A program made the position numbers and the translations under genes. 36,339 nucleotides of DNA from Accumulibacter sp. GTDB lineage: Bacteria > Pseudomonadota > Gammaproteobacteria > Burkholderiales > Rhodocyclaceae. The notes beneath the pieces were generated by a model. The model saw only the letters and a program-made list of their open reading frames with translations. It was not told the origin of the DNA and did no database searches. The stretch spans positions 1 through 36,339 of the forward strand of contig JAFLDO010000045.1 in the NCBI GenBank assembly GCA_017302455.1. Reading direction: 5' to 3'. This document shows, piece after piece, positions 1 to 36,339 of the stretch. Position 1 is the stretch's first letter; each line of letters opens with the position of its first letter.

Positions 1-124
1 AGCTGTCCCAGCCCTTCCTTGACCTTCCCCGTCCCACTCTCCTTCCGGCTCCGTTCCTGCTTTCTTCCTCGCCGTTAGCGGGATAGCCAACCCACTACAG
101 GCCTTTCACAGGGGCGGACGTAAC
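1..124. other. Unassigned sequence replacing the body of fliG
   Basis: From about position 124 leftward the sequence stops resembling fliG. Read on the minus strand it is purine-rich and contains a 7-bp stem (TAGTGGG pairing with CCCGCTA, one G-T wobble, 8-base loop; positions about 75-96). No protein could be recognised. It may be the 5' end of an inserted element in the same orientation as fliG (a structured intron-like element is one possibility) or a rearrangement or assembly joint. The 5' end does not match the usual group II intron start GTGYG, so no element type is assigned. Confidence 0.4.
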
Positions 125-214
125 ACCGAGATGCTTGAGCACCTCGGCAGCGTAGTCCTCGCCGAGGGCAATGAGCAGAATCGCGCTCTTTTCGATACCG
201 TCCTCAGCCGCCAT
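95..214 (-). pseudogene. fliG: fliG 5' fragment, flagellar motor switch protein, broken after about 30 codons
   Basis: The ATG at 214 overlaps the fliF stop codon by 11 bases, the normal coupled fliF-fliG arrangement. The first 30 residues (starting MAAEDGIEKSAILLIALGED and ending KHLG) are a textbook FliG N-terminus, the part that binds the FliF C-terminus. In intact FliG the sequence continues with a PKEVQKL-like segment. Here it runs into nine unrelated residues and a TAG stop at 95-97. Intact FliG is about 330 residues, so more than 90% is missing, including the charged torque helix. The gene is therefore disrupted, or continues beyond an inserted element outside the window. The FliG identity of the first 30 codons is secure; the cause of the break is not. 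Confidence 0.75.
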
Positions 215-1940
215 TGGCACCCGTCCATTCCTTGATGATGTTGGCTACCAACTGCGGATCCTGCTGAGCCAGCGCGCGCGCCGCGGCGATTCTCTTTTCC
301 AGCAGTTCGGCGGCCGTGGGCAGGTTCTCCGTGGCTTCCTCCTCACCTTCCTCTCCGGCAACCACGTCTATGCGGCCACCGACGCCGCTCTCGGTTGTCG
401 CTGGTTTCTCGAGCATGGTCTTGAGCAGCGGGCGAACGACGCCGAGCAGCAGATAGGCGATGATGGCGGCAATCACACCATACTTCACGAGGTCCTTGGT
501 CAGTGACACCGTTTCCGGGTCACGCCATGGCGGCAGGCCCTCGTCCTTGTCGATGACCGTGAACGGCGCGTTGGCGACCGAGATGGTGTCGCCGCGCTCC
601 TTGTTGAAGCCCATCGCCTCCTTGACGAGGTCGCTGATCTGTTTCACTTCGGCGTCCGGTAGCGGCTTGTTGACCGCCTTGCCGTCCTTGGCGACTTCCT
701 TGCGCTGATTGACCACGACGGCGGCAGACAGACGCTTGATCGTGCCCACTGCCTGGCGGACGTGCCGGATGGTCTTGTCGACCTCGTAGTTGACCGTCGA
801 GTTCTTGCTGGTACTGATCGGTGGGCCGACGCTCGCGACTGGCGCCTGAACCCCGGCGACGTTGATCTGGCCGGGTACGGGAGGCGTCGCCGGGGCGGCA
901 CCACCGGCACCGGGTACCGGCGGTTGCGTCAGTGGCGCGGTCGCCGGTACCGGCGGCTGATTGCTGAGGGCGCCCGGAACGCCCTGCGCCGCTGGGCTGG
1001 TGCTTGCCGTTTCGCTGCTCTGCTGGCTGCGGATACTGATCTCCGGCGGCGTCGCGTTCGGTCGATGCGTCTCGGCGGTCTGTTCGCTCTGCGAAAAGTC
1101 GATGTCGGCGGCGATCTGCACGCGCGCATTGCCGGGGCCAACGATAGGCGCCAGGATGTCTTCGACGCGCTTGATGACGCTTGCTTCGACTTCCTGGATG
1201 TACTTGACCTGCGTCGGATCGAGGCCGGCTTCCAGCAGCTTGCTCTTCATCTGCGAAAGCAGCGCGCCGCTCTGGTCGAGCAGGGTGACGCTGGTCGGCG
1301 CCAGTTGCGGGACGCTGGCGGCAACGAGATTCTGAATGCCGGCGATCTGGCGTGGCTCGAGCGAGCGTCCCGGGTAGAGGTTGAGGAGAACCGACGCCGA
1401 TGGTTTCAGCTCCTCGCGCATGAAGACGCTCGGTTTGGGAATGGCCAGATGCACGCGGGCCGCCTGAACCGCCGCGATCGACTGGATGGTTCGCGACAAC
1501 TCGCCTTCCAGACCGCGCTGATAGTTGACCTGTTCGGCAAACTGGCTGACGCCGAACTTCTGAGCTTCCATCAGTTCAAAACCGACGGCACCGCCCCTTG
1601 GCAGTCCCTGCGCGGCCAGACGCAGGCGAACATCATGGACTCTGCTGTCGTGCACGAGGATGGCGCTGCCCGACTCGCTGAACTTGTAGGGCACGTTCAT
1701 CTGTTCGAGCGCGGCGATGATGGCGCCGCCGTCCCGCTCGCCGATGTTCGAGAACAGCACTTTGAACTCGCCTTGTCTGAGCAGGGTAGCGGCGGCGATC
1801 AGCAGGGTGACGACCGCCGCGACCGAGACGATCAGCAGCACTTTCTGCCTGTTCGTCAGGCGCGCCAGTGCCTCGCGCGCGCGATCCAGCGGATTGTCCG
1901 CGCCTGCCGTCTCTGTGGTCTCGATTCCCGCTGCCGCCAT
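204..1940 (-). CDS. fliF: FliF, flagellar MS-ring protein
   Basis: FliF forms the MS ring, the inner-membrane base of the flagellum on which the C-ring (via FliG) and the export gate assemble. The 578-residue product has the family layout: TM1 at about residues 34-53, a periplasmic YscJ/FliF domain after it, a Pro/Ala-rich low-complexity linker in the middle of the periplasmic part, TM2 at about 487-507, and a cytoplasmic acidic tail ending in a Leu/Ala-rich helix that binds FliG. The ATG at 1940 was chosen over an upstream in-frame TTG at 1985 because it gives the normal short cytoplasmic N-terminus; neither has a strong ribosome site. It overlaps fliG by 11 bases and is divergent from flrB. 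In most relatives fliE lies directly upstream on the same strand; here it lies beyond flrBC on the opposite strand. Confidence 0.95.
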   Translation of the reverse strand: MAAAGIETTETAGADNPLDRAREALARLTNRQKVLLIVSVAAVVTLLIAAATLLRQGEFKVLFSNIGERDGGAIIAALEQMNVPYKFSESGSAILVHDSRVHDVRLRLAAQGLPRGGAVGFELMEAQKFGVSQFAEQVNYQRGLEGELSRTIQSIAAVQAARVHLAIPKPSVFMREELKPSASVLLNLYPGRSLEPRQIAGIQNLVAASVPQLAPTSVTLLDQSGALLSQMKSKLLEAGLDPTQVKYIQEVEASVIKRVEDILAPIVGPGNARVQIAADIDFSQSEQTAETHRPNATPPEISIRSQQSSETASTSPAAQGVPGALSNQPPVPATAPLTQPPVPGAGGAAPATPPVPGQINVAGVQAPVASVGPPISTSKNSTVNYEVDKTIRHVRQAVGTIKRLSAAVVVNQRKEVAKDGKAVNKPLPDAEVKQISDLVKEAMGFNKERGDTISVANAPFTVIDKDEGLPPWRDPETVSLTKDLVKYGVIAAIIAYLLLGVVRPLLKTMLEKPATTESGVGGRIDVVAGEEGEEEATENLPTAAELLEKRIAAARALAQQDPQLVANIIKEWTGANGG

Positions 1941-2025
1941 GCTCGTGATACGTGACAAACCTGCGATAAAGCAGGAAAAAAGCAAAAAAAGGCTGATAAT
2001 TGCTCGGCTATTGTAGCGGTTAACT

Positions 2026-2040
2026 GCAGCGGACTTTCCA
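2026..2040 (-). promoter_or_regulatory. Possible sigma-54 promoter for fliF
   Basis: On the minus strand the sequence TGGAAAGTCCGCTGC has GG and GC at the spacing of a -24/-12 promoter (consensus TGGCACG-N4-TTGC), but the CAC part and the first T of the -12 box do not match. It lies 86 bases upstream of the fliF ATG, and FlrC encoded next door is a sigma-54 activator. This is a weak candidate. Confidence 0.3.
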
Positions 2041-2044
2041 CTGG

Positions 2045-3223
2045 ATGAGCGAAGTCACACAAATACCGGGCCCCGAACGCCAGGCGCAGGAGCTTCAACG
2101 CGCTTTCGACGTTTTCAATCAGGTTTCGCTGGCCTTGACGGAGTCTTACCAGGGGTTGCAAGGCCGCGTCGAGTCATTGACCGCCGAACTGGCCGTCGCC
2201 AATGGCGAGCTGCGACGGCAATACGAGGCCAAGGAGGCGCTGTCCGAGCGTCTGTCACTGCTGCTCAACGCCCTGCCGGCCGGCGTCGTCGTGCTCGATT
2301 GCGCGGCCTGTGTCAGCGAGGCCAATCCGGCGGCGTGCCGGATGTTCGGTCGGACGATCATCGGCGAGACCTGGTTGGCGCTGGCGCAGGCGAGACTGGT
2401 GGCCACCGAGGCACCGGACGAATGGCAGCTTGATGAGCGGCGGCTGTCGATTGTCGAAAGTCCGCTCGACTCGGCCGGCGGACGCATCCTGTTGATCCAC
2501 GATGTGACGGCGGCGCACGCTCTGAAGGCCGAACTCGAACGCAATCAGCGCCTGGCGGCAATGGGCGAAATGGCGGCTTCACTGGCCCACCAGTTGCGTA
2601 CCCCGCTGGCTACCGCCTTGCTCTACAGTGCCAACCTCTGTCAGCCCGACCTCGACGACGCGGCGCGCGTCCGCTTCGCCGGCAAGACCGCCGCGCAGCT
2701 CAAGCGGCTGGAACGTCTGATACAGGAGGTGCTGCTCTTCGCTCGCGGCGAGAGCATCGGCCGCGACACGATTCCAGTCTGGCAACTGCTGGCCGACGCT
2801 GCACAGACGGTCGAGCCGCTGTTCGCCGACAGGAAAGTGGCCTTCCGGGTCAACTGCGCTGCCGACGGTGTGGTCGTCACCGGCAGTCGCAAAGCCCTGG
2901 CCGGCGCCTTGGTGAATCTGCTCGAAAACGCCTTGCAGGCCTGCACGGCGGACGGCAAGGTGACGCTTGGCGCCAGTGTCGCCGATGGAGCGTTGCTGCT
3001 CGCTGTGCGCGACAGCGGGGTCGGTATCTCTCCCGAAATCCAGGCGCGTGTTTTCGAGCCCTTCTTCACCACCCGAGGGCAGGGCACCGGCCTGGGTCTG
3101 GCGATTGCGCTCGGTGTGGCGCGTGCCCACGGGGGTACGATAAAGGTGAGTTCGCTGCCGGAAGACGGGTCCGAGTTCGTTATCATGCTGCCTGTCGACG
3201 CGGTGGCAGGCCGAGAAGGTTGA
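2045..3223 (+). CDS. flrB: FlrB/FleS-type flagellar sensor histidine kinase
   Basis: This cytosolic histidine kinase has no membrane segments. It has an N-terminal coiled-coil-like helix (about residues 10-75), a PAS-type sensor region (about 75-155), a dimerisation/phosphoacceptor helix with the H-box SLAHQLRTPL (His182), and an ATPase domain with N-box NLLENALQA (291-299), G1 box DSGVGIS and G2 box GTGLGLAI. At 392 residues it matches FlrB/FleS, which autophosphorylates and passes phosphate to FlrC/FleR to turn on mid-to-late flagellar genes. The partner regulator begins 15 bases downstream and flagellar genes flank the pair, which supports the assignment over a general NtrB-like kinase. 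The ATG at 2045 has only a weak ribosome site. Confidence 0.88.
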   Translation: MSEVTQIPGPERQAQELQRAFDVFNQVSLALTESYQGLQGRVESLTAELAVANGELRRQYEAKEALSERLSLLLNALPAGVVVLDCAACVSEANPAACRMFGRTIIGETWLALAQARLVATEAPDEWQLDERRLSIVESPLDSAGGRILLIHDVTAAHALKAELERNQRLAAMGEMAASLAHQLRTPLATALLYSANLCQPDLDDAARVRFAGKTAAQLKRLERLIQEVLLFARGESIGRDTIPVWQLLADAAQTVEPLFADRKVAFRVNCAADGVVVTGSRKALAGALVNLLENALQACTADGKVTLGASVADGALLLAVRDSGVGISPEIQARVFEPFFTTRGQGTGLGLAIALGVARAHGGTIKVSSLPEDGSEFVIMLPVDAVAGREG

Positions 3224-3238
3224 GGAAGAGTGGAGCGT

Positions 3239-4612
<1,374 letters not shown>

Positions 4613-4632
4613 TCGCGGAGTTGGTCAGAATC

Positions 4633-4648
4633 TGGCCCACTTGTTGCT
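4633..4648 (+). promoter_or_regulatory. Sigma-54 (-24/-12) promoter of fliE
   Basis: TGGCCCA-CTTG-TTGCT matches TGGCACG-N4-TTGC with GG and GC exactly 10 bases apart. It lies 32 bases upstream of the fliE ATG, just after flrC, which encodes a sigma-54 activator. Position, spacing and context agree; transcription itself was not observed. Confidence 0.75.
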
Positions 4649-4679
4649 TTGATAAGCCAGAAAGCGTTTGGAGGAACGA

Positions 4680-5003
4680 ATGGACACCAAGGGTATCGAC
4701 CAGATGTTGAGCATGTTGCGCGCGACGTCGGCAGCAACCGGCGGCCGCCTGGCCGAGGCGCCGAGCGCTCCGGCAGCCGGGACGGACTTTGCCCAGGTAC
4801 TGGAGAACTCGATTGCGCAGGTCAACCAGACACAGCAACAGGCGCAAGCGATGGCGGCAAGTTTTGCCGCCGGCAACAACACCGAGAACCTGCACGATGT
4901 GATGATCGCCCTGCAGAAAGCCAACATCTCTTTTCAGGAGATGGTCCAGGTTCGCAACAAGCTCGTTTCGGCCTATCACGACGTAATGAACATGCAGGTT
5001 TAG
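4680..5003 (+). CDS. fliE: FliE, hook-basal body complex protein
   Basis: FliE joins the MS ring to the proximal rod and is the first rod component exported. The 107-residue product has the family's features: a variable Gly/Ala-rich N-terminus, then a helical C-terminal half containing NLHDVMIALQKANISFQ and VRNKLVSAYHDVMNMQV, the conserved rod-like end. GGAGGAA at 4670-4676 sits at ideal spacing before ATG 4680; a TTG at 4668 is in frame but would overlap that ribosome site. It follows flrC after a 67-base gap holding a sigma-54 promoter and is probably transcribed alone, since the next gene is convergent. Its separation from fliF is unusual. Confidence 0.93.
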   Translation: MDTKGIDQMLSMLRATSAATGGRLAEAPSAPAAGTDFAQVLENSIAQVNQTQQQAQAMAASFAAGNNTENLHDVMIALQKANISFQEMVQVRNKLVSAYHDVMNMQV

Positions 5004-5063
5004 GGCGCCGCCCGGACGCTGGTGGCGCGGTCACGCGGGAGCCTCGCCCCGAGCACCGTGCGT

Positions 5064-5078
5064 TGCCGATCATCGGCA
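5064..5078. repeat. Perfect 7+1+7 palindrome between convergent genes
   Basis: TGCCGAT-C-ATCGGCA lies in the 112-base gap between fliE and the convergent small membrane-protein gene. There is no T-run on either side, so a classical rho-independent terminator is not supported. It could still form a 3'-end hairpin for both transcripts. Confidence 0.4.
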
Positions 5079-5115
5079 GTCCGATCCCGGCGCTGTCTGG
5101 CAGGCGAGGCGGAGC

Positions 5116-5433
5116 TCAGGCGATGCGCGCGGCGGTCCATGCCATGCCGTCGGCCATCGCCAGAATGGCGGCGATCAGCAGGGCCACGCAGAACGTGTAG
5201 TACGTCCTCGGGTTGTCGGCGCGGTCGGCGATCGCCAGGATGTGCAGGGCGCCCCAGGCGACGGCGAGGGCGGCGAACAGCGAAACGCCGAGCACCTGCA
5301 TCTCGATGCTGTTCAGCGACAGCAGGCGGCCCGCCCGCCAGGGTGCGGCGAGAAAGACGCCGAACGTCCAGAACAGCGCGAGACTGCCGGCGGCGCACAG
5401 CGCGGCGCCGCCACGGGTGATCCATTTTTCCAT
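5116..5433 (-). CDS. Small three-helix membrane protein of unknown function
   Basis: The 105-residue product is hydrophobic with three likely membrane helices (about residues 8-31, 46-69 and 80-100) and short polar loops. The ATG at 5433 is preceded by AAGGA at good spacing; the longer frame upstream overlaps the next gene and is not needed. I do not recognise a family and no catalytic motif is visible. It is convergent with fliE and reads in the same direction as the methyltransferase gene upstream, whose stop lies 61 bases before this start, so the two may share a transcript. Confidence 0.7.
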   Translation of the reverse strand: MEKWITRGGAALCAAGSLALFWTFGVFLAAPWRAGRLLSLNSIEMQVLGVSLFAALAVAWGALHILAIADRADNPRTYYTFCVALLIAAILAMADGMAWTAARIA

Positions 5434-5494
5434 TGAAGGTCCTTGTCTGGCCACGGCCGGATCAATTTGGCATGCGCCGGCACTGGCTCGGCGG

Positions 5495-6316
5495 TCAGTA
5501 GATGAAGCGATCATGCAACTCGCCCAGATTCAGCGCCAGCAGGATTTGTTCGAGGCGCGCGGCCGCGTTGCCGCGCTCTTCGCCACGCCGCCTGGCGATG
5601 ATCAACTCGTTTTTCAGCGAGTGCTCCCAGCCGACGAGTTCGGTGACCGTCAGTTGATAGCCGTGCGCCTCGAGTTGCAGGCAACGCAGGGCGTTGGTCA
5701 CCTGGCTGCCGAATTCGCGGGTGTGGAGCGGATGGCGCCAGAGTTCCGAGAGCGGCGTCGTCGCAAAGGACTCGTTCTTCTTGCGGCGCAGCAGCGCCGC
5801 GACTTCGGCTTGGCAGCAGGGGACGAGAACGATGAACTGCGCCCGCTTGTGCAGGGCAAAGCGGATGGCGTCGTCAGTTGCGGTATCGCAGGCGTGCAGG
5901 GCGGTGACGATGTCTACGCGCGCGGGCAGGGCCGGCGAATCGATCGCGTTCGCGACGCGCAGATCGTGAAAGCTCATGCGTGCGAAACCGAGGCGGGCGG
6001 CAAGCTCGCGCGAGCGCTCGACGAGTTCGGCGCGTGCCTCGACGCCGTAGATGTGCCCGGTGTCCCTGGTCCTGAAGAACAGGTCGTAGAGGATGAACCC
6101 CAGGTAGGATTTGCCCGCGCCATGATCGGCCAAGGTCAGGTGGCGGTCCTTGGCGAGGACTTCCTCGAGCAGCGGCGCAATGAAGTGGAACAGGTGATAC
6201 ACCTGCTTCAGCTTGCGCCGGCTGTCCTGGTTGAGTTTGCCGTCGCGCGTCAGGATGTGCAGTTCCTTGAGCAGTTCGATCGACTGTCCGGGCCGGATTT
6301 CGGGGATCGCCGACAA
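5495..6316 (-). CDS. Class I SAM-dependent methyltransferase (Methyltransf_32/METTL25-like)
   Basis: The 273-residue protein has a Rossmann-type motif I with LADHGAGKSYLGF (residues 62-74) and an acidic residue at the end of beta-2 (Glu93). The segment ALHACDTATDDA (139-150) and a PCC motif (166-168) are typical of the Methyltransf_32 group, which also contains the eukaryotic METTL25 proteins. The methyl acceptor is unknown; RNA or protein are both possible. The start is TTG at 6316, with AGGA five bases before it; an in-frame TAG closes the frame 36-38 bases upstream and no ATG or GTG lies between. It is divergent from ylqF across 130 bases. Confidence 0.8.
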   Translation of the reverse strand: MSAIPEIRPGQSIELLKELHILTRDGKLNQDSRRKLKQVYHLFHFIAPLLEEVLAKDRHLTLADHGAGKSYLGFILYDLFFRTRDTGHIYGVEARAELVERSRELAARLGFARMSFHDLRVANAIDSPALPARVDIVTALHACDTATDDAIRFALHKRAQFIVLVPCCQAEVAALLRRKKNESFATTPLSELWRHPLHTREFGSQVTNALRCLQLEAHGYQLTVTELVGWEHSLKNELIIARRRGEERGNAAARLEQILLALNLGELHDRFIY

Positions 6317-6410
6317 GCGTGTCCTGGGTTTGCTGGGGGAGAGGACGACATTCTAGCGCTTTGTCGGCTGTCGGCGCTTCGGCAAGGGTCGCAGGGGGCC
6401 GCGCAGGTGG

Positions 6411-6416
6411 GATAAT
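6411..6416 (+). promoter_or_regulatory. Possible -10 element for ylqF
   Basis: GATAAT preceded by TGG sits 30 bases upstream of the ylqF ATG in the 130-base divergent gap. No convincing -35 hexamer lies 16-18 bases upstream, so this is a weak call. Confidence 0.3.
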
Positions 6417-6446
6417 GTCAATATCTTCCAGGAAGTCGGAGAAAGC

Positions 6447-7331
6447 ATGGCCATCCAGTGGTATCCCGGTCACATGACCTCGGCGCGCAAGAAAGCGGCC
6501 GAGACCATGGCGTCGATCGACGTGGTGATCGAGGTGGTCGATGCGCGCCTGCCCGAGGCGAGCACCAATCCGATGGTGCGCGAACTCCGCCTGTACCGGC
6601 AACGTCCCTGCCTGAAGGTGCTCAACAAGGCCGATCTCGCCGATCCGCTGACCACGCGCGCGTGGATCGAGTATTACGGCCGCCAGGACGGCGTGCATGC
6701 CGTCGCGCTGTCGTGCAAGAAGCCTGGCGACGTGGCGCGGCTGCCCAGTCTCTGCCAGCCCTTGGCGCCCCACCGCAAGGACAACGGCAAGCCCTTGCGG
6801 ATGCTGATCATGGGCATTCCGAACGTCGGCAAGTCGACGCTGATGAATGCTCTGCTCAAGCGCCGGATTGCCAAGGTCGGCGACGAGCCGGCAGTGACCA
6901 AATCGCAGCAGACCTCGCAGCTCGACGTTCGCCACTGGTTGACCGATACGCCCGGGCTGCTCTGGCCGAAGATCGAGTACCCCAGCGATGGCCTGATGCT
7001 GGCCGCCAGCAATGCCGTCGGCCGCAATGCGATCATCGACCAGGAAGTGGCGATCTTTCTCGCCGATCTGCTGCTCGCCCGCTACCCGGCAGTCCTGGCC
7101 GCTCGCTACGGTCTGTCGGTCGAGGCGGCTGACGATGTCGATGCGGTACATGTCATCGAAGCCATCGCCAGGCGCCGCGGCCTGCGCATGCGGGGCGGCG
7201 AAGTCGACCTCGAGAAAGCCGCGAAGGCCCTGCTGCAGGACTATCGTAACGGCGTTCTCGGTCGCATCAGCCTCGAGACGCCGGTCACGCGCAGCGTCAT
7301 GCTGGCCGGCGCGCCGGCGACGGCCGGTTGA
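6447..7331 (+). CDS. ylqF: YlqF/RbgA-type ribosome biogenesis GTPase
   Basis: This is a circularly permuted GTPase with its G motifs in the order G4-G1-G2-G3: NKAD at 60-63, P-loop GIPNVGKST at 123-131, the switch-I Thr at about 151 and DTPG at 167-170. The N-terminal IQWYPGHMTSARK segment is diagnostic for the YlqF/RbgA family, which acts late in assembly of the 50S ribosomal subunit. The length of 294 residues is normal. ATG 6447 has GGAG at suitable distance. It heads a run of same-strand genes (acyltransferase, then a LuxR-type regulator) with small gaps. Confidence 0.93.
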   Translation: MAIQWYPGHMTSARKKAAETMASIDVVIEVVDARLPEASTNPMVRELRLYRQRPCLKVLNKADLADPLTTRAWIEYYGRQDGVHAVALSCKKPGDVARLPSLCQPLAPHRKDNGKPLRMLIMGIPNVGKSTLMNALLKRRIAKVGDEPAVTKSQQTSQLDVRHWLTDTPGLLWPKIEYPSDGLMLAASNAVGRNAIIDQEVAIFLADLLLARYPAVLAARYGLSVEAADDVDAVHVIEAIARRRGLRMRGGEVDLEKAAKALLQDYRNGVLGRISLETPVTRSVMLAGAPATAG

Positions 7332-7371
7332 CCGAAGCAAGATCGCCACCTCTCCGGCAGCCGCCTCGCTC

Positions 7372-8268
7372 ATGCTCAGTTTCCTGCCTGCCCCGCTGAT
7401 CGGCCTGATCGCCGCACTTCTGCTCGGGCTCAACTCCCTGTTCTGGGTACCCATCCTGCTGCTCGTGGCGCTGCTCAAGCTGATCCTGCCGTTCCAGGCC
7501 GTTCGTCGGCGCCTCGATCCGATTCTCGTCCGGATTGCCGAAGCCTGGATCGTCTGCAACAGTGGCTGGATGGCCCTGACCCAGAACGCCACCTGGGACG
7601 TCCAGGGTATCGCCGGGCTCGATGCGGGCGGCTGGTATCTGGTCAACTGCAATCACCAGACCTGGGCCGACATCCTGGTACTCCAGCACCTGCTGACGCG
7701 CCGCATTCCGCTGCTCAAGTTCTTCCTCAAGCGGCAACTGCTCTGGGTGCCGGTGATGGGACTCGCCTGGTGGGCGCTCGATTTCCCGTTCATGCGCCGG
7801 CACAGCGAAGACGTGCTCAGCAGGCACCCGGAACTGCGCGCCAAGGACCAGGCCGCGACCCGCCTGGCGTGTGAGAAGTTTGCGCTGATCCCGACCAGCG
7901 TCATGAACTTCTGCGAGGGAACTCGCTTCACGGCGCTCAAGCACCAGCGGCAGCAGTCGCCCTATCGCCATCTCCTGAAGCCGAAGGCGGGCGGCATTGC
8001 CCTGGCCATGAACGTGATGGCGGACAAGTTCCAGGCGATTCTCGATGTCACCATCGTCTATCCCGACGGGGCACCCAATTTCTGGCAGTTTCTCTGCGGC
8101 AGGATGAAGCGTGTGCGGGTGCGGGTGCAGACCTTGCCGGTGCCGACGGAACTGGCGAGAGCCGATTACGCGCGCGACCCGGCGGTTCGCGAGGCCTTCC
8201 AGCAGTGGTTGCAGCGGCTCTGGCAAGACAAGGATCGGCAGATCACGGACCTGCTCGAGGCGCGCTGA
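7372..8268 (+). CDS. PlsC-like acyltransferase (YihG-type LPLAT family)
   Basis: The 298-residue membrane-associated acyltransferase has one or two N-terminal hydrophobic helices (about residues 5-40). The catalytic HX4D motif is NHQTWAD (His95, Asp100), and the glycerol-phosphate-binding block is FCEGTR (180-185). Proteins of this subgroup, such as E. coli YihG, transfer acyl chains to lysophospholipids or related lipids at the inner membrane. ATG 7372 was chosen because the protein then starts at the membrane helix; the longer open frame upstream overlaps ylqF. No strong ribosome site is visible. The gap to the next gene is two bases, so the regulator downstream is probably co-transcribed. 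Confidence 0.88.
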   Translation: MLSFLPAPLIGLIAALLLGLNSLFWVPILLLVALLKLILPFQAVRRRLDPILVRIAEAWIVCNSGWMALTQNATWDVQGIAGLDAGGWYLVNCNHQTWADILVLQHLLTRRIPLLKFFLKRQLLWVPVMGLAWWALDFPFMRRHSEDVLSRHPELRAKDQAATRLACEKFALIPTSVMNFCEGTRFTALKHQRQQSPYRHLLKPKAGGIALAMNVMADKFQAILDVTIVYPDGAPNFWQFLCGRMKRVRVRVQTLPVPTELARADYARDPAVREAFQQWLQRLWQDKDRQITDLLEAR

Positions 8269-8270
8269 CG

Positions 8271-10985
8271 ATGATCGAGAACCCGCCGCTGGCATCCGTC
8301 CAGATCGTTCGCAGCAAGCTTCGCCGTCCGCGGGTCGTCGCCGACTTCGTTGCGCGCAGCGAGTTGCTGCGCCTGCTTGATGCCGGCAGCGAACTGCCGC
8401 TGACGCTGCTGTCGGCACCCGCCGGTTACGGCAAGACTTCGCTTCTGGTCCACTGGCTCGAGGGTCGGGACGCAGCTGCCGCCTGGCTGTCTCTCGACCG
8501 CGATGACAGCGAGCCGATGATTTTCGCCAGTTATTTCGTCGCTGCGCTACGCAGCGTTTTCCCCGCCGCCTGCGCCGAGACACTGGCCTGCCTGAATGCC
8601 TCGCCGCCGCCCTCTCTGGCCACTCTGGCGGGCAGTCTGAGCAACGCGCTGGAAGCGCTGCCCGCACCCCTGGTTCTCGTGCTCGACGGCTATCAGCACG
8701 TCGATTCGCCATCCACCCAGGCCTTGCTGGACCGCTTGCTGGCGCACCCGGCGAGTGGCCTTCGCCTGGTGATCAGCACGCGCCAGGACCCCCGCCTGTC
8801 GCTGGGCGCGCTGCGCGTGCGCGAGGCGATGGTGGAAATCCGCGTGCCGGACCTGCAGTTCGACGAACGGGCAAGCGCCACGCTGATCGAGCGCTGCGCC
8901 GGACGGGCAGTTTCCGGCGAGGACCTGCTCCACCTGCAGGCATGCACCGAAGGTTGGCCGGTGGGCGTGCGTCTGGCGGCGTTGGCGCTACGCAACGGTG
9001 ATGACGCGGCCGCGGGTCTGGCGCGCAGCTTGAGCGGCGAGTCGCCGCAGTTGCAGCAGTACTTCGTCGAAGAGTTGCTCGCAGACCAGACGGCTGGCAC
9101 GGTCGACTGCCTGCTGCGCACATCGATCCTCGACCGCTTCTGTGCCCCGCTGTGCGACGCGGTACTCTGGGAGGGTGCCGCCCTGGGGGAAACGCTGGTC
9201 AGTCAGGCGTTGCTGCGGGTGGTGTCCTCTGGCGCGATGCTCTGTACCGTCATCGACGATGGTCGCCACTGGTATCGCTACCGTCGCCTGTTCCGGGAGT
9301 TCCTGCAACGGCAGCTCAGCCTGCGCTGCACGCCGGCCGACATCGCCGAACTGCACCACCGGGCGGCAGCCTGGTTGGCGACGCAGGGTCTGCTCGAAGA
9401 AGCCATCCCGCATGCGCTGGCCGGTGACGGTGGGGCGGCGGCCGGGCAACTGCTGGCACGGCATCGCAATCTTCTTCTTGGCCGCGAGCAGCGCTGGCGT
9501 CTCGACCGCTGTCTGCGGCTGCTGCCGCCCGATACTGTCGAGGGCGATCCCGAACTGCTGGTTATGAAGGCCTGGCTGATGTATCACCAGGGGCGTCATG
9601 TCGAGATCTCGGCAGTCGTGGACCGCATCGAGGCGCTGATCGACAGCACGGTGGCCGGCATACAGTTGCCGGGCAGCGAGGCCTTGCGTGGCCACCTCCT
9701 GGCCTTGCGCAGCCTGCACGCCTACCTCGAGGGTCAGGCGGGCAGCGCCGTGGCGCTTGCCGAGCAGGCCTTGCAGCGTCTGCCAGTGGCGTGCGTGCAC
9801 GCCCACGTCACGGCACAGGCGCTTCTCGCCGGCGGGCGGCAGGCCGCCGGCGATCTGGCCGGCGCGCGCGACGGCATCCGTCAGGCCCTGGCGCACGCCG
9901 CCGGGCCCATCGACGCCTGCCAGGCACCGCTGGTGGCCACCTTGTGCCTGATCGACTGGATGGCTGCCGACCTGTCGGCGCTGCAGTGGACGGCCGACCA
10001 GTACTACAACCTGGGCGATGCCCGCTTTGCCAGCGAGGCGAACGCCGCTCTCGGACGTTACTTCCTGGGCCTTGTCCAGTACCAACGCAACGAGCTGAGC
10101 CTCGCCGAGGCGACGCTGCTGCCGGCGCTCGCGCCGGAGCAGGCGCCGCGCCTCGGCTATCGCACCGAGATGTCATTCCTTCTGGCGGCAGTCTATCAGG
10201 CGCTCGGGCAGGCCGACCGGGCGCGCGCGATCGTTGATGCTGTGTGCGAGCGCCTCGCCGAGAAAGCCGATCTGCCGGCCCTGTTTCGCGCCCGCGCCTG
10301 CCAGGCGGATCTGGCGCTGCGCCAGGGCCGTCTGGCCGAGGCTCAGGATTGGGCGCGCAGTTTCGATCCGGGCCCCGTCCAGTTTGTCTACCGCTTCTTC
10401 AGTGCGCCGCACCTGACGCTCGCTCGGGTGTGGATAGCGGAGGGTAGCGACGAGAGCCGCAAACAGGCCGCCCGCCTTCTGCAACTGCTCGAAGCGCAGC
10501 TGACGTCCCGCCACAACGTGCGTTTTCTCGCCGAAGCGCTGGCCCTGCAGGCGCTGCTCGAGTATGCGCTGGGCGACGAGAGTGCCGCCGTCGAGCGTCT
10601 CGGACGCGCGCTCGCGCTGACCCGGACGGGAGGGTTCATTCGACTCTTCGTCGACCTTGGACAGGAACTCGTCAAGCCGCTGAAACTGCTGGAGGCCAGT
10701 ATCGGCAATGCGCGCTACGCCGGGCAGATCCTCGCCGCGCTCAACGATGACTGGCTGGTGACCGCGGGTCGCCAACAGGTGGGCGCCGACCTTACCCGGC
10801 GTGAACTGAAGATTCTCAAACTGCTGGCGGTGCGCCTGAGCAATATCGAGATCTCGGAGGAGCTATGCATCTCGCGGGCGACCGTCAAGCGCCATACGCA
10901 GAACATCTATCGCAAACTGCGTGCCTCGAGTCGCCGCGAGGCGGTCGTCAGGGCCAGGACGCTCAACATCCTGGTCGACGGCTGA
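8271..10985 (+). CDS. Large MalT-like LuxR-family transcriptional regulator (STAND ATPase)
   Basis: The 904-residue regulator has the MalT/AlkS layout. An N-terminal STAND-type ATPase carries Walker A APAGYGKTS (49-57) and a Walker B-like hydrophobic strand LVLVLDGY. A long alpha-helical, Ala/Leu-rich TPR-like middle region (about 400-820) is likely to sense an inducer, and a C-terminal LuxR helix-turn-helix begins LTRRELKILKLLA and contains SNIEISEELCISRATVKRH. Family members multimerise on ATP and inducer binding and activate transcription. The inducer and targets cannot be read from the sequence. The two-base gap from the acyltransferase suggests co-transcription. The gene family call is firm; the biological role is open. 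Confidence 0.9.
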   Translation: MIENPPLASVQIVRSKLRRPRVVADFVARSELLRLLDAGSELPLTLLSAPAGYGKTSLLVHWLEGRDAAAAWLSLDRDDSEPMIFASYFVAALRSVFPAACAETLACLNASPPPSLATLAGSLSNALEALPAPLVLVLDGYQHVDSPSTQALLDRLLAHPASGLRLVISTRQDPRLSLGALRVREAMVEIRVPDLQFDERASATLIERCAGRAVSGEDLLHLQACTEGWPVGVRLAALALRNGDDAAAGLARSLSGESPQLQQYFVEELLADQTAGTVDCLLRTSILDRFCAPLCDAVLWEGAALGETLVSQALLRVVSSGAMLCTVIDDGRHWYRYRRLFREFLQRQLSLRCTPADIAELHHRAAAWLATQGLLEEAIPHALAGDGGAAAGQLLARHRNLLLGREQRWRLDRCLRLLPPDTVEGDPELLVMKAWLMYHQGRHVEISAVVDRIEALIDSTVAGIQLPGSEALRGHLLALRSLHAYLEGQAGSAVALAEQALQRLPVACVHAHVTAQALLAGGRQAAGDLAGARDGIRQALAHAAGPIDACQAPLVATLCLIDWMAADLSALQWTADQYYNLGDARFASEANAALGRYFLGLVQYQRNELSLAEATLLPALAPEQAPRLGYRTEMSFLLAAVYQALGQADRARAIVDAVCERLAEKADLPALFRARACQADLALRQGRLAEAQDWARSFDPGPVQFVYRFFSAPHLTLARVWIAEGSDESRKQAARLLQLLEAQLTSRHNVRFLAEALALQALLEYALGDESAAVERLGRALALTRTGGFIRLFVDLGQELVKPLKLLEASIGNARYAGQILAALNDDWLVTAGRQQVGADLTRRELKILKLLAVRLSNIEISEELCISRATVKRHTQNIYRKLRASSRREAVVRARTLNILVDG

Positions 10986-11099
10986 GCGGCGCTGCGCGAG
11001 TCGCCTGCCGGCGCCCTGGCTGGCCGTCACGGCCGGGTCGTGAGCGAGTTTTGACGAAGGCCTTCCACCGTAACGGCAAGGCCCGGCGGGGGTTTTCAT

Positions 11100-11111
11100 T
11101 GACTTACGTCA
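11100..11111. repeat. TGAC-N4-GTCA inverted repeat in the parA-like upstream region
   Basis: This short symmetrical site lies in the 285-base gap before the ParA-type gene. It could be an operator for an unknown regulator or chance. The rest of the gap holds a candidate promoter and a direct repeat, listed separately, and no gene. Confidence 0.3.
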
Positions 11112-11172
11112 GACATTCGCCCAGTTGCAAAAAAATGGCCCATTTCATGGCCCTTTCCGAGCCATTCCAGGC

Positions 11173-11200
11173 TTGTCGCTTTTCCGCATGATGGCATAAT
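11173..11200 (+). promoter_or_regulatory. Candidate sigma-70 promoter of the ParA/H1-like operon
   Basis: TTGTCG (-35-like) and CATAAT (-10-like) are separated by 16 bases and lie 71 bases upstream of the ParA-type start. The match is moderate and the position is sensible. Confidence 0.5.
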
Positions 11201-11218
11201 TGATCGTTATGCAGAATT

Positions 11219-11240
11219 TTCACATCAATCTTCACATCAA
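11219..11240 (+). repeat. Direct repeat TTCACATCAA x2
   Basis: Two perfect copies of TTCACATCAA (11219-11228 and 11231-11240), 12 bases start to start, lie between the candidate promoter and the ParA-type ATG. Their spacing of just over one helical turn would suit cooperative binding, for example by the operon's own product. Function is unproven. Confidence 0.45.
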
Positions 11241-11270
11241 CCGATTCTTTGCGAAAAGGGTGGACCGTCA

Positions 11271-11933
11271 ATGGCGCTAGGCCGCGTGATCGCTGTCGTC
11301 TCGCAGAAGGGCGGCGCCGGCAAGACTACTGTCGCCATGCAAATGGGGGGGGGCTTCCATGCGATCGGCGCCACCGTGCTGCTTGTTGACCTCGATCCGC
11401 AGGAGAGTGCGTTTCGCTGGGCCGAATCGGCGCCACTGCTCGACTCGGACCTGCAACTCGACGTGCGCAAGATGTCCGGGCTGGAACTGATCAAGCACAT
11501 CGGCGATTTGCAGGGCGAAGCGGACTACATCGTGCTCGATACACCGCCCTCGATCTACCACCCGTCGACGCTCGCCGCGCTGGCGGTGGCCCATCTGGCG
11601 GTGGTTCCGGCCGTGCCGAGTCCGACCGACCTGTGGTCGACGCTCGCCGTCGAGCGACTGATCCTCAACCGTATGGAGCAAAGCCATCGCCTGCACGGCT
11701 GCATTGTCCCGAACCGCGTACAGAACACCGCACTGGCAACGGATGTGCTTGAATTGTTGCATGAATTCACCTTGCCGATCCTCGATGCGATGCTTTGCCA
11801 GCGCAACGCCTATGCTCAAAGCGCGGTCATCGGGGCGTCTGTTTTTCAACTGGGCTCTGGTGCCGAAGCCGCGCAAGGCGAGGTCCGCAAGCTGATCGCA
11901 GCCGTTCTTAAACAACTGGGAGACACCCGATGA
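11271..11933 (+). CDS. ParA/MinD-family ATPase (orphan cargo-positioning type)
   Basis: The 220-residue ATPase has the deviant Walker A motif KGGAGKTT (residues 13-20) with signature Lys13, Walker A' LLVDLDPQ (Asp40) and Walker B YIVLDTPP (Asp90). These define the ParA/MinD family, whose dimers bind DNA or membrane and move or space plasmids, chromosomes, carboxysomes, chemoreceptors or other cargo. No ParB gene or chromosomal partition genes are nearby. The stop overlaps the start of the Lys/Ala/Pro-rich gene (ATGA), so the two proteins are made together and that protein is the likely partner. A run of nine G bases (11345-11353) encodes Met-Gly-Gly-Gly just after the P-loop helix and could slip. 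The family is firm; the cargo is unknown. Confidence 0.85.
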   Translation: MALGRVIAVVSQKGGAGKTTVAMQMGGGFHAIGATVLLVDLDPQESAFRWAESAPLLDSDLQLDVRKMSGLELIKHIGDLQGEADYIVLDTPPSIYHPSTLAALAVAHLAVVPAVPSPTDLWSTLAVERLILNRMEQSHRLHGCIVPNRVQNTALATDVLELLHEFTLPILDAMLCQRNAYAQSAVIGASVFQLGSGAEAAQGEVRKLIAAVLKQLGDTR

Positions 11934-12730
11934 CGACACCGACAAGTGCCAGCACCAACAAGACCGCTCTGCGGGCCAGCCTCAAGAAGGAAGACGAATC
12001 GCTCGCCGAGCGTCTGGTCGCTACCGATATACCGCTGGTCGCCACGCCCGAACCCGAGGCTCCGGTCGTCGCCCCCGTCGCCGCGCCGGCCAGTCCGCCG
12101 CCACTTGCCGCGGCACCGGCCCGCAAGGCCGCCGCCAAGCCCGCCGCCAAGCCCGCTACCGCCAAGCCCGCTACCGCCAAGCCGGCAGTGGCCAAGCCGG
12201 CTGCTGACGTGGTGCCGACACCGCCCGCGAAAGCGCCCGCCAAGGCGGCGAAAAAGGTGGCTGCCGTGACGGCGGCGACGACGAAAGCAGCCGAGCCGGT
12301 TACCGCAGCGAAAGCGAAGCCCGTGAGCCGGAAAGCGGCCGCCGCGGCCAAGCCGGTGGCGGCCAAGCCCGCCAAGCCCAGCAAACCTGTGAAAGTGGCG
12401 ACGAAGGACAGCGCAGCCGCTGCACCAGCGACGGCAACGGAAGATGCAGGCAAGAAAGCCGCCAAGCTGGCGGCAACGGTAGCGAACATCGAGAAGGCGG
12501 CCAAGGAGAAGGGCGACAGGATCGTGCGCTACACGGTCGAGTTGCTGAAGAGCGAGGAGGCCGCCATTGAAGCCGTGCGTGCCGAACTGGCCAAGGGCGC
12601 CGGCTGGGCGGCGAGCAAATCCGACATCCTGCGCGCCGGGGTACGGGTGTTTGCCGAACAGCGGGTCGAGCAGATGAAAGAGTTGCTGGGCGCGCTGGCC
12701 ACCCTCTCGAAGGGCAAGAAGAAGGGCTGA
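11930..12730 (+). CDS. Lys-Ala-Pro-rich histone-H1/AlgP-like protein, likely ParA partner
   Basis: The 266-residue protein has three parts. An N-terminal segment (about 1-35) contains basic and acidic residues (ALRASLKKEDESLAERL). A long disordered region (about 40-175) is almost entirely Ala, Pro, Lys, Thr and Val with repeated AKPA-type units. A predicted helical C-terminus (about 178-266) ends in Lys-Gly-Lys-Lys-Lys-Gly. The middle resembles eukaryotic H1-like bacterial proteins such as AlgP, which bind DNA and in Pseudomonas are linked to polyphosphate granules. GGGAG precedes ATG 11930, and the ATGA overlap with the ParA-type gene indicates translational coupling. A short basic N-terminus is also how many ParA partners stimulate the ATPase. 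Function as a ParA-linked adaptor is inferred. The R. eutropha PHB protein PhaM is of similar size but carries its Lys/Ala repeats at the C-terminus. Confidence 0.75.
   Translation: MTTPTSASTNKTALRASLKKEDESLAERLVATDIPLVATPEPEAPVVAPVAAPASPPPLAAAPARKAAAKPAAKPATAKPATAKPAVAKPAADVVPTPPAKAPAKAAKKVAAVTAATTKAAEPVTAAKAKPVSRKAAAAAKPVAAKPAKPSKPVKVATKDSAAAAPATATEDAGKKAAKLAATVANIEKAAKEKGDRIVRYTVELLKSEEAAIEAVRAELAKGAGWAASKSDILRAGVRVFAEQRVEQMKELLGALATLSKGKKKG
12121..12200 (+). repeat. In-frame 15-base tandem repeat encoding ATAKP
   Basis: Within the H1-like gene the unit GCTACCGCCAAGCCC occurs at 12155-12169 and again at 12170-12184 with one change. Degenerate AKP-coding units lie on both sides. Such repeats readily expand or contract and keep the frame, so the length of the disordered tail probably varies between strains. 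Confidence 0.7.
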
Positions 12731-12882
12731 TCGCACCAGATGTCTTTGGGCACGCTCGATGCGGCCGCGGTCGAACCGGCGCGCAGGCGATCCTCGGGAG
12801 TGCCCCAACGAGCGTGGGTAGTTATTTGGTAGTAGTTGGGGGGTGCCGACCATCGATCGGCGAAGACGGTTTTAACTGTGAA

Positions 12883-12898
12883 CTGCTCGAAGGAGCAG
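12883..12898 (+). other. Hairpin next to the ribosome site of the first DUF47 gene
   Basis: CTGCTC-GAAG-GAGCAG forms a six-base-pair stem with a four-base loop, ending eight bases before the GGGAGG ribosome site of the gene starting at 12917. In the mRNA it could affect translation or protect the 5' end. It lies in a 186-base gap with no other clear signal. Confidence 0.45.
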
Positions 12899-12916
12899 AT
12901 AACCAAGGGAGGTCGT

Positions 12917-13555
12917 ATGTTTAGTAGTCTGATGCCGAATCGCAGTGAATTCTTTGAGCTTCTCACCGCGCACTCAGAACAGGTGGTGGCCGGGGCCAAC
13001 GCAACCTTGCGTCTGATCAATGGTCTGGGCGATGCGGGCGCCAATCTTTCGGTGCTGGTCGACGAAGTCAATCAACACGAGCAGACCGGTGACCAGATCA
13101 AGGCCAAGGTGATCGGGCGGCTGCACCAGTCGTTCACGACGCCGATCAACCGCGACCAGATCCACGCGCTGATCAGTGATCTCGACATGACGCTGAACAT
13201 CCTGCAGAGCGTGGCTAATGCCGTAGGCATGTACAGCATCAAGCAGTCGACGGTGGAGGCGCGCGAAATGGCCGCACTTAGCGCTGACGCGTGCCTGCGC
13301 CTGAATCGTGCGGTGGCGGCGCTGGGCGACAAGTCGCGTGGCGCGGAAACGCTCAACCTGTGCAAGGAAATCGAGGAAATCGAGTCGAAGGCCGACAAGA
13401 TCCAGCACAAGGCGATCACCGCCCTGTTCCAGGACGGCGCCAACATCTGGCAGACGATGAAGTTGCGGGAGTTCTACTCGCTTCAGGAGGCGGTCCTCGA
13501 CTCTTGCCAGGAAGCGGCCAAGATGATCGAAGAGATCCTGATCGAAAACTCTTGA
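12917..13555 (+). CDS. PhoU-like DUF47 protein, Pit accessory protein (first copy)
   Basis: The 212-residue, all-alpha soluble protein belongs to the DUF47/PhoU-like family, starting MFSSLMPNRSEFFELLTAHSE and containing the typical Glu/Asp-rich helix EIEEIESKADKIQ. DUF47 proteins are nearly always encoded next to Pit phosphate carriers and are thought to modulate them; PhoU-fold acidic helices bind metal ions. The carrier gene begins about 28 bases downstream. GGGAGG before ATG 12917 decides the start over a longer frame from 12836. It is a close paralogue of the protein at 14689-15324, sharing SEFFELL-AHSE-V-AGANA. Confidence 0.92.
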   Translation: MFSSLMPNRSEFFELLTAHSEQVVAGANATLRLINGLGDAGANLSVLVDEVNQHEQTGDQIKAKVIGRLHQSFTTPINRDQIHALISDLDMTLNILQSVANAVGMYSIKQSTVEAREMAALSADACLRLNRAVAALGDKSRGAETLNLCKEIEEIESKADKIQHKAITALFQDGANIWQTMKLREFYSLQEAVLDSCQEAAKMIEEILIENS

Positions 13556-13583
13556 GGGGCTGCGGAAAATGGAAGGCCTAAAT

Positions 13584-14582
13584 ATGAGCATCTGGACGCT
13601 GGGCTTGCTGATCGCAATCGCTCTGGCGTTCGACTTCATGAACGGGTTTCACGATGGCGCCAACTCGATCTCGACGATCGTCGCAACCGGTGCCCTGACC
13701 CCGAAACAGGCGGTGCTGTTCGCCGCGTTCTTCAACTTTGCCGCGCTGTGGGTGTTTGAACTCAAAGTGGCGGCGACCATCGGCAAGGGCACGGTCGACC
13801 CGAGTTTCGTTGATTACTACGTGATCTTCGGCGCCTTGATGGGGGCCTTGATCTGGAACATCATCACCTGGTATTACGGCATCCCGTCGTCGTCCTCGCA
13901 CGCGCTGGTCGGCGGCCTGGTCGGAGCGACGGTGGCCAAGGCGGCTTCGGGTGCGCCGATCGTCTGGGCTGGTTTCGGCAAGATCCTTGCCTTCATCATC
14001 ATTTCGCCGCTGGTCGGGGTAATCCTGGGTGGCTTGCTGATGGTGCTGGTCGCCTGGATTTTCCGAGGGACCTCGCCGTATCAGGCCGGCAAGTTCTTCA
14101 AGGGCGGGCAATTGATCGCCGCCGCCTTGTATAGCTTGGGCCATGGCGGCAACGATGCGCAGAAGACGATCGGCATCATCTGGCTGTTGATGATCACGGC
14201 CGGTGTAGCGACCAAGGACGTCGCGACGCTGCCGACTTGGGTGATCTACTCCTGCTACTTCGCGATCGCCTGGGGAACCTACCTCGGTGGCTGGCGGATC
14301 GTCAAGACCATGGGTACCAAGATCACCAAGCTCAATGCGGTCAGCGGTTCGTGTGCCTCGATGGGTGGCGCGATCGCTCTGGGGCTGGCGACCCTGGGCG
14401 GCATTCCGGTGTCGACGACGCATACCATCACCGGCGCGATCATCGGTGTCGGGGCGGCCACCGACGTCAAGGCGGTGCGCTGGGCGATCACTGCCAACCT
14501 GATGGTCGCCTGGGTGCTGACGATTCCGGCCGCGGGTCTGGTCGCTGCGATCTTCTGGTACCTCGGGACGAAGTTCCTGTAG
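13584..14582 (+). CDS. pit: PiT-family inorganic phosphate transporter (first copy)
   Basis: This inner-membrane symporter takes up phosphate (as metal-phosphate in characterised bacterial Pit proteins) with protons. The 332-residue protein carries the two inverted PiT signatures, DFMNGFHDGANSI near the N-terminus and SLGHGGNDAQKTIG in the second half, plus the helix-breaking GIPSSSSHALVGG and GIPVSTTHTITGA segments of the repeat. About ten hydrophobic helices are evident. ATG 13584 has GGAAGG seven bases upstream and gives the usual N-terminus; ATG 13569 in the same frame would add five residues. It is flanked on both sides by DUF47 genes and is shorter than the second carrier at 16392. Confidence 0.93.
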   Translation: MSIWTLGLLIAIALAFDFMNGFHDGANSISTIVATGALTPKQAVLFAAFFNFAALWVFELKVAATIGKGTVDPSFVDYYVIFGALMGALIWNIITWYYGIPSSSSHALVGGLVGATVAKAASGAPIVWAGFGKILAFIIISPLVGVILGGLLMVLVAWIFRGTSPYQAGKFFKGGQLIAAALYSLGHGGNDAQKTIGIIWLLMITAGVATKDVATLPTWVIYSCYFAIAWGTYLGGWRIVKTMGTKITKLNAVSGSCASMGGAIALGLATLGGIPVSTTHTITGAIIGVGAATDVKAVRWAITANLMVAWVLTIPAAGLVAAIFWYLGTKFL

Positions 14583-14597
14583 CTCGGGAGCGCTTGC

Positions 14598-14631
14598 CTC
14601 ACTGGCGCCCCGGAGACAGGGCGTCAGTGAG
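14598..14631 (+). other. Strong hairpin between pit and the second DUF47 gene
   Basis: A 13-base-pair stem (CTCACTGGCGCCC with GGGCGTCAGTGAG, one G-U pair in RNA) closes an eight-base loop. There is no T-run after it, so it is unlikely to be a complete rho-independent terminator. It may shield the pit mRNA 3' end or partly reduce read-through into the next gene. Confidence 0.65.
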
Positions 14632-14647
14632 TGCCGGCCATCGGAAC

Positions 14648-14674
14648 CAGTCAATAGTCGTCACCACAGTCAAT
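14648..14674 (+). repeat. CAGTCAAT direct repeat before the second DUF47 gene
   Basis: CAGTCAAT occurs at 14648-14655 and 14667-14674, 19 bases apart, just upstream of the AAGGGAG ribosome site. The units resemble Pho-box halves (CTGTCAT) only loosely and the spacing is not the 11 bases expected, so a PhoB site is not claimed. Confidence 0.35.
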
Positions 14675-14688
14675 CAAGGGAGTTACTC

Positions 14689-15324
14689 ATGTTACCCAAG
14701 CGGTCCGAGTTTTTTGAGCTTCTCGCGGCACACAGCGAGCGCGTCCTGGCGGGGGCTAATGCCATGCTCCGCCTGGTCAACAGTCTGGGGGTCAGCAAGC
14801 AGGACGTTGCCGCGCTGGTCGAAGAAATCAACATGAACGAGACCAGTGCAGACCAGATCAAGGCGGATCTGCTGCTGATGCTGCACAAGTCCTTCGTCAC
14901 GCCGCTCAACCGGGACCAGGTTTACAAATTGACGCTGGACATCGACAGCGTCATGAATGCTGTCCAGGATGTCGCGCAGGCCGCCAGCATCTACAACATC
15001 ACCGAGGCGAATACCGAGTCGCACGAACTGGCATCGATGACGGTCGACGCCTGCACCCGCTTGACGCGCGCCATCGCGGCGCTGAAGGACCGGCAGCGCA
15101 GCCAGGAAACCGTCGATCTGTGCGTCGAAATCGAGCGCATCGAGGAGAAGTCCGTCGCGGTCATGTACAAGGCCATCAAGAGCCTGTTCGAGACCGAGGG
15201 CGACGATGTGGCCGCCTTGCGGGCGATGCGCCTGCGGCAGTTCTATGCGCTGCAGGAGAAGGTTCTGCGCGCTAGCAAGAAGTCGGCCCAGACGGTCGAA
15301 GAGATCCTGCTGCAGAATGCCTGA
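14689..15324 (+). CDS. PhoU-like DUF47 protein, Pit accessory protein (second copy)
   Basis: The 211-residue protein is a paralogue of the product at 12917: the first residues LPKRSEFFELLAAHSERVLAGANAMLRL differ at few positions and the acidic helix VEIERIEEKSVAVMYKAI is in the same place. AAGGGAG lies six bases before ATG 14689. The gene follows the first Pit carrier after a 106-base gap holding a strong hairpin and a direct repeat, and is followed by a terminator at 15373. Two DUF47 proteins around one carrier suggest two regulators, hetero-oligomers or recent duplication. Their separate roles cannot be told from sequence. Confidence 0.92.
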   Translation: MLPKRSEFFELLAAHSERVLAGANAMLRLVNSLGVSKQDVAALVEEINMNETSADQIKADLLLMLHKSFVTPLNRDQVYKLTLDIDSVMNAVQDVAQAASIYNITEANTESHELASMTVDACTRLTRAIAALKDRQRSQETVDLCVEIERIEEKSVAVMYKAIKSLFETEGDDVAALRAMRLRQFYALQEKVLRASKKSAQTVEEILLQNA

Positions 15325-15331
15325 GCGATGA

Positions 15332-15351
15332 CCAGGCGTGGCAACGCCTGG
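15332..15351 (+). other. 8-bp hairpin after the second DUF47 gene
   Basis: CCAGGCGT-GGCA-ACGCCTGG is a perfect stem starting eight bases after the stop codon. It has no T-run and precedes the true terminator by about 20 bases; it probably forms part of the 3' untranslated structure. Confidence 0.5.
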
Positions 15352-15372
15352 GCCGGAAGCGCAGCAAACGGG

Positions 15373-15402
15373 CGCCCCGAAGTCGGGGCGTTTCGTTTTT
15401 CT
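15373..15402 (+). terminator. Rho-independent terminator
   Basis: CGCCCC-GAAGTC-GGGGCG is followed directly by TTTCGTTTTTCT. It closes the DUF47-pit-DUF47 unit. A similar stem with CGCCCCG and CGGGGCG ends the nuo operon. Confidence 0.88.
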
Positions 15403-15466
15403 GGATCGGCAGCCGCGGCAGTCGCCCGCGGCTGCCTTGCCGAGCAGCGAAACCGCACCGCGTAGC

Positions 15467-15495
15467 CTGACGGGCGCCGAACTTCGGAATACAAT
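15467..15495 (+). promoter_or_regulatory. Candidate sigma-70 promoter for the TIGR00153-pit unit
   Basis: CTGACG and TACAAT are 17 bases apart, 100 bases upstream of the start at 15595 and downstream of a terminator. The arrangement suggests that the second half of the phosphate module is a separate transcription unit. Confidence 0.5.
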
Positions 15496-15594
15496 TCGTG
15501 CGGGAGGCGGCAAGTGGCGCATTCGTTGCCGGGGTCGATGTCTACCCCTCCCACCCGTGCAGGATACCTTCAGTTGTGTCAGCGGAGACGCCCG

Positions 15595-16278
15595 ATGTCG
15601 CTCACCAATCCGATTGCTGCCTTGTTCGGCAAATCGCCGTTCAAGCCCCTGCAACAGCACATGCGCATCGTCATGGAATGCGTCGGCGAAGTGCCTGCTT
15701 TGTTCCAGGCCCTGATTGACGACGATCAGGAACAGCTTGGCGAGTTGAAAAACCGGATTTTCATCAAGGAGGGGGAGGCTGACGCTGTCCGCGCGGATAT
15801 GTGCGATCACCTGCCGCGCAGTCTGCTCCTGGCGGTGGACCGGCAGGACCTGCTCGAGCTGTTGGCGATGCAGGATGCCATCGCCGACACCGCGCAGGAT
15901 ATCGCCGGTCTGCTGGTCGAGCGCAGGATGGAAGTCCCGGCAGGCATGGCCGAGCCGCTGATGCGACTGGTGGCCCGTTGCGTCGACACCTGTGCACTGG
16001 CGCACAGTATCGTCGAGGAGCTTGATCAGTTGCTGGAGACGGGCTTCCGGGGTCGTGAGGCCGAGCGCGTGCAGGCGATGGTCGTCGAACTCGGGCACAT
16101 GGAGAGCGACACGGACGTGATGGGAATGGACCTCGCGCGCGCCCTTTTCGCCGAGGAAGACAACCACAAACCGGTCTCCGTCATGTTCTGGTATCAGTTG
16201 ATCCAGTGGGTCGGAACGCTGGCCGACTACGCCGAAAGAGTAGGCGAAACGCTGCGCCTGCTGATTGCCCGCCGATGA
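15595..16278 (+). CDS. TIGR00153/DUF47-family PhoU-like protein (third copy)
   Basis: The 227-residue helical protein begins MSLTNPIAALFGKSPFKPLQ, the hallmark of the TIGR00153 branch of DUF47/PhoU-like proteins, distinct from the two DUF47 proteins upstream. Members of this branch are usually encoded beside a long-form Pit carrier, as here (113 bases upstream of the carrier at 16392). Acidic helices such as IKEGEADAVRADM are typical of the metal-binding PhoU fold. GGAG eight bases before ATG 15595 decides the start; the frame is open further upstream but without a ribosome site. It is probably a modulator of the second carrier. Confidence 0.9.
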   Translation: MSLTNPIAALFGKSPFKPLQQHMRIVMECVGEVPALFQALIDDDQEQLGELKNRIFIKEGEADAVRADMCDHLPRSLLLAVDRQDLLELLAMQDAIADTAQDIAGLLVERRMEVPAGMAEPLMRLVARCVDTCALAHSIVEELDQLLETGFRGREAERVQAMVVELGHMESDTDVMGMDLARALFAEEDNHKPVSVMFWYQLIQWVGTLADYAERVGETLRLLIARR

Positions 16279-16391
16279 GCAGGGAGTCGGCAGCGTGACC
16301 AAGGCGGCCTGCCGGCGAGATTCGTCGGCGTCCGAGTCCGGATGCCGCACCTTCCCGTTCCGCCCTTGGACCTGCCGGTGAGGCGTTGAGC

Positions 16392-17654
16392 ATGGAAATC
16401 ATCGCTCAGCATCAAACCCTCTTCCTGGCGCTGGCTCTCGCCTGCGGCCTTTACATGACGTGGGGGATCGGCGCCAACGATGTCGCCAACGCCATGGGCA
16501 CCACGGTCGGCTCCGGGGCTATCACGGTCAGGCAGGCTGTCGTTCTGGCTGCGACGATGGAGTTCCTCGGCGCCTATCTGGCGGGCGGCGCCGTGGCCGA
16601 CACCATCGCCAAGGGCATCATCGATGGCGAGCTTTTCCGACCGGTGCCGCATTTGCTGATGTTCGGCATGATCGCCGCACTGCTCGCCACCGGCATCTGG
16701 CTGATGGTCGCCACGCTGCGTGGCTGGCCGGTGTCCTCGACCCATACGATCGTCGGCGCCGTGTGCGGCGTCGGCGTTGCTGCGCTGGGTGTGGACGCGG
16801 TGCAATGGGAAATGATGGCTGAGATTGTCGCCAGCTGGTTGATTTCGCCGGTGCTTGGTGGCCTCGTGTCGCTGTTGTTGACGCTGAGCATTCGCCGATT
16901 CATTTTCAATACCCGCGATCCGGTCGGCGAGGCGCGCAAGTGGGCGCCAGTGTATGCCTTTCTGGTCGGCTGGATCGTTTCGCTGATCGTCGTCGTCAAG
17001 GGGCTCAAGCACGTCGACATCACACTCGGCAACCTCGAAGGGCAGGTGCTCGCCGTGGCGATCGGTGTCGTCGTCGCCATCGCCGCCAGGTTGATCATGA
17101 ACGGTGTGCAACTCGATGCGCGCGCCGACCGAGCCTTCCAGTACGCCAGCGTCGAGAGGCTGTTCATCCCGCAGATGGTATTCACCGGCGCGGCGATGGC
17201 CTTCGCGCACGGCTCCAACGACGTGGCCAATGGCATCGGCCCAATGGCGGCGGCGATTCAGATCATCGAAACGCAGGCGGTGTCGGCCACCTCACCGGTG
17301 ACGCCGTTGATGTTGTTCATCGGCGGCCTGGGCATCGTCGCCGGTCTGGCGACCTATGGTTACAAGGTGATGGCCACCCTCGGTCACAAGATCACCGAGC
17401 TGACGCCAACCCGCGCCTACTGTGCCACCATTGCCGCCGCCTTTGTTACCGTGGCGGCTTCCGGCTTGGGTCTGCCGGTGTCGACTACGCATATCGCCGT
17501 CGGCGCCGTGATGGGCGTCGGCATTGCCCGCGGCATCGGCGCCCTGGATCTTCGTGTCGTCAGCGGCATTGTCGTTTCCTGGCTCGTCACCGTTCCGGTT
17601 GGCGCTATCCTGGCGGCGATCACCTTCCACATCCTGCGCGCGTCGTTTTCCTAG
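16392..17654 (+). CDS. PiT-family inorganic phosphate transporter (second, long form)
   Basis: The 420-residue carrier has PiT signatures GIGANDVANAMGTTVGSGAI in the first half and FAHGSNDVANGIGP in the second. The paired GWPVSSTHTIVGA and GLPVSTTHIAVGA segments mark the inverted repeat, and about eleven to twelve membrane helices are evident. It matches the longer PHO4/PitA-like branch rather than the 332-residue type at 13584, so the cell has two different low-affinity phosphate carriers here, plausibly with different affinity or direction. ATG 16392 follows a GAGG element; a TTG two codons upstream is less likely. The next gene starts two bases after the stop, so the P-loop/phosphatase pair is probably co-transcribed. 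Confidence 0.93.
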   Translation: MEIIAQHQTLFLALALACGLYMTWGIGANDVANAMGTTVGSGAITVRQAVVLAATMEFLGAYLAGGAVADTIAKGIIDGELFRPVPHLLMFGMIAALLATGIWLMVATLRGWPVSSTHTIVGAVCGVGVAALGVDAVQWEMMAEIVASWLISPVLGGLVSLLLTLSIRRFIFNTRDPVGEARKWAPVYAFLVGWIVSLIVVVKGLKHVDITLGNLEGQVLAVAIGVVVAIAARLIMNGVQLDARADRAFQYASVERLFIPQMVFTGAAMAFAHGSNDVANGIGPMAAAIQIIETQAVSATSPVTPLMLFIGGLGIVAGLATYGYKVMATLGHKITELTPTRAYCATIAAAFVTVAASGLGLPVSTTHIAVGAVMGVGIARGIGALDLRVVSGIVVSWLVTVPVGAILAAITFHILRASFS

Positions 17655-17655
17655 A

Positions 17656-18345
17656 ATGGCGGCGACCCATCCAGCCGCCGGCGCGGCGTCAGGCGGTGCA
17701 GATCACCCCGGGGCGAGCGAAACCGGCGCCATTCCGGATCTGTCTACCCGACCTGTCGAGTCGCTGCAGAACTACAAGGGAATCGACTTCCCCGGTGACA
17801 TCCGCTATCGCCAGATTCTGGTGACCGGTCCGCCTGGTGCCGGCAAGAGCACCTTGATCGTGCATCTTGGCGGCTGGTCGGAGGAAGGTTACCTCGACCT
17901 CGGCAAGAAGCATTGGTGGCGATCCGAGATTCTCTCGGTGCGGCCGCGGGAGATCCATCTGGGCATGCCTTTCGTGGGTCTCGACAACGCTGTATCGGTT
18001 TTTGATGCCGAGTTCCTCGATCGTGACCCGCTGCCGCCGGTGGATTTCGCTCGCCTGGTGTTGCCACCTCGCAAGCGCTTCTTCTTTTCCGTCGACTGGT
18101 ATCGCCGTTACGTCTTCGAGTTCCTGCTCCCACCCGCGGATCTGGTCTTCGAGCGACGTCGCGAGCGGGCGCGGCATTGTACGCATCCGGTTGACGCGCA
18201 ACTCAGCCTGGAGATCTGCGCCGCCCAACTCGAGGTGTTTCGCCAGGTCGCCTCGTTCCTGCATCGGCAGGGCTTCTACGTCTATGTCCGTGAAGGGACG
18301 GACAGCATCCCAAGGCGCTTTCTCGACGCACCGTTGCAGCCGTGA
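17656..18345 (+). CDS. P-loop NTPase/kinase-like protein of unknown function
   Basis: The 229-residue soluble protein has Walker A GPPGAGKST (residues 58-66) after a strand RQILVT, in the style of small-molecule or polynucleotide kinases. A basic segment (FERRRERARHCTH, 165-177) could form a lid. The first 35 residues are Ala/Gly-rich and probably disordered. I do not recognise a named family. ATG 17656 lies two bases after the carrier's stop, and its own stop overlaps the GTG start of the phosphatase gene by four bases. The three genes therefore look like one operon. A protein or small-molecule kinase opposing the phosphatase is attractive but not shown; an AAA-like regulator of the phosphatase is an alternative. 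Confidence 0.75.
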   Translation: MAATHPAAGAASGGADHPGASETGAIPDLSTRPVESLQNYKGIDFPGDIRYRQILVTGPPGAGKSTLIVHLGGWSEEGYLDLGKKHWWRSEILSVRPREIHLGMPFVGLDNAVSVFDAEFLDRDPLPPVDFARLVLPPRKRFFFSVDWYRRYVFEFLLPPADLVFERRRERARHCTHPVDAQLSLEICAAQLEVFRQVASFLHRQGFYVYVREGTDSIPRRFLDAPLQP

Positions 18346-19802
18346 AGAGGCGCGCCGCCCGACGCCCGTTCAGAATTGCGAGCCTCTTCGCCTGGCTGAA
18401 GGCGTTGTCCGCGCGTTTGGGCTTCGGATGGGGCCATAACCTCAAACTCGGCGATGGCTATCGGCTCGGCAGCACCAAGGTGCGTATCCCTCTCGACGGC
18501 ATTCCGATCGAGATCACCCTCGGTCTCAACGACAGGCGTCTGCATCTCTACCCCGAAACCCGCCTCAACCCGCGTGGCGAGACGGCTCGGCTCGGCAGCT
18601 TCATAATTTTCGATCCGCGTACCCACCTTCGCCGGATCGGCGGCTTTCTGCGCCTGAGCCCGAAAAACTGGCTGGCCCTCGGCTCGGGAGACGAGGTTCA
18701 GCAGGCGATTTTCGACTACCCACCGGCGGTGGACGAGCAACACCTCGTGGTGATCTATGGCCGCGACGCGCTGGTGTTTCGCAATCTGAGCGATGCCGGC
18801 ACCGCTATCGCACCCATGCTCGATGAAGTCACATCGCTGCGGATGAGCAAGCTGCGGCGGCTGCGCGATATCTTCGGTGGTCCGCTTGAGCTATTGCCCC
18901 GCGATGAGGCCTTGCTGCTCATCGAAGCGGTCAATCTGCTCCTGCACGAGGAGATCTATCGCCCGCGGGACAGCCGGGGTCTGCCGGGCGGCTTGCTGGA
19001 ATTGCCGCATACCGTGACCCCGATTCTGGTTGCCGACCTGCATGCCCAGGTCGACAACCTGCTGACGGTACTGAGCCAGAATGCCTTTCTCGAGGCGATC
19101 GAGGAAGGCAGTGCGGTCCTCGTCATCCTTGGTGATGCGGTGCATAGCGAGGTCGATGGGCAACTCAGAGAGATGGTTGGGTCGATGCTGCTGATGGATC
19201 TGATCTTCCGGCTCAAGCTGCATTTTCCCAAGCAGGTGTTCTATGTTCGCGGCAACCACGATTCGTTCTCCGAGGACATCGCCAAGGACGGCATCCCGCA
19301 AGGCCTGCTGTGGGCCAAGGAACTCAGTGAGCGCCGTGGCACGGCATATCTGAAGGCGATGGGCGAGTTCTACCGGCTGTTGTCCTACGTCGTCGTTTCC
19401 GAGGACTTCATCGCCTGCCATGCGGCGGCGCCGAAGACCAAGGTCAGTCGGGAAATGCTGGTGCAGATTCACGACCACCCGGGGCTGATTCTTGAACTGA
19501 TCAACAACCGCCTGTACCGGGCGAATCGTCCGCAGGGCTACAACCGACGTGATGTGAAACGCTTCCGCCGCGCCCTGCAGGTCGAGCCCGGCACGCCCTT
19601 CATCGTCGGCCACACGCCCATAGATCGGGAGCAGACCCTGTGGCTGAACGTCGATGCGATTCGCAACCACCATGTGCTGTTCAGCGCACATCCCGACTGG
19701 GTAGGCGTTTTCACGCGTGTCGACGACACCATGATTCCTCTTGTTTACCCGGTGGATTCCCTGACGCCGATCATCAACGCATTGGCCGCGGAGCCGGGCT
19801 GA
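18342..19802 (+). CDS. FHA-like domain plus PPP-type metallophosphatase
   Basis: The 486-residue protein has an N-terminal part with a divergent FHA-like stretch (about 100-155: a GG-x-L-x-LSPKNW strand, DEQH in the place of SRxH, then RNLSDAGTAI like the DL-S-NGT end). The C-terminal phosphoesterase of the PPP type has all metal ligands: DLH (Asp232, His234), GDAVHSE (Asp265), GNHD (Asn305-His306-Asp307), CH (His360) and GHTP (His424). The usual GDxHG and GDxVDRG motifs are degenerate, so substrate choice may differ from classical Ser/Thr phosphatases. It starts with GTG 18342 inside the stop of the P-loop gene. FHA domains bind phosphothreonine. The phosphatase call is secure; the FHA call is tentative. 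Confidence 0.78.
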   Translation: MKRRAARRPFRIASLFAWLKALSARLGFGWGHNLKLGDGYRLGSTKVRIPLDGIPIEITLGLNDRRLHLYPETRLNPRGETARLGSFIIFDPRTHLRRIGGFLRLSPKNWLALGSGDEVQQAIFDYPPAVDEQHLVVIYGRDALVFRNLSDAGTAIAPMLDEVTSLRMSKLRRLRDIFGGPLELLPRDEALLLIEAVNLLLHEEIYRPRDSRGLPGGLLELPHTVTPILVADLHAQVDNLLTVLSQNAFLEAIEEGSAVLVILGDAVHSEVDGQLREMVGSMLLMDLIFRLKLHFPKQVFYVRGNHDSFSEDIAKDGIPQGLLWAKELSERRGTAYLKAMGEFYRLLSYVVVSEDFIACHAAAPKTKVSREMLVQIHDHPGLILELINNRLYRANRPQGYNRRDVKRFRRALQVEPGTPFIVGHTPIDREQTLWLNVDAIRNHHVLFSAHPDWVGVFTRVDDTMIPLVYPVDSLTPIINALAAEPG

Positions 19803-19882
19803 GTGCCGGGTCCGCTGTTCCGGTTGGCGCTGTCGACGCCCCGTCGTGCAGGCTCTCCTTGTGGTTTTGGGGCAACAGCCGA

Positions 19883-19912
19883 TTGACCGCAGCCGCTGAC
19901 ACTGGCTATACT
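19883..19912 (+). promoter_or_regulatory. Candidate sigma-70 promoter for secG-tRNA-Leu-nuo
   Basis: TTGACC and TATACT are 18 bases apart, 65 bases upstream of secG, in the 174-base gap after the phosphatase gene. This is the best promoter-like sequence before the nuo cluster. Confidence 0.6.
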
Positions 19913-19976
19913 CCAAAAGTTTTTCTGGAATGCCGCCCGTCGCCACGGGGGGTGGCGAAAACGACCAAGAGGCCAT

Positions 19977-20348
19977 ATGGATTATCTTTTTTCAGCGGTG
20001 CTGGTAGTGCACATCCTGGCGGCGATGGGTGTGATAGGGCTCGTCCTGGTTCAGCACGGTAAGGGCGCCGACATGGGCGCGGCCTTTGGCAGCGGTGCCT
20101 CAGGGAGCTTGTTCGGGGCGACCGGGTCGGCAAATTTCCTTAGTCGCGCCACCGCCGTGCTTGCCACGGTGTTCTTCGTGACCAGCCTGTCACTGGCCTA
20201 TATTGCTTCCAGCAAGCCAAAAACGACTGGCAGTGTGATGCAGGATGCGGTAAACTCGACGCCTGTTCCAGTACCGCCGGCGGGCAGCGTTGACAAGCCT
20301 GCGAGCCCCGCGGATCCTGATTCGAAAGCGAAAGATATTCCAAAGTAA
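19977..20348 (+). CDS. secG: SecG, Sec translocon subunit
   Basis: SecG is the small, non-essential subunit of the SecYEG channel that aids SecA-driven export. The 123-residue protein has two membrane helices (about 3-22 and 55-75) around the conserved [22 protein letters not shown] loop region and a Pro/Lys/Asp-rich C-terminal tail typical of betaproteobacteria. ATG 19977 follows an AGAGG element. In many relatives tpiA lies just upstream; here the phosphatase gene takes that place. The tRNA-Leu and nuoA follow, the usual proteobacterial order. Confidence 0.93.
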
Positions 20349-20415
20349 TTGGCTTTGACGGCCGCGGCGGGGAGTGCACTTTCCCTCGGTTGACTCGTCC
20401 GCTGGCTGTGGTAGT

Positions 20416-20500
20416 GCCGACGTGGTGAAATTGGTATACACGCTATCTTGAGGGGGTAGTGACTTCGGTCGTATGAGTTCGAGTCTCATCGTCGGCACCA
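20416..20500 (+). tRNA. tRNA-Leu (anticodon GAG)
   Basis: The 85-base gene has a seven-base-pair acceptor stem (GCCGACG with CGTCGGC), discriminator A and an encoded CCA. The anticodon stem CTATC/GGTAG carries loop TTGAGGG with GAG at 20450-20452. A variable arm follows as in class II tRNAs, and the T-arm contains GTTCGAGTC. It decodes CTC/CTT leucine codons. It lies between secG and nuoA and is probably released from their shared transcript. Confidence 0.96.
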
Positions 20501-20505
20501 TGAGG

Positions 20506-20526
20506 AGCCAGCCGCAGCGGCTGGCT
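20506..20526 (+). other. GC-rich hairpin just after tRNA-Leu
   Basis: AGCCAGCC pairs with GGCTGGCT around a five-base loop, starting six bases after the tRNA CCA. There is no T-run, so transcription can continue into nuoA. It may guide tRNA 3' processing or stabilise the 5' end of the nuo mRNA after tRNA removal. Confidence 0.55.
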
Positions 20527-20559
20527 GCAGTCTGAAATGAAGTGCTTGTGGGGCGGATC

Positions 20560-20934
20560 ATGCTGGAAAGCTATTTCCCGGTATTTGTCTTCATCCTGGT
20601 AGGCGTTGCGTTTGGTTTTGCGCCCGTTCTGACGGGTCTGATCGTGGCACCGCACCGGCCCGACAGCGAAAAGCTCTCTCCCTACGAGTGCGGTTTCGAA
20701 GCCTTCGAAGACGCGCGCATGAAGTTTGATGTGCGCTACTACCTGATCGCGATCATCTTCATCCTGTTCGATCTCGAAGTGGCCTTTCTCCTGCCCTGGG
20801 CGACGATCTTCAAGGAGATCGTGCACACCGATTCGGTCCGCTGGTTCGGTTTCATCGAGATGCTGGTTTTTATCGCCATTCTGGTCGTCGGCTACGTGTA
20901 TGCCTGGGCCAAGGGCGCTCTGGATTGGGAGTGA
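20560..20934 (+). CDS. nuoA: NADH-quinone oxidoreductase subunit A
   Basis: NuoA is a small membrane subunit of complex I at the junction between the peripheral arm and the quinone site. The 124-residue protein has three helices, the conserved [14 protein letters not shown] loop with the quinone-side Cys, and [12 protein letters not shown] in the second helix. ATG 20560 follows GGGGCGG at good spacing; an upstream in-frame start at 20542 lacks this. It opens the fourteen-gene nuo operon. Confidence 0.96.
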
Positions 20935-20937
20935 GTA

Positions 20938-21414
20938 ATGGGCATTGAAGGCATTCTTCAAGAAGGCTTCGTTACCACTACAGCCGACAAGCTGATCAAC
21001 TACGTGCGTACCGGCTCCTTGTGGCCGATGAGTTTCGGACTGGCCTGCTGCGCAATCGAGATGATCCACGCCGGTTGCTCCCGCTACGACTTGGATCGCT
21101 TCGGCATCGTCTTCCGCCCAAGTCCGCGGCAGTCCGACGTGATGGTGGTTGCCGGAACCCTGACCAACAAGATGGCTCCCGCGATGCGCAAGGTCTACGA
21201 TCAGATGGCGGAGCCGCGCTGGGTGATCTCGATGGGTTCCTGCGCCAACGGCGGTGGCTACTACCACTATTCCTACTCGGTCGTGCGTGGCTGTGACCGC
21301 ATCGTCCCGGTCGACATCTACGTGCCGGGCTGTCCGCCGACCGCCGAGGCGCTGATCTATGGACTGATTCAGTTGCAGAACAAGATCCGTCGCACCAATA
21401 CCATCGCCCGCTGA
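20938..21414 (+). CDS. nuoB: NADH-quinone oxidoreductase subunit B
   Basis: NuoB holds the terminal [4Fe-4S] cluster N2, which reduces quinone. The four ligands are visible: adjacent Cys37-Cys38 in GLACCAIEM, Cys102 in [15 protein letters not shown] and Cys132 in VPGCPP. The length of 158 residues is normal. It starts three bases after the nuoA stop. Confidence 0.97.
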
Positions 21415-21437
21415 ACCCAACCGACCGAGAGTGAGCC

Positions 21438-22046
21438 ATGTCGTCCGCCACGCTGGAAGCGCTTAGCCATACCCTGCAAGAGCATCTCGGTGATCGCGTA
21501 AAGTCCCTCAAGGTAGCCCTCGGCGAAGTGACCGTCGAGGTGGATGCCGCCGACTACCTCGCCGTGATGCAAACGCTTCGCGACGAACCGGCATTGTCGT
21601 TCGAAGAGTTGATCGACCTTTGCGGTGTCGATTATTCGACCTACGCCAATGCGCCGCGCGCAGGCAGGCGATTTGCCGCGGTCAGTCACCTGATCTCCAT
21701 CACCAGGAACTGGCGCCTGCGCGTTCGCTGCTTCGCGCCCGACGACGACTTCCCGTCGGTGCCGTCGGTGACCGGTGTCTGGAACGTTGCCGACTGGTTC
21801 GAGCGCGAAGCTTTCGACCTGTTCGGTATTGTCTTCCCGGGGCATCTCGACCTGCGTCGAATTCTCACCGACTACGGCTTCATCGGCCATCCTTTCCGTA
21901 AGGACTTCCCGATTTCGGGGTACGTCGAGATGCGCTATGACCCGGACCAACAACGGGTGATCTATCAACCGGTGACCATAGAGCCGCGCGAGGTAACGCC
22001 GCGGATCGTTCGCGAAGCGACCTACGGGAACGTCGAAAATGCCTGA
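21438..22046 (+). CDS. nuoC: NADH-quinone oxidoreductase subunit C
   Basis: This is the 30-kDa subunit of the complex I connecting arm. The 202-residue protein carries the family signature from about residue 122 ([20 protein letters not shown]) to [12 protein letters not shown]. It is separate from nuoD, unlike the fused nuoCD of enteric bacteria. It overlaps nuoD by eight bases. Confidence 0.97.
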
Positions 22047-23292
22047 GCTGCGTAACTTCACCCTGAATTTCGGGCCGCAACACCCGGCCGCGCACGGCGT
22101 CCTGCGGATGGTGCTCGAACTCGACGGCGAAGTGGTGATGCGTGCCGACCCGCACATTGGTCTGTTGCATCGGGCGACCGAGAAGCTCGCCGAAACCAAG
22201 ACCTGGATTCAGTCGGTGCCTTACATGGACCGCCTCGACTACATGTCGATGATGTGCAACGAGCACGCCTATTGCATGGCGATCGAACGACTGTTGCAGA
22301 TCGAGGTGCCGATCCGCGCTCAGTACATTCGGGTCATGTTCGACGAGATCACGCGCATTCTGAACCACCTCCTGTGGGTCGGCTGTCACGGCCTCGACGT
22401 CGGCGCGATGACCATGGTGCTGTACGCCTTTCGCGAGCGCGAGGATCTCGTCGATGCCTATGAGGCGGTTTCCGGTGCCAGGATGCACGCCGCCTATTAC
22501 CGGCCGGGCGGTGTTTATCGCGATCTGCCCGATCGCATGGCGCAGTACAAGGAATCGAAGTGGAAGAGTGCGGCCCAGATCAAGCCTTTCAACGAGGCGC
22601 GCGGCGGTTCCCTGCTGGACTTCCTCGATGATTTCTCGAGCCGCTTTCCGAAGTTGCTCGACGAGTACGAAACGCTGCTGACCGACAACCGGATCTGGAA
22701 GCAGCGCCTGGTCGACGTCGGCATCGTCACGCCGGAGCGCGCACTGCAGCGCGGCTTTACGGGGCCGATGCTGCGCGGTTCGGGAATTGCCTGGGATCTG
22801 CGCAAGAAGCAGCCCTACGAAGTCTATGACCGCGTCGACTTCGACATACCGGTTGGCAAAACCGGCGACTCGTACGACCGCTACCTGGTCCGCATGGAGG
22901 AGATGCGTCAGTCGAATCGCATTCTCAAGCAATGCATCGACTGGTTGCGGCAAAACCCGGGTCCGGTGATGTCCGACAACCACAAGGTTGCGGCGCCGAG
23001 CCGCGAGGCCATGAAGTCGAACATGGAGGAACTGATCCACCACTTCAAGCTGTGTACCGAGGGCATGCATGTTCCGGAAGGGGAGGTCTATTCGGCGGTT
23101 GAGCACCCCAAGGGAGAGTTCGGCATCTACGTCATCTCCGACGGCGCGAACAAGCCGTACCGCTTGAAGATCCGCCCTCCGGGTTACGTGCACCTGTCGG
23201 CGATGAATGAGATGGTCTGTGGGCACATGCTGGCCGACGTGGTGACCATCATTGGTTCGCAGGACGTAGTTTTTGGCGAGATTGACCGCTGA
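22039..23292 (+). CDS. nuoD: NADH-quinone oxidoreductase subunit D
   Basis: This is the 49-kDa subunit that, with NuoB, forms the quinone pocket; it is related to the large subunit of NiFe hydrogenases but lacks the metal-site cysteines. The 417 residues begin with [19 protein letters not shown], whose His residues line the quinone site, and include HRATEKLAE and the conserved C-terminal arginine. The start overlaps nuoC by eight bases and the stop overlaps nuoE by one. Confidence 0.97.
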
Positions 23293-23765
23293 TGCTGACT
23301 TCAGAATCCCTCAAGAGAATTGACCGCGAGATTGCCAAGTACCCGGCTGACCAGAAACAGTCAGCGGTAATGGCGTCTCTCGCCATTGCCCAGGAAGAGC
23401 AGGGTTGGCTTTCCAGTGAAGCCATCGAGTTTGTTGCCGGGTATCTCGGCATGGCGCCGATCGCTGCCTACGAAGTGGCGAGCTTCTACAACATGTACGA
23501 TCTAAAACCTGTTGGCAAGTACAAGGTATCGGTGTGCACCAACCTGCCGTGCATGCTTACCGGTGGCGTCGACGCCGGCGAGTACCTCAAGCAGAAGCTC
23601 GGAATCGATTACAACGAGACCACCCCGGACGGCCTGATCACCCTGAAAGAAGGCGAATGCATGGGGGCCTGCGGCGACGCGCCGGTGATGATCGTCAATA
23701 ACCGTCGCATGTGTAGCTGGATGAATCCCGAGCAAATCGACAAACTGCTGGCGGAGCTCAAGTAA
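23292..23765 (+). CDS. nuoE: NADH-quinone oxidoreductase subunit E
   Basis: This is the 24-kDa thioredoxin-like subunit with [2Fe-2S] cluster N1a. Its four ligands are Cys82 and Cys87 (VCTNLPCML) and Cys123 and Cys127 (GECMGACGD). The length of 157 residues is normal. Its start shares a base with the nuoD stop (TGATG) and its stop shares a base with nuoF (TAATG). Confidence 0.97.
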
Positions 23766-25093
23766 TGGCGATCCTCGGTGCGATCAACCCGATGCTCAGC
23801 GTCGGTCTCGATGGTGACAATGCCTGGCGTCTGGCCGATTACGTCAAGCGCGGCGGCTACACCGCCCTGCGGCGCATTCTCGAAGAGAAACTGCCGCAGG
23901 AGTACGTCATCAACGAGGTCAAGAAATCCGTTCTGCGCGGTCGCGGTGGGGCGGGTTTCCCGACCGGCCTCAAGTGGAGTTTCATGCCGCGCTCGTTTCC
24001 CGGTGACAAGTACGTCGTGTGCAATTCGGATGAAGGCGAGCCTGGCACTTTCAAGGATCGCGACATCCTGCGCTACGACCCGCATTCGGTGATCGAGGGG
24101 ATGGCCATCGCGGGTTTTGCGATGGGGGCAGGGCGCGGCTACAACTATATCCATGGCGAAGTGTGGGAGATCTACGAGCGCTTCGAAGAGGCGCTCGACG
24201 AAGCACGCGCAGCGGGCCTGCTCGGCAAGGACATCCTCGGTTCGGGCTTCAACTTCGATCTCTTCGCACATCACGGCTACGGCGCCTATATCTGCGGTGA
24301 GGAAACGGCCCTGCTCGAGTCGATCGAAGGCAAGAAAGGTCAGCCGCGCTTCAAGCCGCCGTTCCCCGCCTCCTTCGGGCTTTACGGCAAGCCGACAACC
24401 ATCAACAACACCGAGACTTTTGCGTCGATCCCCTACATCATCAACCTGGGCGGCGAGCACTATCTGGAAGCCGGCAAGGCGAACAATGGTGGCACCAAGC
24501 TCTTCTCCGTGTCGGGTCACGTCAATCGGCCGGGAAACTACGAGATCCCGCTCGGCACGCCGTTCGCCACCCTGCTCGATATGGCGGGCGGCATGCGCGG
24601 CGGCCGGCAACTCAAGGGCTGCATTCCCGGTGGCTCGTCATCACCGGTGGTCCCGGCAGCGACGATGATGGACTGCACAATGGACTACGACTCGATCAGC
24701 AAGGCTGGTTCGATGTTGGGATCGGGTGCCGTCATCGTCATGGACGAGACGACCTGCATGGTGAAGGCGCTCGAGCGGCTTTCCTTCTTCTACTACGAAG
24801 AATCGTGCGGGCAATGCACGCCCTGTCGGGAAGGGACCAACTGGCTCTACAAGATCGTGCATCGTATCGAGCACGGCCAGGGGCGCGCCGACGACCTCGA
24901 CCTGTTGGCGAGCGTCACGACCAACATCATGGGCCGCACCATTTGCGCGCTTGGCGACGCGGCATCGATGCCCGTCCAAAGCTTCATCAAGCACTACCGC
25001 GATGAGTTCGCCTACCACATCGAACACAAGAAGTGCCTCGTGCCCGTTGATGTCCAGCGTGCCGGCAGTGGCTTCTTCACGGCAACGGTTTAG
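23765..25093 (+). CDS. nuoF: NADH-quinone oxidoreductase subunit F
   Basis: This subunit binds NADH and FMN and carries [4Fe-4S] cluster N3. The NADH/FMN loop [13 protein letters not shown] lies at residues 59-71, [12 protein letters not shown] at 88-99, and the N3 ligands are Cys348, Cys351, Cys354 ([12 protein letters not shown]) and Cys394. At 442 residues it is normal. It is the electron entry point of the complex. Confidence 0.97.
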
Positions 25094-25104
25094 GGTCCGA
25101 CACG

Positions 25105-27432
25105 ATGGAAATCGAAATAGACGGCAAGATGGCGCACGTGCCTGATGGCAGCACCATCATGGATGCTGCCCAGCAGGTTGGCGCCTATATCCCGCATTTC
25201 TGCTACCACAAGAAGCTCTCGATCGCTGCCAACTGCCGCATGTGTCTGGTACAGGTCGAGAAGGCGCCGAAGCCCCTGCCTGCCTGCGCGACGCCGGTGA
25301 CCAACGGCATGAAGGTATTCACGCACTCCGAACTGGCTGTCAAGGCGCAGCAGGGCGTGATGGAGTTCCTGCTTATCAATCATCCCCTCGACTGTCCGAT
25401 CTGCGATCAGGGTGGTGAGTGTCAGCTGCAGGACCTGGCGGTCGGCTACGGCGGTAGCGCGTCGCGTTTCCAGGAAGGCAAGCGCGTGGTCTTTCACAAG
25501 GACGTCGGCCCGCTCATCTCGATGCAGGAGATGGCGCGTTGCATCCACTGCACGCGTTGCGTCCGCTTCGGTCAGGAAATTGCCGGAGTAATGGAACTCG
25601 GCATGGCCAACCGCAACATGCATTCGGAGATCATGACTTTCGTCGGTCGATCGGTTGACTCCGAGCTTTCCGGCAACATGATCGACCTCTGTCCGGTTGG
25701 TGCCCTTACGTCCAAGCCGTTTCGCTATGCTGCGCGTAGCTGGGAACTGGGGCGGCGCAAGTCGATCAGTCCGCATGACAGCCTCGGTGCCAACCTGACG
25801 GTGCAGGTGAAAAACAACGTGGTCATGCGCGTTCTGCCACGTGAAAACGAAGACGTGAATGAGTGCTGGGTATCGGACAAGGACCGTTTTTCCTACGAAG
25901 CGCTGAGTTCACCGGCGCGGTTGACGAAGCCGATGGTGCGTATTGATGGCTCGCTGCGCGAAGTCGCGTGGAACGTCGCGCTCGACTACGTCACGCATGC
26001 GCTCAAGGATGTTGTCGGCACGAGCGGTGGCGAAGCGCTGGCCGCGCTCGCTTCACCACATGCCACGCTCGAAGAGCTCCATCTGCTGCAGAAACTGATC
26101 CGTTCACTCGGTTCCGGTAACGTCGATTTTCGCCCGCGGCGACGCGACTTCTCGACTGACGGCAGACTTGACGGCGTTCCGTGGCTTGGCCTCAAGTTGT
26201 CGGAAATCAAGGACCTCGATGCGGCGCTGGTGGTGGGCAGCTTCCTGCGCAAGGACCACCCCCTGTTTGCGCAGCGCCTGCGCCAGCTTGCCAAGAAATG
26301 GGGCAAGGTGAGCCTGCTGGCACTTGGTGCCGACGATCCACTGATCAACCTGCACGCCCGGATGAGCGTGTCGCCCGCCCGCTTGCCGCTCGCTCTGGCG
26401 GCTGTGGTCAAGGCCGCGGCCCAATTGAAGGGCGAGGCCGTTGCCGCTGAACTCGCCTCCGTCGAACCTTGCGCGACCAGCCAGGCGATCGCGAGAAGCC
26501 TGCTCGATGGCGAAAGGCGCGCGATATTCCTCGGCAACGCAGCCGAGCAGCATCCGCAGGCGGCGCAACTGCATGCCCTGGCGCTGGAGTTGGCGAGGCT
26601 GACGGGTGCCTCCTGCGGCTTCATCGGCGAGGCTGCCAACAGTGCCGGCGGTTACGTTGCGAAAGCCTTGCCCACCGCACTCAACGCTCATTCCATGTTC
26701 GCGCAGCCACGCCAGGCCTACCTCCTGCTCGGTGTGGAACCGGAACTCGATTGCCATGATCCGCAACTGGCCGTGTCCGCCCTCAAGGGTGCCAGGCTGG
26801 TGGTCGTGCTCACCCCGTTCAAGGACGGAGCGGCCGGCGACTACGCCGATGTTCTGCTGCCGACCGCACCATTCACCGAGACTTCCGGATCCTTTGTCAA
26901 CAGCGAAGGCCGCTTGCAGAGTTTCACGGGTGTCGTCCGCCCTCTCGGCGACGCGCGTCCCGGCTGGAAGGTGCTGCGTGTGCTGGGCAACCTGCTTGAC
27001 CTGCCAGGGTTCGACTACGACTCGAGCGAGCAGGTGCGCGACGAGGTGGCCCCGGGCGGTGAAGGTTTTGTCCAGGGTTTGAACAACGGCCTCCACAGTC
27101 TGGCGGTGTCGCTGCCGGCACCGACCGAGGCTCTGCAGCGTGTTGCCGATGTACCGATCTATGCCGCGGACCCGCTCGCTCGTCGCGCCGCCGCGTTGCA
27201 GAAGACCGCCGATGCCATGCCGCCGACGGCGCGCATGAACACGCAAACTCTGGCGGCAGTTGGCGTCGGCGACGGCGCCGCGGTGCGCGTTCGGCAGGGG
27301 AACGGTGAGGTTGTTCTCGAGGCCAGGCTCGACGACACGGTGCCGGAGGCCTGTGTTCGGGTCGCTGCCGCACATGTTTCGACCGCCGCGCTGGGCGAGA
27401 TGTTCGGCGCGATCAATGTGGAGCGTGCATGA
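25105..27432 (+). CDS. nuoG: NADH-quinone oxidoreductase subunit G
   Basis: This 75-kDa subunit has 775 residues. Its N-terminal [2Fe-2S] N1b ligands are Cys33, Cys44, Cys47 and Cys61. Cluster N5 is bound by His93, Cys97, Cys100 and Cys106, and cluster N4 by Cys146, Cys149, Cys152 and Cys196. The extra CxxCxxxC motif for cluster N7, present in E. coli and Thermus, is absent, as in mitochondrial-type enzymes. The rest is the molybdopterin-oxidoreductase fold without cofactor. The stop overlaps nuoH by four bases. Confidence 0.96.
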
Positions 27433-28481
27433 TGGTGGATGCGCTGCAAGGACTGCTGCAAGGTCTTTTTGGGTCGCTGTTTCCGCTCGTCTGGACACTG
27501 CTCAAGATTGTTCTGATCATCGCCCCTCTGCTTCTCGCAGTCGCTTACCTGACTTTCTGGGAACGCAAGGTCATCGGCTGGATGCAGGTGCGCATCGGGC
27601 CGAATCGCGTCGGACCGTGGGGACTGATCCAGCCGATTGCCGACGGCGTCAAGCTGCTGCTGAAGGAAGTGGTGATACCTACCGGCGCCAACAAGGGCGT
27701 GTTCCTGATTGCACCGATGTTCGCTTTCGCGCCAGCTCTTGCCGCCTGGGCGGTTATTCCTTTCAACGACACGCTGGTGTTGGCGAATGTAAACGCCAGC
27801 CTGTTGTACATCATGTCGATCACTTCCATTGGCGTCTACGGGATCATTCTTTCGGGTTGGGCGTCGAACTCCAAGTACGCGTTTCTTGGGGGCATGCGTT
27901 CCGCGGCGCAGATGATCTCCTACGAAGTGGCCATGGGCCTTGCCCTGGTGGTGGTTCTGATGGTTTCGAACAGCCTGAACCTCGGCGATATCGTGAAAGC
28001 CCAGGGTGAGGGCTATTTCGCCGACAAGGGCTTCGGGTTCCTGTCCTGGAACTGGTTGCCGCTGTTGCCGATGTTCGTCGTTTATCTGGTGTCGATCGTT
28101 GCCGAGACCAACCGCGCGCCATTCGACATGGCCGAAGGCGAATCCGAGATCGTTGGCTTCCACGTCGAGTATTCGGGAATGGCGTTTGCCGTCTTCTTCC
28201 TTGCCGAATACGCCAACATGATCCTCGTATCGACACTGGCGTCGACCCTCTTCCTGGGCGGCTGGCTATCGCCAGTGGGCTTTCTGCCTGATGGCATCCT
28301 CTGGCTTTTCCTCAAGATCTCCGCTGTCCTGTTCTTCTTCCTCTGGATTCGCGCCACTTTTCCCCGTTATCGCTATGACCAGATCATGCGTCTGGGTTGG
28401 AAAGTGTTCATCCCCTTGTGTCTGATCTGGCTGGTCGTCGTCGGCTGCTGGATGATGTCGCCGCTGAACATCTGGAAGTGA
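27429..28481 (+). CDS. nuoH: NADH-quinone oxidoreductase subunit H
   Basis: This membrane subunit links the quinone site to the proton-pumping arm. The 350 residues contain [20 protein letters not shown] on a conserved cytoplasmic loop, [20 protein letters not shown] with essential acidic residues, and eight or so helices. Two adjacent ATG codons (27429 and 27432) are possible starts; the first overlaps the nuoG stop. Confidence 0.96.
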
Positions 28482-28491
28482 GAGGCTAGTC

Positions 28492-28980
28492 ATGGGTTCG
28501 ATGAAGGAAGTTTTCAACAGCCTGCTGCTCCGGGAGCTTTTCAAGGGGATGTCGGTGACCGGGCGCTATATGTTTGCCCGCAAGATCACCGTCCAGTACC
28601 CGGAAGAGAAGACCCCGCAGAGCTTCCGTTTCCGCGGTTTGCACGCGCTGCGCCGCTATCCGAACGGCGAGGAACGCTGTATCGCCTGCAAGTTGTGTGA
28701 GGCCGTCTGTCCGGCGATGGCGATCACGATCGAATCGGATCAGCGCGACGATGGTTCGCGCCGCACGACGCGTTACGACATTGACTTGACCAAATGCATC
28801 TTTTGCGGTTTCTGCGAAGAAGCCTGCCCGGTCGATGCGATCGTCGAGACACGGATCTACGAGTACCACGGGGAAACGCGTGGCGACCTCTACTACACCA
28901 AACCGATGCTGCTGGCCAACGGTGATCGCTACGAAGCGCAGATCGCCGAAGACCGCGAGCTCGACGCGAAATACCGCTGA
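28492..28980 (+). CDS. nuoI: NADH-quinone oxidoreductase subunit I
   Basis: This ferredoxin-like subunit carries clusters N6a and N6b. The two motifs are [12 protein letters not shown] (Cys63, 66, 69, 73) and [12 protein letters not shown] (Cys102, 105, 108, 112). The 162 residues and the N-terminal amphipathic helix are typical. It passes electrons from NuoG to NuoB. Confidence 0.97.
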
Positions 28981-28992
28981 CAGGCCGACACG

Positions 28993-29595
28993 ATGGAATT
29001 CAAGACCTTCGTTTTCTATTTTCTCTCGGCGATCCTGGTTTTTGCCGGGCTGCGCGTGATTACTGCACGCAATCCGGTGCATGCGGCGCTCTTCCTCGTT
29101 TTGGCCTTCTTTACGGCGAGTGGCGTCTGGATTCTGTTGCAGGCCGAGTTTCTCGCCATGGCGCTCGTCCTGGTCTACGTCGGTGCCGTGATGGTGCTCT
29201 TCCTGTTCGTGGTCATGATGCTCGACATCAACCTCGATCGTCTGCGCGAGGGATTCTGGAGCTACCTGCCGCTGGGTTCGATCATTGCCCTGCTGATGGT
29301 CGCCGAGATGGGGCTGGTTCTCGGCGGCAATTACCTTGGCCTGTTCGAGAGCAGCGTCCGGCAGACGGGCGCCGACGAAAGCAACGTCCAGGCGGTCGGT
29401 CGCCTTATGTTTACCGAGTACGTCTATCCCTTCGAGTTGGCGTCGGTCATCCTCCTCGTCGGGATTGTCGCCGCCGTCGCCCTGACTCAGCGTGGCAAGC
29501 GAAAGAACAAGGCTGTCAATCCCTCCCAGCAGGTGTTCGTCAAGGCAGGGGAGCGCGTCCGCGTACTCCAGATGCCTGCCGAGAAGAGAGACTGA
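28993..29595 (+). CDS. nuoJ: NADH-quinone oxidoreductase subunit J
   Basis: This is a membrane subunit of 200 residues with five helices and the conserved VYVGAVMVLFLFVVMML segment, which includes the pi-bulge helix tied to conformational coupling. It has a charged C-terminal tail. It starts twelve bases after nuoI and is followed by an 87-base gap with a GNRA hairpin before nuoK. Confidence 0.96.
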   Translation: MEFKTFVFYFLSAILVFAGLRVITARNPVHAALFLVLAFFTASGVWILLQAEFLAMALVLVYVGAVMVLFLFVVMMLDINLDRLREGFWSYLPLGSIIALLMVAEMGLVLGGNYLGLFESSVRQTGADESNVQAVGRLMFTEYVYPFELASVILLVGIVAAVALTQRGKRKNKAVNPSQQVFVKAGERVRVLQMPAEKRD

Positions 29596-29634
29596 CCGCG
29601 CTTGACGCGATATCTACACCGAGAATAAGACGGA

Positions 29635-29654
29635 GCGGCCGGGCAACCGGCCGC
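29635..29654 (+). other. GNRA-tetraloop hairpin in the nuoJ-nuoK gap
   Basis: GCGGCCGG-GCAA-CCGGCCGC is a perfect eight-base-pair stem with a GCAA loop, a very stable RNA fold. It ends 17 bases before the nuoK ribosome site. Gaps elsewhere in nuo are mostly overlaps or under 25 bases, so this one stands out. Confidence 0.65.
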
Positions 29655-29682
29655 GCCATGCAGAAGGAATCAGGGAGGTACC

Positions 29683-29988
29683 TTGCTTACACTGTCCCAT
29701 TTTTTGATCCTGGGCGCGATCCTTTTCGCGATCAGCGTCGTCGGTATCTTCCTCAACCGCAAGAATCTGATCATCATTCTGATGTCGATCGAGTTGATGC
29801 TGCTGGCGGTGAACATGAACTTCATCGCCTTTTCCCACTACTTGCAGGATCTTGCCGGGCAGGTTTTCGTTTTCTTCATCCTGACCGTCGCGGCTGCCGA
29901 ATCGGCAATCGGGCTGGCGATTCTCGTGGTGCTGTTCCGCAACCTGAAGACCATCCATGTGGATGATCTGGACAGCCTGAAGGGTTGA
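29683..29988 (+). CDS. nuoK: NADH-quinone oxidoreductase subunit K
   Basis: This three-helix membrane subunit of 101 residues has conserved Glu residues in the second and third helices ([24 protein letters not shown]) that belong to the proton path. The start is TTG at 29683: GGGAGG lies five bases upstream and the first residues then match the family. No ATG lies at this place. Confidence 0.95.
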
Positions 29989-29990
29989 AC

Positions 29991-32087
29991 ATGGAAATGC
30001 AAAAGCTCTACCTGCTGGTTCCTCTGGCGCCGCTCGTTGGCGCAATCATTGCCGGCCTGTTCTGCCGGGTAATTCCTCGCTGGGTGGCGCACACCGTAAC
30101 CATCGCCGGTGTTGCCATCGCCTGTCTGGCCTCGTTGGTGATCTTCAAGGACGTGATGGCGGGCAACACCTACAATGGACCCGTCTACCAATGGCTGACT
30201 TCGGGCGAGTACCGCTTCGAAGTGGGTTTCCTGATCGATCAACTGACGGTGACCATGATGCTCGTCGTCACCTCGGTCTCCCTGATGGTACACATCTACA
30301 CCATCGGCTACATGCAGGACGATCCCGGCTATAACCGCTTCTTCAGCTACATCTCGTTGTTCACTTTCTCGATGTTGATGCTCGTGATGAGCAACAATTT
30401 CATGCAATTGTTCTTTGGCTGGGAGGCCGTTGGCCTGGTTTCGTATCTCCTGATCGGCTTCTGGTACACGCGGCCGACGGCAATCTTTGCCAATCTCAAG
30501 GCCTTCCTGGTCAACCGCGTCGGTGACTTCGGTTTCATTCTCGGCATCGGTCTCGTTCTTGCCTACTTCGGAACGCTCGACTACGCCGCTGTTTTTGCCC
30601 TCGCACCGGCCGTGGCCGCCGATACCACCATTGCGCTGTTCGGTGAGAACCGCATTGCGCTGATGACCGCCATTTGCATCCTGCTGTTCATCGGTGCCAT
30701 GGGCAAGTCGGCGCAGGTTCCACTGCATGTCTGGCTGCCCGATTCGATGGAAGGCCCGACGCCAATCTCGGCGCTGATCCACGCGGCGACGATGGTGACG
30801 GCCGGCATCTTCATGGTGGCGCGCATGTCTCCACTGTTCGAGCTGTCGGATACCGCGCTGTCCTTCGTCATCGTCATCGGCTCGATCACCGCGCTGTTCA
30901 TGGGCTTCCTCGGCATCATCCAGAACGATATCAAGCGCGTGGTGGCCTATTCCACGCTCTCACAACTCGGTTACATGACGGTCGCGCTGGGCGTCTCCGC
31001 CTACTCTGTGGCGATTTTTCATCTGATGACGCACGCCTTCTTCAAGGCACTGCTGTTCCTCGGCGCGGGTTCGGTGATCATCGGCATGCACCACGATCAG
31101 GATATCCGCAACATGGGCGGTCTGCGCAAGTACATGCCGATCACCTGGATCACTTCCCTGATCGGCTCGCTGGCGCTGATCGGGACGCCGTTCTTCGCCG
31201 GCTTCTACTCAAAGGACTCGATCATCGAGGCGGTGGCGCTGTCGCACCTGCCGGGTGCCGGTTTCGCCTACTTTGCCGTAATGGCCGGCGTCTTCGTGAC
31301 GGCCTTCTATTCATTCCGCATGTATTTCCTGGTCTTCCATGGCGAAGAGCGGTTTGGCAAGGCGGCATCGCATGGCCACGGCGCCGCCCATGGCGCGGCA
31401 GACAGCCATGCCAGCCATGATGATGACCATGCCAAGGCGGGCAGTGATCACGGCGCGCACGCCGACGACGAACCCGATGCGCACCACCATGGTCTCGCGC
31501 CGGGCCAAAAGCCGCACGAAACACCCTGGGTGGTGACTCTGCCGCTGATCATGCTGGCGATTCCATCCGTGATCATCGGCTACATCGGCATCGAGCCAAT
31601 GCTCTTCGGCGACTTCTTCAAGGATGCAATCTTCGTCGACTCCGTCGCGCATCCGGTGATGAAGGAACTCGCCCACCATTTCCACGGGGCTTTCGCCATG
31701 GCGACACACGCCGTGACCACTGCGGTGTTCTGGCTGGCGTTCTTCGGTGTAGCTCTGTCGTGGTTCCTGTACATGAAGCGCCCGGACATCCCGGCAGCGA
31801 TCAAGAGCCGTTTCGGGGGGGTGTACACCCTGCTCGACAACAAGTACTACTTCGACAAGTTCAACGACGTGGTTTTTGCCGGCGGTGCACGGCTGCTTGG
31901 CCGCGGTCTGTGGAAAGGCGGCGACGCCGGTCTGATCGATGGCATCATCGTCAACGGTTCCGTGCATCTGGTCGGCTGGTTCGCGGCCGTGGCTCGGCTC
32001 TTCCAGACCGGTCACATTTACCACTACGCTTTTACGATGATTATCGGCGTGTTTGTCTTGATGACCCTTTGGGTCACGCGCGCCTGA
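29991..32087 (+). CDS. nuoL: NADH-quinone oxidoreductase subunit L
   Basis: This is the largest antiporter-like proton-pumping subunit (698 residues), with a lateral helix near the C-terminus. It has the family motifs GWEAVGLVSYLLIGFW, the pumping-path Lys in the MGKSAQVPLHVWLPD segment and STLSQLGYM. An insertion of about 45 residues very rich in His, Asp and Ala lies at about residues 460-505, in the loop after the helix with AFYSFRMYFLVFHGE. ATG 29991 is preferred to a TTG two codons upstream. It is followed by nuoM after 23 bases. Confidence 0.96.
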   Translation: MEMQKLYLLVPLAPLVGAIIAGLFCRVIPRWVAHTVTIAGVAIACLASLVIFKDVMAGNTYNGPVYQWLTSGEYRFEVGFLIDQLTVTMMLVVTSVSLMVHIYTIGYMQDDPGYNRFFSYISLFTFSMLMLVMSNNFMQLFFGWEAVGLVSYLLIGFWYTRPTAIFANLKAFLVNRVGDFGFILGIGLVLAYFGTLDYAAVFALAPAVAADTTIALFGENRIALMTAICILLFIGAMGKSAQVPLHVWLPDSMEGPTPISALIHAATMVTAGIFMVARMSPLFELSDTALSFVIVIGSITALFMGFLGIIQNDIKRVVAYSTLSQLGYMTVALGVSAYSVAIFHLMTHAFFKALLFLGAGSVIIGMHHDQDIRNMGGLRKYMPITWITSLIGSLALIGTPFFAGFYSKDSIIEAVALSHLPGAGFAYFAVMAGVFVTAFYSFRMYFLVFHGEERFGKAASHGHGAAHGAADSHASHDDDHAKAGSDHGAHADDEPDAHHHGLAPGQKPHETPWVVTLPLIMLAIPSVIIGYIGIEPMLFGDFFKDAIFVDSVAHPVMKELAHHFHGAFAMATHAVTTAVFWLAFFGVALSWFLYMKRPDIPAAIKSRFGGVYTLLDNKYYFDKFNDVVFAGGARLLGRGLWKGGDAGLIDGIIVNGSVHLVGWFAAVARLFQTGHIYHYAFTMIIGVFVLMTLWVTRA

Positions 32088-32110
32088 GCTAGAGAAAGAC
32101 TGGGAACGAT

Positions 32111-33595
32111 ATGTCAGGCACGCCGCTTCTCTCTCTTGCCATCTGGATTCCGATTCTCGCCGGTCTGGTTGTCCTGGCGACCGGATCCGATCGCAATGCA
32201 CCGCTGGCACGAATGCTGTCCCTACTCGGTGCTGTCGCCGGCCTGTTGGTGACGATTCCGCTCTATACCGGTTTTGACATGCTTACCCCGGCGATGCAGT
32301 TCGTCGAGCTGAAGACCTGGATTCCGCGTTTCAATGTCAACTACCATCTCGGTGTTGACGGTATCTCGATGCTGTTCGTGATCCTCAACAGCTTCATAAC
32401 GGTAACGGTCATCCTCGCCGGCTGGCAAGTCATCGACAGCAAGGTGGCACAATACAACGCCGGTTTCCTGATCATGTCCGGTTTGTTGAACGGCATATTT
32501 TCAGCGCTCGACGGCCTGCTGTTTTACGTGTTCTTCGAGGCCTCGCTGATCCCCTTGTACCTGATCATCGGCATCTGGGGTGGCCCGCGACGCGTTTATG
32601 CGGCTTTCAAGTTCTTCCTGTTCACCCTGATGGGTTCGCTGCTTTTCCTGATCGCCCTGCTCTACATGTTCATCCAGTCGGGCGGCAGCTTCTCCATCCT
32701 CGACTGGCATCAGATGCCTCTCGGCAGGACGCCGCAGACCTGGCTGTTCCTCGCCTTCCTGATTGCTTTCGCTGTCAAGGTGCCGATGTGGCCGGTACAT
32801 ACCTGGTTGCCGGACGCGCACGTCGAGGCGCCGACCGGTGGTTCGATCGTCCTGGCGGCGATCGCGCTGAAACTCGGTGCCTACGGCTTTCTGCGCTTCT
32901 CGCTGCCGATTGCGCCGGATGCTTCGCATCAACTCTCTGGCCTGGTGATCGGGTTGTCGCTGATCGCCATCATTTATATCGGCTTCGTGGCGCTGGCACA
33001 GGAGGACATGAAGAAGCTGGTTGCCTACTCGTCGATTGCCCACATGGGCTTTGTTACCCTCGGCTTTTTCATGTTCAGCGCGCTGGGTGTCGAAGGCGCG
33101 CTGGTGCAGATGATTTCGCACGGCTTCGTTTCCGGTGCGATGTTCTTCTCGATTGGCGTGATGTACGACCGGGCGCATTCGCGACAGATCGCCGATTACG
33201 GTGGCGTTGTCAACAGGATGCCGAAGTTTGCGGCGTTCTTCATGCTGTTTGCGATGGCCAATGCCGGACTGCCCGCCACGTCCGGCTTCGTCGGCGAGTT
33301 CATGGTCATCCTGGCTGCCGTCGAATACAATTTCTGGGTGGCCTTCGCCGCCGCCTCGACGATGATCGTCGGTGCCGCCTATACCCTGTGGATGTACAAG
33401 CGTGTGGTGTTCGGAGCGGTGGCCAACCACCATGTCGCCGAACTCACCGACATCAATGGGCGGGAGTTCTTCATTCTCGCCCTGTTTGCCGTTGGCGCAC
33501 TAGGCATGGGTCTCTATCCGCAGCCCTTTACCGAAGTCATGCACAGCTCGGTGAACGAGTTGCTGCGTCACGTCGCCCTCAGCAAGATCCAATAA
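32111..33595 (+). CDS. nuoM: NADH-quinone oxidoreductase subunit M
   Basis: This antiporter-like proton-pumping subunit of 494 residues contains the helix with FYVFFEASLIPLYLIIGIWGG (pumping-path Glu), the KVPMWPVHTWLPDAHVEAP segment with a conserved Lys, and VAYSSIAHMGF. Its length and order in the operon are normal. Confidence 0.96.
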   Translation: MSGTPLLSLAIWIPILAGLVVLATGSDRNAPLARMLSLLGAVAGLLVTIPLYTGFDMLTPAMQFVELKTWIPRFNVNYHLGVDGISMLFVILNSFITVTVILAGWQVIDSKVAQYNAGFLIMSGLLNGIFSALDGLLFYVFFEASLIPLYLIIGIWGGPRRVYAAFKFFLFTLMGSLLFLIALLYMFIQSGGSFSILDWHQMPLGRTPQTWLFLAFLIAFAVKVPMWPVHTWLPDAHVEAPTGGSIVLAAIALKLGAYGFLRFSLPIAPDASHQLSGLVIGLSLIAIIYIGFVALAQEDMKKLVAYSSIAHMGFVTLGFFMFSALGVEGALVQMISHGFVSGAMFFSIGVMYDRAHSRQIADYGGVVNRMPKFAAFFMLFAMANAGLPATSGFVGEFMVILAAVEYNFWVAFAAASTMIVGAAYTLWMYKRVVFGAVANHHVAELTDINGREFFILALFAVGALGMGLYPQPFTEVMHSSVNELLRHVALSKIQ

Positions 33596-33607
33596 TTGGT
33601 AGCCGCT

Positions 33608-35095
33608 ATGACTCTTGCCGACATGCAGTTCCAGACGCCTGATCTCCGCCTCGCGAGTGCGGAGATCTTCATGCTGGTGATGGCTTGCCTGATCCTGATC
33701 CTCGATCTCTTCGTCAAGGACAAGAAGCGGACCTTGACCTTCGTCGCGACGCAGTTGACCCTGGTCGGCGCCGCCGTGGTCACCTTTGCAACGACTTCCG
33801 GCGACATCGGCTATACCTTCAGCAACATGTACGTTGGCGACCTGCTGAGCGACTTGCTGAAGTTGCTGCTGTACCTGACGGTGATCGTGGTGTTGTTCTA
33901 TTCGCGCGGCTACATCCTCGAACGCGAACAGATGGCCCGGGGCGAGTACTACACCCTGGCGCTTTTCGCCACGCTCGGGATGATGGTGATGATTTCGGCG
34001 AATCACTTCCTGACCGTCTACCTGGGTCTGGAACTGCTGTCACTGTCACTCTATGCCATGGTGGCGATGAATCGTGATTCGGTGCCGGCGACCGAAGCGG
34101 CGATGAAGTATTTCGTCCTTGGTGCGCTGGCCTCCGGCCTTCTCCTGTACGGCATGTCGATGATCTACGGCGCGACCGGTACGCTCGAGATCACGGGTGT
34201 CGCCGAGCGTCTGTATGCCGGTCAGGCAGACCGGACCATCCTTGTTTTCGGTTTGGTGTTCCTGGTGTCGGGTATCGCTTTCAAGCTGGGTGTGGTTCCA
34301 TTTCATATGTGGATACCGGATGTCTATCATGGTGCACCGACCGCCGTCACCCTGTTCATTGCCACGGCACCCAAGCTGGCCGCTTTCGCAATCGTCGTCC
34401 GTATGCTGATCAACGGTCTGATCGTGCTCGCGCAGGATTGGCAGTCGATGCTGATCCTGCTTGCGGTGTTGTCGATGGCGATCGGCAACATCGCGGCGAT
34501 CGCCCAGACCAACCTGAAGCGTATGCTCGCTTATTCGGCGATCTCGCACATGGGCTTCATGCTTCTCGGCCTGGTTACCGGAGTCGTCGGCGGGGATGCT
34601 CGTTTCGCGCTCAATTCCTACAGCTCGTCGATGTTCTATGTCATCACTTATGTCCTGACCAGCGCGGGCACCTTCGGGATGATCCTGCTGCTGGCGCGGG
34701 GTGGGCTGGAGTCAGATGAGCTTGATGACCTCAAGGGACTCAACAAGCGTAGCCCCTGGTTCGCCGCGATGATGATGATGATGATGTTCTCGATGGCCGG
34801 CGTACCGTTCTTCGTCGGCTTTTTTGCCAAGTTCTCGGTACTGCAGGCAGTTGTTGCAGCCGGTTATCTGTGGCTGGCCATCGTCGCCGTATTCTTCTCG
34901 TTGATCGGTTGTTTCTACTACCTGCGCGTGGTCAAGCTCATGTACTTCGATCAGCCGGCGTGCAGCACGCCGCTCGAAGCGCCATTGGACATGAAGATTC
35001 TGCTCTCGGCGAACGGCCTGGCCGTGGCGCTGCTTGGTATCTTCCCGCAGGCGCTGATGTCGCTGTGTGCTTTCGCACTGCTGCGTTCCCTCTGA
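33608..35095 (+). CDS. nuoN: NADH-quinone oxidoreductase subunit N
   Basis: This is the third antiporter-like subunit and the last gene of the operon (495 residues). It has [39 protein letters not shown] and [12 protein letters not shown], all typical. A run of six Met residues lies in a membrane helix before [16 protein letters not shown], encoded by six ATG triplets in a row. ATG 33608 was chosen as the first ATG; a TTG four codons upstream directly follows the nuoM stop. A terminator follows the stop by 23 bases. Confidence 0.95.
34769..34786 (+). repeat. (ATG)6 trinucleotide repeat inside nuoN
   Basis: Six uninterrupted ATG triplets in frame encode six methionines in a membrane helix. 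Gain or loss of a unit would keep the reading frame. Confidence 0.8.
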
Positions 35096-35118
35096 CCACC
35101 CCCCGATTGATCAGGACG

Positions 35119-35147
35119 CGCCCCGCCAGTCGGGGCGTTTCTTCTTT
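35119..35147 (+). terminator. Rho-independent terminator of the nuo operon
   Basis: CGCCCCG-CCAGT-CGGGGCG is followed by TTTCTTCTTT, 23 bases after the nuoN stop. The stem closely resembles the terminator at 15373. Confidence 0.88.
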
Positions 35148-35157
35148 GGAGTTCCCG

Positions 35158-35718
35158 ATGGACGACGCTAACGATCACCTTCGCGAGGAGTCGCTCGAGA
35201 GTACCCAGGTTTTTCGCGGCACGCTGCTTGACGTTCGCTGTGATCGGGTGCGCTTGCCGGATGGTGAGGAACGCCTGCGCGAATACGTGAAACATCAGGG
35301 AGCGGCTGTGGTCATCGCCGTGCTCGACGATGGCCATCTGCTCTTTGTGCGCCAGCATCGCTATCCCTTGCACCGTTCCTTCATCGAACTGCCCGCCGGC
35401 AAGATCGATCCGGGTGAGGAAATCCTCGACACCGCCGCCCGGGAACTGCGGGAAGAAACTGGACACCAAGCGGCTGAGTGGCGCCATCTCGGAACGATGC
35501 ACCCCTGTGTCGGCTACTCGGACGAGCGGATCGAGATCTTCCTCGCTCGCGCCCTGCATCGGGAGTCCGCCCCGCATCCCGACCAGGGCGAGTTCCTCGA
35601 CCTGTTGAGCCTCTCGTTGGATGAAGCGCTGGCGGCGGTCAGGAGCGGCGCCATAACGGACGCGAAGACCGTTACCGGCCTGTTCTGGGCCGAGAAGGTA
35701 GTCCGCACGGGCTGGTGA
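35158..35718 (+). CDS. nudF: Nudix hydrolase, ADP-ribose pyrophosphatase type
   Basis: The 186-residue Nudix enzyme has its Nudix box at residues 81-103: Gly81, Glu87, Arg95-Glu96 and Glu99-Glu100 in RELREETG. Gly-Ala-Ala-Val-Val-Ile-Ala strands, the RQHRYP motif and the Pro-Ala-Gly start of the box place it with ADP-ribose pyrophosphatases, which cut ADP-ribose to AMP and ribose 5-phosphate. GGAG precedes ATG 35158. It lies 11 bases after the nuo terminator, so it depends on its own promoter or read-through. Other nucleoside diphosphate sugars are possible substrates. Confidence 0.88.
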   Translation: MDDANDHLREESLESTQVFRGTLLDVRCDRVRLPDGEERLREYVKHQGAAVVIAVLDDGHLLFVRQHRYPLHRSFIELPAGKIDPGEEILDTAARELREETGHQAAEWRHLGTMHPCVGYSDERIEIFLARALHRESAPHPDQGEFLDLLSLSLDEALAAVRSGAITDAKTVTGLFWAEKVVRTGW

Positions 35719-36228
35719 TCAGCGGCTGGCAAGTCCGATCGCTGCCCGAAGCTCAGCGACCTCGAGTTCCAGACGGGCGACGCGTTCTTCGAGGCCGGTG
35801 TCTTCCTGAACGGTTTGGCGCCGCACTGCTTCGGTCGGCAGGGCGGCTGCGCCGCACAGCAGGTGCGCCCAGCGCTGCTCACGCGCCCCTGCCTGCCTTG
35901 GCAGTCGGGTCACCAGAGGGCCGCTGCTGCGGGTTGCCAGTTCCTCCAGATACGCCTCGACCGAGGACGCATCATCAAAGCGGTACAGTCGCTCGCTGTT
36001 GGCGCGTAGCTCGCTGATGGTCTGCGGGCCACGCAGTACCAGGACTGCCAGCAAGGCGACACTCGCTGCCGGCACCCCGTACACCCGGCCGAAGTTCTGC
36101 GCGTAACGCAGGACGCGCCCGGAAGCACCGTAGGTTTCGAGCACCAGAATGCGGCCGCGCAGATCCTCGAGCGCCGCTTGCACTTCGCTGTCAATAACGC
36201 TCGTCACAGGATTGTCAATTTGCGGCAC
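35719..36228 (-). pseudogene. YceH-family (DUF480) protein gene, 5'-truncated
   Basis: The frame matches the C-terminal three quarters of E. coli YceH: SEVQAALEDLRGR, then RVLRYAQNFG, SVALLAVLVLRGPQTISELRANSERLYRF, VEAYLEELATRSSGPLVTRLPRQ, REQRWAHLL and a coiled-coil end RLELEVAELRAAI. The conserved first 45 or so residues (the LEARVIGCLLEKQ...TPEQYPLS part) are missing. Native similarity stops at about position 36212, where an insertion-sequence-like end begins; the open frame only continues to a GTG at 36228 inside that sequence. The first winged-helix domain is therefore lost and the gene is probably inactive. It is convergent with the Nudix gene, with stops touching. Confidence 0.8.
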
Positions 36229-36339
36229 ATTAAGGCCAGCGAATCGCGGCGTAATGTGGCCAGCAGAAGTGGCTGTTTTAGCGGTTTCGGACGGGTCGGT
36301 TTTACGCCGTTTTCAGTCTTTTTGCAACGTGGCAAGTGG
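36213..36339. mobile_element. Probable end of an IS21-family insertion sequence, cut by the window edge
   Basis: At the point where yceH similarity ends the sequence begins TGTCAATTTGCGGCACATTA and contains two related units in tandem (GCGGCACATTAAGGCCAGCG and GCGGCGTAATGTGGCCAGCA). Multiple terminal repeats of this sort starting with TG are typical of IS21-family ends. No transposase reading frame is reached before the window stops, so the family call rests on the end sequence only. Confidence 0.5.

What the first reader, a model, noticed from the sequence alone, without database searches (positions are those of the whole stretch)
11271..12730. ParA-type ATPase coupled to an H1/AlgP-like protein, beside a phosphate-uptake module: candidate polyphosphate-granule positioning system
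Seen: an orphan ParA/MinD ATPase with all three nucleotide motifs overlaps by ATGA a 266-residue protein with a short charged N-terminus, a long Ala/Lys/Pro disordered tail and a helical C-terminus. The next genes are DUF47-pit-DUF47-TIGR00153-pit. Known: ParA-type ATPases paired with a small adaptor space carboxysomes, chemoreceptor clusters and plasmids over the nucleoid; the H1-like protein AlgP affects polyphosphate granule spacing in Pseudomonas aeruginosa. Inferred: the pair could space polyphosphate granules or another nucleoid-bound body, with the KPA tail touching DNA or polyphosphate and the N-terminus stimulating the ATPase. I know of no described system with this exact make-up.
Basis: partly seen in the sequence, partly recalled or inferred. 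Interest (0 to 1): 0.82.

Follow-up and report, generated by a model that had tools for sequence, protein, structure and literature searches.

The report
ParA positioning pair, cargo unknown
A pair of genes in a phosphate-storing wastewater bacterium looks like a small cell-positioning machine whose adaptor protein probably binds DNA and controls its own genes; the proposed link to phosphate granules is not supported, and what the machine moves is still unknown.

Summary
In detail: a complete ParA ATPase (11271-11933) overlaps by ATGA a 266-residue Lys/Ala/Pro-rich protein (11930-12730), with phosphate-uptake genes next. The genome is very probably Candidatus Accumulibacter. The pair is kept in 12 sampled genera of the family. 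The partner is not AlgP-like: it has a conserved N-terminal peptide, a variable linker (almost absent in three relatives) and a conserved C-terminal domain that in relatives reads, weakly, as ribbon-helix-helix (RHH). An inverted repeat overlaps the parA -10 box in most Accumulibacter; another motif (GTATTAC type) lies before parA in 12 of 23 loci outside the genus. This fits an autoregulated ParF/ParG- or SegAB-like cassette. Against it: AlphaFold2 gave the window's C-terminus as a helical hairpin without a strand, and ParG was not found by profile. The phosphate genes are neighbours inside Accumulibacter (19 of 26 assessable loci) and in 0 of 24 loci outside; ppk1/pit co-occurrence is uninformative. 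Side finding: related ParAs have other adaptors (carboxysome McdB, a plasmid ParB core and, in one family, a weakly phasin-like protein). Cargo in Accumulibacter: unknown. New variant of a known kind.

The parts
11135..11153 (+). direct repeat ATGGCCC-N5-ATGGCCC upstream of the promoter; role unknown
   Evidence: TGGCCC-N6-TGGCCC in 18 of 26 Accumulibacter upstream regions; one hit in own genome at up to 3 mismatches, control pattern also one
11173..11200 (+). sigma-70-like promoter of parA: TTGTCG, 16 nt, CATAAT
   Evidence: -10 box conserved in the alignment of 26 Accumulibacter upstream regions, -35 partly
11192..11212 (+). candidate operator: inverted repeat GCATAA-N7-TTATGC overlapping the -10 box
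   Evidence: offset 13: mean 3.92 of 6 matched against 1.57 over all offsets; 14 of 26 loci with at least 5 of 6; in own genome one exact match here and two elsewhere at 3 mismatches, control one
11271..11933 (+). ParA-type ATPase, 220 aa, no N-terminal DNA-binding domain (type Ib size)
11930..12730 (+). adaptor protein, 266 aa
11957..12016 (+). adaptor residues 10-29, conserved N-terminal peptide NKTALRASLKKEDESLAERL, candidate ParA-contact helix
   Evidence: alignment; regular expression count
12050..12469 (+). adaptor residues 41-180, variable Ala/Lys/Pro-rich linker
   Evidence: nearly absent in L067, L069, L070
12512..12688 (+). core of the adaptor's C-terminal conserved domain, weakly ribbon-helix-helix-like by sequence; AlphaFold2 (Accumulibacter rows only) gives a helical hairpin
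   Evidence: against:
12917..17654 (+). DUF47-pit-DUF47-DUF47-pit phosphate-uptake genes (first start read); neighbours inside the genus only, probably not part of the machine

Best explanation
A chromosomal, self-regulating ParA/adaptor cassette of the ParF-ParG or SegA-SegB kind. Inferred mechanism: ParA-ATP dimers coat the nucleoid; the adaptor's N-terminal peptide docks on ParA and stimulates ATP hydrolysis and release; the adaptor's C-terminal domain dimerises and binds DNA at a palindrome over the parA -10 box, so it represses its own operon and builds a nucleoprotein complex there; the long Lys/Ala/Pro linker is a variable spacer that may add loose DNA contact. The thing moved is most likely that nucleoprotein complex (or another DNA-bound partner), not a polyphosphate granule. 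Shown: gene pair, its conservation, three-part adaptor, conserved operator-like elements before parA. Inferred: ParA contact, DNA binding by the adaptor, repression, transport, cargo.
For: Pair kept in Accumulibacter and in 23 of 24 loci outside the genus, mostly with overlapping or touching genes. Accumulibacter and most other family ParAs form one clade, SH-aLRT 99, 35 rows. Nearest solved ParAs by sequence: 5u1g ParA and TP228 ParF 4dzz, E about 1.5e-14. The window's C-terminal domain is found by a profile of 18 non-Accumulibacter members at 2.4e-17. RHH by sequence, at E up to 1: ParD-type RHH in 10 of 20 members, best 0.0016, RHH_1 in 3 of 20, best 2.8e-4, TIGR02606 in 13 of 20, best 4.9e-5. 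Operator: inverted repeat over -10 in Accumulibacter; GTATTAC-type motif in 12 of 23 other loci against 0.26 expected; that motif goes with an [RK][DE]SFS strand (12 of 15 against 0 of 6, Fisher 0.0015, not corrected for descent). For McdB, 20 N-terminal residues are necessary and sufficient for McdA binding (PMC12204374, passages). ParG (C-terminal RHH plus flexible N-terminal tail, PMC7308502, passages) and SegB (RHH, palindromes upstream of segAB, PMC12284271, passages) have a like plan.
Against: AlphaFold2 on 18 Accumulibacter rows gives a helical hairpin with no strand (79 residues: pLDDT 71.7, pTM 0.34; 59-residue core: pLDDT 87.4, pTM 0.62); Foldseek gives nothing at E 0.001. All RHH database hits are below curated cut-offs; the full-length window protein has TIGR02606 only at 0.0076 and no Pfam hit; seven unrelated Pfam families also hit one member each. 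ParG is not found by the family profile (0.95, inside the shuffle range; hhalign probability 3.7%). One species (L046, L086) lacks the C-terminal domain while keeping the repeat. In G125 the repeat is not seen at the parA promoter, and 12 of 26 Accumulibacter loci match at 4 or fewer of 6. No array of similar sites was seen, though G036 has a second exact copy elsewhere. No constant distance to dnaA. Three loci with the strand (L060, L062, L064) lack the motif.
Confidence: 0.5

Rival explanations
1. Polyphosphate-granule positioning: ParA spaces granules over the nucleoid, with the lysine-rich linker binding polyphosphate.
For: Genus is very probably Accumulibacter (22 of 23 near loci so titled), a known polyphosphate accumulator (recalled); DUF47a-pitA adjacent in 19 of 26 assessable Accumulibacter loci, and DUF47c 1.0-4.7 kb downstream in the other 7, with pitB after it in 6 (the L054 locus ends first); linker net charge +18; AlgP precedent in P. 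aeruginosa (PMC9239181, passages).
Against: No DUF47 or pit near the pair in 24 loci outside the genus, 5-17 kb each, 23 of them with downstream DNA (best E 0.13); ppk1 in 25 of 26 pair genomes and 116 of 124 others, pit in 24 of 26 against 105 of 124; in 15 proteins measured the linker is neither longer nor more basic in the 4 Accumulibacter than in others, and nearly vanishes in L067, L069, L070; adjacency inside one genus may be one evolutionary event.
Confidence: 0.12
2. Positioning of another protein body (PHA granule, chemoreceptor array, enzyme assembly), the adaptor's C-terminal domain being a cargo-binding helical hairpin.
For: AlphaFold2 hairpin; related ParA clades use adaptors for carboxysomes (L091; 35 of 53 further loci have a partner ending in WPD) and, in one family, weakly phasin-like adaptors.
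Against: No likely cargo gene was seen next to the pair: outside the genus the commonest neighbour cluster, in 13 of 24 loci, is a Cys/Met-metabolism PLP enzyme (Pfam PF01053 in the 3 members scanned). Operator-like elements point to DNA binding.
Confidence: 0.22
3. Relic of a plasmid partition cassette captured in the chromosome, kept without a transport function (only autoregulation, or addiction).
For: ParA family is the plasmid type Ib kind; 1295 plasmid records have relatives.
Against: All 1295 plasmid matches are under 60% identity, the top one listed 40%, while the pair is kept in 26 of 150 family genomes, 12 of 68 genera, with ParA at 50-91% identity, intact nucleotide motifs in the rows aligned and a conserved N-terminal peptide; a shared neighbour in 13 of 24 loci outside the genus suggests old vertical descent.
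Confidence: 0.12

Closest known systems
ParF-ParG of plasmid TP228 (type Ib partition)
   Same: small ParA without N-terminal DNA-binding domain (4dzz among the two best solved matches); partner with N-terminal tail and C-terminal RHH (as described in PMC7308502, passages); repeats upstream of the operon
   Different: chromosomal; Lys/Ala/Pro linker of 59-194 residues in 12 of 15 members measured; one palindrome and not an array of tetramers; ParG not recovered by profile
SegA-SegB of Sulfolobales
   Same: chromosomal ParA plus RHH partner that binds imperfect palindromes upstream of the operon (PMC12284271, passages)
   Different: SegB has many sites near segAB and across the chromosome; here few strong sites; no homology test made
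alpha-McdA/McdB carboxysome positioning
   Same: related ParA (L091, 36.5% identity to the query); short N-terminal ParA-binding region followed by a low-complexity stretch
   Different: alpha-McdB ends in R(V/I)WPD (PMC11321042, passages) and L091 sits by carboxysome genes; here a conserved ~60 residue C-terminal domain and no carboxysome genes beside it. Likeness of the N-terminal peptides is by eye: the regular expression fits only 5 of 37 McdBs, 0.92 expected
AlgP of Pseudomonas aeruginosa
   Same: Lys/Pro/Ala-rich disordered stretch
   Different: AlgP: helical N-terminal 124 aa and KPAA C-terminal tail (PMC9239181, passages); here the stretch is an internal linker and nearly absent in some members

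Membership tests
ParA/MinD ATPases | deviant Walker A with signature lysine, Walker A', Walker B | tested here: met
   KGGAGKTT, VDLDPQ, VLDTPP
ParA/MinD ATPases | ATP-dependent nucleoid binding | not testable with these tools
   needs biochemistry
type Ib (ParF-like) partition ATPase | short, no N-terminal HTH, matches ParA_partition NF041546 | tested here: inconclusive
   E 5.6e-51 but 173 bits against cut-off 180; size met
ParG / RHH centromere-binding partner | C-terminal ribbon-helix-helix | tested here: inconclusive
   for: (all below cut-off; 5 of 12 weak PDB hits are ParD antitoxins); against:
ParG / RHH centromere-binding partner | N-terminal ParA-stimulating tail | tested here: inconclusive
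   conserved peptide; function not tested
ParG / RHH centromere-binding partner | repeat sites upstream of the operon | tested here: met
   (binding itself not testable)
ParG / RHH centromere-binding partner | detectable homology to ParG | tested here: not met
   E 0.95; probability 3.7%; one ParG (L092) tested; so not filed as ParG
SegAB | many dispersed sites on the chromosome | tested here: not met
   1-5 sites at up to 2 mismatches in 11 genomes (controls 0-3); 2-4 sites at up to 3 mismatches in 4 Accumulibacter genomes (controls 1-2); looser motifs not searched
alpha-McdB | C-terminal R(V/I)WPD | tested here: not met
   window protein ends KGKKKG
AlgP | N-terminal ~124 aa helical domain plus C-terminal KPAA tail | tested here: not met
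   domain order against PMC9239181; the AlgP sequence itself was not compared

The most novel reading that the evidence does not exclude
One ParA clade works as a general positioning motor whose docking peptide has been joined in evolution to different cargo ends (RHH DNA binders, ParB cores, carboxysome WPD tails, phasin-like domains); in one unnamed family it would move PHA granules, and in Accumulibacter the lysine-rich adaptor would have been turned to a storage granule (polyphosphate or PHA).
Probability: 0.15. Interest if true: 0.85.

Novelty: new variant of a known kind. Interest (0 to 1): 0.5.

Why it matters
If right, a conserved chromosomal ParA cassette of unknown cargo is present in Accumulibacter and eleven other sampled genera of its family, and its adaptor can be tested piece by piece. 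Comparing adaptors (docking peptide kept, cargo end changed) gives a way to find cargoes for other ParA proteins whose partner is unknown; the phasin-like adaptors would be a hint of ParA-driven PHA granule spacing. I saw no paper on this pair or on a ParA-phasin adaptor in the listings; those listings are capped and the library holds only open-licence papers.

Tried and rejected
Polyphosphate link by neighbourhood and co-occurrence: genus-only, uninformative. AlgP/H1 reading: rejected on domain order and a linker that some members nearly lack. Origin-linked chromosome partition: distance of parA to dnaA in 8 genomes ranges from about 20 kb to about 2.1 Mb, so rejected as a rule (G018, an Accumulibacter, is about 49 kb away). 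Dispersed parS-like sites: not seen. ParG homology by profile: failed. Structure of the C-terminal domain: helical hairpin, no useful fold match. Rows dropped before counts: L048 for downstream genes (its contig ends inside the partner); L036, L048 and L086 among Accumulibacter and L071, L073 among the others; L086 and L080; L071, L073 and L080 in the strand table (the L071 partner was found later); L046, L048, L051, L057, L071, L073, L083 and L086 in the alignments, and L036 and L084 in its N-terminal part; 12 of 109 ParAs in the tree, and before that L001, L022, L029, L038, L040, L048, L051, L057, L058, L088, L090 and the short duplicates L005-L033. In one search, L043 was anchored on a wrong CATAAT and kept. 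The regular expressions, motif and repeat offset were chosen after seeing the sequences, so the expected numbers are guides, not tests. Group labels are partly taxonomic, so their clustering is partly built in; the tree has no bootstrap and a long outgroup branch. Weak Phasin_2 hits are common: at E up to 1 the model also rings in 9 of 14 control genomes, over its cut-off in 2.

Full report
What is there. The window holds a 220-residue ParA ATPase at 11271-11933 and, overlapping by ATGA, a 266-residue protein at 11930-12730. The ATPase has the signature P-loop, Walker A' and Walker B, matches Pfam AAA_31 (5.5e-17) and NCBIfam ParA_partition (5.6e-51; 173 bits, just under the cut-off of 180). 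Its best solved relatives by sequence are 5u1g (ParA) and 4dzz (ParF), both at about 1.5e-14. Downstream lie DUF47-PHO4-DUF47-DUF47-PHO4 genes. ParA of the window is 82-94% identical to 23 of the 25 loci found in genome contigs, 22 of them titled Accumulibacter, so the organism is very probably Candidatus Accumulibacter; the window's own record is not named.

How widely the pair is kept. In 150 genomes of the family, 26 genomes in 12 of 68 genera have a ParA at E 1e-40 or better. I read the next gene in 24 loci outside the genus, two of them (L081, L082) with a more distant ParA: 23 have the partner (L071 only seen), and L073 ends at the contig edge. The genes overlap or nearly touch in these loci. 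In 27 Accumulibacter loci, the window included, at least part of the partner is there; L048 shows only its start before the contig ends, L036 looks frame-broken and L051 is masked in part.

Anatomy of the partner. Aligned ends show three parts. First, a conserved N-terminal peptide, in the window NKTALRASLKKEDESLAERL (residues 10-29). Second, a linker of very variable length, 14 to 194 residues in the 15 proteins measured; L067, L069 and L070 have 14-20. Third, a conserved C-terminal domain, mostly with a basic tail. A profile made from 18 non-Accumulibacter C-termini finds the window's C-terminus at 2.4e-17, the best of 2000 shuffles being 0.0063, so the domain is one family.

What the C-terminal domain is. 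Twenty members were scanned one by one at E up to 1: ParD-type RHH in 10 of 20 (best 0.0016), RHH_1 in 3 of 20 (best 2.8e-4), seven other families in one member each; TIGR02606 in 13 of 20 (best 4.9e-5, the window's own member), twenty other families in one each. The full-length window protein gets TIGR02606 at 0.0076 and no Pfam family. A profile search of the PDB has 12 weak hits, 5 of them ParD antitoxins (0.037 to 0.46). The alternation V-x-Y-x-V-x-L in the window and V-x-D-x-F-x-M in relatives would fit a ribbon strand (by eye). Against this, AlphaFold2 with Accumulibacter rows only gave a helical hairpin and no strand, weakly for 79 residues (pLDDT 71.7, pTM 0.34) and more confidently for the 59-residue core (pLDDT 87.4, pTM 0.62); Foldseek found nothing at E 0.001. 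A monomer run with shallow rows may fail on an obligate dimer, but it may also be right. ParG of plasmid pRA2 was not found by the family profile (0.95, within the shuffles) and hhalign gave it probability 3.7%, though aligned strand to strand. So RHH is likely for the family and inconclusive for the window protein.

The promoter. parA has a sigma-70-like promoter, TTGTCG-16-CATAAT at 11173-11200, whose -10 box is conserved. In 26 Accumulibacter upstream regions the -10 box is the left arm of an inverted repeat, GCATAA-N7-TTATGC in the window; at that offset 3.92 of 6 bases match on average against 1.57 over all offsets, and 14 of 26 loci match at 5 or 6. Outside the genus another motif (GTATTAC, GTAATAC, TTATTAC or GTAATAA) occurs in the last 80 or so bases of 12 of 23 upstream regions against 0.26 expected from shuffles. 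Loci with an [RK][DE]SFS strand have it in 12 of 15 cases, those with another strand in 0 of 6 (Fisher 0.0015, no correction for descent). I chose these patterns after looking. Genome-wide: in the window's genome one exact copy, at parA, and two sites at 3 mismatches (control one); G079 and G018 have their best site at parA, G125 has none there. In 11 other genomes there are 1-5 sites at up to two mismatches against 0-3 for the control, one at parA in each; G036 has a further exact copy on contig C27, where one search also shows a second, distant ParA. This looks like an operator of the operon and not like an array of centromere sites.

Relatives of the ParA and their adaptors. In 399 genomes of the order 37, and in 369 of the class 25, have a match at 1e-30, the own genome counted in both. 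Of the 53 loci read from these (L094-L146), 35 have a partner ending in WPD (alpha-McdB type), 8 (all of one family, f41) a partner with another C-terminus, 2 a short RHH-like partner, 7 no such partner next door, 1 other. L091 lies in a Nitrobacter carboxysome operon. Two plasmid ParAs are followed by a ParB-family protein with a similar N-terminal peptide. Likeness of the peptides between groups is mostly by eye: the loose expression fits 24 of 24 Accumulibacter, 14 of 22 other family members, 5 of 8 f41, 2 of 2 and 2 of 2 of the small groups, but only 5 of 37 McdBs (0.92 expected). The f41 C-terminus is weakly phasin-like: Pfam 0.017 in 1 of 5, a genome-wide Phasin_2 search hits the partner locus in 2 of 6 f41 genomes (0.002 and 0.014, below the cut-off; the model also rings weakly in 9 of 14 control genomes), TIGR01841 0.072 in 1 of 4. 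In a quick tree of 97 ParAs the 14 Accumulibacter and 21 other family ParAs form one clade (SH-aLRT 99), the McdB-paired ones another (99, 37 rows), f41 another (99, 8 rows); adaptor labels need 11 changes (least possible 10; shuffled mean 55.5), labels being partly taxonomic. L081 and L082 fall outside the main clade.

The phosphate link. DUF47a-pitA follows the pair directly in 19 of 26 assessable Accumulibacter loci (18 of 25 without the duplicate L086); the other 7 have DUF47c 1.0-4.7 kb downstream, with pitB seen in 6. Outside the genus none of 24 loci (5-17 kb each; 23 with downstream DNA) has DUF47 or pit (best E 0.13). ppk1 is in 25 of 26 pair genomes and 116 of 124 others, PHO4 in 24 of 26 and 105 of 124 (Fisher 1.0 and 0.53). 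So the neighbourhood is a genus trait and weak evidence of cargo.

How it most likely works. From the anatomy: ParA on the nucleoid, adaptor N-terminus as ATPase contact, adaptor C-terminus as dimer and DNA binder that also represses the operon. For alpha-McdB the first 20 residues are necessary and sufficient for McdA binding, lysine 7 being critical (preprint PMC12204374, abstract and passages); ParG has a flexible N-terminal tail with an arginine-finger-like motif and a C-terminal RHH (PMC7308502, passages); SegB uses RHH to bind palindromes upstream of segAB and many other sites (PMC12284271, passages). The present pair has a like plan, but the transported thing is unknown; I favour its own DNA complex (0.5 for the whole statement). 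Distances between parA and dnaA in 8 genomes run from about 20 kb to about 2.1 Mb, so it is no ordinary origin partition system.

Novelty. A new variant of a known kind. The review PMC13052382 (passages) names AlgP for polyphosphate granules and says that the three Pha proteins for PHB granules have no homology to ParA. PMC10241942 (two passages) says that partner proteins of these ATPases are extremely diverse and that many such ATPases are called orphans. No paper on this pair appeared in the listings (listings only, except the papers named as read in passages).

Noticed in passing
L154 8183-8764 (G343), L161 8196-8819 (G485), and the other f41 loci L102, L104-L109, L112: ParA followed by an adaptor with a similar N-terminal peptide and, in 2 of 6 genomes searched, a weakly phasin-like C-terminus: candidate ParA-driven PHA-granule positioning.
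   Followed up: partly
L046 6660-7208, L086 8685-9233: In Candidatus Accumulibacter aalborgensis (two records of one contig) the adaptor has only 182 residues and lacks the C-terminal domain, while the -10 inverted repeat is intact.
   Followed up: no
window 11219-11240: TTCACATCAA occurs twice, 12 bases apart, between promoter and parA; of 26 Accumulibacter upstream regions only the window has two copies, L035 and L046 have one.
   Followed up: partly
window 11135-11153: ATGGCCC-N5-ATGGCCC core is in 18 of 26 Accumulibacter upstream regions; it is missing in the 7 loci without adjacent DUF47a-pitA and in L036, which has them: possible site of another regulator.
   Followed up: partly
L085 11692-13550: pitA of this Accumulibacter genome is split into two matches about 0.8 kb apart, as if interrupted by an insertion.
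   Followed up: no
L089, L093: Plasmid ParB/RepB/Spo0J proteins bear an N-terminal peptide like that of the adaptors (RKSAMRATLSAEKKSVEDRF in L093).
   Followed up: partly
G036:C27:12604-12619: A second exact AATAATA-N2-GTATTAC site, away from the parA pair of that genome, on the contig that also bears a distant second ParA.
   Followed up: no
window 17524-19802: A P-loop-like protein (by eye) without Pfam match at 1e-5 and a calcineurin-like phosphoesterase follow pitB and recur in many of the Accumulibacter loci.
   Followed up: no
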